A stretch of 64,000 bases of DNA from a bacterium (GTDB lineage Bacteria > UBP15 > UBA6099 > JAJRTR01): positions 1-64,000 of the forward strand of contig JAJRTR010000138.1 in the NCBI GenBank assembly GCA_024278215.1. The letters are read 5' to 3'. The translations under genes and the position numbers were made by a program. The notes beneath the pieces are model-generated. The model saw only the letters and a list, made by a program, of their open reading frames with translations, had not been told where the DNA came from and searched no databases. Every line of letters begins with the position of its first letter. Position 1 is the stretch's first letter. This document shows positions 1-64,000 of the stretch, piece by piece.

Positions 1-25
1 CGTGTCACCGTCTCTGCGCTTTACT

Positions 26-414
26 GTCACACCGGAAGACGACACCCCGAACGATGGACGCCATCGCCATAGCGTGTCACCGTCTCTGCGCTTTACGGTC
101 ACACCGGCAGACGACACCCCGAACGATGGACGCTAAGAAAAAAAGAAAACTTCTCGGATTCACTCAGTCACACCGGCAGACGACACCCCGAACGATGGAC
201 GCTTCGGTTTCCTCCTCTCTTTCGTGCGGAACGACTAGTCACACCGGCAGACGACACCCCGAACGATGGACGCGGATAATGATGGATTACCGTCTTGCGA
301 TAGAATATGTCACACCGGCAGACGACACCCCGAACGATGGACGCTCTATGTGTGCCGGAAACATTATACGATATAATCGTCACACCGGCAGACGACACCC
401 CGAACGATGGACGC
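26..414. CRISPR. CRISPR array, 6 visible 36-bp repeats (GTCACACCGGCAGACGACACCCCGAACGATGGACGC) with 33-36 nt spacers; continues past the left window edge
   Basis: Repeats at 26-61 (one C>A variant), 98-133, 167-202, 238-273, 309-344 and 379-414, with unrelated spacers between most of them. Positions 1-25 are the end of another spacer. No cas genes in the window. Confidence 0.95.
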
Positions 415-904
415 TGGCATAAGCTAAAGGAAACAAGGCGTTTTCTGAAACCAGCGAACAGCAACCGCCGTCACATCATTCCAGCTATGGGAAAAACGGA
501 GAGGGCTCGATGCTTTCGCATTTACACAAAGAGGTTTATAAGGAGCCCTGGCTCCCGATTCACTACTGTAAAAACCTCGTTGTCGAACCTATAAATTAAA
601 AAATGCTTTATTCCAAGGCTCTTTTTATAAACACCCTCAAAACGCCGTGCTGCTTACCACCGCAATTGTATGGGTTCGCTCACAATAAAAATGGAATGGA
701 ACCCATACCATGATAATTGACCGAGTTTTATTCCCCCAACCCCGATTTTGCATTTATCTTTGCACATGCAGCAGTGTCCTATATGTCCCATATATGTCTC
801 ATAAAATTAACGGTTTGGAGAAAAAAAGACCCGCTGGGTAACAGCCATCAAGCCAGTTTTATCTTTAGTACGATTGTTAAATGTCAGAAACTTTTCATAA
901 AATA

Positions 905-1082
905 GAGCCAATTGCAAAATTATGTTCGTAGCGAGGTCGAGCGAAATTGTTCAGAGCAAGGCGGAGGTGTAAAATCCTCGCAGGCTTACTTGTAGAGTAC
1001 GTCGAGGACGATTTTGTGCCGACAACGCAGCTATGGACAATAGCAGCCGACCGCAGCAGAATCAGAATTTTGCAATTGGCTC
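905..1082. mobile_element. MITE-like palindromic element, family A copy 1
   Basis: 17-bp perfect terminal inverted repeats GAGCCAATTGCAAAATT, flanked by AATA direct repeats; homologous copies elsewhere in the window. Confidence 0.85.
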
Positions 1083-1105
1083 AATAGTGCGTTGGATTGC
1101 AGCTT

Positions 1106-2161
1106 TTATTTGCGCAACGCATACCATGTTCCGCGACCGGTACCGTGCTGGGACAGACGACCGGTCTCGACAAGTTTCTTCAGATGGAACTTGATTGTGT
1201 TCCGGTTGGCACCAGATATTTTTACCGCGTCGGATATGGTTACGCGACCATGTTCACGAGCCAGTTGAACGATTTGTTGTGAAAGAGGCGGCAGTTCGCC
1301 GATGATGCGCTCACGCTCCACTTTTTTTTGGAGTGCGTTTTTCTGCGCTACCATGCATTCGAGAAAAAATTCCACCCACACGCGTAACTGTGAATTATCA
1401 GTATCAAGCGTGGCCTGGGCACGCCGCAGGGAGAGGTAGTAGCCGTCTTTGTTGTCTTCAATAACGCGCTCCATCGAACTAAACGGAACATAAGAATATC
1501 CGGACCGCAGGAGCAGCAGCGTCGTGAGTGCGCGTGAAAGCCGCCCGTTGCCGTCCTGGAACGGATGAATGGCAAGGAAGCGCACGACAAATACGGCGAT
1601 TACAAGCAAGGGATGATAAGTGCCGGACCCGAACGTTTCACTGGTCCAGGCGATAAGAGCCTCCATCAATCTCGGCGTATCGAAAGGTGACGTCGTTTCA
1701 AATATGATGCCGAGGCTTTTCCCGTTCTCGTCAAACGCTTCAACATGATTCGGCAGGTTTTTGTAGTTTCCTCTGTGCCGGACGTCTTTATCCGAATGTT
1801 TCAAAAGAACGCAATGGAGCTGCTTGATGCGATTTTCCGTTAGGGCAATTTCACTCCATGAACTGAAAACCATCTCCATCAGTTCCGCGTACCCGGCAAC
1901 TTCCTGTTCGTCACGGGAGCGGAACGAGTGAATCTGGACCCCAGTCAGAAGCCGTTCGATTTCCACATCGGTAAGCCGGACCCCCTCAATTCTGGTCGAC
2001 GAGCCGATAGATTCGATAGTAGCTACCTTCTTAAGTGCGGACAGTCGGTCCGGCTCGAGAAGCCCAAGCGCATGCCATTGACCTTTGAACTCGTCAACTT
2101 CTGCGATCAGGCGAAGTACTTTCTGAGTTATTTCGAAGTTAGCAAGAAAACCCATATTCAA
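1106..2161 (-). CDS. Fic family protein (AMPylase-type) with C-terminal winged HTH
   Basis: Fic motif HPFQDGNGR, N-terminal inhibitory-type motif STRIEG, C-terminal HTH-like region. Confidence 0.95.
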   Translation of the reverse strand: MNMGFLANFEITQKVLRLIAEVDEFKGQWHALGLLEPDRLSALKKVATIESIGSSTRIEGVRLTDVEIERLLTGVQIHSFRSRDEQEVAGYAELMEMVFSSWSEIALTENRIKQLHCVLLKHSDKDVRHRGNYKNLPNHVEAFDENGKSLGIIFETTSPFDTPRLMEALIAWTSETFGSGTYHPLLVIAVFVVRFLAIHPFQDGNGRLSRALTTLLLLRSGYSYVPFSSMERVIEDNKDGYYLSLRRAQATLDTDNSQLRVWVEFFLECMVAQKNALQKKVERERIIGELPPLSQQIVQLAREHGRVTISDAVKISGANRNTIKFHLKKLVETGRLSQHGTGRGTWYALRK

Positions 2162-2539
2162 TCACCCACTTTACTACCCAATATTACCCAATTATTAGCA
2201 AACCTGTCAAGACTTTGGATAATCTTGGGTAATTTTGTGGGCGGTCAAACTTGTTCCAGGAATACATCATCTGCCCTGCGGTCAATGGCGGGCAGATCTC
2301 CGAGCAGTAATACATCTAAAAAACGTTTCAACAGCGATTCCGTCCTGTATGAAGTCCTTTGTCAAACGGGCGCGGAAACGGCCTCCGGCGTGCTTTTGCT
2401 CGACGGCGGAGAAGAAAGCGCGTTACATCCGAAAATCGGCGGGGTCACAAAAAACCGCGCAAACAGCGGGCTTTCTTTGATAGAGGGCGGGAACGCCAAC
2501 GAAACAAGTCGCGCACATTTTTGTGCATATGATACAAAC

Positions 2540-2628
2540 GGAGAGTGAGGGATTCGAACCCTCGAAGAGCCTGTTAAGCCCTTAATCGCTTAGCAGGCGA
2601 TCACCTTCAGCCACTCGGTCAACTCTCC
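2540..2628 (-). tRNA. tRNA-Ser (anticodon GCT)
   Basis: Reverse complement GGAGAGTTGACCGAGTGG...CTGCTAA...GGTTCGAATCCCTCACTCTCC: acceptor stem, long variable arm and T-loop visible. Confidence 0.93.
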
Positions 2629-2948
2629 TTCTTTGCCTGCTTTGCCATTCCATAATAACATATCGTTGTTCTGTCTTCAAGTGTTGATTATTACGAATAT
2701 CTGTTCTCTGTCTTTTTGTCTTTTCGTCTTTCGCGCAAATGCTGCGCGTGTTCCGCTTCGACAGGTACCGATATGGCTGCTCACGATTGCAATCCGCCGG
2801 AAAACTCTTCAACATCTCGTCTTCGATTTCAAAGAACGGCGTGTCGACAGGATTTTGTCAAAACCCGGCCACCTGAAAAACACACCTGTTGCCTGTAGAC
2901 CGGATTTTTTTCACAAAGAAATCCGAAAACATCGTTGAAAACGCTCCG

Positions 2949-3127
2949 GAGCCAATTGCAAAATTATGTTCGAGGCAAGGTCGAACGAAATTATTCTGAA
3001 ACAAGGCGGAGGTGCAAAATCACCACAGGCGTACTCGCCGAGTACGTTGAGGATGATTTTGTGCCGACAACGCAGCTATGGACAATTGCAGCCGACCGCA
3101 GCCGAATCAGAATTTTACAATTGGCTC
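2949..3127. mobile_element. MITE-like palindromic element, family A copy 2
   Basis: TIR GAGCCAATTGCAAAATT / AATTTTACAATTGGCTC, flanked by TCCG direct repeats. Confidence 0.85.
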
Positions 3128-3177
3128 TCCGGTTTGTTGCATTACTGATCGCTTATTTGTGAGTGACATGCGTTGTA

Positions 3178-3561
3178 TCAGCAGGAGTTGTCTTCGATAA
3201 CAACCATTGCGGCGGCGGTCTTCGAGGTATGTGAAAGGCTGACGGAGATAGTGGCGTGTTGTGAATTTGTGAGCAGTTCGGCTGCCTCGCCATGCAGCAC
3301 TATTCGCGGTTTTCCGGAGGGACTCGATATTACTTCTATATGTTTCGGCATGAATACCGGTGTCTGCCGGGGCAGAGCTTTATACACGGCTTCTTTTGCG
3401 GCGAACCGGGCGGCGTAGCAGGGCGCGGGGTTTCGTCGTGATTCGCAGTATTTACGTTCTTCTTCGGTGAAAATCCTGTCTGCCCAGCGACGGCCCCATC
3501 TGTCGAGCGAGCAGGCGACACTGTCAATTTCCACTATGTCTATTCCTATGCCGAGTACCAT
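3178..3561 (-). CDS. acpS: holo-[acyl-carrier-protein] synthase
   Basis: MVLGIGIDIVEIDSV...FTEEERKYC...YAARFAAKEAVYKAL is diagnostic of AcpS. Confidence 0.95.
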   Translation of the reverse strand: MVLGIGIDIVEIDSVACSLDRWGRRWADRIFTEEERKYCESRRNPAPCYAARFAAKEAVYKALPRQTPVFMPKHIEVISSPSGKPRIVLHGEAAELLTNSQHATISVSLSHTSKTAAAMVVIEDNSC

Positions 3562-3572
3562 TTATTTCCCTT

Positions 3573-3746
3573 GAGCCAATTTTTAAATTACGTTTGTGAC
3601 GAGTCCGAGCGAAATTATTCCGAGCAAGGCGGAGACGCGAAATCCCCCGCAGGCGTATAAAGTACGTCGAGGACGATTTCGCGCCGATAACGCGGCCCGG
3701 AGCAATTGCAGCCGGAAGTAGTAGAACTGAATTTTGCAATTGGCTC
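3573..3746. mobile_element. MITE-like palindromic element, family A copy 3 (diverged)
   Basis: Same internal sequence and right TIR; left TIR degraded; no matching target duplication. Confidence 0.75.
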
Positions 3747-3796
3747 CAGTTTGTAAAGGCTTCTCCTGACTCCGGTTCGGTGTAGTTCGCAAAGAA

Positions 3797-5137
3797 CTAT
3801 TCATAATATTTCTCCGGCAGAGACGCCATGATTTCATCGGTTTTCCGTTTCCATGAGTCGAACGCGGCAGAATCATATTGTTCGGGGAATTCCCGGAAGT
3901 GCTCGCCGAGTTCTTTTGATAGTTTTGCAGTCTGTAGCAATACCGGGATCATGCCGGGTTTGTCGAGGAGTTTCAGTAGCTTGAGAATTTTCTCTATGGC
4001 CGATTCTTTTTTTTGTTTGTTGCCGCTCGAGCCCCAGAAGCTTTCGGGCTTGATGATTTTACGCCGGAAGAGAGCTTCGAGGTCCGCTTGCGGAAACGAA
4101 ATCATGCACTTCTGGAGCACTTCGAATGGTGCGAAGTCGGCGCCCTGGGTTCTTTTGTATTCGGCGACGTAGGGCCATAGCGCTTCGATATCCGACCTGC
4201 CGTTTTCGAGTGCTGCGTGGATGGTACGCGCCGCGAGGCTGGCGGCTTTGAGAGAACTCGCGATGCCGGAGCCGTCGATCGGATTGCACTGGCAGGCGGA
4301 GTCGCCGCAGATGAGGAAGCCGTCGCCGATGAAATGGTCGAAACAGCGGCGCACGGGTATCGGGGCGCCGTAGCCGCCGCGCATGAGTTTATCGCCCACG
4401 TCGTCGGTTTTCGACATCATTTCCCTGACTGCCGCGCGCGGGCTTTTTCTACCTGGATAGTTCAGTGCACCGGCGAAAAAATCGATGAGTCCGGTTTGAG
4501 AGCGGTCCACCCACCTGACACCGTTGTCGATGCCGAATATCACTATGCCCATGTCGTTGTCCGAGGTTCGGTTTCTGATCTCGCGATATGTGACGAACAT
4601 GTCGCCGCGTTTCATGACGCGCGGGAATCCCTGGCCGGCGGGCGCTTTGCGCCGGATTGCGGCAGACATGCCGGTTGCATCGATCGTGAATTTTGCGCGT
4701 ATTTCTTTCTGAGCGCCTTCGGACGTTCGCACGGCGATGCCGCACACACTGTTGCTGTCCGTCACCGGTCCTATGACCGCCGTTTTGTCCATCAGGCGCA
4801 CACCTGCGTCGACTGCGTAATGTATCTGTCGTTTTGCGAAGTGCTTTCTGTCGATGTGTATTTTACCTGGTGTCGGAGGGACAACGGTCGACATGGTCAT
4901 CAGCGGGGGATAGACAGTTGTTTTATCTTTGTGTTCCATGAGTTCGGGCGGCTCGGGGCGGGGCATACCGACCTCCTCGAAAATTGATTCCCTGACGGCA
5001 TCCCACCAGTCGTGTCCGAGGGCCTCTTTCGCCTTGCGCTCGACCAGCGCTACCGAGTGGCCTGCCTTTGCGAGATCACGCGCCGCGAGGCATCCCGCCA
5101 CACCGGCTCCCGCTATTACAACATCGACATTATCCAT
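3797..5137 (-). CDS. geranylgeranyl reductase family FAD-dependent oxidoreductase
   Basis: N-terminal dinucleotide-binding motif DVVIAGAGVAGCLAARDLAKAGHSVALVER; GDSACQCNPIDGSGI FAD motif. Confidence 0.85.
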   Translation of the reverse strand: MDNVDVVIAGAGVAGCLAARDLAKAGHSVALVERKAKEALGHDWWDAVRESIFEEVGMPRPEPPELMEHKDKTTVYPPLMTMSTVVPPTPGKIHIDRKHFAKRQIHYAVDAGVRLMDKTAVIGPVTDSNSVCGIAVRTSEGAQKEIRAKFTIDATGMSAAIRRKAPAGQGFPRVMKRGDMFVTYREIRNRTSDNDMGIVIFGIDNGVRWVDRSQTGLIDFFAGALNYPGRKSPRAAVREMMSKTDDVGDKLMRGGYGAPIPVRRCFDHFIGDGFLICGDSACQCNPIDGSGIASSLKAASLAARTIHAALENGRSDIEALWPYVAEYKRTQGADFAPFEVLQKCMISFPQADLEALFRRKIIKPESFWGSSGNKQKKESAIEKILKLLKLLDKPGMIPVLLQTAKLSKELGEHFREFPEQYDSAAFDSWKRKTDEIMASLPEKYYE

Positions 5138-5302
5138 TGTTTTTCCTCTGAGCCTCCTGCAAGCGGCTTCTCTGCCTGTATTCCAGTGGTTGAACGAAAA
5201 CCTGCTCCTGCCGGAATGTATGGAAACCGCCCGCTATCTTCGTTTACTCTTTTCGTGAATTCTTCCAGTATTGTCAGGTCTTTCAGGGTTTTCGCTCCGT
5301 CA

Positions 5303-6448
5303 CTATTCTATCAGTTGACCTGTAATCTTATCATAATCTCTTTCGATCTGTCTCATAACCGGTTCAATGCTGAATTCCGCCGTTATCTTTTCTCTTGCCG
5401 CGCGACCGGCGGTCTCGCGCACATCACGCCTGTTCCACATTTTATACAGGGCTTCGGCGAACCCCTGTTCGTCTTTTTCCTGAACGAGGAACCCTGTTTT
5501 GCCGTCATCAATTATTTCCGGTATCCCCGCGTGAAGTGTGGATACGGAAGGAACGCCGAGTGAGCCGGCTTCCATAAGAACCGTGGGGGTTCCCTCCCTG
5601 TCGCCGTCGGGGGCGGTAACGGAAAACAACGCAAAAACATCCGCTGTGGAGATTGCGTCGAGAATATCTTTTCTGGGGCGATAGCCCATGAGCTGCACTT
5701 TCCTGCACAGTCCTTTTCGGGTGATTTCCTTTTGTATATTTTTTTCTTCGGGGCCGCTGCCGAATATCTGCAACACAGCATCCGGCACCTGACCGGCGAA
5801 CCGGGCAAAAGCGCGAATCAAATGTATCATGCCCTTTTTGGGCACCAGTCTGCCTACGGAAACAATTCTGAAACCGTCGCCGGCATCCGCATTGTTTTTC
5901 CGCTGTGGAACAAAAGCATTCGTATCTACGGCAAGGTGGTGGATACGCAATTTATGCGCGGGACATCCTGCTTCCCGGAGCCTGTCTCCCATGTCCCGGG
6001 ACAGCACGGATATGACAGCAGCCGATTCGAACATGGGTTTATATGCAGAACGATATTTGCGGTTTTCGAGGAAAGCGGAAGCGTCGATACCATAGAAAGA
6101 TACAATAAGCGGCAGGTTCGCCATGGCCGCAGTTTTCGCAATCGCAACGCCGACCGGTCCGTAGTGTGCATGAATGACAGCCGGCCTATTCTTTCTGAGT
6201 ATCCTCATGAAATAAGGTGAAAAGCTGAAGAAGCGCCTGATTTGCGTATTAACTTTCCTTTCAAGCAGCGGACTGTCTGCAAGGTTGTATATTGGAGAGA
6301 ATGGGAACTGCTCGATATTCCTCACAGGTTCATCCGTCAGTACAAAAGGATTGTAATCACAGTGGCCGGTTATCCTGTCATAGATGAAAGTCTCGGTTTT
6401 CCTGATAAAAGGGATAAGGACGTGTGCTACGGTGGGAGAAGCCTTCAT
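5303..6448 (-). CDS. glycosyltransferase family 4
   Basis: GT-B fold motifs: VGRLVPKKGMIHLIRAF, EGTPTVLMEAGSLGVPSVST. Confidence 0.9.
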   Translation of the reverse strand: MKASPTVAHVLIPFIRKTETFIYDRITGHCDYNPFVLTDEPVRNIEQFPFSPIYNLADSPLLERKVNTQIRRFFSFSPYFMRILRKNRPAVIHAHYGPVGVAIAKTAAMANLPLIVSFYGIDASAFLENRKYRSAYKPMFESAAVISVLSRDMGDRLREAGCPAHKLRIHHLAVDTNAFVPQRKNNADAGDGFRIVSVGRLVPKKGMIHLIRAFARFAGQVPDAVLQIFGSGPEEKNIQKEITRKGLCRKVQLMGYRPRKDILDAISTADVFALFSVTAPDGDREGTPTVLMEAGSLGVPSVSTLHAGIPEIIDDGKTGFLVQEKDEQGFAEALYKMWNRRDVRETAGRAAREKITAEFSIEPVMRQIERDYDKITGQLIE

Positions 6449-7599
6449 TTTGTTGTTCCCCCGCTGAGAACATCGTCATAGACGGCCTGCATGAGAGACG
6501 CGATTGTTTTTTCGTCGAAGTCGGCGACCCGGTTTCTCCCGGCGGCGACAAGGGCTGCGGCTTTGTCGGGATTATTGATAATAACCGCCAGATTGTCGGC
6601 CAGCGCCTTCGGGTTGCCGGGCTCGAAAAGCAAGCCGGAGACGTCATCCTCCAATATTTCGGCAGGGCCTCCCGCAGCCGCCGCCACAACCGGCACTCCC
6701 GCGGCCAGAGCCTCCAGCACCGCTATGCCGAACGGCTCTTCAAGTGCGCATAATGCAAAGGCGTCTGCCACAGAGAGCAGCCCGGCGGCATCTTCGACGT
6801 AACCCATGAAATCAATTATATCACGGACTCCGAGTTCGGACCTCAGTTGTTCGAGTTGCTTCCCGAGCGCGCCTGTGCCGGCTACCACGAAATATATGTC
6901 GTCGATACCATCGGCTTTCAACACCGCCGCCGCGCGCACAAGGGTTTGGACATCCTTCTCCGGTGCGAGGCGGGAGAGACACACAACCAGGAATCGGTCG
7001 GCGGGAATCCCGAATTCGCTTCTGATCCTGTCGATAGTTTTCTGTGTGTGGTTTGCTTTCCGGGGAATGTTGTCGACACAGATACCGTTGTAGACGACGA
7101 CGCCTTTGGTGTTGGGGATCGACTCCCTTTGGGATACGGCTGCCCTTACAGCCTCTGAAATGTAAATGGTTTTGCTGAGTCTGCGGTTCATTCTTGTGTA
7201 GATGGTCGTGTAGAGCGAGCGCAGGAAAGGGGAGGATATGCCAGTGTGCCTGTCGTTGATAAAATGGCGTGTGGAGACGACAGGGGTACGTGTCCGAGAT
7301 GCCGCCGCGATAGAGATAAAAGTGCTTATGCCGAGATGCGCATGTATCAGGGCGATATTCTTTTCCGCGATTATTTTTTTCAGTTTTAAAATAGATTTAA
7401 TATCGTATAAAGAGTGGAAGGGAACATCGACGGCCTCGATGCCGTATTTTTCGAGCAGGTCAAACAAACGGGCTCCATAAGGAGCAGCCACGATCGGGAT
7501 ATAGTTTTCAGGATCGAGAGACCTCGCCGTGGAGAGAACACTCTGTTGTGTTCCGTAGAATTCAGAGAAACAGAGAGAGTAAAGAACCTTTTTTGGCAT
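6445..7599 (-). CDS. glycosyltransferase family 4 (likely start MPKKVLYSL, shorter than the ORF track entry)
   Basis: CLSRLAPEKDVQTLVRAA, EEPFGIAVLEALAAGVPVVAAAAGGPAEIL; the upstream extension in the ORF track overlaps the next gene. Confidence 0.9.
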   Translation of the reverse strand: MPKKVLYSLCFSEFYGTQQSVLSTARSLDPENYIPIVAAPYGARLFDLLEKYGIEAVDVPFHSLYDIKSILKLKKIIAEKNIALIHAHLGISTFISIAAASRTRTPVVSTRHFINDRHTGISSPFLRSLYTTIYTRMNRRLSKTIYISEAVRAAVSQRESIPNTKGVVVYNGICVDNIPRKANHTQKTIDRIRSEFGIPADRFLVVCLSRLAPEKDVQTLVRAAAVLKADGIDDIYFVVAGTGALGKQLEQLRSELGVRDIIDFMGYVEDAAGLLSVADAFALCALEEPFGIAVLEALAAGVPVVAAAAGGPAEILEDDVSGLLFEPGNPKALADNLAVIINNPDKAAALVAAGRNRVADFDEKTIASLMQAVYDDVLSGGTTK

Positions 7600-7607
7600 G
7601 TTGAATA

Positions 7608-9032
7608 TCAGAGGTCCATTCTCATGGTGGGACGATTCATGTCGACGGAAGACAGGAGATTCACCCACTCGGTATCCCTGGGTTCGTTTTCCTCGACAAA
7701 AAGAGCAGCCTGGTATATGCCCAGAAACATCACAAAAAATATAATGGGGCCGCGCACAAACATATACGCGAACATATTGACAATGCCGAACGCGACAATG
7801 CTGGAGAAAAGAGCAATATAGAGAGAATAATAATAGTGGTCCTCGGTCCTGGATATTGTTCTGATGATATGAATGTAGAAAGAGATAAATATCCACAGGA
7901 CAAGAAGCATTGCGGGCAGACCGCTCTCGCTGCCCACATGGAGGAAGATATTGTGGATTTCTCCGTATGTCGGTTCATCATAGACATCGGTGACATACCG
8001 GGGCATGTTGCCGAGTCCCACTCCAAGAATGGGATAAGCCATAATCGTATTCATGGCTACATTATACTGCTCGATACGGGTAGTGGAAGCTTCGTCGCTG
8101 ATCTTCGGGATAGACGCCACGCGCCCGAGATACCTTTCCGGCGCGAAGAGAGAAAAGATGATCATGAAGACGATCAGGACAGAGAAATACTTGATAAAGT
8201 TTACCATCCCCCGAATCTGAGCTGAAATAACAATTCCCACAATGCATCCAATCCAGGCACCCCTTGAAAACGTCAGCAGGAGTCCAACCACATTCAGTCC
8301 CAGAAACATCGAGTATAAAAGCTTTGTCCGCCTGCTATTTTCAGTAACGATAAGATTGAAAATGAGCGTGGTCGTCATTGCCAGGAATGCGCCGAGTGCA
8401 TTAAAGTGGCCGAATGTGCTGTAAATCCTCATGCCGGTATCGCCTGATGAAAGGTACTGATAGATACCCTGGAGCGACACCAACCCACTGACAAGCGCTA
8501 TCGTGTGTATGACAATATTCAACATGTTTCTTGTGCGTATTACAGATGCGAACAGGTAGTATGCGAAAATGAAGAATTCCACCCACTTCACGAACTCCTT
8601 CATGGACTTGAAGAGGGAGTCGGTGTTTACCGAGGACAGCAGAAGCCATAAAAGAAGCAGGAATATCGTTCTGTCCAGGAATGTTTTCCTCAGTCCGCTT
8701 TCTCTGCCGATTGCAAGACGAACGACATAGACAACGACAAGTACAATTATGTAGGCATCCGACGGAGTGAAATAGAATGGGAATGAAGGCACATAATAGT
8801 TGACCAGAGGTGCGACGAAAATAAAAAGAATAATAGAAAGTCTGAAATTGATTATGGTTATCAAGAGGACAAATATACTTCCCATGCCGATAATGGGAAT
8901 TAAGTTGTGGCGCAAGGTGTAGATATCCGGCAGATATATGCGTAATGCAAAGTCAAGCAGCAACATGAAGGCAATTATCGATAAGATGTAATAGGGGTGG
9001 GCAAGAGTTAATTCCTGATTTCGTTGCTTCAT
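7608..9032 (-). CDS. O-antigen ligase / polymerase-like polytopic membrane protein
   Basis: Many TM segments; LLTFSRGAWIG and GVGLGNMPRY...EIHNIFLHVGSESGLPA resemble the Wzy/WaaL family. Confidence 0.85.
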   Translation of the reverse strand: MKQRNQELTLAHPYYILSIIAFMLLLDFALRIYLPDIYTLRHNLIPIIGMGSIFVLLITIINFRLSIILFIFVAPLVNYYVPSFPFYFTPSDAYIIVLVVVYVVRLAIGRESGLRKTFLDRTIFLLLLWLLLSSVNTDSLFKSMKEFVKWVEFFIFAYYLFASVIRTRNMLNIVIHTIALVSGLVSLQGIYQYLSSGDTGMRIYSTFGHFNALGAFLAMTTTLIFNLIVTENSRRTKLLYSMFLGLNVVGLLLTFSRGAWIGCIVGIVISAQIRGMVNFIKYFSVLIVFMIIFSLFAPERYLGRVASIPKISDEASTTRIEQYNVAMNTIMAYPILGVGLGNMPRYVTDVYDEPTYGEIHNIFLHVGSESGLPAMLLVLWIFISFYIHIIRTISRTEDHYYYSLYIALFSSIVAFGIVNMFAYMFVRGPIIFFVMFLGIYQAALFVEENEPRDTEWVNLLSSVDMNRPTMRMDL

Positions 9033-9037
9033 ATCTA

Positions 9038-9925
9038 TTACGCGCCTTTATTATCCCCGGCAGCTGAATTCAATTCCCTGAGCAAAGGAAAAGTCAACTT
9101 CACGTTCAGCGATTCGCCTGTTATCAGTTCGCTTACGTCGACTTCGACACCCGCGCTGCGTAAAGCAATTACAATGTTGCGCACCAACTCCAGGCAGGCT
9201 TCCACCTTGCCGACCTGTGCAGGATCATATTTGAAACGTGGCCGGTTGTCGTCGATTTTTTCCAGGGTCTGAGCCCTCATCTTAAGAAATTCCGGCAATC
9301 CGGCGATTATATCTTCAGTCTGCTTTTCGTCCAGTTTTTCACGATATATTTTTTCCAGCAGTTCGAGTTGTTTTTTCTGGTTTGCCACCTGCGAGAGAAG
9401 CCTGGCGTGATCCAGAGTAATGAGTCTCGAGACAACAGCTTTTTTTATAACCTGCGGTAGTTGAAGCATCCAGAGCTTGGCCTTGATCGAGTCGACATCT
9501 TTGCCGACCCTGTCCGCGATCATCTGCAGGTCGTCGCCTTTCTCTCCGATCAGGCGGCCATAAGCTTCTGCTGTTTCGACCTCGTTCAGTTGCTCGCGTT
9601 GCAGATTCTCTATAAACGCGATTTCGATCATGTCCTGATCGTTAAGTGTGCGTACGATAGCAGGTATGGTGTTCAGGCCGACGATTTTACATGCCCTCAG
9701 CCGCCGTTCACCCGCGACGAGTTCAAAGCCGGTGCCGAACTTTCGTACAATCACCGGTTGGAGGACGCCCTGCTTTTCTATTGATTTCGCCAGTTCGTTG
9801 AGTCGCTCTTCATCGAAAAAGCGGCGGGGCTGATACGGATTGACCGAGATATTATCTACAGGTATCTCGACAACCGATCTCTTGCCTTCTTTTTCAATTA
9901 TCCCTTTGACAAATCGTTCAAGCAT
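9038..9925 (-). CDS. parB: ParB/Spo0J/Noc family DNA-binding protein
   Basis: VNPYQPRRFFDEERLNELAKSIEKQGVLQPVIVR...FELVAGERRLRACK...IENLQREQLNEVETAEAY; central HTH. Confidence 0.93.
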   Translation of the reverse strand: MLERFVKGIIEKEGKRSVVEIPVDNISVNPYQPRRFFDEERLNELAKSIEKQGVLQPVIVRKFGTGFELVAGERRLRACKIVGLNTIPAIVRTLNDQDMIEIAFIENLQREQLNEVETAEAYGRLIGEKGDDLQMIADRVGKDVDSIKAKLWMLQLPQVIKKAVVSRLITLDHARLLSQVANQKKQLELLEKIYREKLDEKQTEDIIAGLPEFLKMRAQTLEKIDDNRPRFKYDPAQVGKVEACLELVRNIVIALRSAGVEVDVSELITGESLNVKLTFPLLRELNSAAGDNKGA

Positions 9926-10201
9926 TCTGTTTTATCCACCGGGTCTTTGTTTTAAACATCCTGACTGTCGTATGAACCATTTTTACATCAGCAGGCAGAT
10001 GCGAAGAACACGAAGTCTCGAATAAAGCGCAGTCTCTCGAGGCGACTTCGCGACGGTCGGATTGTCGCTTATGTACATAATGCCATGTTTCAAAAAACAA
10101 AACAACACAAGATGCAGAACGGTCCAGGCGAGGTGCGATACCCCGCCAATCAATTTATGTATCCGTTCACAAGTAACTGTTCGCAACGGTACATCTGAGA
10201 T

Positions 10202-10280
10202 TCCTGGAATGCAACGACTGTGTCGTTGCAACTGTAAAGAAGTCGCATTTCGCAAAAACTGACGTTTTTGCATTCCAGGA
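10202..10280. repeat. 79-bp inverted-repeat element with internal hairpin
   Basis: Perfect 13-bp arms TCCTGGAATGCAA / TTGCATTCCAGGA; internal GCAACGAC-TGT-GTCGTTGC hairpin. Confidence 0.7.
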
Positions 10281-10530
10281 TTTTCTATTATCACCGTTAT
10301 ACTCAAAATCCGTGGCTTGTCATTTTGCGCGAAGCGAAGAATCTACAGGTGTTTAAAGTATTATTTTCAATGCTCCCCTGTGAACAGTTACCAATTTATT
10401 ATGTGTTTCGCCGTCTCTTCCGGACACAAGCCCCGGACGAGGCGTAGTGTCTTACGATTGAAATACTGCGCAAGATGGTAAAGAAATGCTGATAATGAGA
10501 TTGGTGGAAGCTGGAGCTTCCGGTTTCATA

Positions 10531-10555
10531 CGTTCCCAGGGTGAACCCTGGAAAC
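10531..10555. repeat. REP-like palindrome, family C (CGTTCCCAGGGTGAACCCTGGAAAC)
   Basis: Imperfect palindrome recurring at 18651-18674, 30742-30766, 40844-40867 and, with variation, at 53312-53336, ~54160-54181 and ~56981-57007. Confidence 0.7.
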
Positions 10556-10656
10556 AAGTAAAAAACCCCGAACTCCGGGGTCCTGTTCGGTTCCGGCTGT
10601 GCCGGGTTAGGAATAACCCGGGATATTTGTCTGATGCAAAACGGTCTGCCCGCCGG

Positions 10657-12900
10657 TTATCTTTTCAGCTTGACTCTCTTGCGCCGCTGTCGGCTTCCGT
10701 ATCCGTATCCTCCGTAGTAGTAATAATAGTAATAATCGGGACTGGAAGCTTCTATATTGTTCAGCGCGACACCGATGATGGGTGTCTTTGTGCTTTCGAT
10801 CATGTATTTAACCTGGAGCGCTTCGTCCCTGTTGATACGACCGGAGTTGATGACGAAAAGGACCCCGTCGAGAATTTGCGAAAGGACAACAGCGTCGATA
10901 ACGTGGATAGACGGCGGGCTGTCGAACATGATGATGTCCGCCTTTTTCTCGATGCATCTGAGGAATGCGAGCATTCTTTCGGATCGCAGAAGCTCGATCG
11001 AGTTTGCCGGAAGCGGCCCTGAAGGAATGATGCTGAGCCCCTTTATCGTCGATGGCTGGATAAGCCTGTCGACGACAACTTCCATGAAAGATTCTTTCGG
11101 CAGCCGACCACTCACCGAAAGGTCCGATACGGCAATTTCCGCTTCGAGCTCGCCTGTGAGGATCGAGCTGATGCCGAGAGAATTGTCGACACCGAACATG
11201 CGGTGGAGCATGGGCCTGCGAAGGTCGGTATCTATTATGAGAACTTTCGTGCCTTCCTGCGCCATCGAAATAGCGAGATTGGCCAGGGTAGTGGATTTGC
11301 CTTCGTCGGATTTCGAACTTGTAACCAGGAGCGTTTTAATAGGCGGGTCGAGACAGAACAGTTGCGTGAAGAAACTCAAACGCCTGTATGCTTCCGCTAT
11401 AGGAGATTTCAATGGAACGTCGGTAATCAACTTGTTGATCGTCTCCGCACTGTATGGGATGGAGCCGAGTACCGGCAGGTTAAGATAGTTCTTGACATCG
11501 TCGCTGGAGTGTATCGTTTCTTCCATCTCTTCGAGGAGGAACGCAAGCCCCAGGCCGAGAAGAAGACCGAGTGCCACGGCAATAATGATGTTCTTTTTCC
11601 TGTTGGGCTTAAATGGATTCTGAGGCACGATTGCTTTCTCGAAGATTTTCACTTTTACATCTCGTTGCACCTTTTCGATCATCGCCTGCTGATGCTGCTG
11701 ATAGAGCATGAGGAAAAGCTCTTCCGCGACCTCTTTTTCCCTGAGCAGCCTGTTGTATTCGTATTGCAACTCCGGGTACTTCAGCTGTTCCTGCTTAAGC
11801 CTGTCAATGATATTCGCCAACTGGGTTATTTTTGATTTGTCGAGGACGATCTGGACATTCATCTCGACAATGGTATCGCGTTCCTTGAGATATCCGTCCT
11901 GGTTGACAAGTTTGTTATTTATCACATCGCTGATTTCCTGCTCGCTTTGTTTTCGCAGTTCCTTGAGTTGCTGGTCGATCTGTCTGACCAGTGGATGTCT
12001 GGCCTTATATTTTTCCATCAGTGAAGCGCGTTTCACCTCGAGGTCGATGATGCTGGTCTCCATGTATTCAACTTTATTGTGAGTGTTTCTGTTGAGAAGC
12101 TGGGGGTCTTGCGCAAGTTTGATGGTCTGGTCCCGGAATGTGTTCTGGAGGTTGTCGAGCTTGATTTCAAGCTGTTTCAGGTCAATGCCCAGCTGCATTT
12201 TTTCGAGTTCGAGCGATGAGATTCGATCATTCCTGCTGATAACTTCCTGGTCGAGCAACACAATGCCGTGCTGTGTGTTGAATTCGAAGATGGCCTTTTC
12301 CTTTGAAGAGAGTACCCTCTCGGCGTTGTCCATCTGTTCTTTGATGTATTGCAGCGTGTCTTCCGCGGATTTCTCCATCAACTCGCGGCTGATCTCTTCG
12401 AAAGCTTCCGCATACTTATTGGCGACATCCGCGCATTCCCGGTTGTTGGAACCCTGCATTATGACTTCGATGATACCTGTGTCTTCATCGCTTCTTGCGA
12501 TAATCTGATCGAGCAGTTTCACACCCGCTTTCTCAGGTTCTTTGCGACCGAGTTTTATCGCCGCTCTCTCTGCGACCGGGATGCTCTTGAGCAGCCGGCG
12601 CTGGGTTTCAACTCCCAGCGGAGTGGATGAGCGCCGGGCTCCCTCGGTCAGCATAATCACAGTGGACGGTTGTTCGACAAGAATACGTGCCCTGGCCGAG
12701 TAAACCGGCTTTAAAATGATGAAATTTATCACTGCACTGGCCACTGCTGCTATCAGAACACAGAGCAGAATGACAAATTTCCGCTTCCAGATTATTGTTA
12801 TATAATCTCTGATTTCCAAGAATATCCACCGCCAGACACTCGACCCGGTTTGTGACTGCTGCACATCCGGGGAGTCAGGATAAACACTTGACCCATGCAC
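10657..12900 (-). CDS. Wzz-domain polysaccharide tyrosine autokinase (BY-kinase)
   Basis: N-terminal Wzz/coiled-coil region, Walker A TSSKSDEGKSTTLANLA, Walker A' VLIIDTDLRRPMLH, C-terminal tyrosine cluster DYYYYYYYGGYGYG. Confidence 0.95.
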   Translation of the reverse strand: MHGSSVYPDSPDVQQSQTGSSVWRWIFLEIRDYITIIWKRKFVILLCVLIAAVASAVINFIILKPVYSARARILVEQPSTVIMLTEGARRSSTPLGVETQRRLLKSIPVAERAAIKLGRKEPEKAGVKLLDQIIARSDEDTGIIEVIMQGSNNRECADVANKYAEAFEEISRELMEKSAEDTLQYIKEQMDNAERVLSSKEKAIFEFNTQHGIVLLDQEVISRNDRISSLELEKMQLGIDLKQLEIKLDNLQNTFRDQTIKLAQDPQLLNRNTHNKVEYMETSIIDLEVKRASLMEKYKARHPLVRQIDQQLKELRKQSEQEISDVINNKLVNQDGYLKERDTIVEMNVQIVLDKSKITQLANIIDRLKQEQLKYPELQYEYNRLLREKEVAEELFLMLYQQHQQAMIEKVQRDVKVKIFEKAIVPQNPFKPNRKKNIIIAVALGLLLGLGLAFLLEEMEETIHSSDDVKNYLNLPVLGSIPYSAETINKLITDVPLKSPIAEAYRRLSFFTQLFCLDPPIKTLLVTSSKSDEGKSTTLANLAISMAQEGTKVLIIDTDLRRPMLHRMFGVDNSLGISSILTGELEAEIAVSDLSVSGRLPKESFMEVVVDRLIQPSTIKGLSIIPSGPLPANSIELLRSERMLAFLRCIEKKADIIMFDSPPSIHVIDAVVLSQILDGVLFVINSGRINRDEALQVKYMIESTKTPIIGVALNNIEASSPDYYYYYYYGGYGYGSRQRRKRVKLKR

Positions 12901-13534
12901 GTGAGCCGCCGTCTATACTTCGGCCCGCTTTTGCTCTTTCGCGCCGGATTCAGACTGTTATGTTCCTGCTGCTCAGGAACCCATGTGTTTTCTTTTCGGG
13001 CTTGTCGATTTCGTCCGACGCGCCCATTTCTATATGTGTTATTTTCTTGTGCTTTTATAATATTCCCGAACTCGTGCTTTTTCGATATTTATGTGTAAAT
13101 TTCGGGGTCATGACTGGAATTTACACTTTCACCGCCTTACCTTTCCACCGGGAATTAACTCCCGACCGCGAAAACGACAATACATTGTCGCACTCCAGAT
13201 TCAAGTCGATTATTATTAAATAAGCAGTATTTCATCTTAACCGCAAAAACTCCCCCGGATGACTTCAGTCCGGGGTAGAAGCGCGTCACATCTGTAAATG
13301 CGCAATATGCGTGTAGACAAGGGCGCGGTCACCGTCCCGCGCCTGAGCATATTCCTCGCAAAAACGGTTTTTACAGGCGCAAGTTGAGGAGGGCTGCGGT
13401 GACCCCAACCTGCAATTTATCGTTTTTACACTGACCTTTCTTATGTCTTTTCTTTGTTGACACACGACAGTAGTTTGTTTTCAGAGAGACCGCCTGCAAC
13501 TCTCCGATTCCCGCCGGTCATGATTGTTTCTCAT

Positions 13535-14488
13535 TTATAATTCAAGCTTTTTAAAACTGGTAAGCGCTACGAATTCGCCGGCCCTGTTCGCGAGTTCATC
13601 GAGTGTCAGCTTGCCGTAGCGATCGACACTGAAGTCCTCGCAACAATATGAAGCTGTCGTCGTCCCTGCCACAACAGCCTGTCGCAGAGTTTCGTCGTCG
13701 GTGCGGCCCGTTTTCGCCAGATAGCCGATAAAACCACCTGCGAATGAGTCGCCCGCACCCGTCGGGTCGCATACATGCTCCAGCGGATAGCCCGGGAACA
13801 TGAAGACCGACTCCTCTGTGACCATCATCACACCGTGTTCGCCTTTTTTTATCAGAACCAGCTTCGGATTTCCCTCGAGAACCATGCGCGCGGCTTTCAG
13901 CAAGTTGGGAGTGCCGCACAACATTCGCGCTTCCTCGTCGTTGAGCAGAACCGCGTCGACTCGCTCCAGCACTCTGTCCAGCGCGGCGCGATTTCCATCT
14001 ATCCAGAAATTCATCGTGTCGATTATTGAAAACTCCACATCATCGCACTGGTCCAGAACAGACAACTGGAGTTCGGGATCAATATTCGCAAGGAATACAA
14101 AACGCGAGTCCCTGTAGCTTTCAGGCAGGACGGGCTCGAATGTTTCCAGCACATTCAGTTCGGTGGCCAGTGTCGTCCTTATATTTATATCTTCTTCGTA
14201 TCTCCCGGCCCAGAAAAATGATTTGCCGGAAACTCGCTGCACGCCTTCTATGTCGACACCACGCCCGACGAGCAGATCGAGATACTGTGCGGGAAAATCC
14301 TCGCCGACTACCCCCACCAGCCGCGGCGTACTGAAAAAACTCGCCGCAAAACCTGCATAGGTACCGGAACCGCCAAGCACACGCTCGGCTTTTCCCCACG
14401 GCGTTTCTACTGTGTCGAATGCTACGGTGCCGACTATCAACAAACTCATATCAAAAAGGATCGTCCAACTTCTTCCCGGTTCACTCAT
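13535..14488 (-). CDS. PfkB family carbohydrate kinase
   Basis: LGGSGTYAGFAASFF and the C-terminal DPTGAGDSFAGGFIGYL signature. Confidence 0.92.
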   Translation of the reverse strand: MSEPGRSWTILFDMSLLIVGTVAFDTVETPWGKAERVLGGSGTYAGFAASFFSTPRLVGVVGEDFPAQYLDLLVGRGVDIEGVQRVSGKSFFWAGRYEEDINIRTTLATELNVLETFEPVLPESYRDSRFVFLANIDPELQLSVLDQCDDVEFSIIDTMNFWIDGNRAALDRVLERVDAVLLNDEEARMLCGTPNLLKAARMVLEGNPKLVLIKKGEHGVMMVTEESVFMFPGYPLEHVCDPTGAGDSFAGGFIGYLAKTGRTDDETLRQAVVAGTTTASYCCEDFSVDRYGKLTLDELANRAGEFVALTSFKKLEL

Positions 14489-15000
14489 TAACCCCGGCTT
14501 TTAACTTCGGGAGCCTGACCTTAACTTTGTATTTAATATAATAGTAGTGATTATTCTCCAGTAAATATAATTGTTTTTTCTCTTTTTTTCAACAAAATAC
14601 GAAAAATCTTACCCTGCTTATTGTCAAGAGAATCAGGCTGGCCGACATTCGATTTTTCTCTTTGTCAAACTCGGGACAGCAGTTATAATCCGTATTGTTG
14701 AAATATGCTGGACAAAGATTTGTGACTTCTAAATACCTCCGGATCCCTTCGTCATAATAGTATCAATAGCTTTTTAATTATTTTTCCACAATGAGGCAAT
14801 CGGTTCTGCCAGGCCATTTCGCTTATGCTCATCATTCCGGGCTGAGATCAGGAATCCGGCGTTTTCGTTCTGCAGCCGGTTTGTCTGCCGAATTCATCTG
14901 TTCGGAATATCGCCCATGATAAAAACTGTTTTTTGATCGAATTTTTCATCTATAACAACTATAATAGGAGCTTAAAGAATTTTGATCGGAGGGAAAACGA

Positions 15001-15684
15001 ATGAAACTGCACAGGAATCTGGTTGTTGTAGCGCTGGTATGTGTTTTTGCGATTTCCGGTATCGGGTGCTCGAACACAGCGGCGGATCAGGACAAAGGAG
15101 AAAAAGCAAAAACAATGAGTGAAGCAGAGAAAAGTGAGGCGGCAAAGGATGTCGGCGGAAAGATGCTTGCTGTAATCGACACATCCAAAGGAAAAATTAC
15201 TTGCGAACTTTTCCCGGACAAGGCGCCCGAAGGCGTGGCGAATTTCGTGGGACTCGCTGAGGGCACAAAGGAATACAAGGACCCGAAAACCGGCAAGATG
15301 ACAAAAAGCCGTTTTTACGACGGTCTCACTTTCCATCGTGTCATCCCCGGTTTCATGATACAGGGCGGAGACATCAAAGGCGACGGCACGGGCGGTCCCG
15401 GCTACATCTTCGACAACGAAGTGCATAAAGACCTGACGTTCGACCGCCCAGGCAGGCTTGCCTATGCCAACAGGGGGCCGGACACAAACGGCAGCCAGTT
15501 CTTTATCACTCTCGCCCCCACGCCTCACCTCAATATGGGATATACGATCTTCGGGCAGGTTGTCGAAGGACAGGATGTTGTGAAGGCTATCGGCGATGTC
15601 AAGCGTGACCGGCGCGACAAACCGCTCGAACCCGTAACAATCAAGAAAGTTACAATCATTCGCAAAGATGACGGAAAAAAGTAG
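15001..15684 (+). CDS. peptidyl-prolyl cis-trans isomerase, cyclophilin type, lipoprotein
   Basis: Lipobox [28 protein letters not shown] cyclophilin motifs. Confidence 0.95.
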
Positions 15685-16016
15685 TTCTGTTTTTCATACC
15701 GACTCGTTCTACTCGGAGTTTGGAATCACGAAAACCCTGTAACGTCATGCGCAGAGGAAAGGGTTTTGTGTATGGCACAACATGGTTTTATATCTATGCG
15801 TTTCCACCGTTTCCGGCGGGAACACTATAGGCTGAGCGCGCTGCGTACGGGGTTACATTTATTTGCGCCGATTCTGAAAATCGGCGCAGAAAAACCCAAA
15901 AACGCAAACCGGGCACATCCGTATCGTTCGTTTTTTTTCATTGTTCCTGCGCACGTTTTTCTTCACCGCACAACCGGCTTCCTGACGGCGGCCGGTAAAA
16001 GCCGAGGGGTCTGCTA

Positions 16017-18620
16017 ATGAAGCTTCGAGATAAAGTTTTCTTCAGTTCCATAATATCACCTGTTGTGTTTCTCTGCCTGATGATCGTCGTGCTGGGGATA
16101 TACCAGTGGATGAATATCCGGACGATCAGGGAATCGAACAGGCGCCGTACGGAAGTTGTCAGGGCGATATACCGTGACATGCGTGTCAGGGCCGGGTCAT
16201 ATGCGGCGCTTGTGGCGGAAAACAAGGAAGTGCAGCAGGGTGTGGACAAGGACAGGCGGCGGATCGTCATGCGCGCGCTCGATCCGTACATGGAGAATAT
16301 CGATGTCGACATCCTTACTGTCTACGACCGCTATGGAACCGTCGTCGGCAAAGGGCATGACTACAACAGCTACGGACAGGACATGTCTTCAAGCGAATGG
16401 CTGAAGACGACACTTGCCGGCAAGCGATTCGACGGCATCACAAAGGTGGAAAACAACCTGGCACTGATATATTCGAGTCCGGTGATGATGGGCCGCACTG
16501 TTTCCGGGGCGGTTTCTGTCGGATACTTCATCAACGATGCGTTCGCGCGCAGGCTTTCCTCACTTGTGGGCACAGAAGTATTTCTCACCCACGACGGTGA
16601 AATCGTCGCCTCTTCTATGGATGAGAACAAGTTCAGGGATTTCAAGAAATCTACGGTGCGGCTCGAAAAGCTCAACCCGTCCACCAGAAAACTGTCGCTC
16701 GATGGAAAGAGTTACGATGTTTCATTTCTTGAAATACAGAATGATGCAAACAGCAGGACGGGGCTCTACCTTGTAAAAGACAACACGGAATTGCGAAGGA
16801 CGCTTCTTATCGTTATCGTCCTGTGTTTCGGCGCAATCGGGATCATATTCCTGATACTCTGGAAGAAGGCGAGGAAATTCGCTGTCGAGCTCACGCAGCC
16901 TATCGAAAGGATCGAGAAGCAGGCGGCGAAAGTGGCACACGGTGATCTGGATGTATCGCCTCTGGAGATTACTACGCAGGATGAGATCGGCAACCTGACA
17001 GGGTCTTTCAACACGATGGTGTCGAACCTTCGCGAGATGGTCGATAAGGACAAGCGCCGGCGCGATTATCTCGTGGGCCGTGTCGACGAACTCCTGCAAT
17101 TCATTGAAGCCGCTTCCGGCGGCGATCTCGAAGTAAGAATGGAAGTCAAGGGCGACGACGCTTTCGACCAGATCGCGAAAGCTCTCAACAGTATGGTTGA
17201 AGACTTGCAGACGATGATAGACCGCGACCATTCGCAGCGTGAATATCTCGAGCACAAAATCAGCGAACTGCTTGTTATTATCAATGCCGCCGCTTGCGGT
17301 GATTTCTCTTTGAGATATGAAGGTTCGGACACAGATGAAATAGGCCGGCTCGGCATGGCGCTGACAACGATGATTTCAGAATTGCGCGACATGATCGAAG
17401 ACAATAATTCGCGGCGCGAGTATATGGAGGTCCAGGTATCCCGGTTGCTCGATGTAATCGAGTGCGCTGCACGCGGCGACTTCAGCCGGGAATTCAAAGG
17501 CGGGCGCGACGACGAGATCGGGCGGCTCGGCATGGCGCTCAACCGGATGACGGCCGATCTCAGGGTAAAGATCGAGCAGATAGAATCGCTGAAAGCACAG
17601 GACCGTCGGCAGAAGGAAAAACTCGAGGCCCAGATACGCGACATACAGGGAATCGTAGCGCGTGCGGCCGAGGGCGACATCACCGTCAGGCTTCATATAG
17701 ACAACGACAACGAACTTATCACCGGCCTGAAGAAAAACATCAACCTTATGTTCCAGGGCCTCAGGGATATTGTCGCGAAAGTCCGCGAGAGCGCGGATGC
17801 TGTCGAGAGCACAAGCCATGAGATCAGGGAAATAACTTTCCAACTCCAAGAAGGCGCTGAAAAGCAAATGCTTTCCATTGAAGAAACCTCTGCATTTGTC
17901 GGCTCGATGGCGGACTCGATGGAGATGGTCACGCAGCACTCCGAAGATGTTCTGCGCCTGTCGCTCGAGTCCAACGAAGGCGTTGTGGAGGGCGGCAAAA
18001 CAATAAAGACCACCGTCGGCGGCATCAACCAGGTCGGTGCCGCGATGTCCGACATCGAAATCGTCATGGGAGACCTCGAAAGCAGCGCCGAGGAGATCGA
18101 CGGTATCGTGAAAGTCATCGACGAAATCTCGGACCAGACAAATCTGCTCGCGCTCAACGCCGCCATCGAAGCCGCGCGCGCCGGCGAATATGGACGCGGA
18201 TTCTCTGTGGTCGCCCAGGAAATCAGCTCGCTCGCTCATAAAAGCGTCGAGTCGACACGCGAAATCACCCTCATCGTTCGCCGCATCCAGGAGAGGGTGA
18301 AGAAAGCGACGATCAACACGGCCCGCGGCCGCGAACGCGCCGCAGAAGGCATCGAGCTTGCAGACCGCGCCGGTAAGGCCCTCGACGACATCGTCGGCTC
18401 TATCGATAATGTCACAAATCTCGTTCGCGAAACCGCGGACTCTATCAACAAACGGCGCGGCGAAACGAATCAGATACGCAGCTCGATGAAGGAAATGCGC
18501 GTCATCTCCGAGGAGTCCGCCGCGCTTGCATCGAAAACCTCGGATGCCGTTGAAAACCTCACACGCCTGTCCCGGGAACTCGAAGAGCTCGTGGACAGAA
18601 TACGTATCGGCACAGAGTGA
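16017..18620 (+). CDS. methyl-accepting chemotaxis protein with periplasmic sensor and several tandem HAMP-like domains
   Basis: Two TM segments, repeated HAMP-like units, then the signalling hairpin [35 protein letters not shown]. Confidence 0.95.
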
Positions 18621-18679
18621 TGACGCGCCGTCCGGAGTTGGGCGTTTACCTCGTTCCCAGTGCATCCCCGGAACACCGC

Positions 18680-18741
18680 AACGGACGTAGAATAGGCGTT
18701 ATCCCGATTTTTCGGATTTCTTTGTGAGAAATCCGGGTTAA
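18680..18741. repeat. Partial copy of family B dispersed element (right end)
   Basis: CGGATTTCTTTGTGAGAAATCCGGGTTAA matches the terminus of the 54792-54997 element. Confidence 0.7.
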
Positions 18742-18794
18742 AGTTTTCAGCGAAACAGGGGTCTGAAGATACTCAGTGACAGAATGGAGGCAGT

Positions 18795-19973
18795 ATGAAA
18801 ACAGGAAATATTATTCTCGTCGTTTTGACATCTATATTATTGCCGCTATCGCTTATGCAATTGCCGGCACATGCGGAAGCCGACAGCTACACGCCGCAGG
18901 TGAGCCTGCCGGTCGACGAACTGCCTCACGCGGGGCAACAGGCGGAGTGGTGGTATTACAGCGGCCACCTCGAAGATGAAGACGGTCACGGATACGGCGT
19001 GATGGCAAGTTTTTTCATCGCCCGCATGGGGAACCTTCCCGCCACGCATTTCGTGATATATGCGCTTACCGAAAAGGACTCGAAAACCTTCCACAGCGAA
19101 TCTCTTATACAGCGCGGGATGATCGACATGATGAAGATGGTAGTCCAGAACCCGCCCGCGGCTATAAAAGATGTTGTCGACCCATCACTCGCGGACATCG
19201 ACGAGATCAAAAAATATCACAGGATCATGAAAGAAAAACCCAGGGTGAAGAAAGACGTCCTCGCGATAAAATATGGCGATAATTATTTCAGGAAAACTAA
19301 AGAATCATCTGCCGACACGAAAACGTGGGAGTATCGCACAAAACTCGTGGGCGACGGTTTCACGGTCGAACTGAAAATGGTGCCGACACGAAACCCGATG
19401 TATGTGGGCGGCGACGGCAACGTCGGCATGGCCGCGGGCGAGGATATGTACTACTACTCGATCACGCGGCTCGCAACCAGCGGTAAAATCACTGTCGGCG
19501 GCACGGAACACACAGTGAAGGGCACTATGTGGTACGATCACCAGTTCGGCTCGATGGGCGGCCCCGAAAAACCTGTGGGTTGGGACTGGTTCTGTCTCCA
19601 ACTCGACAACGGCACAGACTTGAACCTGTCGGCGATACGCGACCTGACGGCGAACGGCAGGCGGTTCAACCGGCTGGGAACTATTCAGTACGATGATGGC
19701 CGGACCTCCGTTGTGCATGACCTGACGATAGAAACACTTGACCGTTGGACAAGCCCGGAAACCGGGGTAACTTACCCTGTAGGATGGAGAGTCGCATTGC
19801 CTTCATTAAAAGCCGTATTCACCGTGATCCCCGACATGAACGCGCAGGAGATGCACACTTACGGCCCATTCAAATCTATATGGGAAGGCTCATGCACTGT
19901 CGAAGGTGAAATGGATGGCCGGCCCGTCTCCGGAAATGGATACACGGAACTCACCGGCTATTCAGTACCATAG
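18795..19973 (+). CDS. lipocalin-like AttH/CrtC-family secreted protein
   Basis: Signal peptide; LPHAGQQAEWWYYSGHLEDEDGHGYGVMASFF and GTMWYDHQFG...GWDWFCLQLDNG motifs. Confidence 0.85.
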   Translation: MKTGNIILVVLTSILLPLSLMQLPAHAEADSYTPQVSLPVDELPHAGQQAEWWYYSGHLEDEDGHGYGVMASFFIARMGNLPATHFVIYALTEKDSKTFHSESLIQRGMIDMMKMVVQNPPAAIKDVVDPSLADIDEIKKYHRIMKEKPRVKKDVLAIKYGDNYFRKTKESSADTKTWEYRTKLVGDGFTVELKMVPTRNPMYVGGDGNVGMAAGEDMYYYSITRLATSGKITVGGTEHTVKGTMWYDHQFGSMGGPEKPVGWDWFCLQLDNGTDLNLSAIRDLTANGRRFNRLGTIQYDDGRTSVVHDLTIETLDRWTSPETGVTYPVGWRVALPSLKAVFTVIPDMNAQEMHTYGPFKSIWEGSCTVEGEMDGRPVSGNGYTELTGYSVP

Positions 19974-20080
19974 AGCCGGCTGCCGGAAACCGGAAGCGCC
20001 TGCTTTCGCCGTAAGGTTTTTTCGACAACATCCTGTCGCATACGGCGAAATAAGGGCCTGATGTTTTTCGGATGTGATCG

Positions 20081-20875
20081 TCAGCCTTTTCCGGGCCGCG
20101 CCGCAATGAAAAGGTTCGATCTGAACGAAGGCATCAGCGCTGTCACCGCATAATATAAACGCCTCATGAGATTTCCGGCGGTGCCCCGGTTCTCGCCGGC
20201 GAAATTATAAAACCCTTTTTCAACAACGTCTAATCCGGCCATTCCTGCAAGCTGCTCCATGTCGGACATCGTGTATTCCCTGTTGTGGCATTTATACGGC
20301 GCGACATTAACAAGCACTTCGACAGGTGTATAGATGTTGCGGCCCGACATGAAACGTATCCGGTTTGACAGTGATGCTACATTAGGCGTGGTTAGAAATA
20401 TCAAGCCTGTCGGTTTCAGTACTCTCCTGATCTCCTTAAGGCACGGCAGTGGAGAACCCAGCAGATGCTCGATTGTTTCATTCATCATAACCGCATCGAA
20501 ACTATTGTCGCTGAACGGCAACGGCTCGTTGACAATGTCCGACTTCACAACAGGTATTCTCATGTCAGAAAACAGGTTTGTGTCTTCAGCACCCGTTGCT
20601 ACGGGAAAACGCATGTCAGGATAAAGATCGACCCCGACAGCTTCGCAGCCACAACGCCGCATAAGTTCAGTGAACAGGCCCGGCGAGGCGCCGGCATCAA
20701 GTATCCTGCCTCCATCGGGGACGCAGTCTGCAATTTTCTCGAGCAGAAAAACATATCTGTTCTTCATCTCGCGCAGGTATGCTTCGTGCTCCGTTCCAAG
20801 CACCTGCACAAGCAGTTCATCCAGTAACTTTTTCTTATCGAGTGATGATTTCATAAGTATATTAGATTCTATCAT
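20081..20875 (-). CDS. class I SAM-dependent methyltransferase
   Basis: GGRILDAGASPGLFTELMRR; PFSDNSFDAVMMNETIEHL. Confidence 0.88.
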   Translation of the reverse strand: MIESNILMKSSLDKKKLLDELLVQVLGTEHEAYLREMKNRYVFLLEKIADCVPDGGRILDAGASPGLFTELMRRCGCEAVGVDLYPDMRFPVATGAEDTNLFSDMRIPVVKSDIVNEPLPFSDNSFDAVMMNETIEHLLGSPLPCLKEIRRVLKPTGLIFLTTPNVASLSNRIRFMSGRNIYTPVEVLVNVAPYKCHNREYTMSDMEQLAGMAGLDVVEKGFYNFAGENRGTAGNLMRRLYYAVTALMPSFRSNLFIAARPGKG

Positions 20876-20987
20876 AGTACATCCGGAGAAGAAACATCTC
20901 GAAATGTCGGATGCAAAAACGGTCGGAGTATTCCGGTTTTATTCGTGCTATAATGAAGCGTGAAACGAACTGTACTGTGGAGAAACT

Positions 20988-21971
20988 ATGGACAATATAA
21001 GAGATGCTTATATATCAGGTGTGGGATCATATTTGCCGAAACGTATTCTCGGAAACACTGAGCTGGAAAACAGGCTGGGACTCGAAACGGGCTGGATCGA
21101 AAAGAAGACAGGTGTAAAAAGAAGGCACATCGCCGACGAGGGCGAGTGTGTATCCGACATGGCCGCCGCAGCGGGACGCGCCGCGATCGAGGATGCCGGT
21201 CTTACTCCTGATGATCTTGATATGATCATCGTTTCATCGTCAATGGGCGATATGTTTTTTCCGTCTACCGCATGTCTTGTCCAGAGCAAACTCGGCGCGA
21301 AATGCCCGGCTTTCGATGTCAACAACGCATGTTCCGGCTTCATTTACGGGCTTGCAGTGGCCGAATCGTTCACGGCCCGCGGCACGTGCGGCAATATACT
21401 TGTGGCGGCGGCTGAAACTATGTCGCGGATGATCGACTGGAACGACTACCGAACAAGTATTCTGTTCGGCGACGGCGCGGGCGCATGTATAGTATCGTCG
21501 AGCGGCCGCCGGCGGCTTGCCGGGTTTCATCTTGGAGCGGACGGTTCAGGCGCTGAGGTCCTTAAGCTGCCCGGCGGCGGGTCGCGCAGACCTGCGTCCG
21601 GGAATATGCTGAAGGACGGAGAGAATACTGTATACATGGAAGGCGGCGCGGTTTTCAGGTTCGCTATGAAGATAATCGCTGATTGTGTCCGCGAAGTAAC
21701 AGCGGGCGCGGGGGTCGAGACTTCCGCATTATCCATGATCGTTCCACACCAGTCGAACATTGCAATAATACGGGAAGCGGCAAAGATTCTCGATGTGCCG
21801 CTGGAAATGTTTCACATGAATTTAAGTGAAGTCGGGAACACTGCGTCTGCGTCTGTGCCCATTGCGCTCGATGATGCGAAAAAGAAAAATATAGTTCAAG
21901 ATAACAGCAGGATAGTTCTCGTGTCTTATGGGGCCGGTCTCGCGTATGCGGCGGCATTGGTCGAGTGGTAA
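20988..21971 (+). CDS. 3-oxoacyl-ACP synthase III family protein (FabH-like)
   Basis: AFDVNNACSGFIYGL catalytic Cys; VPHQSNIAIIREAA; EVGNTASASVPIAL. Confidence 0.92.
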   Translation: MDNIRDAYISGVGSYLPKRILGNTELENRLGLETGWIEKKTGVKRRHIADEGECVSDMAAAAGRAAIEDAGLTPDDLDMIIVSSSMGDMFFPSTACLVQSKLGAKCPAFDVNNACSGFIYGLAVAESFTARGTCGNILVAAAETMSRMIDWNDYRTSILFGDGAGACIVSSSGRRRLAGFHLGADGSGAEVLKLPGGGSRRPASGNMLKDGENTVYMEGGAVFRFAMKIIADCVREVTAGAGVETSALSMIVPHQSNIAIIREAAKILDVPLEMFHMNLSEVGNTASASVPIALDDAKKKNIVQDNSRIVLVSYGAGLAYAAALVEW

Positions 21972-21996
21972 TCAGGAAATTATTTGCGAGCCGAAT

Positions 21997-22635
21997 TCAC
22001 ATGGAGGAAATCTTATCTCTGTAACTGTAGATGTCGTTGATGTAGCGGCGTGCCGAACTGGGGACTCCGCCGACGCGCTTGACAGTACCGGGCCCCTGGA
22101 GATAGGAGGCTATCGCCCTGTCCGTCTGGTCTGAGTAGCCGGACCATTTGTCGAGCATTCTTTTAAAGTATCCTATGGAACCACGTAGATTTTGCTGGAT
22201 GTCGAAAGGATCGGAGACGCCCATTTCGCGGGCTGTCGAGTCGATGAGCTGGCCCAGTCCTTTTGCGCCGGTGCGTGATACGGCACGAGGGTTGTAGCCT
22301 GATTCGCGCGCGATAAGCGCGGCGGCAAGTTCGGGCTGGATGCAATTGGCCTGTGCATAAACAACTATGTAATAAGCCACATCGCTAAGCACCTGCTCGG
22401 TAACGATGGGCTTCCTGTACAACTGTTTGCCGAAACGTATGATTTTCGATTTTACGGTTTCGTCCACGACAACACTTTCCGGGCTCTGGCAGGCATAGCC
22501 GTATGGATACCCGGTTCTGATGTCCGGGCTGACAATCGGCGCGGGTATAGGAGGCGGGGGAACTCGATTTTTATGTTTCTTGCCGAAGAGGCTGAATAAT
22601 GCTACTACCGCTACTACTGCCGCTGCTGTTTTCAT
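21997..22635 (-). CDS. lytic transglycosylase (SLT domain)
   Basis: ALIARESGYNPRAVSRTGAKGLGQLIDSTAREMGV. Confidence 0.88.
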   Translation of the reverse strand: MKTAAAVVAVVALFSLFGKKHKNRVPPPPIPAPIVSPDIRTGYPYGYACQSPESVVVDETVKSKIIRFGKQLYRKPIVTEQVLSDVAYYIVVYAQANCIQPELAAALIARESGYNPRAVSRTGAKGLGQLIDSTAREMGVSDPFDIQQNLRGSIGYFKRMLDKWSGYSDQTDRAIASYLQGPGTVKRVGGVPSSARRYINDIYSYRDKISSM

Positions 22636-22785
22636 AGTCCGGACCCCGTTGCATGTTTTATTTTCATAATTGTTTTACTTTTTTCATCATCATTACGAAG
22701 CTCCTGCTTCGTACACGCTGATTCTGAAAGCTCCGGATCTCACCGTAAAAGTTTCAGAGAAAAATTCTGTGGAACGTACAGTTAT

Positions 22786-22892
22786 GAGCCAGTTGCAAAA
22801 TTCTGATTCTGCGGCGGTCGGCTGCAATTGTCCATAGCTGCGTTGTCGGCATAAAATCGTCCTCGCTACAAACATAATTTTGCAATTGGCTC
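22786..22892. mobile_element. MITE-like element, family A copy 4 (107-bp internal deletion derivative, inverted)
   Basis: Both TIRs present (GAGCCAGTTGCAAAATT / AATTTTGCAATTGGCTC); most of one internal arm missing. Confidence 0.78.
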
Positions 22893-22921
22893 TTTCATCT
22901 TTTCTTTGTTGACACGACCCC

Positions 22922-24151
22922 CTAGTAATGAATCACCTCGGAAACTATTGTCGTTTTGTAGCCCATACTTGTAATTTCACGCGCCTTGTTTGCCGCGGTG
23001 TTTTTGTTTGTGTAATGGCCCACAGTCAGCCAGTATATCGACTGTCCGTGGCTCACTGTCTTTTTGATCTCGGGAGAGAGTGTCATCACTTTGAGCTTCC
23101 CGGCAAGCTTCCGGAGCGGTTCCACTGTCTTCGACTCTTTCACGAGCACCATATAGAACCTCTTGGAAAGATTGAATTCTTCTTCCGCCATACTTCTTTT
23201 GCTTTTTTCCATTTCAGGAGTATCGTCGAGCAGGGACTTGCTGACACCAGCCGATTTCCCGCCGGGCCAGTCGAACAGTACATCTGAGGCATTATACTTT
23301 TTCGCGGTTATGTCGGAAACATCTATAAGCGAGTTGCTCTGCGGAAGGCTCTTGTATTCGTATAAAGAATGTGATTTATGATTTCCTTTTTTAGTGATTG
23401 TGATTTTCCGGTGCTGGTCGGTGATCCCGCCCGATGCTTTCTCCTGATTCGCAGTATTGCCCGTATTATCAAATTGCTTTACAGCAGAAGCCTGCTTTTT
23501 CTGTATATGTTTCCGTGCCGGTTTCGGTGCAGCCTTAATTGAAGTTTTCGACGCCGCCGGTTTAGTGGCCGCCGGTCTAGCGGCGACTTTCGGAGCAGTG
23601 GCTTTCTTCGCTGCTTGTGCCTGCTTTTTCTGTGTCAGCGTAGCGGCGTCTTTCTTACCGGATTGTGCAGCGGCGTTTTTTGCCTGTTGCGCGGACACGG
23701 GCTGCCCTGTTCTACCCGTGTTTTTTATGGCGCCGACCGGACGGCCTTTTGCCTTAGTGGCATTGGCCGTTACGTTTTGTTTTGCAGCATTATTCCTACC
23801 GCTTGCCGCTTTACGCGCTGCCGGTCCCTGCAAAACCGGACCGCCCTTCTTTACAGCGCCGCGTGTCGTGGATGAGGGGTAAAACGCATTGAAAGCGAGT
23901 GTGCCGGCGACAGCCAGCACTACAACGACGAGCACGGCAATAAGGACTGTTTTATTCTTTCCGCCCGAAGCATCGCCACCACCTGCCGGGGCGGGTTTTC
24001 GCAGTTTAGTTTTTTTCTTCGTGTTCTTACCGGGGATAGACAACTTTCCGCCTGAAGCACCGGGCAAAGGCGGCGGCTGAACATTGTTGTCGGCCGGTTG
24101 GGACGGCGGCTGATTTTCAGGGGGTGCGCCCATATCATTTTCCTCGTTCAT
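22922..24151 (-). CDS. membrane-anchored SPOR-like domain protein with Ala/Lys-rich linker
   Basis: Single TM (TVLIAVLVVVVLAVAGTLAF), low-complexity linker, C-terminal SPOR-like repeat. Confidence 0.7.
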   Translation of the reverse strand: MNEENDMGAPPENQPPSQPADNNVQPPPLPGASGGKLSIPGKNTKKKTKLRKPAPAGGGDASGGKNKTVLIAVLVVVVLAVAGTLAFNAFYPSSTTRGAVKKGGPVLQGPAARKAASGRNNAAKQNVTANATKAKGRPVGAIKNTGRTGQPVSAQQAKNAAAQSGKKDAATLTQKKQAQAAKKATAPKVAARPAATKPAASKTSIKAAPKPARKHIQKKQASAVKQFDNTGNTANQEKASGGITDQHRKITITKKGNHKSHSLYEYKSLPQSNSLIDVSDITAKKYNASDVLFDWPGGKSAGVSKSLLDDTPEMEKSKRSMAEEEFNLSKRFYMVLVKESKTVEPLRKLAGKLKVMTLSPEIKKTVSHGQSIYWLTVGHYTNKNTAANKAREITSMGYKTTIVSEVIHY

Positions 24152-24213
24152 TATGTTTTGTATTGTATAACTACGATATTATATCATACCATTTTTTGCA
24201 ATATGTTTTCTTT

Positions 24214-27200
24214 TCATGAATCTGCATGACCGGCCTGATCATTCGGAACAACATTCAGTGTCAACTCGATGAATTTTCCGTTGTCCCTCGCGTGTTTTAT
24301 TGTGCCCGCGTCTACTATTTCACCTTTTTTAACGACGCATACTCCATCGTCTGTTACTATGTCTCCTGCACATTTTTTTCCTATTATCTTCTTCTCGAGT
24401 TCTTTACCTACGAATCTTGCAATCTGTTCTTCATTAGCAGATTCGGGCAGTCCTTCCGCAGTGCGTGCGAGAATTTTCGGGTCCATCAGCAGCCTGACAA
24501 CTCCGATGCCCCGCAACTGCGCGACTATACTTTCGGTAATCGTATCTCTGAAATCGTCAAACTGTTTCCTGTTCGTTTGTTCCTCGTCGCCCGGTATCAG
24601 TTCGATCAGGTCCTCAAGCATATCGTCCCGCATTTCTTCTGTTGCCTTTTTGACGAGTTCCACGACCTTGCTTTCGTCTATCCCCCGAGTCTGTGGTTTT
24701 TCAGCCGTTGCTTTCTCCAGCATTTCTTCGACATGATTTTCAACAGATTCGAGTATTTCCGATTTCATCTTTTCGCTATCTGGAATTTCGGTTTTATCGA
24801 CACTTGACTTCTCAAGCAGTTCAAGCCGGGATTCGACCTGCTGTTTTATTTCCGCAAGTCCGGAGTTGAACGTATCGCGGTCAATCAACGGAAGCGTCGA
24901 TAGTTTCGCCTCAAGCTCCGCCTCAACAACACTGGACAATTCAGCAATTTTCGAATCTATTTCCTTTCCTAATTCCGCTATTGAATCAGCCAGTTTCTCG
25001 TTATCCTTTTCAAATGTGTTTTCAGCATTCCGTATTTTTTCATCAATAGCTTTCAACTCCGCGCTTTGTTCCTTATTATCGAATCTCGACATCAGGGCCG
25101 TTTCCGTCGAGACGATTTTTTCATTCAGCATGGACTCGAATTCGGCTCGCAGATTCTTGAACTCATCCTGTATCGGGAGGTTTTCAAAACGGTTCTGCAA
25201 CTCTTTCACTCGCTGTTCGAAGCCAGCGGCGAGTGATTCCTTCTGCGAGAGCGATTCCTCATGCGACTTTCGAAGCTCCTGCTTCAAAGCATCAATTTCC
25301 GCCAATGCTCTCTCATGTACGTCGCCGAGACGTGACAGGAGGCTTTCCATTATTTCTTTCCGGAGGCTTTCGAGATCATCCGGGGCCGCTGTTTTTTCGA
25401 TTCTCGCCTGCAACGCTTCGATGTCAGGCACCATAGACAGCCCGGCGTCAAGCCTGTCCTCGATTTCGGCTATCTTTCGGCCTTCCTTCTCCTCATATTC
25501 CGAAAGCCTTTTTTCCTGTTCTTCTCTCAGTGATTCGAGCAGTTCATCTATCCGGCCACGATCCGCAGACTCATCTATTCTCTCTCTGCAATACTTTTTC
25601 AACCTTGCGGATTGTTCTTCGAGGGCTTCTTCGAAGTCCGCCTTCACCGTTAATTCGCGAATCGCAAATTCAAATCTTTCGGCCGATACGAACCTTTCGG
25701 CGGCAGATTCAATATCTGATAATCTCTTCCGTATCGCCCCTATGCTTTCGACAGACATTTCGTCGGCAGTTCTCCGGAAATCTTCGTACCCCTCATGGAA
25801 CAGAGCTGAAAGCCGGTCGTCCACTTCATTAACATTTTCTTTCAATTCGTCAATTGTTTCTCTTGCTGCTTTATCAATATTATTTTTCTGTTGTTCAAAC
25901 TCCAGTTTCATCTTTTCTTCGAACGCCGGCAATCGCTTCTGAATTTCTTCTTTAATATCCTCTGCCTGTGAAGAAATATCCTGAAGTGCCTGCTCTTTAA
26001 CCTTCAAGAGTTCTTCCGCATCGGGAATACTCTTCAAATTATCGGAAATCCGTCGAATATTTTCATCAAAGCCCGAAAGCCTTTGTTCAAGTTCACTGTT
26101 GTTCAGTATAGAAGATAACTTTTCTTCGAGTTCGGCCCGCAGTGCGGCAATTTCCGCCTCATTTCTTTCATTATTGCCGGACACCATTTCTTCGAGTCTT
26201 CCTGCCAGTTCGTTTCCACGTTCGCCAATAGTGTTGATTTCTCCTCGCAGGGACTGCCCCAGCGTATCCGCCGAATTCCGCATTGCGAATTTCAGCCTTG
26301 ATTCGAGGTCGACAAGTCGCGAGTCATAAGAATCGCTAAGCCCGTCGATAGATTTTCTGTAATCCGCAAAGAGGGTATCTATTTCATTTCTAAAGTCATT
26401 TTTCACTTCCTCGAAGTCGCCGGCTGAAAAGAAATCAGTTGCTTTGTTTTCGATTTCCTCGAATACTTTGCGCGAAAGCTCTTTGAACTCAGCATTTGAG
26501 GCATCTACTCTTTTATTCAGAGCGGAAATGATCTCATCTATTTCGCTCCCTGTTTTAAAAGCGGCAAGCGCTTCCCGCAGAGCCGGGTTTGTGACTGTAT
26601 CTTCCATCTTTCTTTCAATATCTTCAGAAAGATCAGCAGCAAGTTTTTCGAAACTTGTGTTGAATTCCGTCAACTCTTCTCTTACGCTGCTCATAGCGCC
26701 GTCGATTTTTTCTTCGACTTCCGATTTTATGTCCTCGTAGAGTTCCCGTTCCTTTCGGGAAATCAGTTCGCGAAGGCTCTGTAATTCTTCAGCACGCGGC
26801 ACACTCTCTGCCAGATCGGCAATCTCGTTTTTCAACACTCCGAAATGAGAGCGCAATTCTTTGAACTCATCGTAAGTAACCCTGTCGTTAAGTGCCTGAT
26901 CGAGTTTTTTGTCTATAAACTCCGGCAATGTTTCGACCTGGCTCCGGACGTCTTCATAACCTTCAAGAAAAAGTGCCGTCAGCCGTTCGTCAAGTTCCAG
27001 AACCGCTCCGTTCAATTCCGACTTTATGGATTCGACATTAATATTATTTATGGATTCTTTAAGTGCCGATAATGTCTCTTCCGTTTTAGTTCTTTGTTCA
27101 TCCATGCCGCACCGGACATTCTCCAGTGCTTCATCAATTTCAGATTTTTTTTCCTCCAGTTGCGCAAACTGTTGTTTCAGTTTCTGCTCGGTTTCCTGTT

Positions 27201-27960
27201 TCAGCGTGTCGGTTGTTTTACTTATAAGCGACTGTAAATACTCATCATCTATCCCTTCGAAGCTTTTCTTCAGCAATGCTATTTCATCCGCGTAATCATT
27301 TCCAAGGGACTCGACTTTTGCTGTCAGGTTCTCGACGACCGCCTCGATATCGGCTTTTCCGGCTTCGAACGCCTCCTTCTGAGCCGGCAACTCGGACAAT
27401 ATTTTTTCCGTTACGGCACGGTTTTTCTCGACAAGTTCATTCTCCCGCATGATGTCGTCGTGAAATTCTCTGCGCAAATCGGCGGCAAGCGAATCGAGCG
27501 TTTCTGCGGTTCTCTTTTCGAATGTCTCGATCCTGTCCGCAATCGCACTGATTCTCACATCTGTATCTTCATTCAGCGCCTTCTCGATGTTGCTGATCTC
27601 GTCTGATGCGGCATCCCTGAGTTTTTCAATTTTCTCAGCAAGCGCAATGTTGTCATTTTTTATGTCGTCAATTTGTCTGTTTGCCGCAGAAGAAGACTCT
27701 CCGATTTTTCTGTCTATTTCCTCGAATAATACTTCCTGCAGTGTTTCGAGTTCGCTCGTATCCGATTTCGAGTTATTCAGTTCGTTTATTTTCGAATCGA
27801 CCGCATTCATAAAGACGTCTATTTCATCTTTAAATGTAAGACTTTCGATTCTGCTATCGATTAAGTTCTTCACGTCGTCGCCGGAAGGAATATCGGATAA
27901 TTTTTTTTCAAGCAGTTCCAGTGCAGAGAGATTAACCGTCGCTATGTCCTGTTTTAGCAA
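24214..27960 (-). CDS. giant coiled-coil protein (TTG start as listed; same frame as the upstream ORF 27970-29769)
   Basis: Long heptad-rich Glu/Lys/Leu sequence, no close family recognised; C-terminal globular segment KKGEIVDAGTIKHARDNGKFIELTLNVV. Confidence 0.75.
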   Translation of the reverse strand: MLKQDIATVNLSALELLEKKLSDIPSGDDVKNLIDSRIESLTFKDEIDVFMNAVDSKINELNNSKSDTSELETLQEVLFEEIDRKIGESSSAANRQIDDIKNDNIALAEKIEKLRDAASDEISNIEKALNEDTDVRISAIADRIETFEKRTAETLDSLAADLRREFHDDIMRENELVEKNRAVTEKILSELPAQKEAFEAGKADIEAVVENLTAKVESLGNDYADEIALLKKSFEGIDDEYLQSLISKTTDTLKQETEQKLKQQFAQLEEKKSEIDEALENVRCGMDEQRTKTEETLSALKESINNINVESIKSELNGAVLELDERLTALFLEGYEDVRSQVETLPEFIDKKLDQALNDRVTYDEFKELRSHFGVLKNEIADLAESVPRAEELQSLRELISRKERELYEDIKSEVEEKIDGAMSSVREELTEFNTSFEKLAADLSEDIERKMEDTVTNPALREALAAFKTGSEIDEIISALNKRVDASNAEFKELSRKVFEEIENKATDFFSAGDFEEVKNDFRNEIDTLFADYRKSIDGLSDSYDSRLVDLESRLKFAMRNSADTLGQSLRGEINTIGERGNELAGRLEEMVSGNNERNEAEIAALRAELEEKLSSILNNSELEQRLSGFDENIRRISDNLKSIPDAEELLKVKEQALQDISSQAEDIKEEIQKRLPAFEEKMKLEFEQQKNNIDKAARETIDELKENVNEVDDRLSALFHEGYEDFRRTADEMSVESIGAIRKRLSDIESAAERFVSAERFEFAIRELTVKADFEEALEEQSARLKKYCRERIDESADRGRIDELLESLREEQEKRLSEYEEKEGRKIAEIEDRLDAGLSMVPDIEALQARIEKTAAPDDLESLRKEIMESLLSRLGDVHERALAEIDALKQELRKSHEESLSQKESLAAGFEQRVKELQNRFENLPIQDEFKNLRAEFESMLNEKIVSTETALMSRFDNKEQSAELKAIDEKIRNAENTFEKDNEKLADSIAELGKEIDSKIAELSSVVEAELEAKLSTLPLIDRDTFNSGLAEIKQQVESRLELLEKSSVDKTEIPDSEKMKSEILESVENHVEEMLEKATAEKPQTRGIDESKVVELVKKATEEMRDDMLEDLIELIPGDEEQTNRKQFDDFRDTITESIVAQLRGIGVVRLLMDPKILARTAEGLPESANEEQIARFVGKELEKKIIGKKCAGDIVTDDGVCVVKKGEIVDAGTIKHARDNGKFIELTLNVVPNDQAGHADS

Positions 27961-27969
27961 GTCTACATT

Positions 27970-29769
27970 TTAGAGTATTTCCGCCTTGAGTTCACCTGTC
28001 ATCCGCTCGGCTTCCCGGACCGCTTCCCGGACTGCTTCCCGGCGTGTTTCTATCAGTTGTTCCGGCTCGAACATCTGTTCGACGCGTTCTTCAATACGTG
28101 CTCCTTTTTTCTCCAACTCGTTAAAAGATTTGTCGAGTGTTTCCTTTATCTCGTTTATTCTTGCTACAAGTTCATGATGCTCCGGTATGAGCACCCGGTC
28201 GATACGTTCTTCAACCTGCGCGGTACGTTTACGCAGTTTTTTCGAGGCATCGTTTACTTCTTTTTCGATTTCAGTGACACGGGATTCGAGATGCAGACCG
28301 ATGTCTTCCGCTTTTTTTTGTACGTCGCCGAGTATAGTAAGTAATTCGGCGGCGGTTTCCCTGCGGAGGTCATCGGCGAGTTTCAAGGATTCGCTGATGA
28401 CTTTTTTTCTTGTTTCTTCGAGTTCGGACGGTTTTACGATTTCTTTCAGGCGTTCCTTTAGCGCCCCTGTCGTTTTGAAAAGGGCAGCGATGGAATCTTT
28501 CAATACATTTATGTCTTCCGCGGGTACCGCCGGAAGCGCAAGCGCCGTACTATCAGGCGGCGGCGCGGGGATTCTTTTTCCCGCCTCCTGCACAGCTCGC
28601 TGGAGTTTTCTCTCGGCATCCTTTATCGAAGCCTCGATGGTCATAATGCGGGTTTCGAGTTTGTCCTCAATTTCCGTTCGGACAAAAGAGACCGTATCGT
28701 TCATTCTGCTCAATCTTCGCTCGATGCCGGTCGCCATTTTTTTCTCGATGTGTGCAAGCGCCTCATCGAGTTTCTTTTTGTCGACAGGTTCGATTTTTTC
28801 TTTTGCCGTGTCCAGTCTTATGCGATCGACGACAGCGTGCAATTCCGACCTGAGACTGCCGCGGAGCGATTCTATATCATTTCTTAAGGCGTCACACGTT
28901 GATTTCAAATCGTCGGCGGAGACAAAATCATGCGTGGTATCGAAAAAAACTTTTCTGAAAGAATCGAGCGTTTCCTGGAGATTGTTTTCGTGATAGTGCT
29001 TTATTTCATCGCGAAGAAGTCCTGAAAGTTCAGACTGCATCTGTTCTTTTTCGTGCGCGAGAAAGAATTGTTTGTGATCCATGGCAAGCTGTTCTTTGAG
29101 GTTCACGCGCAGTTTTTCGAGTTCTTCGCGCATACGCTCGCTGAGCGCTTTTCGCCATTCGGTCTCTTCAAGAACAAGAGGCACCAGCGATTTTCCGCCG
29201 AGCGCGCGGCCCGTGGGGTCATCCCTGTGGTAGCTGGGTTTCAGACCTGCTTTCAGGAGTACCCGCTTCTGCTCGACCCGTTCGACTTCGCTGAAGGGGA
29301 CCGAGGCCCTGAAGGGCGACATGAAACCCGAGTCGTTTGTGATGCTGATAAGTTGCAGACTGCCGGAATCGACGCTTATTGAAACATCTTTAACGAATCC
29401 AAGGAGTTTATCATCGCCGACGGTATATACTTCGGAACCGAGAATGAGAATGTCCTGCTCGAACAGAGACATAAGTTCCGGTACGGAAGTCAGGTCGGAG
29501 ATTGCATCCGAACAGGAAAGGGTGACGGCAAAACTGCCGAAACTGCTCACGGCGGTATATGGCACCACCCGCACACCACGATCACCCTTTCTCGTGGTGA
29601 GTACAAAAGCAGCGAGCCGTTCTTCCTTATAGTCGATGAGGAAACTGCCCACCGAGCCGAGTTCCCGCCCGTCCTTTATGCTCACAACAGGCAGGTTCCT
29701 CAATTCGGACAGGTTTTTGTATCCCCGCATTATCTTCAATGTTCCTGAATCAGGGTCTTTGATTTTCAA
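27970..29769 (-). CDS. PRC-barrel domain protein with coiled-coil extension
   Basis: Two N-terminal PRC-barrel-like units (LRNLPVVSIKDGRELGSVGSFLID; DDKLLGFVKDVSISVDSG), then coiled coil running into the next ORF after one TAA. Confidence 0.75.
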   Translation of the reverse strand: MKIKDPDSGTLKIMRGYKNLSELRNLPVVSIKDGRELGSVGSFLIDYKEERLAAFVLTTRKGDRGVRVVPYTAVSSFGSFAVTLSCSDAISDLTSVPELMSLFEQDILILGSEVYTVGDDKLLGFVKDVSISVDSGSLQLISITNDSGFMSPFRASVPFSEVERVEQKRVLLKAGLKPSYHRDDPTGRALGGKSLVPLVLEETEWRKALSERMREELEKLRVNLKEQLAMDHKQFFLAHEKEQMQSELSGLLRDEIKHYHENNLQETLDSFRKVFFDTTHDFVSADDLKSTCDALRNDIESLRGSLRSELHAVVDRIRLDTAKEKIEPVDKKKLDEALAHIEKKMATGIERRLSRMNDTVSFVRTEIEDKLETRIMTIEASIKDAERKLQRAVQEAGKRIPAPPPDSTALALPAVPAEDINVLKDSIAALFKTTGALKERLKEIVKPSELEETRKKVISESLKLADDLRRETAAELLTILGDVQKKAEDIGLHLESRVTEIEKEVNDASKKLRKRTAQVEERIDRVLIPEHHELVARINEIKETLDKSFNELEKKGARIEERVEQMFEPEQLIETRREAVREAVREAERMTGELKAEIL

Positions 29770-30148
29770 TACCTCTTTATACTGTCACATTCACATGTAC
29801 ATATTCGCAGTAACACGTATGCTGCCATTGCTGTTTAAGTTATTACTAAACCGCTTGTGCATTTTGAATGTTCAAACCATTCACAGAACACACAGTTCAG
29901 TTATTAAGTTATTATTATATCAAAACGACATGCAATCAGGAAGAGATGACTTAACATAGGGTGTGCCCTACCCTCCTGTCGACATTTCAAAATGGATATG
30001 TCGCAGAATCTGTGGGTTTTGCTTCGAGCCGGGTTTACCACAGAGTCTATCTTTGATCCCTGCACTCCGAAAGTAATCCGGAACACCTTTGACTACTGCG
30101 CCGCAATGATATATTGTATATAAAATTCCTTATTCCCGGGAGGGTAAA

Positions 30149-30694
30149 ATGGCGGCAAAAGTGAGATTGTTGTGTGGAATTATCGGTATAGCGTTTTTCA
30201 TCACGCTGGCAGGCTGCTCGGGCAGCGGCAAGACGGATGTGTCGGTAGACAAAGACGGCAAGAAGATCGAGATACACAATAAGGCCGACGGACAGAATGT
30301 CGACATCAAAGTCGACGGCAACAAACAGACTGTCGTTATCAAAGACGGCAACAAGACATCTACTGTAAAGATAAACAAAGGTGTCGACAAAAAGAGATAC
30401 GGCGACTTGCTGTATCCCGGCGCTGAAGTCAAGGACGGCGGCAGTGTCGAAGGCCGGGGCGAAGAAGCCGGCAACTTCGGTGGCGCTGTTTTCATCACGA
30501 GTGACTCCGTCGATAAAGTCTCGGCTTACTACAAAAAGAAGATGAAAGATGCCATGATCATGGACCAGAGAGCAATGACCGGAGTTATCACATATATGAA
30601 ACACGATAAATCAAAGATCACCAACGTATCAATAAAGAAATCGGATGAAGATAAAGGTAAGACTGAAATCATTATCACTTTCGTAGAGCAATGA
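30149..30694 (+). CDS. lipoprotein of unknown function
   Basis: Lipobox TLAGC; Gly/Asp/Lys-rich repeats; good ORF with upstream gggagg. Confidence 0.8.
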   Translation: MAAKVRLLCGIIGIAFFITLAGCSGSGKTDVSVDKDGKKIEIHNKADGQNVDIKVDGNKQTVVIKDGNKTSTVKINKGVDKKRYGDLLYPGAEVKDGGSVEGRGEEAGNFGGAVFITSDSVDKVSAYYKKKMKDAMIMDQRAMTGVITYMKHDKSKITNVSIKKSDEDKGKTEIIITFVEQ

Positions 30695-30795
30695 CACGCG
30701 GTATCCGGAAATGATTCGGAGTTCGGAAAAGACTTTTCCATCGTTCCCAGGGGCCAGCCTGGGAACACCGGAAACCGGAAGCGCCGGCGGTCTCC

Positions 30796-31437
30796 TTACA
30801 CGCCCCGGCTCAGTTTTATCCATTCGGGGATGCCGAAGTTTTTCTCGGATCGTTTCGATTTCAACCGTTTCTGCTCCATGAAACCCTCGGAGTGGTACAG
30901 CCTGCGGGCGGCATGATTACCAGCGGCAACCCAGAGCGACAACTGCTTTTTACCTGCTTCCGAGGCGAAGGTTTTGCCATGCCTGATAAGGGCGCGTGCG
31001 ACACCCTGTCTCCTGAACTTTTCGCCGACCGCGAGGTGCGATATGCAGCACTCCCGTGGCGCTATGGGCCGACCGAGCAGCGAGAGAAGATACATCGCCC
31101 TGAAACCGCGTCCGAGGCCGAGCGCGGATAGATATATCGAGATCATATCGCCGTCGGACACGAGAGGGGTGTCCAGCGAGATGAGTTCGACTATTCCGGC
31201 GATCTCGCCGCCGGTGCAGGCGACAAAAAAGTTGCCTGCCCGGCCCCGCAGGCTCATTTCCTCCTGAATAATACGCCGCATGGCTGTCTCATCGTTGCCG
31301 CACAGCGCAGAATACTTGTCGCGAAACGACTCCAGCACAAGCTCCGAAACTGCACGCAGGTCTTCAGTTCTCTTTTTTCTGATCTCTATACTGTCCAGCA
31401 TTCGTTCATAACCCGTTTTCGCAAACTGTTCCGGCAT
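30796..31437 (-). CDS. GNAT family N-acetyltransferase
   Basis: CISHLAVGEKFRRQGVARALIRHGKTFA acetyl-CoA binding motif; NHAARRLYHSEGFME. Confidence 0.88.
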   Translation of the reverse strand: MPEQFAKTGYERMLDSIEIRKKRTEDLRAVSELVLESFRDKYSALCGNDETAMRRIIQEEMSLRGRAGNFFVACTGGEIAGIVELISLDTPLVSDGDMISIYLSALGLGRGFRAMYLLSLLGRPIAPRECCISHLAVGEKFRRQGVARALIRHGKTFASEAGKKQLSLWVAAGNHAARRLYHSEGFMEQKRLKSKRSEKNFGIPEWIKLSRGV

Positions 31438-31552
31438 TTTCTGTTTGGATATTATAATCAGCGGAAACCATAAGGGTATAGCAGCGCTTTTAGTTTTACA
31501 AGTACCGGACCGGGATCCCTCACGAACAGGTGATTTTTATATTCGTGATTTA

Positions 31553-31588
31553 TATCCTGTAGCAATTTACAGGATAGTGTCCTATAAT
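31553..31588 (+). promoter_or_regulatory. candidate operator/promoter of clpC: TATCCTGTA-N6-TACAGGATA palindrome upstream of TATAAT
   Basis: 9-bp perfect arms at 31553-31561 and 31568-31576; -10-like TATAAT at 31583-31588. Confidence 0.5.
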
Positions 31589-31690
31589 TAGAAAGGATAA
31601 TTGTAAAATTTATTCAGGCAAAGCCGATCACAGCCCGCATTGGTGAAATCCGCGGGTTGACTACAGACGATACGGGAAGGTAATAAGAAC

Positions 31691-34189
31691 ATGTGGGACA
31701 AATTCACCGAACATGCCAGGCGTGTGATTATTCTCGCGCAGGGCAAGGCCGAAGAACTGAATAACAGTTATGTCGACACGGAGCATATCCTGTATGCGCT
31801 GTTGCAGGACAAGGACAGTTTCGCTGTGAAAGTTCTCGCCGGTCTTGGAGTGGACCCAAATGAGGTAACGGAATCCATCACCGAACTCTTTGTATCGGAG
31901 CGCCGGAGCAAAACAAAAGACATAGCGTTCACGCCGAGTTCGAAGCGTGTGCTCGAGCTGGCGTTCGAGGAAGCGCGCGGACTGGGCCATGCGCACATCG
32001 GCACCGAACACCTGTTGCTGGGGCTGGTACGCGAGGGTGAAGGAATCGCCGCGCGCGTGCTGCGCGATAAAGCCGTCGCCATCGACAAAGCGCGCCAGCA
32101 GGTGATAAATCTTCTCGAGGGCGATCCCATCTCGCCTTCTGTCGCTAAAAAGAAAAAATCCCGCACATCGTTCCTCGACGAATTCAGCCGGGACCTGACC
32201 GATCTCGCCCGCAACAACAAGCTCGACCCTGTTGTAGGCCGCGACATCGAGATCGAGCGCGTCATGCAGATTCTCAGCAAACGAACAAAGAACAACCCCG
32301 TGCTGATAGGCGATCCCGGCGTCGGCAAAACAGCAATTGTCGAAGGACTTTCCCAACTCATCGTCAACAGGGAAGTGCCGAGCATTTTGTACGAAAAGCG
32401 CGTCCTTTCGCTCGACCTTGCAAGCCTCGTGGCGGGCACAAAGTACAGGGGCGAATTCGAGGAACGTCTTAAGAGAGTTGTCAACGAGATATATCAGTCT
32501 AAGGGCGACATAATACTTTTTATCGACGAACTCCACACGATTATCGGCGCGGGCGCCGCGGAAGGCGCTATCGACGCTTCCAACATCCTGAAACCCGCAC
32601 TGGCACGCGGCGAACTCCAGTGCATCGGCGCGACTACCTACGACGAATACAAAAAACACATCGAAAAAAGCGCGGCGCTCGAACGCCGCTTCCAGCCGGT
32701 GATTGTGAAGGAACCGACCATCGAGGAGACGGTCGAGATACTGCTGGGACTGCGCGACCGCTACGAAGCACACCACAGGGTGACCATTACCGACGAGGCA
32801 CTTCTCGCTTCGGCACGTCTCGCCAGCAGGTACATACAGGACAGGTTCCTGCCGGACAAGGCTATCGACCTGATGGACGAGGCGGCCGCACGCCAGAAGA
32901 TCAAACATTGCATCTCTCCGCCGAACCTGAAGGAACTGGAAGAAGAACTCGACAAAGTGCGCAACGAGAAAAACGCCGCGGTAATGGCGCAGCAGTTCGA
33001 AAAAGCCGCTTCCATGCGCGACAGGGAACGGGAACTCGAGGAGAAGCTCAAAGAGGAATCCTCGGTATGGCAGTCGTCCTCGGACTCCGCGCACCTTACG
33101 ATTACCGAAGATGAAATATCCGAAATTGTATATATGTGGACTTCCATACCGGTCTCGAAGATGAAAGAAGAAGAAACAACAAAGCTTATGGAGATGGAAG
33201 ACAAGCTCAAAAAACGGATCGTCGGCCAGGATATGGCTGTGAACACAATATCAAAAGCGATACGCCGCGCTCGTGTCGGGCTCAAAGATGCCGGACGGCC
33301 CATGGGTTGTTTCTTCTTCGCAGGTCCCACGGGTGTCGGAAAAACAGAACTTGCAAAAGTGCTCGCGGATTTCCTCTTCGGCGACGAAAGCGCAATCATA
33401 CGCATCGACATGTCGGAGTATATGGAGAAAGCGGCGGTGTCGCGGCTTGTAGGAGCGCCTCCCGGCTATGTCGGTTTCGAGGAAGGCGGCCAGCTGAGCG
33501 ACGCTGTGCGCAGGAAACCTTATTCCGTCGTGCTGCTCGACGAGATCGAAAAAGCACACCCCGAAGTATTCAACTTGCTGCTCCAGATCATGGAAGACGG
33601 GAACCTCACAGACTCACATGGCCGGAAAGTCAGCTTCAAACACTCGATTGTCATCATGACGACAAATGTCGGCGCGGAACTCTTTTCTACCGACAGCGGC
33701 ATGGGATTCCGCACAAATAAGCAACCGGCGGAAGACGAGGCGAGCCTCCAGCGCGAATACGAAAACATGAAGGAAAAAATATCGAAAGAACTGAAAAAAT
33801 CGTTCCGCCCCGAGTTCCTGAATCGTGTGGATGAGACACTGTATTTCCGCGCGCTCGACAGGTCCGACATTGCGGCCATCGTGCTGCTTTTTGTCGATAT
33901 GCTCGCCAAACGTGTCGAAAGCAGGGGCTACAAACTGCTTGTCGGCGACGACGTGATCGACATGATAGCCGAGAAGGGCTACGACCCCGCAAACGGAGCC
34001 CGCCCGGTGCGCCGCCTCGTGCAGCGCTACATCGAAGACCCGCTCTCTGAAAAAATGCTGCTGAACAAGTTCGCTGAAGGTGAAACGCTAATCGTTGGTC
34101 TGGACGGCGAAGATGTTGTCATCAGCAGTAAACCGGTGCCGGAAGTCAAGATTAAAAAAGAAGAAAAAGTCGAGCTCAAGGCTGAATAG
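31691..34189 (+). CDS. clpC: ATP-dependent Clp protease ATP-binding subunit ClpC
   Basis: Clp N repeats, [14 protein letters not shown] and [14 protein letters not shown] Walker A motifs, UVR-like middle region. Confidence 0.97.
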
Positions 34190-34488
34190 CTTAAGAAAAT
34201 GCAGGGAAAGAACCTGCGCCGCGCTCCTTCGCCGCGAGAGGTGCCGCAAGGCGCTTCACTATGTGTCGTTTCCGTGACATTACATCGTACCGGGGGGCCT
34301 TTTTCACGACCCGGTACGCACAGACCGAACACCCCGGCTCGACTCGTTTCACTGATCCATGCCAACAACAACATCCAGTCGCGAACAGCAAAAAATGCCC
34401 ATATCCACAGAGAGGTCTGACATTTTTCATCAGGCTTCTCGAAATATATACCATAATTCGATTTTTAACATTTTGTTTTCGGAATAAA

Positions 34489-34517
34489 TTGACAATTCAC
34501 TCAACTGTTGCTATAAT
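34489..34517 (+). promoter_or_regulatory. consensus sigma-70-type promoter upstream of carD
   Basis: TTGACA, 17-nt spacer, TATAAT. Confidence 0.8.
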
Positions 34518-34591
34518 CTTAAGCATGTTGAAAGTATCCCCGGCATTTACAAATCACACTTCTGAATCAAATTTAACCTAGGGGGCAGTAT

Positions 34592-35071
34592 ATGCATCGT
34601 ATCGGCGACAAGATTTTGCATCCTCTACACGGAGTTGGTGTCATTGAAGGCATCACTGAAGAAGAAGTACTCGGTCAGAACCGGAAGTACTACATTGTCA
34701 ACCTGAGCATGAAAAGGATGACAGTGATGGTTCCGGTAGAACAGGCGGAAGAGATCGGTGTCCGCAAAATCACTAAATCGCATGAACTCGAAGAAATGAT
34801 CGAGATATTAAAAGTGAAAACGATATCTCAAATGCCGACAAACTGGAACAGGCGCTACAAGTTCAACCTCGACAAGATCAAGACCGGCGACATCAAAGAA
34901 TACGCTGAAGTGTTCAGAAATCTGAGTCTCAAAGAACAGAAAAAGGGCCTTTCGATGGGCGAGAAGAAAATGCTCGAAAACGTAAAGTCGCTCATCGTCG
35001 GAGAAATTGCCTGCGCAAAGAATATGGACCTCAAAAAAGCCTCAGCATATATTGACGAAGCTGTCCATTAA
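34592..35071 (+). CDS. carD: CarD family transcriptional regulator
   Basis: GDKILHPLHGVGVIEGITEEEVLGQNRKYYIVNL; C-terminal helical domain. Confidence 0.93.
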   Translation: MHRIGDKILHPLHGVGVIEGITEEEVLGQNRKYYIVNLSMKRMTVMVPVEQAEEIGVRKITKSHELEEMIEILKVKTISQMPTNWNRRYKFNLDKIKTGDIKEYAEVFRNLSLKEQKKGLSMGEKKMLENVKSLIVGEIACAKNMDLKKASAYIDEAVH

Positions 35072-35108
35072 GTTTTCTCCCGGAAACACAGGCAATATGA
35101 AAACAACC

Positions 35109-35134
35109 ACCCGCTCGAAAGAGCGGGTTTTTTA
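35109..35134 (+). terminator. rho-independent terminator after carD
   Basis: ACCCGCTC-GAAA-GAGCGGGT followed by T-run. Confidence 0.9.
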
Positions 35135-35467
35135 TATTTTATGCAGAACATGTGCGTTTTACAACGGCTATGGCACGGTTTTCCGGATTCCTTTGTGAGA
35201 AATCCGGGGTAGAACTGAATTTTGCAATTGGCTCATACGTATGCAATTCTAAATAATAAATGCAATATCCCGCGTATTTCACCAATGCGGGTTAAATCTC
35301 TCTTCCATTGCCCGGCTTGTTGTTATAATGAATGTGAAGTAAAGTGCCTTGCCGTCGAAATCACACGGGAGCAGTTCGGCACATTATTTCATGTCGTTCA
35401 CAGAAGCCTTTATTTCCGAACCTCTTTTCAAAACCCCCTCGAACAGTTAGCATAAACAGGTATTACC

Positions 35468-37735
35468 ATGGATGGGGCACTGTATACATACATCGAATCA
35501 AATTCGCTGATGGTCCTGGCGCCGATCATCGTTTTGGGAATCACTCTTCGGCTTATTCGTATTCGCAGGAAAGGGTTGTTTCTCTGGGATGAAGCCGGCC
35601 TGTACCGCGAAGTGATATTCATGAAGATATTGATTCGCTTCGTGTGGAGTAATCTTTCAGTTCTCGCCGGGTTGAAGATACATCCTGATGCCAAAAAACG
35701 AGAAGAACTCTTTGATGAATATGAGTCGGCACAGATAACCGATGTAGCGTTTTACAAATTCGGATATATATATCCTTTAATGTTGAGCACAAAACTTATC
35801 AGGCAAAGAGACCTGGCGATGGTAGTCCCATCGCTTGTTTTCGGGATTCTTTCCATAATCGGTCTTTATCTGATAGGCGCATTGGCATTCGGGCCGTCAG
35901 CCGGACTTCTCGCGGCCGCCGTAGCCGCTGTCAGCGGCGCTCATACTTTATATTCACGGTCCGCGCTGTCGGATATGGGCAGCAGCTTCAACCTGGTTCT
36001 TTTTGTTTTAATGTCGATCCTTTTCAAAATCGGATTCGCGGCCGGCGGTACGGAATTTTTTTATTCAGTGCAGGGATGTCTCCTTCTCGCCGCGAGCGGT
36101 TTCTTCCTCTTCGCCATGGTCATGTTCAACATGGCGTTTCTCTCCGTCAGCGCTGTCATTTTCATCGCTTCAGAAATCGTATACATTTTTGTTTCGGGCG
36201 CATTCTCTCTGAAAATGGTAATATTTGAATTTGTCGCGGTGGGCTCCGGAGCGGCAATGTGCTATTTTGTGGTGTCGCTCCCCATATCATTTTTGACTTT
36301 TCTCTTTCCCGAATGTGAGATCGAAACGTATTTCAAACAGATAATCGGCAGACTTCTTGTCCACAGAAAAAGTATCGGCTCCATGCTTAAGCCGGGGGAA
36401 AAGACGAAGAGTGTTTTTTCGCGAGCCCACAGGCTCTTGTTCTATCCGACGATATTGCTCGAGCTTGAAGGCTTTACTGTGATCGCAGCAGCATGTATCG
36501 GTGCAGGCTGCCAGTTATATATGTTCACCGACATCAGTCTGTATTTGTGCTCACAGGGGCTCGTGGTTTTCGCACTGCTCACCTTCATCCCCTTCAAGGC
36601 TACAAGGGGCAGCGCAATGTTCCTGCCGCATTTATTCCTCTTTGCAGGCACCGCGCTCTCCATGATTCCATTGTGGCTGCTCGCACCGATAATGATTATT
36701 ATTACTGCCAGAGGCGTGAGATGTTGCCTGCATATTTCCGGTCTCGTCTCCGCTATCCGCAGGGCCGCAGAATACATCAACTCACGCGGTGAGGAGCAGT
36801 TTATTTGTACTTGCGCCCCGTTCCGCCTGCTGTATGGTCCCGAGGACCGATTCCTCCCACCAGGCATGATAGCATTGTACGAACATATGCATTATTGCTG
36901 GTCCAGGAAGAAGATCAAATATCTCATAATCGATTTCCATCAACATTATCCGTCTCTGGGAGGCGACGATATAAACGGCCTTATTCAGAAATATTACGAG
37001 CCGGTATGGAAAGTTGAAGACCCGTGTGTGACGTTCCGGCCACTGCTGTGGGAGGCCGAATTACTGGCCGAGAAATCGGGATTCGGCAATATCAGGATCG
37101 ATAAATCTCAATGGAATAAATTCAGGCTGAATCCTGGAGACCGCGATAAATTTGTTGAAGTCTATGAACTCGACAAGTTGTTCACGGGAGAAGCCGGAGA
37201 CGCAATGCTATCGTTCGGAGCCTTAAAAACCGTGCCGGACTGGATCAAGCAGGGGAAACTGGATTTTGCGCTTACCGAACTGAAAAAAGCAAAAAGAGTG
37301 CTGAAAGACAACCCGGAGGTCCACTACCGGATAGGGCAGTGTTTTTTCTTGAAAGAACGCTATAAATGGGCTGTTAATGCTTTCTCTCAAGCGGTTGAAC
37401 TTGAAGACGTCCCGACTGATCTGTCTCAGGTCTGCCGTGGATTTTTACTGCTCAGTGAGGGCATATTGCTGACAAAAGAAGACAAGCACGAGGCGGCCAT
37501 CCCGAAACTGGAAGAAGCGACCGTTTGTTTCGAAGAGGACGAAACAATGAAAACCTATACGGACACCTGCCTGGTGGTGGCATACTCAAAAACCGGCAGG
37601 ATAAATAGCGCGAAAGAAATTGCATTGAAACTGTTGGAAAATCAGGGAATTCCAATGAGAGCAAGAAAAGCCTTCTTAGACCTTATAAGTTCCGGCGCAA
37701 AAGATACAAGCGGCACAGACCCGGGAATAACATGA
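35468..37735 (+). CDS. polytopic membrane glycosyltransferase-like protein (GT39-like) with C-terminal TPR region
   Basis: N-terminal FLWDEAGLYREV (acidic catalytic-type motif), many TMs, C-terminal TPR-like VHYRIGQCFFLKERYKWAVNAFSQAVEL. Confidence 0.65.
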   Translation: MDGALYTYIESNSLMVLAPIIVLGITLRLIRIRRKGLFLWDEAGLYREVIFMKILIRFVWSNLSVLAGLKIHPDAKKREELFDEYESAQITDVAFYKFGYIYPLMLSTKLIRQRDLAMVVPSLVFGILSIIGLYLIGALAFGPSAGLLAAAVAAVSGAHTLYSRSALSDMGSSFNLVLFVLMSILFKIGFAAGGTEFFYSVQGCLLLAASGFFLFAMVMFNMAFLSVSAVIFIASEIVYIFVSGAFSLKMVIFEFVAVGSGAAMCYFVVSLPISFLTFLFPECEIETYFKQIIGRLLVHRKSIGSMLKPGEKTKSVFSRAHRLLFYPTILLELEGFTVIAAACIGAGCQLYMFTDISLYLCSQGLVVFALLTFIPFKATRGSAMFLPHLFLFAGTALSMIPLWLLAPIMIIITARGVRCCLHISGLVSAIRRAAEYINSRGEEQFICTCAPFRLLYGPEDRFLPPGMIALYEHMHYCWSRKKIKYLIIDFHQHYPSLGGDDINGLIQKYYEPVWKVEDPCVTFRPLLWEAELLAEKSGFGNIRIDKSQWNKFRLNPGDRDKFVEVYELDKLFTGEAGDAMLSFGALKTVPDWIKQGKLDFALTELKKAKRVLKDNPEVHYRIGQCFFLKERYKWAVNAFSQAVELEDVPTDLSQVCRGFLLLSEGILLTKEDKHEAAIPKLEEATVCFEEDETMKTYTDTCLVVAYSKTGRINSAKEIALKLLENQGIPMRARKAFLDLISSGAKDTSGTDPGIT

Positions 37736-37760
37736 TTTTGCAATTGGCGCGTAAGAAAAG

Positions 37761-38750
37761 TCAGCGGCGTCGATCATTCTCGATGTCGAACCAGCAGGCG
37801 ATTTCCCTGCCGGGGTCGATCTCCTCGAGAGCCGGGTCTTCACGTTCGCAGCGATCAAAGGCGAAGGGGCACCTGGGCGCGAAATTGCAGCCCGGCGGAT
37901 TATTTATCAGGTTGGGCGGCAGGCCGGGTATGGTGAAGAGTTTTTCTTTTTTCGCGGCATCCATCCTGGGTATGGATTTCAGCAGCGAAAAGGTATACGG
38001 GTGCAGGGGACGTTCGAAAAGCGGTTTTGTCGCCGCTTTTTCCACAATGCGGCCCGCATACATGACGACGATGTGGTCGCACATTCCCGCCACGACGCCC
38101 AGGTCGTGTGTGATCAGAATGCAGGACATGCCTCTGTCCGCCTGTATCTTTTTCAGCAGTTCGAGTATCTGAGCCTGTATCGTCACGTCCAGCGCGGTAG
38201 TCGGTTCGTCCGCGATGAGCAGGTCGGGGTCGCACGCTAGTGCCATGGCGATCATGACGCGCTGGCGCATGCCGCCGCTGAACTGGTGCGGGTATGAGTG
38301 GATGCGTTTACGGGGCGAAGGCATACCGACGAGGGAGAGCAGGTCTACAGCCCTGTCGAGCGCGTCTTTTCCCGACAGCCCGAGATGCACTTCCATCCCT
38401 TCTGTAAGCTGGCGGCTGATTCGCAGGATCGGATTGAGCGAGGTCATCGGGTCCTGGAATATCATGGAAATCTCGTTGCCCCTGATCCTGCGAAGCTCGG
38501 ATTTGCGCATCCCGAGGAGGTCGCGACCTTTGAATATCGCGCCGTCGCCGGAGATTCTTCCCGGCGGGCATGGAACGAGGCCCATGATAGAGAGCTGCGT
38601 CACACTTTTGCCGCTGCCGCTCTCGCCGACAATCCCCAGTATCGAGCCGGGCGCAAGGTCGAAAGACACTCCGTCGACCGCTTTCACTATTCCGTCGTCG
38701 GTGTGAAAATGTGTTTGAAGATTGCGTATCGATAGCAGCGCGCCGGGCAT
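37761..38750 (-). CDS. peptide ABC transporter ATP-binding protein (OppD/DppD)
   Basis: GIVGESGSGKSVTQLS; FSGGMRQRVMIAMALACDPDLLIADEPTTALDV; C-terminal oligopeptide ATPase extension. Confidence 0.95.
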   Translation of the reverse strand: MPGALLSIRNLQTHFHTDDGIVKAVDGVSFDLAPGSILGIVGESGSGKSVTQLSIMGLVPCPPGRISGDGAIFKGRDLLGMRKSELRRIRGNEISMIFQDPMTSLNPILRISRQLTEGMEVHLGLSGKDALDRAVDLLSLVGMPSPRKRIHSYPHQFSGGMRQRVMIAMALACDPDLLIADEPTTALDVTIQAQILELLKKIQADRGMSCILITHDLGVVAGMCDHIVVMYAGRIVEKAATKPLFERPLHPYTFSLLKSIPRMDAAKKEKLFTIPGLPPNLINNPPGCNFAPRCPFAFDRCEREDPALEEIDPGREIACWFDIENDRRR

Positions 38751-38895
38751 TATGTCCTCGATTGGCTCTTTATTATATTCATATTGCGTACAACTTTATC
38801 CAACATAAGCTACACTCTTTTATTTTAAACTTATACATTCTATCGGACGCAGCGTTCAGTTATGCGCTCCCGCGCAAAAGCATGGGAACGGGGAT

Positions 38896-39834
38896 TCATT
38901 TCTTGTCCTTCATCTGCGGGTCGAGGGCATCGCGCAGGCCATCGCCCAGGAAGTTCAGCGAGAAAAGAGTAATCGCGAGTGCGAGGCCCGGAAAAATGAT
39001 TTGCCAGGGATATACATCGAGCGATTCGCGACCGTCGGCGGCGAGCGAACCCCAGCTTGCCATCGGCGCCTGTATGCCCAGTCCGAGAAAGCTGAGAAAC
39101 GCTTCCTCGAGCATGATGCTGGGCACAGTGAGCGTGGCATAAACAATCACGGGGCCGAGCAGGTTGGGTATGATGTGCCGCAGCAACATCCGGGCGGTGC
39201 CGACGCCCGACGTGCGGGCGGCCATGATATACTCCTGATTTTTAATGGAAAGGGTCTGCCCGCGCGTGATGCGGCTCATCGTGAGCCATTGCACGCAGCC
39301 GAGTCCGATGAAGAGAAGAAACAGTTTTTTATCGGCAGGCACATTGTGGAAAATCACCATCAGGAGAATCACGAGGAACATGAACGGCAGGCCGTAGAGG
39401 ATGTCGACTATGCGCATCATGATATTGTCCACTTTGCCGCCGATAAAACCGGCCACGGCGCCGTAGGTGACGCCTATGACGATGCTTACGAAAGTCGCCA
39501 GCAGGCCCACCGAAAGCGAGATGCGGCCTCCCCACATGATGCGCGTGAGAAGGTCGCGGCCCAGGTGGTCGGTGCCCAGCCAGTATCTTGCGCACGGGGG
39601 CAGGTTTCCGTCCGCAAGATGAATGGTATCGAACCCATAAGGTGCGATATACGGAGTAAGCAGCGCGACGACGCCGACAAAAATAATGATGATTCCGCCC
39701 GCGACCGACATCCTGTTGCGCAGCAGGCGCCGCCAGGCGTCCTTCCACAGGCTCGTGCCCCTGATGGCTTGTTGTTCGCCGCTGTGTTTGTCCAAAAGCC
39801 TGCTTCGGGGCTCGTCCGGGGAAACCGTACTCAT
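38896..39834 (-). CDS. peptide ABC transporter permease (OppC/DppC)
   Basis: GTDHLGRDLLTRIMWGGRISL signature. Start MSTVSPDEP preferred over the ORF-track start. Confidence 0.93.
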   Translation of the reverse strand: MSTVSPDEPRSRLLDKHSGEQQAIRGTSLWKDAWRRLLRNRMSVAGGIIIIFVGVVALLTPYIAPYGFDTIHLADGNLPPCARYWLGTDHLGRDLLTRIMWGGRISLSVGLLATFVSIVIGVTYGAVAGFIGGKVDNIMMRIVDILYGLPFMFLVILLMVIFHNVPADKKLFLLFIGLGCVQWLTMSRITRGQTLSIKNQEYIMAARTSGVGTARMLLRHIIPNLLGPVIVYATLTVPSIMLEEAFLSFLGLGIQAPMASWGSLAADGRESLDVYPWQIIFPGLALAITLFSLNFLGDGLRDALDPQMKDKK

Positions 39835-39856
39835 TTCACCGGCGAACCCCCTCCCC

Positions 39857-40774
39857 TCACTCGTAGCTGATCCTCGGATCGAGGAAAGCGTATAAAATAT
39901 CCACAATTATATTGAATCCGATAAGGAATGAACTGTAAATTATCACAGTGCCCATAGTCAGCGTATAGTCCCTGTTGAGAGCAGATTGCACGAATTCGCG
40001 GCCTATGCCGGGGATGCCGGAGATCGTCTCGATGATGAGCGAACCTGTGAGAATGGCCGCGCCTGCGGGGCCGAGAAACGAAACGACGGGCAACAGGCCG
40101 CCCTTGAGGCTGTGGCGCATGATCACAATGCGCTCGGGCAGTCCCTTCGCGCGTGCCGTGCGTATGTAATCCTGACGTATGACCTCGAGCATCCCGGCGC
40201 GCGACATTCGCGCCACATAAGCCGCATAAGGCAGTCCGAGCGCGATCACGGGATTTATCATCTCGCGCCATGTGCCCCAGCCGCTGACCTCGAGCCACTC
40301 GAGCCGAACTGAAAAGAAGTAGATCATTACGGAAAGAATTATGAAATTGGGTATGGACACGCCGATCATGGAAAAGGCCATAGTCGAGTAGTCCGCCGCC
40401 GAATTATGGCGCAGGGCGGCGATGCAGCCGGCGGGAATGCCCAGCAGCAGCGCGAAAGCGAGCGCCAGCGCGCCGAGTGTCATCGTTGTCGGCAGTCCGG
40501 CCGCGATTATCTCGTTGACGGTGCGGTCTTTATATTTGAAAGAAGGGCCGAGGTCGCCGTGCAAGAGGTCCCACATATAACGGCCATATTGCTTATACAG
40601 GGGTTCGTCAAGGTGATATTTCGCTTCGATATTCGCGCGCACTTCGACAGGGATCACCCTGTCACGCGAGAACGGACCGCCGGGCGCGCTGCGCATCAGA
40701 AAGAAAGTGATGGTTATGATGATCCATAGCACCGGTATTGCGCCCAGAAGGCGGCGTATGATGTATCTTGTCAT
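39857..40774 (-). CDS. peptide ABC transporter permease (OppB/DppB)
   Basis: MTRYIIRRLLGAIPVLWIIITITFFLMR; EAA loop RTARAKGLPERIVIMRH. Confidence 0.94.
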   Translation of the reverse strand: MTRYIIRRLLGAIPVLWIIITITFFLMRSAPGGPFSRDRVIPVEVRANIEAKYHLDEPLYKQYGRYMWDLLHGDLGPSFKYKDRTVNEIIAAGLPTTMTLGALALAFALLLGIPAGCIAALRHNSAADYSTMAFSMIGVSIPNFIILSVMIYFFSVRLEWLEVSGWGTWREMINPVIALGLPYAAYVARMSRAGMLEVIRQDYIRTARAKGLPERIVIMRHSLKGGLLPVVSFLGPAGAAILTGSLIIETISGIPGIGREFVQSALNRDYTLTMGTVIIYSSFLIGFNIIVDILYAFLDPRISYE

Positions 40775-40934
40775 ATTATTGATTCACCACTATTGCGTTG
40801 TCGCATCGACACCCGCACACCACTTTGCATAACATAATACAATGTTCCCAGGGTCCACCCAGGGAACGCCGAAACTGAAAGCTCCGGCTTTCACCATAAT
40901 ATTTTCGCGACAACATGTTGTCGCTTACGGCAAG

Positions 40935-42587
40935 CTATGGGCTTACCTCAATATTAACAGCGAAACCCGCCTCGCGCAGAAGCTCACGCGCCTTTTCCGG
41001 GTTATATTCCGCGCCTTTGGGCGGTTTGTAGCCGGGGATTCCGGGCGGCACGAAAGTCGTCGCCGGTTTCTGGCCCGCTTTCAGCACATACTTGCAGATC
41101 GCGGCTTTGTCCACCGCGAGATTCAGGGCCTGGCGCACCCTCGGGTCGTCCAGCGGCGGATGTGTCGTATTGAACCTGTAGTAATATGTCGTCAAAAACG
41201 GCGTGATATGCGATTCCGGCCATGTTCTCACCTCATCCGTGTGGCTCAGCGGTATCGTCCTGATCCAGTCGGTTTCGTCCGCCTTGAACATGTTCAGGGC
41301 CGTAACATTGTCTTCGATGGAAAAAGCGATGATTTTCTTGAGTTTCACATCCGGGGCGTCGCGATAAGCGTCCCATTTTTCCATGACGATTCTGTCTTTT
41401 GGCTTCCATTCCGTGAGTTTGAAGGGGCCGTTGGTAACGATATTTTCGGGGCGCGTCCACCTGGAACCGTATTTCTCGACACACTTGCGGTTCACGGGCA
41501 ACAAAGTGTGGAAAGCGAGCAGATCGAGCCAGTAGGCAGTCGGGTTCTCGAGAGTGGTTTCCAGTGTGTAGTCGTCTATGACTTTCAGGCCGACTTTGCT
41601 GAAATCGTCAATTTCTTTGTGGTTATAAGCCTTTGCGTTTTTGAGATAATAAATCTGGTAGGCATATTCCGCGCCGGTCACGGGCTCGAGCACACGTTTC
41701 CACGCGAAATAGAAATCATTTGCCGTTACCGGGTCGCCGTTGGTCCAGAAAGCGTCTTTGCGCAGATGGAAAGTATAAACCAGGCCGTCGTCACTGATGT
41801 CCCAGCTTGTGGCGATGCAGGGCATCGGGGCGAGAGTTTCCGGGTCATACTGTATGAGCCCCTCGAATATCTGGTCGGCGATATTGAACCCTGTCGAACC
41901 TGTCATAAGGCCGGGGTCGAGCGTTTCGGGTTCGGCGCCGTTGTTGAACCGGAAAACCTGCTCGTTTTCGGGAGCCGGCCGGCCGTCTTTTTCGATCCAG
42001 ACATATTTTAGCAGATGAATATCCCTCAGGTTATAGGTCATGCCTTTGACCTTCTGCTTGACGACATTCTGGTTGACATAGAAATATATCGGCATAATCG
42101 GGGTGGCCTTGTTTATGAGGATGTCTTCAGCCTCTGCGAGAATGGCCATGCGTTTATTCGGGTCGAGTTCAGAGGCGGCGGATTCTATGAGGGCGTCATA
42201 CTGCGCGTTTTTCCAGCCCGTCTGGTTGTTGCCGCCGTAGGAGAGGAACATATCCAGGAAAGTGTTGGGGTCGTTGTAGTCGCCGATCCAGCCGGCGCGG
42301 GCGATGTCGTAATCGAGCACCTGGAGATTCTTCAGGTATGTCTTCCATTCGACATTATCGAGTTGCACAGTAATGCCCAGTTCCTTTTTCCACATCTGCT
42401 TGATAGTCTCGGCGATCTTTTTGTGGCCTTCGCTCGTGTTGTAAAGCAGTTTCAGCTCGGGAAAAGGTTTCCCCGCTTCTTCGCCCGCCGGGCGGTTCCT
42501 GCCGCCGCCGCCGGCACAGCCCGCGAGTGCGGCCATTACAACTATCAATACTGCCGATACCACATTTTTTAACAGATTCTTTTTCAT
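40935..42587 (-). CDS. peptide-binding lipoprotein, OppA family, with C-terminal and N-terminal segments in swapped order
   Basis: Lipobox ALAGC. OppA C-terminal segment LLYNTSEGHKK...YVWIEK precedes N-terminal segment FRFNNGAEPETLDP...KARELLREAGF. Start MKKNLLK at 42587. Confidence 0.9.
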   Translation of the reverse strand: MKKNLLKNVVSAVLIVVMAALAGCAGGGGRNRPAGEEAGKPFPELKLLYNTSEGHKKIAETIKQMWKKELGITVQLDNVEWKTYLKNLQVLDYDIARAGWIGDYNDPNTFLDMFLSYGGNNQTGWKNAQYDALIESAASELDPNKRMAILAEAEDILINKATPIMPIYFYVNQNVVKQKVKGMTYNLRDIHLLKYVWIEKDGRPAPENEQVFRFNNGAEPETLDPGLMTGSTGFNIADQIFEGLIQYDPETLAPMPCIATSWDISDDGLVYTFHLRKDAFWTNGDPVTANDFYFAWKRVLEPVTGAEYAYQIYYLKNAKAYNHKEIDDFSKVGLKVIDDYTLETTLENPTAYWLDLLAFHTLLPVNRKCVEKYGSRWTRPENIVTNGPFKLTEWKPKDRIVMEKWDAYRDAPDVKLKKIIAFSIEDNVTALNMFKADETDWIRTIPLSHTDEVRTWPESHITPFLTTYYYRFNTTHPPLDDPRVRQALNLAVDKAAICKYVLKAGQKPATTFVPPGIPGYKPPKGAEYNPEKARELLREAGFAVNIEVSP

Positions 42588-42863
42588 AGACAACTCCCGG
42601 AATAGAAATAGCAACACCTGCGGATGCCTCTTATATATAGTATCATAAAGCATAATTATATATTTCGTAAAATCCGAAGTAATATTCAGGAAAACACCGG
42701 ATTTGTGTGTTGATTGCATTGAGTTCTATTATGTTTTTACCGGACCTGTACGTTTTCAAATCACTTTCGGGTCTTATCACCCGCCGCAAGCGGTTCATAA
42801 GATAATCGAGCCTGTTTCATAATATATCACTTTCCATGCGATAAAATGTATAATACGTTATAC

Positions 42864-42992
42864 GGGTGTGCGACACAAAAGTGGGTTTTTGCGAAAACCG
42901 GGACAGGTACCGCAAAAAACAGTGTTACCAGTCCCTGTTTTTCGCACATTAAGAATGTGGTTGTTTTTAACCCACTTTTATGTCGCACACCC
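42864..42992. mobile_element. 129-bp MITE with ~24-bp TIRs and perfect 9-bp target site duplication
   Basis: TIRs GGGTGTGCGACAYAAAAGTGGGTT (23/24); flanking ACGTTATAC at 42855-42863 and 42993-43001. Confidence 0.93.
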
Positions 42993-43026
42993 ACGTTATA
43001 CCGTCCGGAACAGGAGCGTTTTGCGG

Positions 43027-45492
43027 ATGAAATATTTCAGAGCAACTATCGCGATAATTGTAATGCTTATGGTTCCCTCTTCGGTCTTTGCGATGCAGCT
43101 TATCGTTGACAAAACGCCGTCGCGCATTTCAGCTGAGTGCGATTATTACAGCTTTGCAATAGACCTTGATATGGGCGTGTGGGATGTCGACTGGAGTGAC
43201 GGCAGGCCGCTGGTGAGAAACGCTTATGCAATGTGGTCGGTGACATTGCCATCCGGTCCGGGAGTGTTCCCCCTTGCGGGGAAAATGAAACGTGAAGCAC
43301 GGATCGAGAACTTTATCGACCGCCTCGGCGAAGGCAAACAGGTGATCATCGGCTCGCGGCGCGACGGTGTGCCGCTTTCGGCGACAACTGTTTTTCGCTT
43401 CTATAACGGAGCGCCCTTTATTATTGTCATTCAGAGACTACACAACATGTCCGCGGCACCGGTGGGAGTCAGCAAGGCAAATCCGCTCATTACGGAATCG
43501 GAACGCGGCGGCGGTTTTTACCCCGGTCCGGACCCGGACCGTGTGTGGGTGCTCGAGAACGGCTATAAGCGGATGTTCGATTTCTTTGTGCGATGCGTCC
43601 GCGGCGTCGAAAGGGTCGACTCGAACTGGGACGCCGCTTACTATGACCGCCGCACACGCCGCACTTCGATTATCGGTTTCATCACAACAAACAGAAGTTA
43701 TGTCTCCGTCCGCTCGTACTACAACGCGGACAACTCGCGCGAGATAGACAACTGGCGGCCACTGAGTTCGCTGAAAGCTGAAGCCAAATACGAGCCTGCT
43801 ACAACGATCGAAAGCGGCGGGACGATCGAGACGGAACGCCTCTATATCGGGCTTTCAACAGAAACAATGCCGCACCCGACACTCGAACGTTTCGCAGATG
43901 CCGTCGCTCTCCAGTACAACATAAAAAAATGGCGGGGCGACATGCCCAACGGCTGGAATATATGGGCGACGAAATATCATCACGAGTTCAACGAAGACGT
44001 CATACTCGAAAACGCGCGCCGGGCGGCTGAAAAAATCAAGCCGTTCGGAATGAATACTTTCCAGATCGACGACGGCTACCAGCGCGCGTCCGGCGACTGG
44101 TTCGGAAATGAGAATTTCCCACACGGCATGGGCTGGATCGCAGGCAAAATAAAGAAACTCGGTTTCCATCCCGGGATATGGATACAGCCGTTCTGCATAT
44201 CCGCTTCGAGCAAACTCGCCGCCGAACACCCCGACTGGATCGCACCTAAAAGCAAACTCGGCGAGGAGATGATTCCGAAAGACTGGCTCATACTCGATCC
44301 GACGCATCCCGATGTGCAGAAGTGGCTCGACGACACGTTCCGTCGCTACACACGCGAATGGGGCTACCAGTTTATTAAAATCGATTTCATATATTTCGTC
44401 CTGCTGGGCAAGCAGTATTATGATCCCGACGCGACTGCTGTCGACGCATATCGCGCAGGAGTGAAAATAATACGCGATGCAATGCCCGACGACACTTTTC
44501 TGATCGCCGTCGGTGTGCCGACAGCAAACAGCGCGGGCCTTGTCGACGGGATGCGCCTCGGGCTCGACATCACGCCGGAATGGGGCGACGGCGAGGGCTA
44601 TGCGGAGCAGGGAGTGAAGCCGATGGTGCGCAATGTGGCACGCCGCTACTATCTCAATCACCGCGTTTGGGTCAATCACCCCGACATGTTCTACCTCGGC
44701 AGTCAGGAAGAAGATCAGCGCTGGGGGCACAGGCTCACTTTTGAAGAAGCGCGCACCTATGCCACACTCGCCTCAATCGAGGGCGGCATAATAAAAATCG
44801 GCGACTCCTTCGTCGGCCTCGACAAGCGCCGGACTGACCTGCTGCGAAGGCTGTTGCCGGCATATCCGCACGCCGCGCGCCCGGTCGACCTGTTCGAGAA
44901 GCTATATCCCGAAGTCTGGCACCTGAAGATCAACAAGTCCGGTTTGAACTACGATGTGCTCACCCTTTTCAACTGGGGCCGCAACCGAATCTGGGGCAAA
45001 GTCGTCGAGGAAGCAGACAGGGATATAATGGTGAACATGGCGGACATCGGGTTGAGCCCGCTCCGCAAATATCTGGCGACGGAATTCTGGTCGGGCGAGT
45101 ATCTCGGCGAGTTCCGCGGCATAGTGCGCCTGCCTGTGAAAGCCCGCGACGTCAAGGTGCTCGCGCTGCACGAAAAACTCGACCGCCCGCAGTTTATCGG
45201 CACAAACCGGCATGTGACACAGGGCGCGACGGACATCGACTGGATAACGTGGATGCCTGAGAGCAATTCTTTGCGCGGCAGCCAGGAGATCGCGCCGGGT
45301 TTCGAGTACAGACTGATGTTCCATGTGCCGGATGGATACGAGCCGACAGCCGCGACGCTCGGCGGCGAACCTGTCGAGTTCGATTTCGCGCGTCCCGTGC
45401 TCACCGTGAAATTCGATTCCGCCGCAGCGTGCCGTAAAGCCTGGGAAATAGTTTTTGAAATAAAGCAATCAGCAGTTGAACGAAAACCCTGA
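43027..45492 (+). CDS. secreted alpha-galactosidase-like glycoside hydrolase (GH36-like)
   Basis: Signal peptide; FGMNTFQIDDGYQRASGDW; YQFIKIDFIYFVLLG; LGLDITPEW. ATG at 43027 preferred over the ORF-track start. Confidence 0.85.
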   Translation: MKYFRATIAIIVMLMVPSSVFAMQLIVDKTPSRISAECDYYSFAIDLDMGVWDVDWSDGRPLVRNAYAMWSVTLPSGPGVFPLAGKMKREARIENFIDRLGEGKQVIIGSRRDGVPLSATTVFRFYNGAPFIIVIQRLHNMSAAPVGVSKANPLITESERGGGFYPGPDPDRVWVLENGYKRMFDFFVRCVRGVERVDSNWDAAYYDRRTRRTSIIGFITTNRSYVSVRSYYNADNSREIDNWRPLSSLKAEAKYEPATTIESGGTIETERLYIGLSTETMPHPTLERFADAVALQYNIKKWRGDMPNGWNIWATKYHHEFNEDVILENARRAAEKIKPFGMNTFQIDDGYQRASGDWFGNENFPHGMGWIAGKIKKLGFHPGIWIQPFCISASSKLAAEHPDWIAPKSKLGEEMIPKDWLILDPTHPDVQKWLDDTFRRYTREWGYQFIKIDFIYFVLLGKQYYDPDATAVDAYRAGVKIIRDAMPDDTFLIAVGVPTANSAGLVDGMRLGLDITPEWGDGEGYAEQGVKPMVRNVARRYYLNHRVWVNHPDMFYLGSQEEDQRWGHRLTFEEARTYATLASIEGGIIKIGDSFVGLDKRRTDLLRRLLPAYPHAARPVDLFEKLYPEVWHLKINKSGLNYDVLTLFNWGRNRIWGKVVEEADRDIMVNMADIGLSPLRKYLATEFWSGEYLGEFRGIVRLPVKARDVKVLALHEKLDRPQFIGTNRHVTQGATDIDWITWMPESNSLRGSQEIAPGFEYRLMFHVPDGYEPTAATLGGEPVEFDFARPVLTVKFDSAAACRKAWEIVFEIKQSAVERKP

Positions 45493-45693
45493 AAGACCTA
45501 TTAATAAAGTAAGAATTCATGAAAAGTGCAAGCGAAGATCGGCAATTCAATAAGACAGCAATAATCACGAACACAAAATATTGCAATAAAAAGACCGTTA
45601 TCTTCGAAATAGCATCTTGAAAAGTGGTTGAGCGAAAAACTGCTCCGCAGAGCCGGTTTTTGTTCAGCCGCTAAATTAACCTGGAGGCATACA

Positions 45694-46659
45694 ATGTTAA
45701 AAACGAAAGTTACAGAAATGCTCGGCATCGAACATCCCATAATAGGCGGGACGATGATGTGGATATCGAAGGGCGAGTTCGTCGCATCGATAAGCGAAGC
45801 AGGCGCGCTGGGCGTTCTCGCTTCGGCTATCTACCAGAGCCGGGCGGAGTTCCGCGACGAGCTGCAAAAGGTCAAGTCGCTGACATCGAAACCGTTTTCG
45901 GTAAACATCAACATGTTCCCGTCAATGAGACCGATCGACAACAACGACTACATCGATATTCTGCTCGATGAAGGCGTGAGAATCGTCGAGACATCCGGCC
46001 ACCAGGCGCCAACCGAGTACCTGCCGCGCCTCAAGGAAGCCGGCTGCCTGTGTATCCACAAATGTGTCGGTGTGAAGTATGCGAAAAAAGTTGCCGCCCT
46101 CGGCGAAGACATCGTCACAGTCGTCGGATACGAAAACGGCGGCGCGTCGGGCAATCTCGGCATAGGCTCGTTCGTGCTGATACCGGCTGTTGTAGACGCG
46201 CTGGATATACCCGTCATCGGCGGCGGCGGTGTGGCGGACGGGCGTGGTCTGTACTCGATGCTCGCGCTGGGCGCGGAGGGTGTCATCATGGGCACACGCC
46301 TGCTGCTTTCCGAAGAATGCCCGATACACAACGATCTGAAGGCTGCGCTGCTCGAGGCGAAGGAAACCGACACAAAGCTGGTAATGAAGAGCATCAACGC
46401 AGTGCATCGCGTGTGGGACAACGAAGCTGCGAGGAAAACACTCGAACTGGAAGCAAAGGGTGGTCAGCTCAACGACCTGCTCCAGTACATCGGCGGCGAA
46501 AAAGCGAAAATCATGTACGACGAAGGCAAACTCGACGCCGGTATCGTCGCCACCGGGCAGTGCATAGGCCTTATAAATGAAATATTGCCTATGAAAGACC
46601 TCATCGCCGGTGTGGTAAAAGAGGCGGAGGCAGTCAGGGACAAGCTCGCGAAGATTTAG
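45694..46659 (+). CDS. NAD(P)H-dependent flavin oxidoreductase / nitronate monooxygenase family
   Basis: MLGIEHPIIGGTMMW; VVGYENGGASGNLGIGSF; VIGGGGVADGRGL; ggagg RBS upstream of ATG 45694. Confidence 0.9.
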   Translation: MLKTKVTEMLGIEHPIIGGTMMWISKGEFVASISEAGALGVLASAIYQSRAEFRDELQKVKSLTSKPFSVNINMFPSMRPIDNNDYIDILLDEGVRIVETSGHQAPTEYLPRLKEAGCLCIHKCVGVKYAKKVAALGEDIVTVVGYENGGASGNLGIGSFVLIPAVVDALDIPVIGGGGVADGRGLYSMLALGAEGVIMGTRLLLSEECPIHNDLKAALLEAKETDTKLVMKSINAVHRVWDNEAARKTLELEAKGGQLNDLLQYIGGEKAKIMYDEGKLDAGIVATGQCIGLINEILPMKDLIAGVVKEAEAVRDKLAKI

Positions 46660-46679
46660 AAATTGTGGAAATTGGGAAC

Positions 46680-46843
46680 CCGAGTCAGGTAGCGAGGTCG
46701 AACGAAATTGTTCGGAGCAAGGCGGAGGTGTGAAATCCCCGCAGGCGTACTCGCCGAGTACGTTGAGGATGATTTTGTGCCGACAACGCAGCTATGGGCA
46801 ATAGCAGCCGACCGCAGCAGAATCAGAATTTTGCAATCGGCTC
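46680..46843. mobile_element. MITE-like element, family A copy 5 (left terminus degraded)
   Basis: Strong internal identity to copies 1, 2 and 6; right TIR CAGAATTTTGCAATCGGCTC. Confidence 0.8.
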
Positions 46844-46883
46844 ATGTGTTATGTCTGGCAATTAAATCAAAGAGCAGTAAAAT

Positions 46884-48074
46884 ATGTTTATGATACGACT
46901 TGACTTTTCAGCCATGAGAAATAATATAAGATCATCTACTATGGCGCATTCCTTAAAGATGAAAAAAATTGTGTTTATTGTTGCGGCAATCATTCTGGTG
47001 GGCATGATAAATGTCTGTGCGGTTGCACAAAGCACGGGAGTGCCGCTGAAGCCGCCAACACGGTTCGGGGCGATAAGTTATCCCACATGGAGCCCTAAAG
47101 GCGATCTCGCGGCATTTGTGTACACAATAGGTGGAGACTCTGAAGTATACCTTGTGAATGCGGATGGGACGAAACTGAGGAATGTCAGTCGGAACAAGGC
47201 GATAGACACGAATCCGGTATGGAGCCCGGATGGAAAGACGCTGCTGTTCACATCCAGACGAAGCGGAAAAGCCGATATTTATTATATTGATCCGTATCAG
47301 GGCAGGAAGCCAAAGGCTAAAAAGCTGATAAAGGATCGTCAAAAAGGGGATAACCTGTGGCCGGCGTGGAGCCCGGACAGCAAGACCGTTGCGTTTTGCA
47401 GTTATGAAAAAGGGTATCCACTTGTATATTTTCTTGATGTTGCTGCCGGGACATCGGAGCAGTTTTTCGACAAGAGAGCGTGCTATCCGGCATTTTCGGC
47501 AGACGGCAAGCGGCTTGCGTTATCATCCGAAGGGGATATTTTTGTATTCAAGTTAAAAAACAAAAAGTCGAAGAATATTACGGAGAATCTGATCGAGGGA
47601 AACGCTGTTGATGATACACTGCCGGTGTGGGCGCCGCGGGGCACCCGCATAGCATTCATAGGGAGATATGAGGCATATTCATCTGAGATATATACAATCA
47701 GCGCCAACGGCAAGAAAGTGAGAAGGATAACGGATGATCTATTTGAAGATTTCATTCCAAGGTGGGGCCCTAAAGGAAAAGGAGTGATCTATTCAGCGTT
47801 TGTTGGAGGCCGCCCGCCGGAGATCTTCGTTTCCGACCCGGAGAGCCCCGAGAAAACAAGGCTTACAGATAACCATATTGTGGAGATGAGCCCGGTGTTT
47901 TCTCCTGATGGTCGAACGATATTGTTTGTGAAACGTACGAATATTCAGGACGATCTTTACATAATGGATAGTAACGGAGAAAATGTTCGGAAATTTCTTC
48001 ATGAAAAACTACCGACTGTAAGAAACTACTATGACAGGCAAAAACAGAAAAAAAAGGAACAATACAGACAGTGA
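46884..48074 (+). CDS. TolB-like/PD40 beta-propeller secreted protein
   Basis: Repeated YPTWSPKGDLAAFV, NPVWSPDGKTLLFTSRRSGKADIYYID blades; signal peptide. Confidence 0.88.
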   Translation: MFMIRLDFSAMRNNIRSSTMAHSLKMKKIVFIVAAIILVGMINVCAVAQSTGVPLKPPTRFGAISYPTWSPKGDLAAFVYTIGGDSEVYLVNADGTKLRNVSRNKAIDTNPVWSPDGKTLLFTSRRSGKADIYYIDPYQGRKPKAKKLIKDRQKGDNLWPAWSPDSKTVAFCSYEKGYPLVYFLDVAAGTSEQFFDKRACYPAFSADGKRLALSSEGDIFVFKLKNKKSKNITENLIEGNAVDDTLPVWAPRGTRIAFIGRYEAYSSEIYTISANGKKVRRITDDLFEDFIPRWGPKGKGVIYSAFVGGRPPEIFVSDPESPEKTRLTDNHIVEMSPVFSPDGRTILFVKRTNIQDDLYIMDSNGENVRKFLHEKLPTVRNYYDRQKQKKKEQYRQ

Positions 48075-48322
48075 GTAATAATCTTAAACAATTTGATGCT
48101 GTTTATTCGGAAAAGAGCAGGGGGATTCTGGACCGTATATTCGGTGAATTCACACCGGAACGGGACAGAGTGCGGCTTACGAGGCCCAAGCGGGAGCGTG
48201 AGATCATCTTTGTGGTGGACTATGAAGATCGCTGTCAATATGAAAGTGTGCTGGCAGCGTTGTGCAAATGGCTTAAGAAAGAAGGAACCTTCGAGGACCT
48301 GAACGATCTCATGCTGCACTGA
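48071..48322 (+). CDS. small conserved-looking protein of unknown function
   Basis: GTG start overlaps the preceding stop (GTGA), suggesting translational coupling; no family recognised. Confidence 0.55.
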   Translation: MSNNLKQFDAVYSEKSRGILDRIFGEFTPERDRVRLTRPKREREIIFVVDYEDRCQYESVLAALCKWLKKEGTFEDLNDLMLH

Positions 48323-48416
48323 ACGACACGAGGCGCGGATGCCCTCGTTTATTGCGAAGCTCGGGTTTCTCCCGCTGCGTGCGGCGGGGTTTATTGCGAG
48401 GATTGCGCTTTTTGTG

Positions 48417-48556
48417 ACGTTGCGATTCGGGATCGGTCACATATATGCTGCTTCCGCAAGAGGTCGGCGTCGCCGGTCGCTTCCTCACCACTCACTTGCC
48501 GCGCCTTTTATTACAGGCATTCTCCCGATTTTTTACCCGCTTTTGTGAAATATGCG
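48417..48556. repeat. Family B dispersed element, partial copy
   Basis: GGGATCGGTCACA...CCGGTCGCTTCCTCACCACTCACTTGCCGCGCC...CATTCTCCCGATT matches 53083-53285 and the reverse of 54792-54997. Confidence 0.8.
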
Positions 48557-48580
48557 TGATGCTGAACAGTATTGGTGTTG

Positions 48581-49324
48581 TCATCGGCTGCCCGGCGCGC
48601 CGTCGATGCTCCAGAGGTTCTGGTGGCGCAGCTTTATGCCGGGGTTGAGTTCCAGAGCAGCTTTGAAGTGTTTGTTGGCGCGTTTTTCGTTTCCTGTTTT
48701 CAAGTACATGATACCGAGATGGTTGTGGACGGCGGCGTTGGATGGATCGAGTTCGAGGGCTCTGCGCATGTGCTCGATGGCGTGGACGACATCGCCGAGA
48801 TGGTGGCGGCAGATGCCGAGCGCCTGGTGCGATTCCGGGAGTTCGGGGAATATTGCGATGGATTTTTCGAGGAAGCCGACTGCGTCCTCGTAGCGCCCGA
48901 GGTCGCGCGCGAGCACTATGCCGATCATCATCAGCGCAACCGGATTGCGTTTGTCAAGCTTCAGCGCCATCCTGAATGTCGTAATCGCGTTTTCGATCTG
49001 GTTGTCCTCGATGAGAAGTCGGCCCATGTTTATGAATATATCCGGATCGTTCGGCCTGAATGCGAGAAGTTTTCGGAAGACCTTCGCGCTCCGGCTGTTC
49101 TGCTTCAACTGCGCAAGGCAGACGCCGAGGTTGTACAAAGCGCCCTGATTTTCAGGGTCATGCGCGAGTACTTTTCTTAAACATGCGCAGGCACGCTCGT
49201 GCTTGCCCTCGCGTGCAAGGTTCAGCCCTTCGATATATAATTTCTCAACTTCGTGGGTTCCCAGAATGATGTCTGTCATATTGCTCGTTATCCGGCACAG
49301 AGATGGTCCGTCCGCATTTTTCAC
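48581..49324 (-). CDS. tetratricopeptide repeat protein
   Basis: Repeated TPR units, e.g. GALYNLGVCLAQLKQNSRSAKVFRKLLAFRPNDPDIFINMGRLLIEDNQIENAI. Confidence 0.9.
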   Translation of the reverse strand: MKNADGPSLCRITSNMTDIILGTHEVEKLYIEGLNLAREGKHERACACLRKVLAHDPENQGALYNLGVCLAQLKQNSRSAKVFRKLLAFRPNDPDIFINMGRLLIEDNQIENAITTFRMALKLDKRNPVALMMIGIVLARDLGRYEDAVGFLEKSIAIFPELPESHQALGICRHHLGDVVHAIEHMRRALELDPSNAAVHNHLGIMYLKTGNEKRANKHFKAALELNPGIKLRHQNLWSIDGAPGSR

Positions 49325-49359
49325 CGATGCGGGATAGTGGCGCGAATCATAGATGTCTC

Positions 49360-50655
49360 TCAGAATGGATGTCCTGTGAAAAAAAGAGTAGCATAAGCGG
49401 TGTGGTCGCCGCGTGCAAGGGTTTGCGAGTCTTTATCGCGCGCGAATTTTGTGTAGAATCTGACCCTCAGGCCATCGGGCCGCGCTTTCGCGTCCGCGCT
49501 TGTCCCCGTACCGTCTTCTTTTTTTGCGCCGCCCTTATCCTGAAAAACTTTGAAAGGGACCTTCCACAGTATGTTTTTGTTATAGAAATCCGCGACGATG
49601 CCCGAGTTTTCGACCGGCGAGCGCGACGGCAGAATCGGCGTCGAACCGGCCGACGCTCCCAGGAGTCCTCTCGCTGCGAGCTGATCGTAGAGTCTGCTGA
49701 AATACTCGGGCATCTCCTGATTTTGTGCACGCAACTGCTTCATGAAAGCGGCAAGTTCGAGTATGTTTCTTATATCGTACTCGAGGTTGAAAGGGATGCC
49801 GCGGTTGGTGGGATTCTTTCGTATGATGGTCGTAAAGTCGTAGTTCGAATAGTAGTGGTACATCCCGCGCCCGAGGCGGCAGTTGAGGTCCGACGTGCCG
49901 GGCGGAATCATGCGGAGAATATAAAAGTTCATGCCCGGCTTGATCGTGTAATACGGATACGTTTCGCCCGATACCTCGAGATCGAAATACAAATAATCAC
50001 CAATGACCGTTGCGGATGTTTGTCTTATATCCCGGTCCCGCGAATGGTAATAATCGGTGGTGGAACTCCATCGCTCTTCGACCGGATCGTCTACAAGCGG
50101 CATCCGGTAAGCTTTTATGTATGCGAGACCTTTTTCGTGCGCCGGTATCTCTGCCGTAACATTTCCAAATGAATCGTAGGCCCTGAAATATATTATTGAT
50201 TCCTTTTCGCCATGTGCGCCGTCGCCGTCTTTTGATGCTGCCAGCTCGACTTCGCCTTCCCATCTGCCTGTTTTTTTATCCTGCTCGAGCTGGAATTCGT
50301 TTCCAGTACCGTCCGCGCGCACCAGGGCGCCCGTCACGGACAGCACTGTGCAGGCCCAGGGCGCATGTGTCGTCACCGGCGCCTGAAGCGACACCCGCAG
50401 GGGCGATGTCGCCGTGTCGCCTGCGCGTGTGATGTTTACATCTTTGAACTCGACAGTGCTCGGGAATATAAGCACATCGGGATAGCCTGTCCGCTGTATT
50501 CTTTCGCTCTGCGAAACGGGTGGCAACCTCTCGACAGAATCCCCGGAATCTTCGGGCCGGATAATCTGGTCCAGAGCTGCGGCCTGCGCGGCGATAACGC
50601 ACACGACCGACACAAGAAGCGAGCAGAAGAAAAAGAGATGTTTTTTAATCAGCAA
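49360..50655 (-). CDS. secreted protein of unknown function
   Basis: Signal peptide, long ORF overlapping the ilvD stop by 7 nt; no family recognised. Confidence 0.65.
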
Positions 50656-52316
50656 GGAAGTCTGCCTCCGAGCTCCGCTCCGTCGGCGAATCTGCCGTAG
50701 AAGCCGATAAAGCCGCCGGCACGGGGTTTGTCGGGCGGAGTTGCTTTCGCAAGACGTTTATTTATTTCAGTTTTTGTCAGTTTCACATTCAGCCGGCGCG
50801 CCGGTATATCGATCTCGATAATGTCGCCGTCGCGAACCGCCGCGATAGGCCCGCCGCGTGCCGCCTCCGGCGCTACATGGCCGATACACGGTCCACGTGT
50901 CGCGCCGCTGTAACGACCGTCCGTCACCATGGCCACGGAATCCCCCAGGCCCATGCCCACAAGCATCGCCGCCGGTATCGACATCTCTCTCATGCCCGGC
51001 CCGCCGCGCGGCCCTTCATATCTTATCACAAGCACATCGCCCGCCTTAACCGTGTCCCGCTCGAGATGGTCGCGCACTTCCTCTTCCGACTCGAACACCA
51101 CGGCCGGTCCGCTGTGTTTCAGCATCGTCGGCCCGACCGCGCTCTGCTTCACAACAGCGCCGGCCGGCGCGAGATTCCCATGCAGCACCGCAATACCGCC
51201 TTCCCGCGCGAGCGGGTCGACGGCGGTTCGGATCACATCCCCGTCGGGTGCCGCCGCGCCGCGAAGCTGCGTGCCCAGTGTGCGTCCGAAAACAGTGAGC
51301 GCGTCAGTGTCGATCAGTCTGCCCAGCGCCTTGAGCAGTGTTTGCACGCCACCCGCGCGATGGAAGTCGAGCACCGTCACATCCGACGCCGGTTTGCATC
51401 GCACAAGCAGCGGGGTTTCACTGCTTGTGGCGTCGAAATCATCGAGTTCGAGCGGTAGGCCGAGTTCGAGCGCGAGCGCGAGCAAGTGAAGAACCGCGTT
51501 TGTCGAACCGCCCAGCGCCGCCAGTGTTCTCACGGCATTGTGCAGCGAGCCCGCCGTGACAACCTCGCTGAACGCGCGCCCCTTTTTCGCCATTCGTGCG
51601 GCATGGTCGCCGGTATCTTTCGCCATGCGCAGCCGCCCGGAGGCAACCGCCAGGCCCGTCGCCGCGCCGGGCAGAGACAACCCCATCGCCTCCACAATGC
51701 ACGCCATCGTGCAGGCCGTGCCCATCATGCTGCACGCGCCGTGGCTCGCGCACACGGAACGCTCCAGCGCAGCGAATTCCTTCTTAGTTATAATATTCGC
51801 GTTATATCTTCCGATCGCTTCCTTCACATCGCAGGTGACAAAAGTTTCACCCGCGTGTACGTAAGGCAGCATAGTACCGCCCGTTAGAAATATCGCGGGC
51901 AACCCCGTTCGCGCCGCGCCCATGAGCATGCCGGGAATAATCTTGTCGCAGGATGCCATGCACACCAGTGAATCGAAACCGCTCGCGCAGCTCATAAGCT
52001 CGACACTTGCCGCGACCACCTCCCGCGAAGGCAGCACCGCGTTCATACCGGGTCCCTGGGCGATGCCGTCGCAGGGCGCGATAGTGTTGAAAACAACAGG
52101 AGTGCCGCCCGCCGCCCACACGCCCGCCTTCACATGTTCGGCCAGCGAGTTCAGATGCGCATGCCCGGGGTTTGCCTCGGTCCACGAGCAGGCGATACCC
52201 ACCATCGGCTTCTTCAGGTCCCTCTCGCGGAAACCGCAGGCCATATACAGCGCACGCTCATAAGCGCCCTGCGCACCCGCGCCGCTTCTTCTTTTCAAAT
52301 CATTTCCGCCAGACAT
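50649..52316 (-). CDS. ilvD: dihydroxy-acid dehydratase
   Basis: [80 protein letters not shown]. Confidence 0.96.
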
Positions 52317-53082
52317 GCTTCCCTCTCTCCGATAACCCGCTAATTGTAACCCGAACAACAAACGATATGCAATGCCGGGCTCAGGATGATAAAGAAATAC
52401 TGAAAAGAGATCGGTGAACACCCCAGTTTCCACCATAATACTTTTCGCGACCAATCATTGTCACTGAATCGCCCTGAAGAATGCCTACACAACACAACCC
52501 GTTTCCACAGAGTAATGCCGCTTCCCTACAGAAACGCTGTTACTCTACAGAAACAGTATTTCCATGCCGTAACGCCGCTTCCGCTTGGAATCAGTGGTTT
52601 TTGTACAGAACCGGCATTGCTGTTTAGAATCATACGTTTTTCTCTACAACCAATCCGCTTCACAAAAAACACAACTCGCTTCTGGTCAGAAACTATTCGT
52701 TTTCGGACAGAAACACATATATAAAGAAAAGAAATAAGAAAAAGAAATTGTTTTATGTATAGAGCTAATTGCAAAATTGTACGTTTTTTTGAAACATGTG
52801 CAGAATTTCAAGAGAACACGGCCCGAAATCAAAGGGCAAATTCCAGTCATGACCCGAAATTAACTATCTGTATTCGCACAAGATATTAGCCGCTTCGCTA
52901 TTTGGTGTGAGTAGAATAATTATAGTGCGCTGACGGTGAAACTGACAATTTGGCAACGACAACTGTAGCGTTTACTTCAATTCCACCATCCTCTGGCAAT
53001 CCTTTAAAATTGCCGGGAAATGGTAATATTGTGGCAAACCCGGCTCGCAAGTTATGGAGGTTCCGTATGTGCGCCGAAGTTC

Positions 53083-53285
53083 TTAAACCGGATTTCTCAC
53101 AAAGAAATCCGGAAAATCGGGATAACGCATGTTCTACTACGTTGCGGCGGCGATTCTGGATCGGTCACACACCTGTATTTTGCGCAAGAGGCTGGCCGGC
53201 TGCTTCCTCACCACTCACTTGCCGCGCCATGTATTACAGGTATCCTCCCGATTATTGGCCCGCATTGGTGAAATAAGCGGGTTAA
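53083..53285. repeat. Family B dispersed element, near-full copy
   Basis: Inverted relative to 54792-54997; ends TTAAACCGG... and ...GCGGGTTAA. Confidence 0.82.
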
Positions 53286-53444
53286 GGTGAACGCAGAGCG
53301 TTCAGTCCCTGCGTTCCGGGTCGGAACCCCGGAACGAGAAAAACTCATTTTACCCAACACGATTCAGCGGAGAGCCAGATATTATTTGTAATACACCCTG
53401 AAGTGCGAAATTGCAATAAGGCTGTGTGTTTTTACAGCAAAGAA

Positions 53445-53472
53445 AAAACGCCCATTTTATTGGGCGTTTTCT
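53445..53472 (-). terminator. rho-independent terminator downstream of tRNA-Leu
   Basis: AAAACGCCCA / TGGGCGTTTT stem adjacent to the tRNA 3' end. Confidence 0.8.
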
Positions 53473-53474
53473 TG

Positions 53475-53559
53475 TGCCGGTGAAGGGACTCGAACCCCCA
53501 CGTGCGCAAGGCACGGCAGATTTTGAGTCTACTGCGTCTACCAATTCCGCCACACCGGC
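53475..53559 (-). tRNA. tRNA-Leu (anticodon CAA)
   Basis: Reverse complement GCCGGTGTGGCGGAATTGGTAGACGCAGTAGACTCAAAATCTGC...GGGTTCGAGTCCCTTCACCGGCA. Confidence 0.94.
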
Positions 53560-53894
53560 TTTATATAAGCATATTGTAGAATTATGTCCTGCTGCGTCCG
53601 GACATAATTCTCCCCGACACATTATTGCAACAGTCTCTTTATTCTATCTCAAACCCTTCAATTTTACCAGAGTGCTGTTTTTACCGAAATCCACGATTGA
53701 GCCGTCCGGTTTTCTTGAATCACTCACGTGCCTGACATCAGGCAAGAAAATCTTGATGCGTGAAAAAAGCAACATCGTCGGACAGAGCCTCTTTTTCAGT
53801 TGCGGATTGCAGATATTATCGTGCGTATGGTGGTGGAAAAAATTCTTTTTGCACGGTTGTGATTGAAAAAGGCATTCATGTGGTAAATATACAT

Positions 53895-54072
53895 GAGCCA
53901 ATTGCAAAATTATGTTCGTGGCGAGGTCCAGCGAAATTGTTCAGAGCAAGGCGGAGGTGTAAAAGCCTCGCAGGCGTACTAGTTGGGTACGTCGAAGACG
54001 ATTTCGCGCCGACAACACAGCTATGGGCAATAGCAGCCGACCGCAGCAGAATCAGAATTTTGCAATTGGCTC
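53895..54072. mobile_element. MITE-like element, family A copy 6
   Basis: Perfect TIRs GAGCCAATTGCAAAATT / AATTTTGCAATTGGCTC; flanking ACAT direct repeats. Confidence 0.87.
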
Positions 54073-54228
54073 ACATACTGGACCTTAGTCGCAATACTGT
54101 TCAATAAAGTTAAAACCGTCCCGATCCCTATAGCCGCCCCCTGATATCCTGTCCCCTGGATTCCGGGGCTCGGCCCGGAACGGCAAGCTTAAGTGAACGG
54201 TATTGACCTTAGTCGGGGAGGTTATTAT

Positions 54229-54795
54229 ATGTGTGCAGCAGATGTCAATATTTGCGCAAGTTGCGGTAAATTGAACGCCGATAGGAATAAATTCTGTTCG
54301 AAGTGCGGAACTTTGCTTACGAGAACCGGACAAATGGTAAAGGGAAAAGATGTTCCTGAATCGGCAGTGATTTGCAGGGCATGTGGTTTCGAAAATAAAC
54401 CGGGCTCACGGACATGCCAGTCGTGCCAGGTTCCTTTCGCGGACGGTTATCTAGTTTCCGAAAGCAGAACCCATGCTCACGTGACTATCGAGTTTGCGGA
54501 ACTGGATTACGAGAATCACGACAGTTTCAGGAAACTTATAAAAAGAATAAACAGGTCCAGAATCGTCGTTGACATGTCGAAAGTTGTGCGGCTGGACAGT
54601 GTCGGTATCGGAGCAATCGTGTCAGTGACAAATCCAATGTACGGGATGGGGAAAGAGAAACAATTCAGGTTCTATGGTATGTCTACAGAGGTTCTTGACG
54701 CCTTGAGGGCTATGTCGGTGGACAAAGTGCTCGATATCTATCCATCATATGAAATTGCTGTACAGGATTGGAACGGGAGCCTACGAAAAGATTAA
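54229..54795 (+). CDS. double zinc-ribbon / STAS domain protein
   Basis: CASCGKLNADRNKFCSKCG and CRACGFENKPGSRTCQSCQ, then STAS-like IVVDMSKVVRLDSVGIGAIVS. Confidence 0.82.
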   Translation: MCAADVNICASCGKLNADRNKFCSKCGTLLTRTGQMVKGKDVPESAVICRACGFENKPGSRTCQSCQVPFADGYLVSESRTHAHVTIEFAELDYENHDSFRKLIKRINRSRIVVDMSKVVRLDSVGIGAIVSVTNPMYGMGKEKQFRFYGMSTEVLDALRAMSVDKVLDIYPSYEIAVQDWNGSLRKD

Positions 54796-54997
54796 CCCGC
54801 ATATTTCACACAATGCTGGCCGAAAATTGGGAGAATGCCGTTATAATACAAGGTGCGGCAAGTGAGTGGTGATGTAGCCGCCGGTCGGCCTCTTGCGCAA
54901 AATGCAGGTATGTGACCGATCCCGCTTCGCCGCCGCAACGCAGTAGAACAGGCGTTCTACCGATTGTTCGGATTTCTTTTTGAGAAATCCGGGTTAA
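54792..54997. repeat. Family B dispersed element, full copy (206 bp) with TTAACCCG/CGGGTTAA ends
   Basis: Terminal 8-bp inverted repeats; internal sequence shared with 53083-53285 and 48417-48556. Confidence 0.83.
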
Positions 54998-55300
54998 CCC
55001 CACCAACTGCTTTGCTGAGTGGAGACCGCCAATCCGCCAATTTCGCAAAACAAAAACAGCATAATACGGTGTTATCAATTATGCGTGTCCATTTGACGTT
55101 ACGTGTATTTGATGCTATTTCAGGCAAAAGCACGAGTATAACGCAAGATGATTGCGCTGAGAAAGGGGCTTCCTTTTGTCCAACTGCTTGAAAAGAGGCA
55201 GAAATCAGCAATAAGATATATCAAAGAAAGAATATGTATTCTGTATCGTTTTGGTATAGTTATGTGTGGTTGAATTCATGTAATTATTGATTGAAAAATA

Positions 55301-55783
55301 TCAGTCAATATCCAGCAACTCCTGCAATTTCAGCAATTGCCGACGGTTGTTCTCTTGCTGATCATCTGCGGAGACAATTGGCTTCTTCTTTTTTGATTTT
55401 GCTTTTTTCTCTGCATCGAGATCAACTAACCGGGGAATGTCAATTCGGTCATTTTCCAGGATAGGAAGCGGTAGAACCTGATATATCGTGCGATTGCTGA
55501 GTTCATCTTTACTAACGGCAATGACCCGCCTTTTTACAAGTCTTTTTCTGGCTTTTATCAGAGAACTTGGCCCGATCTTAAGAACTCTTGTTATTTCACG
55601 GCTCGAATGACATGAACATCCTGTCTGCATGTCTCCAACAGTAACAAGATAAAAGTATAACAACAGCTCATGCTGCGTCATATCGTCCCAGAACCACTCA
55701 ACACGCTTGTCAAACCAGGCAAATGGCCTGGTTTCCTGCATGCTTCGCACTTTTCCCGGTTCCGGAGGATCGAGCCTTCTCAC
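55301..55783 (-). CDS. winged-helix DNA-binding protein, replication-protein-like
   Basis: TQHELLLYFYLVTVGD...SSREITRVLKIGPSSLIKARKRLVKRRVIAV wHTH-like region; basic tail. Confidence 0.6.
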   Translation of the reverse strand: MRRLDPPEPGKVRSMQETRPFAWFDKRVEWFWDDMTQHELLLYFYLVTVGDMQTGCSCHSSREITRVLKIGPSSLIKARKRLVKRRVIAVSKDELSNRTIYQVLPLPILENDRIDIPRLVDLDAEKKAKSKKKKPIVSADDQQENNRRQLLKLQELLDID

Positions 55784-55801
55784 AAGAGTACTCTCCTCAA
55801 A

Positions 55802-56503
55802 TTATAAAGTGCCGCCGCTTCTTACTCCTGTAGATGACTCCATAAACATACGTATTCTTCGCAGTTCTTCGTCAATCCCGAGCCGTTTCTCTCTTCCTTC
55901 TATTAGCTTCTTCTTCTGGAATTCTATTATTCTTTCTTTTTCTTCCAGTTTAATGTGTGTCTTCTCAAGGTCTTCGTCCAGCTTTGCATTCTCTTGTCGC
56001 AACTGCTCTATTTCTTTCTCCAACTCGTATATTCTTCTCGCGCTTTTCTCGATTCTGCTATCTCTTTCTCTTATCTCGTCATTAATTGCTTTTAATTCAA
56101 TCTTTGCCGTTTCAAGCTCTTTTCTGCTGTTTTCTATATATTGCTTAAATACATCAATCTGTCTGTTGTTTTCTTCAAATATATTGAGTTCTGTAATTTT
56201 ATCTTTAATTTTCTCCGCCAACTTGTCCAACAGCTCTTCCTTATTTGTTCCTGCGGACAAGCTCTCTATTTCATGCGGGTCATTTGATGCAAGATATTTA
56301 TAAACCCTGTCAAGTGTCATCCCTTCCTGAATCAGCTCGACCGTTCTCCTGAAAACTTCTTTCGCCTCAGGCAGATACCGTCTCCTTCGCCCTCTTCCTG
56401 CCGATGGTAGAAACTCGCTGATACGATTTCTATAATATCTCAGGTTAGACTCGGGAACATCAAGCTCTTGTGCAATTTCTTTAAGGGTTAATAACTCCTG
56501 CAT
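55802..56503 (-). CDS. MerR-type HTH with long coiled coil (RacA-like architecture)
   Basis: LTLKEIAQELDVPESNLRYYRNRISEFLPSAGRGRRRRYLPEAKEVF followed by ~120-residue heptad region. Confidence 0.75.
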   Translation of the reverse strand: MQELLTLKEIAQELDVPESNLRYYRNRISEFLPSAGRGRRRRYLPEAKEVFRRTVELIQEGMTLDRVYKYLASNDPHEIESLSAGTNKEELLDKLAEKIKDKITELNIFEENNRQIDVFKQYIENSRKELETAKIELKAINDEIRERDSRIEKSARRIYELEKEIEQLRQENAKLDEDLEKTHIKLEEKERIIEFQKKKLIEGREKRLGIDEELRRIRMFMESSTGVRSGGTL

Positions 56504-56559
56504 ATCCCCAACACATTACTCTTAATTATTGTTGTTTCTGCTTATGCAAAGATGGTGTT

Positions 56560-56754
56560 TCAGAACCTGAAAACTCCCTGGTAAGGCTCACCCTTCTTAG
56601 CCATATACCATTCCTCGAAATCATTCTTTTCAACTCGATATGATTTCCCTATCTTCACTGCCGGGAGCTCCCTTGTTTTACACCACCTCTGCACTGTCAC
56701 TTTATTGACTTTCAATATTTCCGCGATTTCTTTGACAGTGTAGAACTCTTCCAT
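56560..56754 (-). CDS. excisionase-type helix-turn-helix protein
   Basis: MEEFYTVKEIAEILKVNKVTVQRWCKTRELPAVKIGKSYRVEKNDFEEWY is the classic HTH_17 layout. Confidence 0.85.
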   Translation of the reverse strand: MEEFYTVKEIAEILKVNKVTVQRWCKTRELPAVKIGKSYRVEKNDFEEWYMAKKGEPYQGVFRF

Positions 56755-58020
56755 TATACACTATACCTCATTATACAGTATTTTAATATACCTTATGGGT
56801 AATATAAAGCACAATGCAGGGCTTTGTCAATATTAAACGAATAAAAATCAATGTGACCCATTATGGCTACGTTATACACACATTAAGCGCACTTTAACGA
56901 TCTTTGGCGCATTTAGCATTATATCACATGGTTTAGGGCCAATACTGATTCACGTGTAAAAAGTCACGGATGACATTTCATCGTTCCGGGGCTCCGGCCA
57001 GAGGAACACAGGGACTGAACCCTCTGCATTCACCATAAAAAACTTCGGTGTTCAAGGAAAACTCATAGCTATCGAGACAAGTTTACCACAATACTCACCT
57101 TTCCCGGCAATTTCAAAGGATTGCCGGACGGTGGATTTGTGGAAAACTCTACATAGGTCTTTGCAGACATTTGGTTATCCTCCGGCACGCTACATTTCTC
57201 TACCCACACCAAATAGCGAAGAGGCAGATAAACCATGATTCGTGTGTAATAAGTCATTTTCAAGAAAAATGTTTTATCAAAATCGGTCAAGATGCTTTAA
57301 AATGCTGAACGCACGTTCGTTATAGTTTATCATTGTTGGTTGACATTTGTCGTCTTCGGCTTATCACACACGAATCAAACCATGTGTGCCGTGCTCGAAC
57401 CGCATTTGTTCGGGCACGTCCATCAGCGCCGATAAAACTGTAGATCGCATGTAGATGATACGCTGCATCACACGTTTGAATCCGCTTACGTTATGTTGGG
57501 GAGCATCGGATCCATGCGGCTCAACACACAATTCAGTTTCCGTAACAACACGCCTGCTCGCCTATCTTATCATAATATCATTTATCACAACTAATGATAC
57601 AGCTTTCAAAAAAGCTGAATATTCAAACATCTGACCTGCAACAATCAGATGAAACAGTCGCTGAATATATTCTTTTTAATATTTTTCAGACAAAGCTGCG
57701 TAAAATATCAAAAAACGGACTATTAGATACCGATAAAATAATAATACAAAATACATAAAATACATAAAATACATATTTATGAATTTACAAATTTATAAAA
57801 ATATTTATCCGTAAAACTTTCTGTTTATCATATATAGAAATAAAACATATACATTATTATACATTATTTGGTCAATTTGTGAATAATTTCACAATGTAAT
57901 ATATGAGAAATAACTGACTTAGATGTCTTCAGTAAGTTTAGTTTACTGTATAAATTATCATTGCATGGAGCAGTATTTGAGTATATATATTACCAGTGCA
58001 ATGCAGAAATTGAAGATAAA

Positions 58021-58959
58021 TCATACGTTATTTTTGTTAATATTATTGCCCAATAATTTATCAGACGGATTATGCTTTTTGTGCTCATCCGATATGAATT
58101 TTTGTGATGTCTTGAGGTAAATTGACGTTGTTGCTAAATCCTCATGACCAAGCGTCTGTCTGACCGCCTCAATATGGCATCCTTCTTCGACCAGATGTGA
58201 TGCTATGGAATGGCGAAGAAGATGAGGATAAATATGTGACATTATGCCGACCTGTTTTCCATACTTCGCAACCATATACTGAATCATCCTGACAGACATC
58301 TGCTTTTTGTGACGAGAAAGAAAAACAAAAGCCTTCGGAAAAATAGTTTCCGGCAAAAGACTTTCTCGCTCAATAAAGTAATCAAGCAGTGCATTGCGAC
58401 ATGAGTCCGTCAATGGAACTACTCTTTCTTTTGCCCCCTTTCCCTTTATTAAAAGGGTGTTTTTTTCGAATGACAGGTTTTCTATCGTTAGCGAGATCAA
58501 TTCGCTGACTCTGATCCCGGTACTGTATAAAAGGATCAAAACAGCCCTGTTTCTTAAATAGTCTTTTTCAGAGGGGGCAGGAGCGTTAAGAAGCTGTCTG
58601 ATCTCGTCCTGGGAAAGTGATGCCGGCAATTTCTTAGCAACCTTCGGCATATCAATTCCTTCAGAAGGATTGCCGGCAATGACGTTTTCTCTTTGGAGAA
58701 ATCGAAAAAACGCTTTACATGAGGCGATTTTTCTTGATACTGTCTTATTTGAATTGCCTGCTTTCAAACATTCATCTATCCAGGACTCAATAATTTTCTT
58801 CTGGAAAAAATCAGTTGTATTGCCGTTGCAATCCGGCTTCTTGTGAATAAAGTCTATGAGTTTCAATACATCAAACTCATAAGCCCGGATTGTCTTTTCA
58901 GAATACCCCTTTCTTCTAAGGTGAGCCTTGAAATCCGATGTCAATTCAGAATAGTCCAT
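58021..58959 (-). CDS. tyrosine recombinase, XerC/XerD-like
   Basis: SAM-like N-domain; TGIRVSEL, KGAKERVVP, HLLRHSIASHLVEEG, LGHEDLATTSIYLK. Start MDYSEL preferred. Confidence 0.92.
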   Translation of the reverse strand: MDYSELTSDFKAHLRRKGYSEKTIRAYEFDVLKLIDFIHKKPDCNGNTTDFFQKKIIESWIDECLKAGNSNKTVSRKIASCKAFFRFLQRENVIAGNPSEGIDMPKVAKKLPASLSQDEIRQLLNAPAPSEKDYLRNRAVLILLYSTGIRVSELISLTIENLSFEKNTLLIKGKGAKERVVPLTDSCRNALLDYFIERESLLPETIFPKAFVFLSRHKKQMSVRMIQYMVAKYGKQVGIMSHIYPHLLRHSIASHLVEEGCHIEAVRQTLGHEDLATTSIYLKTSQKFISDEHKKHNPSDKLLGNNINKNNV

Positions 58960-59777
58960 GTTTTTATTATATATTATCCTTTTTCTTATGTAAATCAACG
59001 GTTTAATATATGAAGTTCGCCCTTCTATCCTTATTGCTCTCAGGTTGTGTACATGCTGTGTTTATACAAATATCCCAGTAAATATGCCAATATTTTGTTC
59101 ATGCCCGTTGCTTTTAATACCGGAATTGCGTTGCTGTTTTGGAAATAAGCAACAATGTTATCTTCTATTTATATGCACTGAATGAATATTTCTGCATCCG
59201 ACACCGAAATTCAGTATTGTTCACTAAATATATAGCTAAAGCAAGGCAAACAACAAGGTTGCCTTTGAGGGTTTATGAGTCAAAAAAACGCACGATCTGC
59301 AGCTCAACATTATATCTTAACGCAATAACATTACCAGGAAGCCATAAATGTATAATATGCTTATATCCCATACTGAATATGGAATATATAATATGTGTAT
59401 GTGAGTTAGAATCACATTGAATTACATGTTGTTGAAACGGAACCGGAACAACACTGTTGAATAATCAGCAGTGATATGTGAAAGAAGGGATCATTCTGTT
59501 TTTTTATGGAAGCTGTATATATTTTAATTCTGCGCAATATTGGCATACCAACATTGCGTAGAAAACAGCCGGTAAATATTTGACTGATGGCGGATTGTCT
59601 CATGAAACAGCTTGATGTACATTTCTTGTTGCGGTATTGTGTAAACAAACGACTATTGGTCGTGTTGTTAGTTTATGACTGTAATTAGCTCAGTCTTCAT
59701 TGCACTTTTTCGCGAATACTTCCTTTATTAATATGCTTTTCAGGATTTTCGTCCAGATACAAACAGGATGTTTCGAG

Positions 59778-59808
59778 TACCCTACCCTACCCTACCCTAC
59801 CCTACCCC
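59778..59808. repeat. (TACCC)6 microsatellite; reverse strand (GGGTA)6 is G-quadruplex competent
   Basis: Six uninterrupted 5-bp units plus one C in an otherwise AT-rich intergenic region. Confidence 0.95.
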
Positions 59809-60031
59809 ATTATAATATTTTGATGATAAGGCGTTGTTTTCTGCTGGTTTTTGTCTGATTTAATAATTTTCTACGTGCGAATCACACCATCTGAAAAAGG
59901 ATATTATGCTGCAAATATGTCTCATCTTATATCGCTTTACTATGTTTTTGGGCTCAACTGTTTGTTGTACCAAAATATGAAATGGCATTTCTGAAATAAC
60001 ATGATTCCTCCGATATTGGTATATTTATATA

Positions 60032-60047
60032 TGTTTCACGTGAAACA
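60032..60047. promoter_or_regulatory. parS-type ParB binding site TGTTTCACGTGAAACA
   Basis: Perfect 16-bp palindrome matching the bacterial parS consensus. Confidence 0.85.
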
Positions 60048-60446
60048 TTTGCAATTCAGCAAAAACAGGCGGTTAATCTCATTATTAGGCTTATTTTATG
60101 TTGTTGCAGGTTGTATTTATGATGTCAGGCTATTTTGCTTCTATTCACATATACTTGCCTATACTAATCCATTGTATTCAATGACACAGGCAAGTCTCTA
60201 ATACAGGATGACAGATGAGCGATGATAATTAAAGCATAAATATCAGCAGACAAAACCGCTATAGGGATATGCTCGAACAGTGCAATCATTTATGACAAAT
60301 AACAGATGTATGCAATTGAACAGCAATTAGTGTGCAAAAAGTATTGAAATAATGATGGAATAAGACTATCAATTACGGATATAATAATGATGGACCGGTG
60401 AAAAAAGAGGTGTGAAAGAGGGAAATCGTGGAATTGGTCGACAGAT

Positions 60447-61718
60447 ATGATAGATAAGTACGAGATCGACGGGATCGAACTGATATTCGGCAAGGAAGGG
60501 CGCCGGGACTGGGGGAAATATACTTTTCCGGTGCTATACGGTCTCCCGGTGAAAGCAAAATGGAAGCGATACGAGTTTGACTTCAACCTCAAGGGGAATC
60601 TCAAACGGATATGCGGGCGCCCCCCCGCATGGCCGAACCAACTTGAACAACTCAAACGCACGGAAGGCAACAACTACATATATTACGGTATTTTCGGCTA
60701 TGAAGCCACGTATCACATGATACACAACTATTATGTGCCGTTCACAGGCAAGAGCGACCCGCCTGTTTTCAACGAGGCGCCGTTCGAGGAAGAGCATGTC
60801 GCACGCGCACTTAAATCTTTTGACGAGTTTATTGAACATGCGGGCGATATCGCCGACCGGGCACAGGAGGGGACGCCGGCACAAGATTTTCTCAGGCGGA
60901 TCCGTGGAAGAAACAGGCGATTTCTTGCCGAAGAGGCAGAAAAGCTCCATGACATCATCGGCGGATGTGTGCCTGTAATGCCTCCGGATACGCTCGAGGT
61001 TGATTATGAGGTCATTCCCCTGTTTATTATGGATGGTTGCCTGTACAGGTGTAAATTCTGCTCATTCAAAGGGAATACCATGTTTAATAAACGTGACAAA
61101 TCGGATGTCGAGCGCCAGATACCGTTATTAAAGCACTTTTATGGAGAGGATCTGGTTAATTACAATTCAATTGTTCTTGGGCAGAACGATGCCCTTGCAG
61201 CCGGAAAGGATATGATCGAATTCGCTGCAATGAAGGCATATACAGGCCTCAATATTGAAAATTCATATCACTACGGTGCAAATCTTTTTCTTTTCGGCAG
61301 TGTCGCGTCACTACTCAACATTGACCACAAGCTTTTCGATACATTAAACACGTCCCCGTATAATACATACATAAACATCGGACTTGAATCGCCCGACCAG
61401 GAAACACTCGATTATCTGGGCAAGCCGATACGCGCTTCGGACATAGAAACCGCGTTCGATCTGGCATGTTGTGTGAACAAAGAATATGAACGGATACGAA
61501 TGACATGTAATTTTGTTCTTGGACGCAGCCTTCCTGCGGGGCATATCGAATCGGTCAAGAAACTGCTCTCTTCCGCCCCCGGCTACAGTGGGCGGGATAC
61601 CGTGTACCTCTCACCGCTTATGAACGATTGTGAGAGGGATCAGATAAGAGATGAACTACAGACTATCAAGTTGGTATCCCGTCCGGATGTCTATCTTTAC
61701 CTGGTTCAGCAGCTTTAG
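60447..61718 (+). CDS. radical SAM protein
   Basis: CLYRCKFC (CX3CX2C), NIGLESPDQETLDYL; N-terminal domain not recognised. Confidence 0.9.
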   Translation: MIDKYEIDGIELIFGKEGRRDWGKYTFPVLYGLPVKAKWKRYEFDFNLKGNLKRICGRPPAWPNQLEQLKRTEGNNYIYYGIFGYEATYHMIHNYYVPFTGKSDPPVFNEAPFEEEHVARALKSFDEFIEHAGDIADRAQEGTPAQDFLRRIRGRNRRFLAEEAEKLHDIIGGCVPVMPPDTLEVDYEVIPLFIMDGCLYRCKFCSFKGNTMFNKRDKSDVERQIPLLKHFYGEDLVNYNSIVLGQNDALAAGKDMIEFAAMKAYTGLNIENSYHYGANLFLFGSVASLLNIDHKLFDTLNTSPYNTYINIGLESPDQETLDYLGKPIRASDIETAFDLACCVNKEYERIRMTCNFVLGRSLPAGHIESVKKLLSSAPGYSGRDTVYLSPLMNDCERDQIRDELQTIKLVSRPDVYLYLVQQL

Positions 61719-62199
61719 CATTGCGGTGTTGCTGTTATTTGTGCAATCTGCCGGCAGCCCAAAGGGAGGACAGCGAGACAGCTATTGGGCAGTCTGGTAT
61801 TCTGTCAATGATGGCCAGATAGTGTATAGACACAACAGGGAGATTCAGAAATTTGAGTGTACACGGAATAATTGAGAATTCATTCATAATTAGTGCTGTT
61901 TTCATTTACGGTAGACATAGTATTTGAGGCCCACGCCAAAGAAACAATGCGACATTGAACCAATATCCTGCGTTATGATACAGCAGGGTAATACTTAGGA
62001 GGAGTTTTATTGGGACAGATATTACTACACAATAAACAACAGAATTTGCGGGTTAGACCTGTCCAAACCGGCAGGATAACGCAAGATATTGATCGCGGAA
62101 AACGGATTTCAGAAACGGAAGGTAAAAAACAGAAAAATAATGGCTGAAATCGAGAGTTCACTTTAAAAACACAGCGTGAATCGAAGGGGGTAAAAAAAC

Positions 62200-63906
62200 A
62201 TGGCGATGAATTTTGTTGATAAGATAAATATACTCAAACACATAATTAAATGGCGGCTTACATGGAATCGAAGGAATACGAAGTATAAATTCACTGTTGA
62301 CGGAAATCCGAAATTCATGAGTGCCCGGGAAGCTGTCTCGCTTATCGAGGATGAAGCGGCGGTGTCCACATCCGGACTCGGAGGGAACCAGAGGGCGTCC
62401 ATACTTTATTGGGCCATTAGAGAAATGTTTCTGGAGACCGGACATCCGAGGAACCTGACGATAATGAGCATAGGCGGGCAGGGCGGTCGTGGAATCGCGC
62501 CGGGGACTGTCGAGGAAATGGGTTTGCCGGGATTGTGCACACGTTTCATCGCAGGCCACATGGAGACATTCAAGGCTCAGCTGAAGCTGGGGGACGAAGG
62601 GCAATGTGAACTCCAGTGCATACCCCAGGGGATTATGTCGCTACTTTTCGATGCCCAGTCGCGTGGTGTGGGAGAGTTGGTGATGAGGACAGGTGTTGGG
62701 ACATTCTGCGACCCGAGGGTAGGGAGGGGATCACCGCTTCTGGACCCCGGAGCCGAGCAACTCATAACTGTGGAGGGCGATAATCTAAAGTATCGGATTC
62801 CGAAGATAGACGTATCGATATTCAATGCGCCGGCGGCGGATCGTAAGGGGAATATATATGTCAGGAACTGCTCGATGGTGGGCGAAAGCTACGAAATGTC
62901 GATTGCCGCGAAGAAAAACGGCGGGAAGGTTATTGCAACAGTCGGGCTGCTTGTTGATGAAGGATATGATGAGATCTTTCTGCCTGCCGACAAAGTGGAT
63001 GCAATTGTCGTATATCCGGGCACAGAGCAGACGGGGTCGATCCCGCACCGAAAGTACTGGCCGCTGTTCACGACAAACAGCGATATGTCCATAGATGACG
63101 GTATCGAGCGTTTGCGCTGGATCAACCGGGTGCTGGGCATAACGCCGCGCAGGAAAGCAGTCGACAATGTGCTGGCGCGTCTGGCGGCAACTACACTGGC
63201 GGAGAATCTGAAGAAAGGTTCTTATGTCAATGTGGGGGTGGGGCTGCCCGAGGAAGTTTGCCGGCTTATGTACGAGGGCGGCCTGTTTGAAGACATTACG
63301 CTGCTGACGGAAAGCGGCGTGATGGGCGGCCTGCCCGCGCCGGGCGTTTTCTTCGGCTCGGCCGCCTGCCCGGAGAGGATCATAAGTTCAGCGGCGATTT
63401 TCAAGATGTGCTACGAAAAGCTGGACATAACTTGCCTCGGACTGCTCCAGGCGGACAGCGATGGAAACGTCAACGTCTCCAGAAGAGGGGAGGGCGCTAT
63501 AAACTATGTCGGCCCGGGCGGTTTTATCGATCTGACGACCGCCGCCGGTATGGTCAATTACATCGGTACCTGGATGGCGCACGCAAAATATTCAGTAAGC
63601 GACGGCAAGATGAAAATCGCCAAATCCGGAATACCGAAATTCGTCGATAAAGTAGATGAAATAACATTCAGCGGTCCTGAAGCAGTGAAGGCCGGTAAAA
63701 AGGTCTTTTACAACACAAATGTCGGGGTTTTTCAACTCACAGTACGTGGTATGGAACTTATTAAGGTTATGCCGGGCATTGATATTAAGAAAGACATACT
63801 GGATGTGTCGTCGATGAGGATTGTACTGCCGAAAAACGGCGAAGTGCCGCTTGTCGATAGATCAATCGTTACCGGAGAAGGTTTCCGGCTGGAGTTCGGC
63901 AGATGA
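62200..63906 (+). CDS. acyl-CoA:acetate/3-ketoacid CoA-transferase family protein
   Basis: VGVGLPEEVCRLMYEGG...LLTESGVMGGLPAPG; N-terminal alpha-like half GGQGGRGIAPGTVEEMGLPG. Confidence 0.9.
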   Translation: MAMNFVDKINILKHIIKWRLTWNRRNTKYKFTVDGNPKFMSAREAVSLIEDEAAVSTSGLGGNQRASILYWAIREMFLETGHPRNLTIMSIGGQGGRGIAPGTVEEMGLPGLCTRFIAGHMETFKAQLKLGDEGQCELQCIPQGIMSLLFDAQSRGVGELVMRTGVGTFCDPRVGRGSPLLDPGAEQLITVEGDNLKYRIPKIDVSIFNAPAADRKGNIYVRNCSMVGESYEMSIAAKKNGGKVIATVGLLVDEGYDEIFLPADKVDAIVVYPGTEQTGSIPHRKYWPLFTTNSDMSIDDGIERLRWINRVLGITPRRKAVDNVLARLAATTLAENLKKGSYVNVGVGLPEEVCRLMYEGGLFEDITLLTESGVMGGLPAPGVFFGSAACPERIISSAAIFKMCYEKLDITCLGLLQADSDGNVNVSRRGEGAINYVGPGGFIDLTTAAGMVNYIGTWMAHAKYSVSDGKMKIAKSGIPKFVDKVDEITFSGPEAVKAGKKVFYNTNVGVFQLTVRGMELIKVMPGIDIKKDILDVSSMRIVLPKNGEVPLVDRSIVTGEGFRLEFGR

Positions 63907-63924
63907 ACCGCAACATACCTGCCC

Positions 63925-63975
63925 GGCGGGCGCAGCGGATAGCCCGGATTTCTTTGTTGGAAATCCGGGATAACG
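63925..63975. repeat. Family B-like terminal fragment
   Basis: CCCGGATTTCTTTGTTGGAAATCCGGGATAAC hairpin. Confidence 0.55.
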
Positions 63976-64000
63976 GGGAATAGCGGGGTAAAGAAACCGC

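Follow-up and report, generated by a model that had tools for sequence, protein, structure and literature searches.

A diverged ParB with CTP-binding motifs is linked to a BY-kinase gene in a polysaccharide operon of a small, uncultured and apparently ParA-less bacterial phylum

Results

The window analysed here, a stretch of 64,000 nucleotides, carries a parB gene that lies within an exopolysaccharide (EPS) operon and is linked to the gene of a BY-kinase, a tyrosine kinase of the ParA superfamily. The encoded protein, termed EPS ParB below, is a paralog that retains the CTP-binding motifs of ParB proteins and is without their parS-contact residues. We put at about even the chance that a repurposed, Noc-like CTP-switch ParB is paired here with the BY-kinase and ties polysaccharide assembly to the nucleoid.

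Layout of the gene cluster

The parB gene (9038–9925, minus strand) encodes a protein of 295 amino acids with CTPase, helix-turn-helix (HTH) and C-terminal alpha-beta-beta-alpha domains, and its scores of 117.6 bits for ParB_N and 69.1 bits for HTH_ParB are both far above the Pfam cut-offs. The next gene on the same strand, 5 bp further on, encodes a Wzy/O-antigen-ligase-type membrane protein (7608–9032; Pfam Wzy_C, 66.4 bits), and 8 bp behind it lies a gene for a family 4/1 glycosyltransferase (6445–7599) that overlaps a second glycosyltransferase gene (5303–6448) by 4 bp. The gene calls and spacing given for these four genes in a preliminary description of the locus were correct. Upstream of parB lies a gene for a fused Wzz-GNVR-BY-kinase of PCP-2a type (10657–12837, minus strand), identified with Pfam and NCBIfam models and by alignment across three families; homology places its start at TTG 12837, and a GTG at 12900 is open too. 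The protein carries Wzz, GNVR and AAA_31 domains (Pfam), scores 148 bits against the polysaccharide autokinase model TIGR01007 (cut-off 108), and combines Wzz and GNVR with a Walker A/A'/B kinase and a tyrosine cluster, as Wzc-type PCP-2a BY-kinases do.

The BY-kinase gene had been described as immediately upstream of parB; it is upstream on the same strand, but a 731-bp gap separates the two genes in this genome. The gap bears a strong intrinsic terminator on the minus strand (10562–10584), the first-ranked site of the terminator scan, and the BY-kinase transcript probably ends before parB here. The gap consists largely of dispersed repeats: two of its stretches have further copies in this genome, one at 10160–10405 (copies 85–92% identical in L124, L098, L054, L097 and L105) and one at 10440–10615, covering the terminator (copies ~82% identical at many loci of this genome), so that the gap looks like a secondary insertion. 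We nevertheless count this separation by repeats and a terminator against a kinase-ParB pair. Besides positions 10160–10615 of the window, dispersed intergenic repeats were seen at 40908 and in L054, L120 and L125, one of them with a perfect 16-bp palindrome, CGACAACATGTTGTCG. This palindrome (four copies in 845 kb) was considered as a binding site of EPS ParB itself and was rejected, as its flanks place it in a dispersed repeat.

Conservation of the linkage

Seven draft genomes of the phylum, all from one order, were compared, and this small number is also counted against the pair. EPS ParB is present in six of the seven, and in all six, which span three families, the linkage is kept as far as the contigs reach. 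In the three genomes of family f2 (G001, G003 and G004) the BY-kinase gene is separated by 18 bp from parB, which is followed at intervals of 3 bp each by the ligase and glycosyltransferase genes; in the third family (f3, genome G002) the BY-kinase is followed after 42 bp by parB and then the contig end, and in G006 the contig begins within parB and runs on into the ligase and glycosyltransferase genes. Neither the EPS parB nor its BY-kinase was found in G005, an assembly that is 80% complete and in 620 contigs. As the f2 genomes with full loci belong to one genus, the independent evidence amounts to three families. To the question, raised in the preliminary description, of whether parB stays in EPS operons or is a one-off insertion, with parB next to parA elsewhere, the answer is that the arrangement has been kept throughout the phylum. 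It is not a one-off insertion, and none of these genomes was found to have a parB adjoining a parA.

Gene order could also have been kept with no functional link, had parB been captured in the operon and then simply stayed there in a slowly rearranging phylum. The sample of only seven genomes and the upstream pfkB neighbour, which is kept as well, would suit this explanation, but we hold it to be improbable, since other neighbours do change between families (the genes past the first glycosyltransferase differ, and an adenosylhomocysteinase-like gene occurs in f2 only) and the kinase-ParB-ligase-glycosyltransferase core persists despite the repeat insertion in family f1 and identities of 33–65% elsewhere. 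The adenosylhomocysteinase-like gene of f2, recognised by eye, has pfkB on one side and the BY-kinase gene on the other and may belong to the same operon (L056, 6491–7771; L057, 11973–13253; L058, 6156–7436).

No further ParB of the EPS type was found at comparable similarity among 386 sampled genomes, in which the next-best ParB matches (E 3e-48) were ordinary rsmG-parA-parB genes, and outside the order no match to the kinase domain reached E<=1e-52. In addition, no ParB-like open reading frame was found in the short flanks of 30 comparator BY-kinase loci, some of which are second kinases from the same order. Literature searches returned no report of a parB within a BY-kinase or polysaccharide operon.

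CTP motifs, DNA-contact residues and the N-terminus of EPS ParB

EPS ParB has the ParB_N fold and the GERRxRA and ENxxR motifs of the ParB/Spo0J superfamily, together with the HTH and a C-terminal domain that is predicted to dimerise. In CTP-binding box I (GERRLRA, 9692–9712, minus strand) residues G72, E73, R74, R75, R77 and A78 are invariant in alignment A1, as are E106, N107 and R110 in the CTP-binding P motif (ENLQRE, 9593–9610, minus strand). The AlphaFold model (pLDDT 83.8) shows the full ParB architecture, including the C-terminal alpha-beta-beta-alpha domain.

The HTH (9395–9529, minus strand) has diverged. ParB contacts parS through Q162, R173, N178 and G201 (Caulobacter ParB numbering, used throughout; PMC7383237), and in EPS ParB these are replaced by L/I/A, V/M, A/K and D/E, respectively, with W in place of R181. 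Residues R173, N178 and R181 are present in 26/26 canonical control ParBs and changed in all five EPS ParBs aligned; they are retained in the rsmG-linked ParB paralogs. At the positions specific to the Noc binding site (Q173, K179, K184 and R201), EPS ParB has V/M173, K/R179, Q/K/H184 and D/E201. With its contact residues changed, EPS ParB is very likely blind to parS and probably to the Noc site too. Judged by its sequence, EPS ParB is very probably not the segregation ParB.

Comparison with Noc of Bacillus and Geobacillus gives a mixed picture. Both are ParB paralogs with CTP boxes, the nearest PDB structure to EPS ParB by sequence and by fold is apo-Noc (7nfu), and the K or R at 179 and, in f2, the K at 184 resemble the permissive residues of Noc. 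Unlike Noc, EPS ParB has V/M for Q173 and D/E for R201, is encoded with a BY-kinase, and does not reach the cut-off of the NCBIfam Noc model TIGR04285 (222 bits; cut-off 315), on which the rsmG-linked ParB scores higher (274 bits). We count this score against a Noc-like kinase partner. In a ParB tree, informative on the clade and not on its placement among other ParBs, the EPS ParBs form one clade on a long stem.

The protein begins with a predicted amphipathic helix, MLERFV[K/R]GIIEKEG (9884–9925, minus strand), which is invariant in three families save for one K/R exchange, while EPS ParB as a whole is 62–65% identical between families. Its hydrophobic moment of 0.74–0.82 places it in the top 2.4% of N-termini in a genome sample, and AlphaFold models a separate N-terminal helix at residues 2–10 with moderate confidence. 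In Noc, CTP-controlled binding to the membrane depends on an amphipathic helix at the N-terminus (PMC8429893), and the likeness of the predicted helix of EPS ParB to that of Noc is a lead and not a sign of class membership. The helix could instead be a degenerate ParA-type peptide, a point that weighs against the pair. The ParA-binding motif LG[RK]GL is absent from EPS ParB, and most canonical controls have it or a close form.

ParA, canonical ParBs and the origin region

Canonical ParA was not found in any of the seven genomes with a genome-wide Soj query, for which the best E-values were 1e-6 to 1e-9; the same query gave 1e-87 to 1e-158 in three control genomes. All ParA-like P-loop genes found in this genome proved, by neighbourhood or sequence, to be of other kinds: FlhG beside FlhF, CpaE, Mrp, CooC-like, NifH-like and ferredoxin-type MinD ATPases and BY-kinases. 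The absence of a parA near the locus, remarked on in the preliminary description, thus extends to the whole assembly, and the phylum seems to have lost ParA.

Two relatives, G001 and G003, have a separate assembled locus, mnmE-mnmG-rsmG-[parS]-parB-parB, in which rsmG is followed by parS and two tandem, divergent, canonical-type parB genes (L061, 6198–8883; L062, 4878–7563) and no parA stands at its expected place. Of the second canonical parAB whose presence was to be checked, these relatives therefore have a parB pair with parS and no parA. Contamination was rejected as the source of this locus, as the divergence between G001 and G003 is the same there as at the EPS locus. In five of the seven assemblies (G000, the genome studied here, G002, G004, G005 and G006) mnmG was not found, which reflects either incomplete assembly or binning around the origin or a true loss of the gene. 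To our knowledge mnmG is nearly universal, yet it is not found in this genome's assembly, and the mnmG-rsmG region is therefore probably missing from it; with that region probably unassembled, this genome may also carry a second parB.

The only perfect parS in the genome, TGTTTCACGTGAAACA, lies at 60032–60047, 50 kb from parB; the control pattern for the parS scan gave none at 0 mismatches. It stands within an AT-rich non-coding stretch of 1.4 kb (58999–60446) that coincides with a switch in GC skew from negative to positive and also contains a CCCTA tandem run. The parS on contig C36 of G001 has the same XerC/MerR/HTH gene neighbourhood and the same skew turn. Positions 58999–60446 are probably the oriC region and would be the site of action of the canonical ParB pair rather than of EPS ParB.

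These results bear on the explanation that the BY-kinase substitutes for ParA in chromosome segregation, with EPS ParB loading on the origin. ParA is absent, the kinase is a member of its superfamily, and one parS lies on the same contig at the GC-skew switch. However, parS binding is unlikely given the changes at all five residues discussed above (R173, N178, R181, Q162 and G201), canonical ParBs that have these residues adjoin parS in two relatives, and the ParA-binding motif is missing from EPS ParB. We therefore regard a ParA substitute as very improbable. The suggestion in the preliminary description that the locus is a genetically linked capsule-chromosome coupling system holds as far as the conserved linkage, the lack of ParA in seven genomes and the ParA-superfamily BY-kinase neighbour are concerned, but not for EPS ParB as the segregation ParB.

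Constraint on the kinase domain

The cytoplasmic kinase domain with its tyrosine cluster (10660–11520, minus strand) is 92% identical between families, versus 33–47% for the periplasmic half of the same protein. Its best 280-amino-acid window (92.9%) exceeds all 40 of 40 other G000–G001 ortholog pairs of that length (maximum 83.6%), in a sample drawn from about one-fifth of one genome and one-tenth of the other, in which the most conserved housekeeping proteins are sparsely represented. Third codon positions in the domain differ at 57%, which indicates strong purifying selection; recent transfer was rejected as the cause, given such divergence at synonymous sites. The second BY-kinases of G000 and G002 are 52% identical in the same domain. 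Some constraint in addition to ordinary co-polymerase function seems to keep the kinase domain fixed, and a cytoplasmic partner would be the simplest candidate. A basic C-terminal tail on the kinase was considered as a DNA-binding feature and rejected, as basic tails follow the tyrosine cluster in many other BY-kinases.

This constraint also bears on the main rival to a kinase-ParB pair, in which EPS ParB would locally regulate transcription of the polysaccharide operon in a CTP-dependent manner and play no part in chromosome dynamics. KorB and VirB are ParB-family regulators, and KorB is among the structural neighbours of EPS ParB, which is encoded inside the operon and has very likely lost parS specificity. 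Three family f2 genomes have a palindrome, GCAACAAATGTTGC, ahead of the first gene, but it is not common to the other two families, and regulation alone predicts neither the invariant amphipathic helix nor the extreme constraint on the kinase domain. We consider such a regulator rather unlikely.

A candidate kinase-ParB pair

The pairing of a dedicated ParB with the BY-kinase draws, in our analysis, on the linkage, the absence of ParA, the kinase constraint, the intact CTP boxes with changed parS-contact residues, the helix, the Noc top match and a precedent in Streptococcus pneumoniae. In this ParA-less species CpsD binds ParB, and the phosphorylation state of CpsD changes ParB mobility (PMC4574921; reviewed as CpsC/CpsD-ParB capsule-chromosome coupling in PMC7022226). 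The present locus likewise combines a ParA-less cell, a ParA-superfamily BY-kinase and ParB as its presumed partner. It is not the pneumococcal arrangement, since the pneumococcal ParB is canonical and binds parS, whereas EPS ParB is a diverged paralog encoded together with a fused kinase of Gram-negative type; as CpsD binds the only ParB of its cell, a locus in which the kinase has a paralog of its own would represent a variant. With canonical ParABS (Soj/Spo0J at rsmG) EPS ParB shares the ParB fold and CTP motifs, and the relatives keep the rsmG-linked locus; unlike it, EPS ParB has no parA beside it and neither LG[RK]GL nor the parS contacts. Like PadC and other orphan ParB-CTPase proteins, EPS ParB would be a CTPase switch outside a parAB operon (PMC12704722); PadC, unlike EPS ParB, recruits ParA to bactofilin. 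The main text of that 2025 PNAS survey of orphan ParB-CTPases mentions no polysaccharide, capsule, Wzz or tyrosine kinase.

In the proposed mechanism the dedicated ParB paralog would be the cytoplasmic partner of the adjacent BY-kinase, having kept the CTP clamp and C-terminal dimerisation domain and lost the reading of parS. Its amphipathic N-terminal helix would anchor it either at the membrane or at the kinase ring, and it would also bind DNA. The BY-kinase, a ParA-superfamily ATPase built into a Wzz co-polymerase, would cycle between phosphorylated and unphosphorylated states during polymer synthesis, and through physical interaction this cycling may alter the state or position of the ParB clamp. 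In these ParA-less cells, polysaccharide assembly could in this way be coupled to the position or the segregation of the nucleoid. A stronger version, which we advance only tentatively and think somewhat doubtful, is that the tyrosine kinase of the ParA superfamily and a parS-blind ParB-CTPase that co-evolved with it would constitute a dedicated switch with two nucleotides (ATP/phosphotyrosine and CTP). This operon-encoded pair, derived from ParA/ParB logic, would determine where or when polysaccharide is assembled relative to the nucleoid, in a phylum that has lost ParA.

The link between CpsD and ParB has so far rested on one ParA-less species, pneumococcus. A second, unrelated ParA-less lineage, in which a conserved cluster encodes both a BY-kinase and a ParB, is natural-experiment evidence that such a pair can be functional, and the locus offers a minimal kinase-ParB pair for biochemistry, with which the suspected link between coat and chromosome becomes testable.

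Finally, positions 1–414 of the window hold a CRISPR-like array, in which a ~36-bp repeat, GTCACACCGGCAGACGACACCCCGAACGATGGACGC, occurs six times at a spacing of 69–72 bp.
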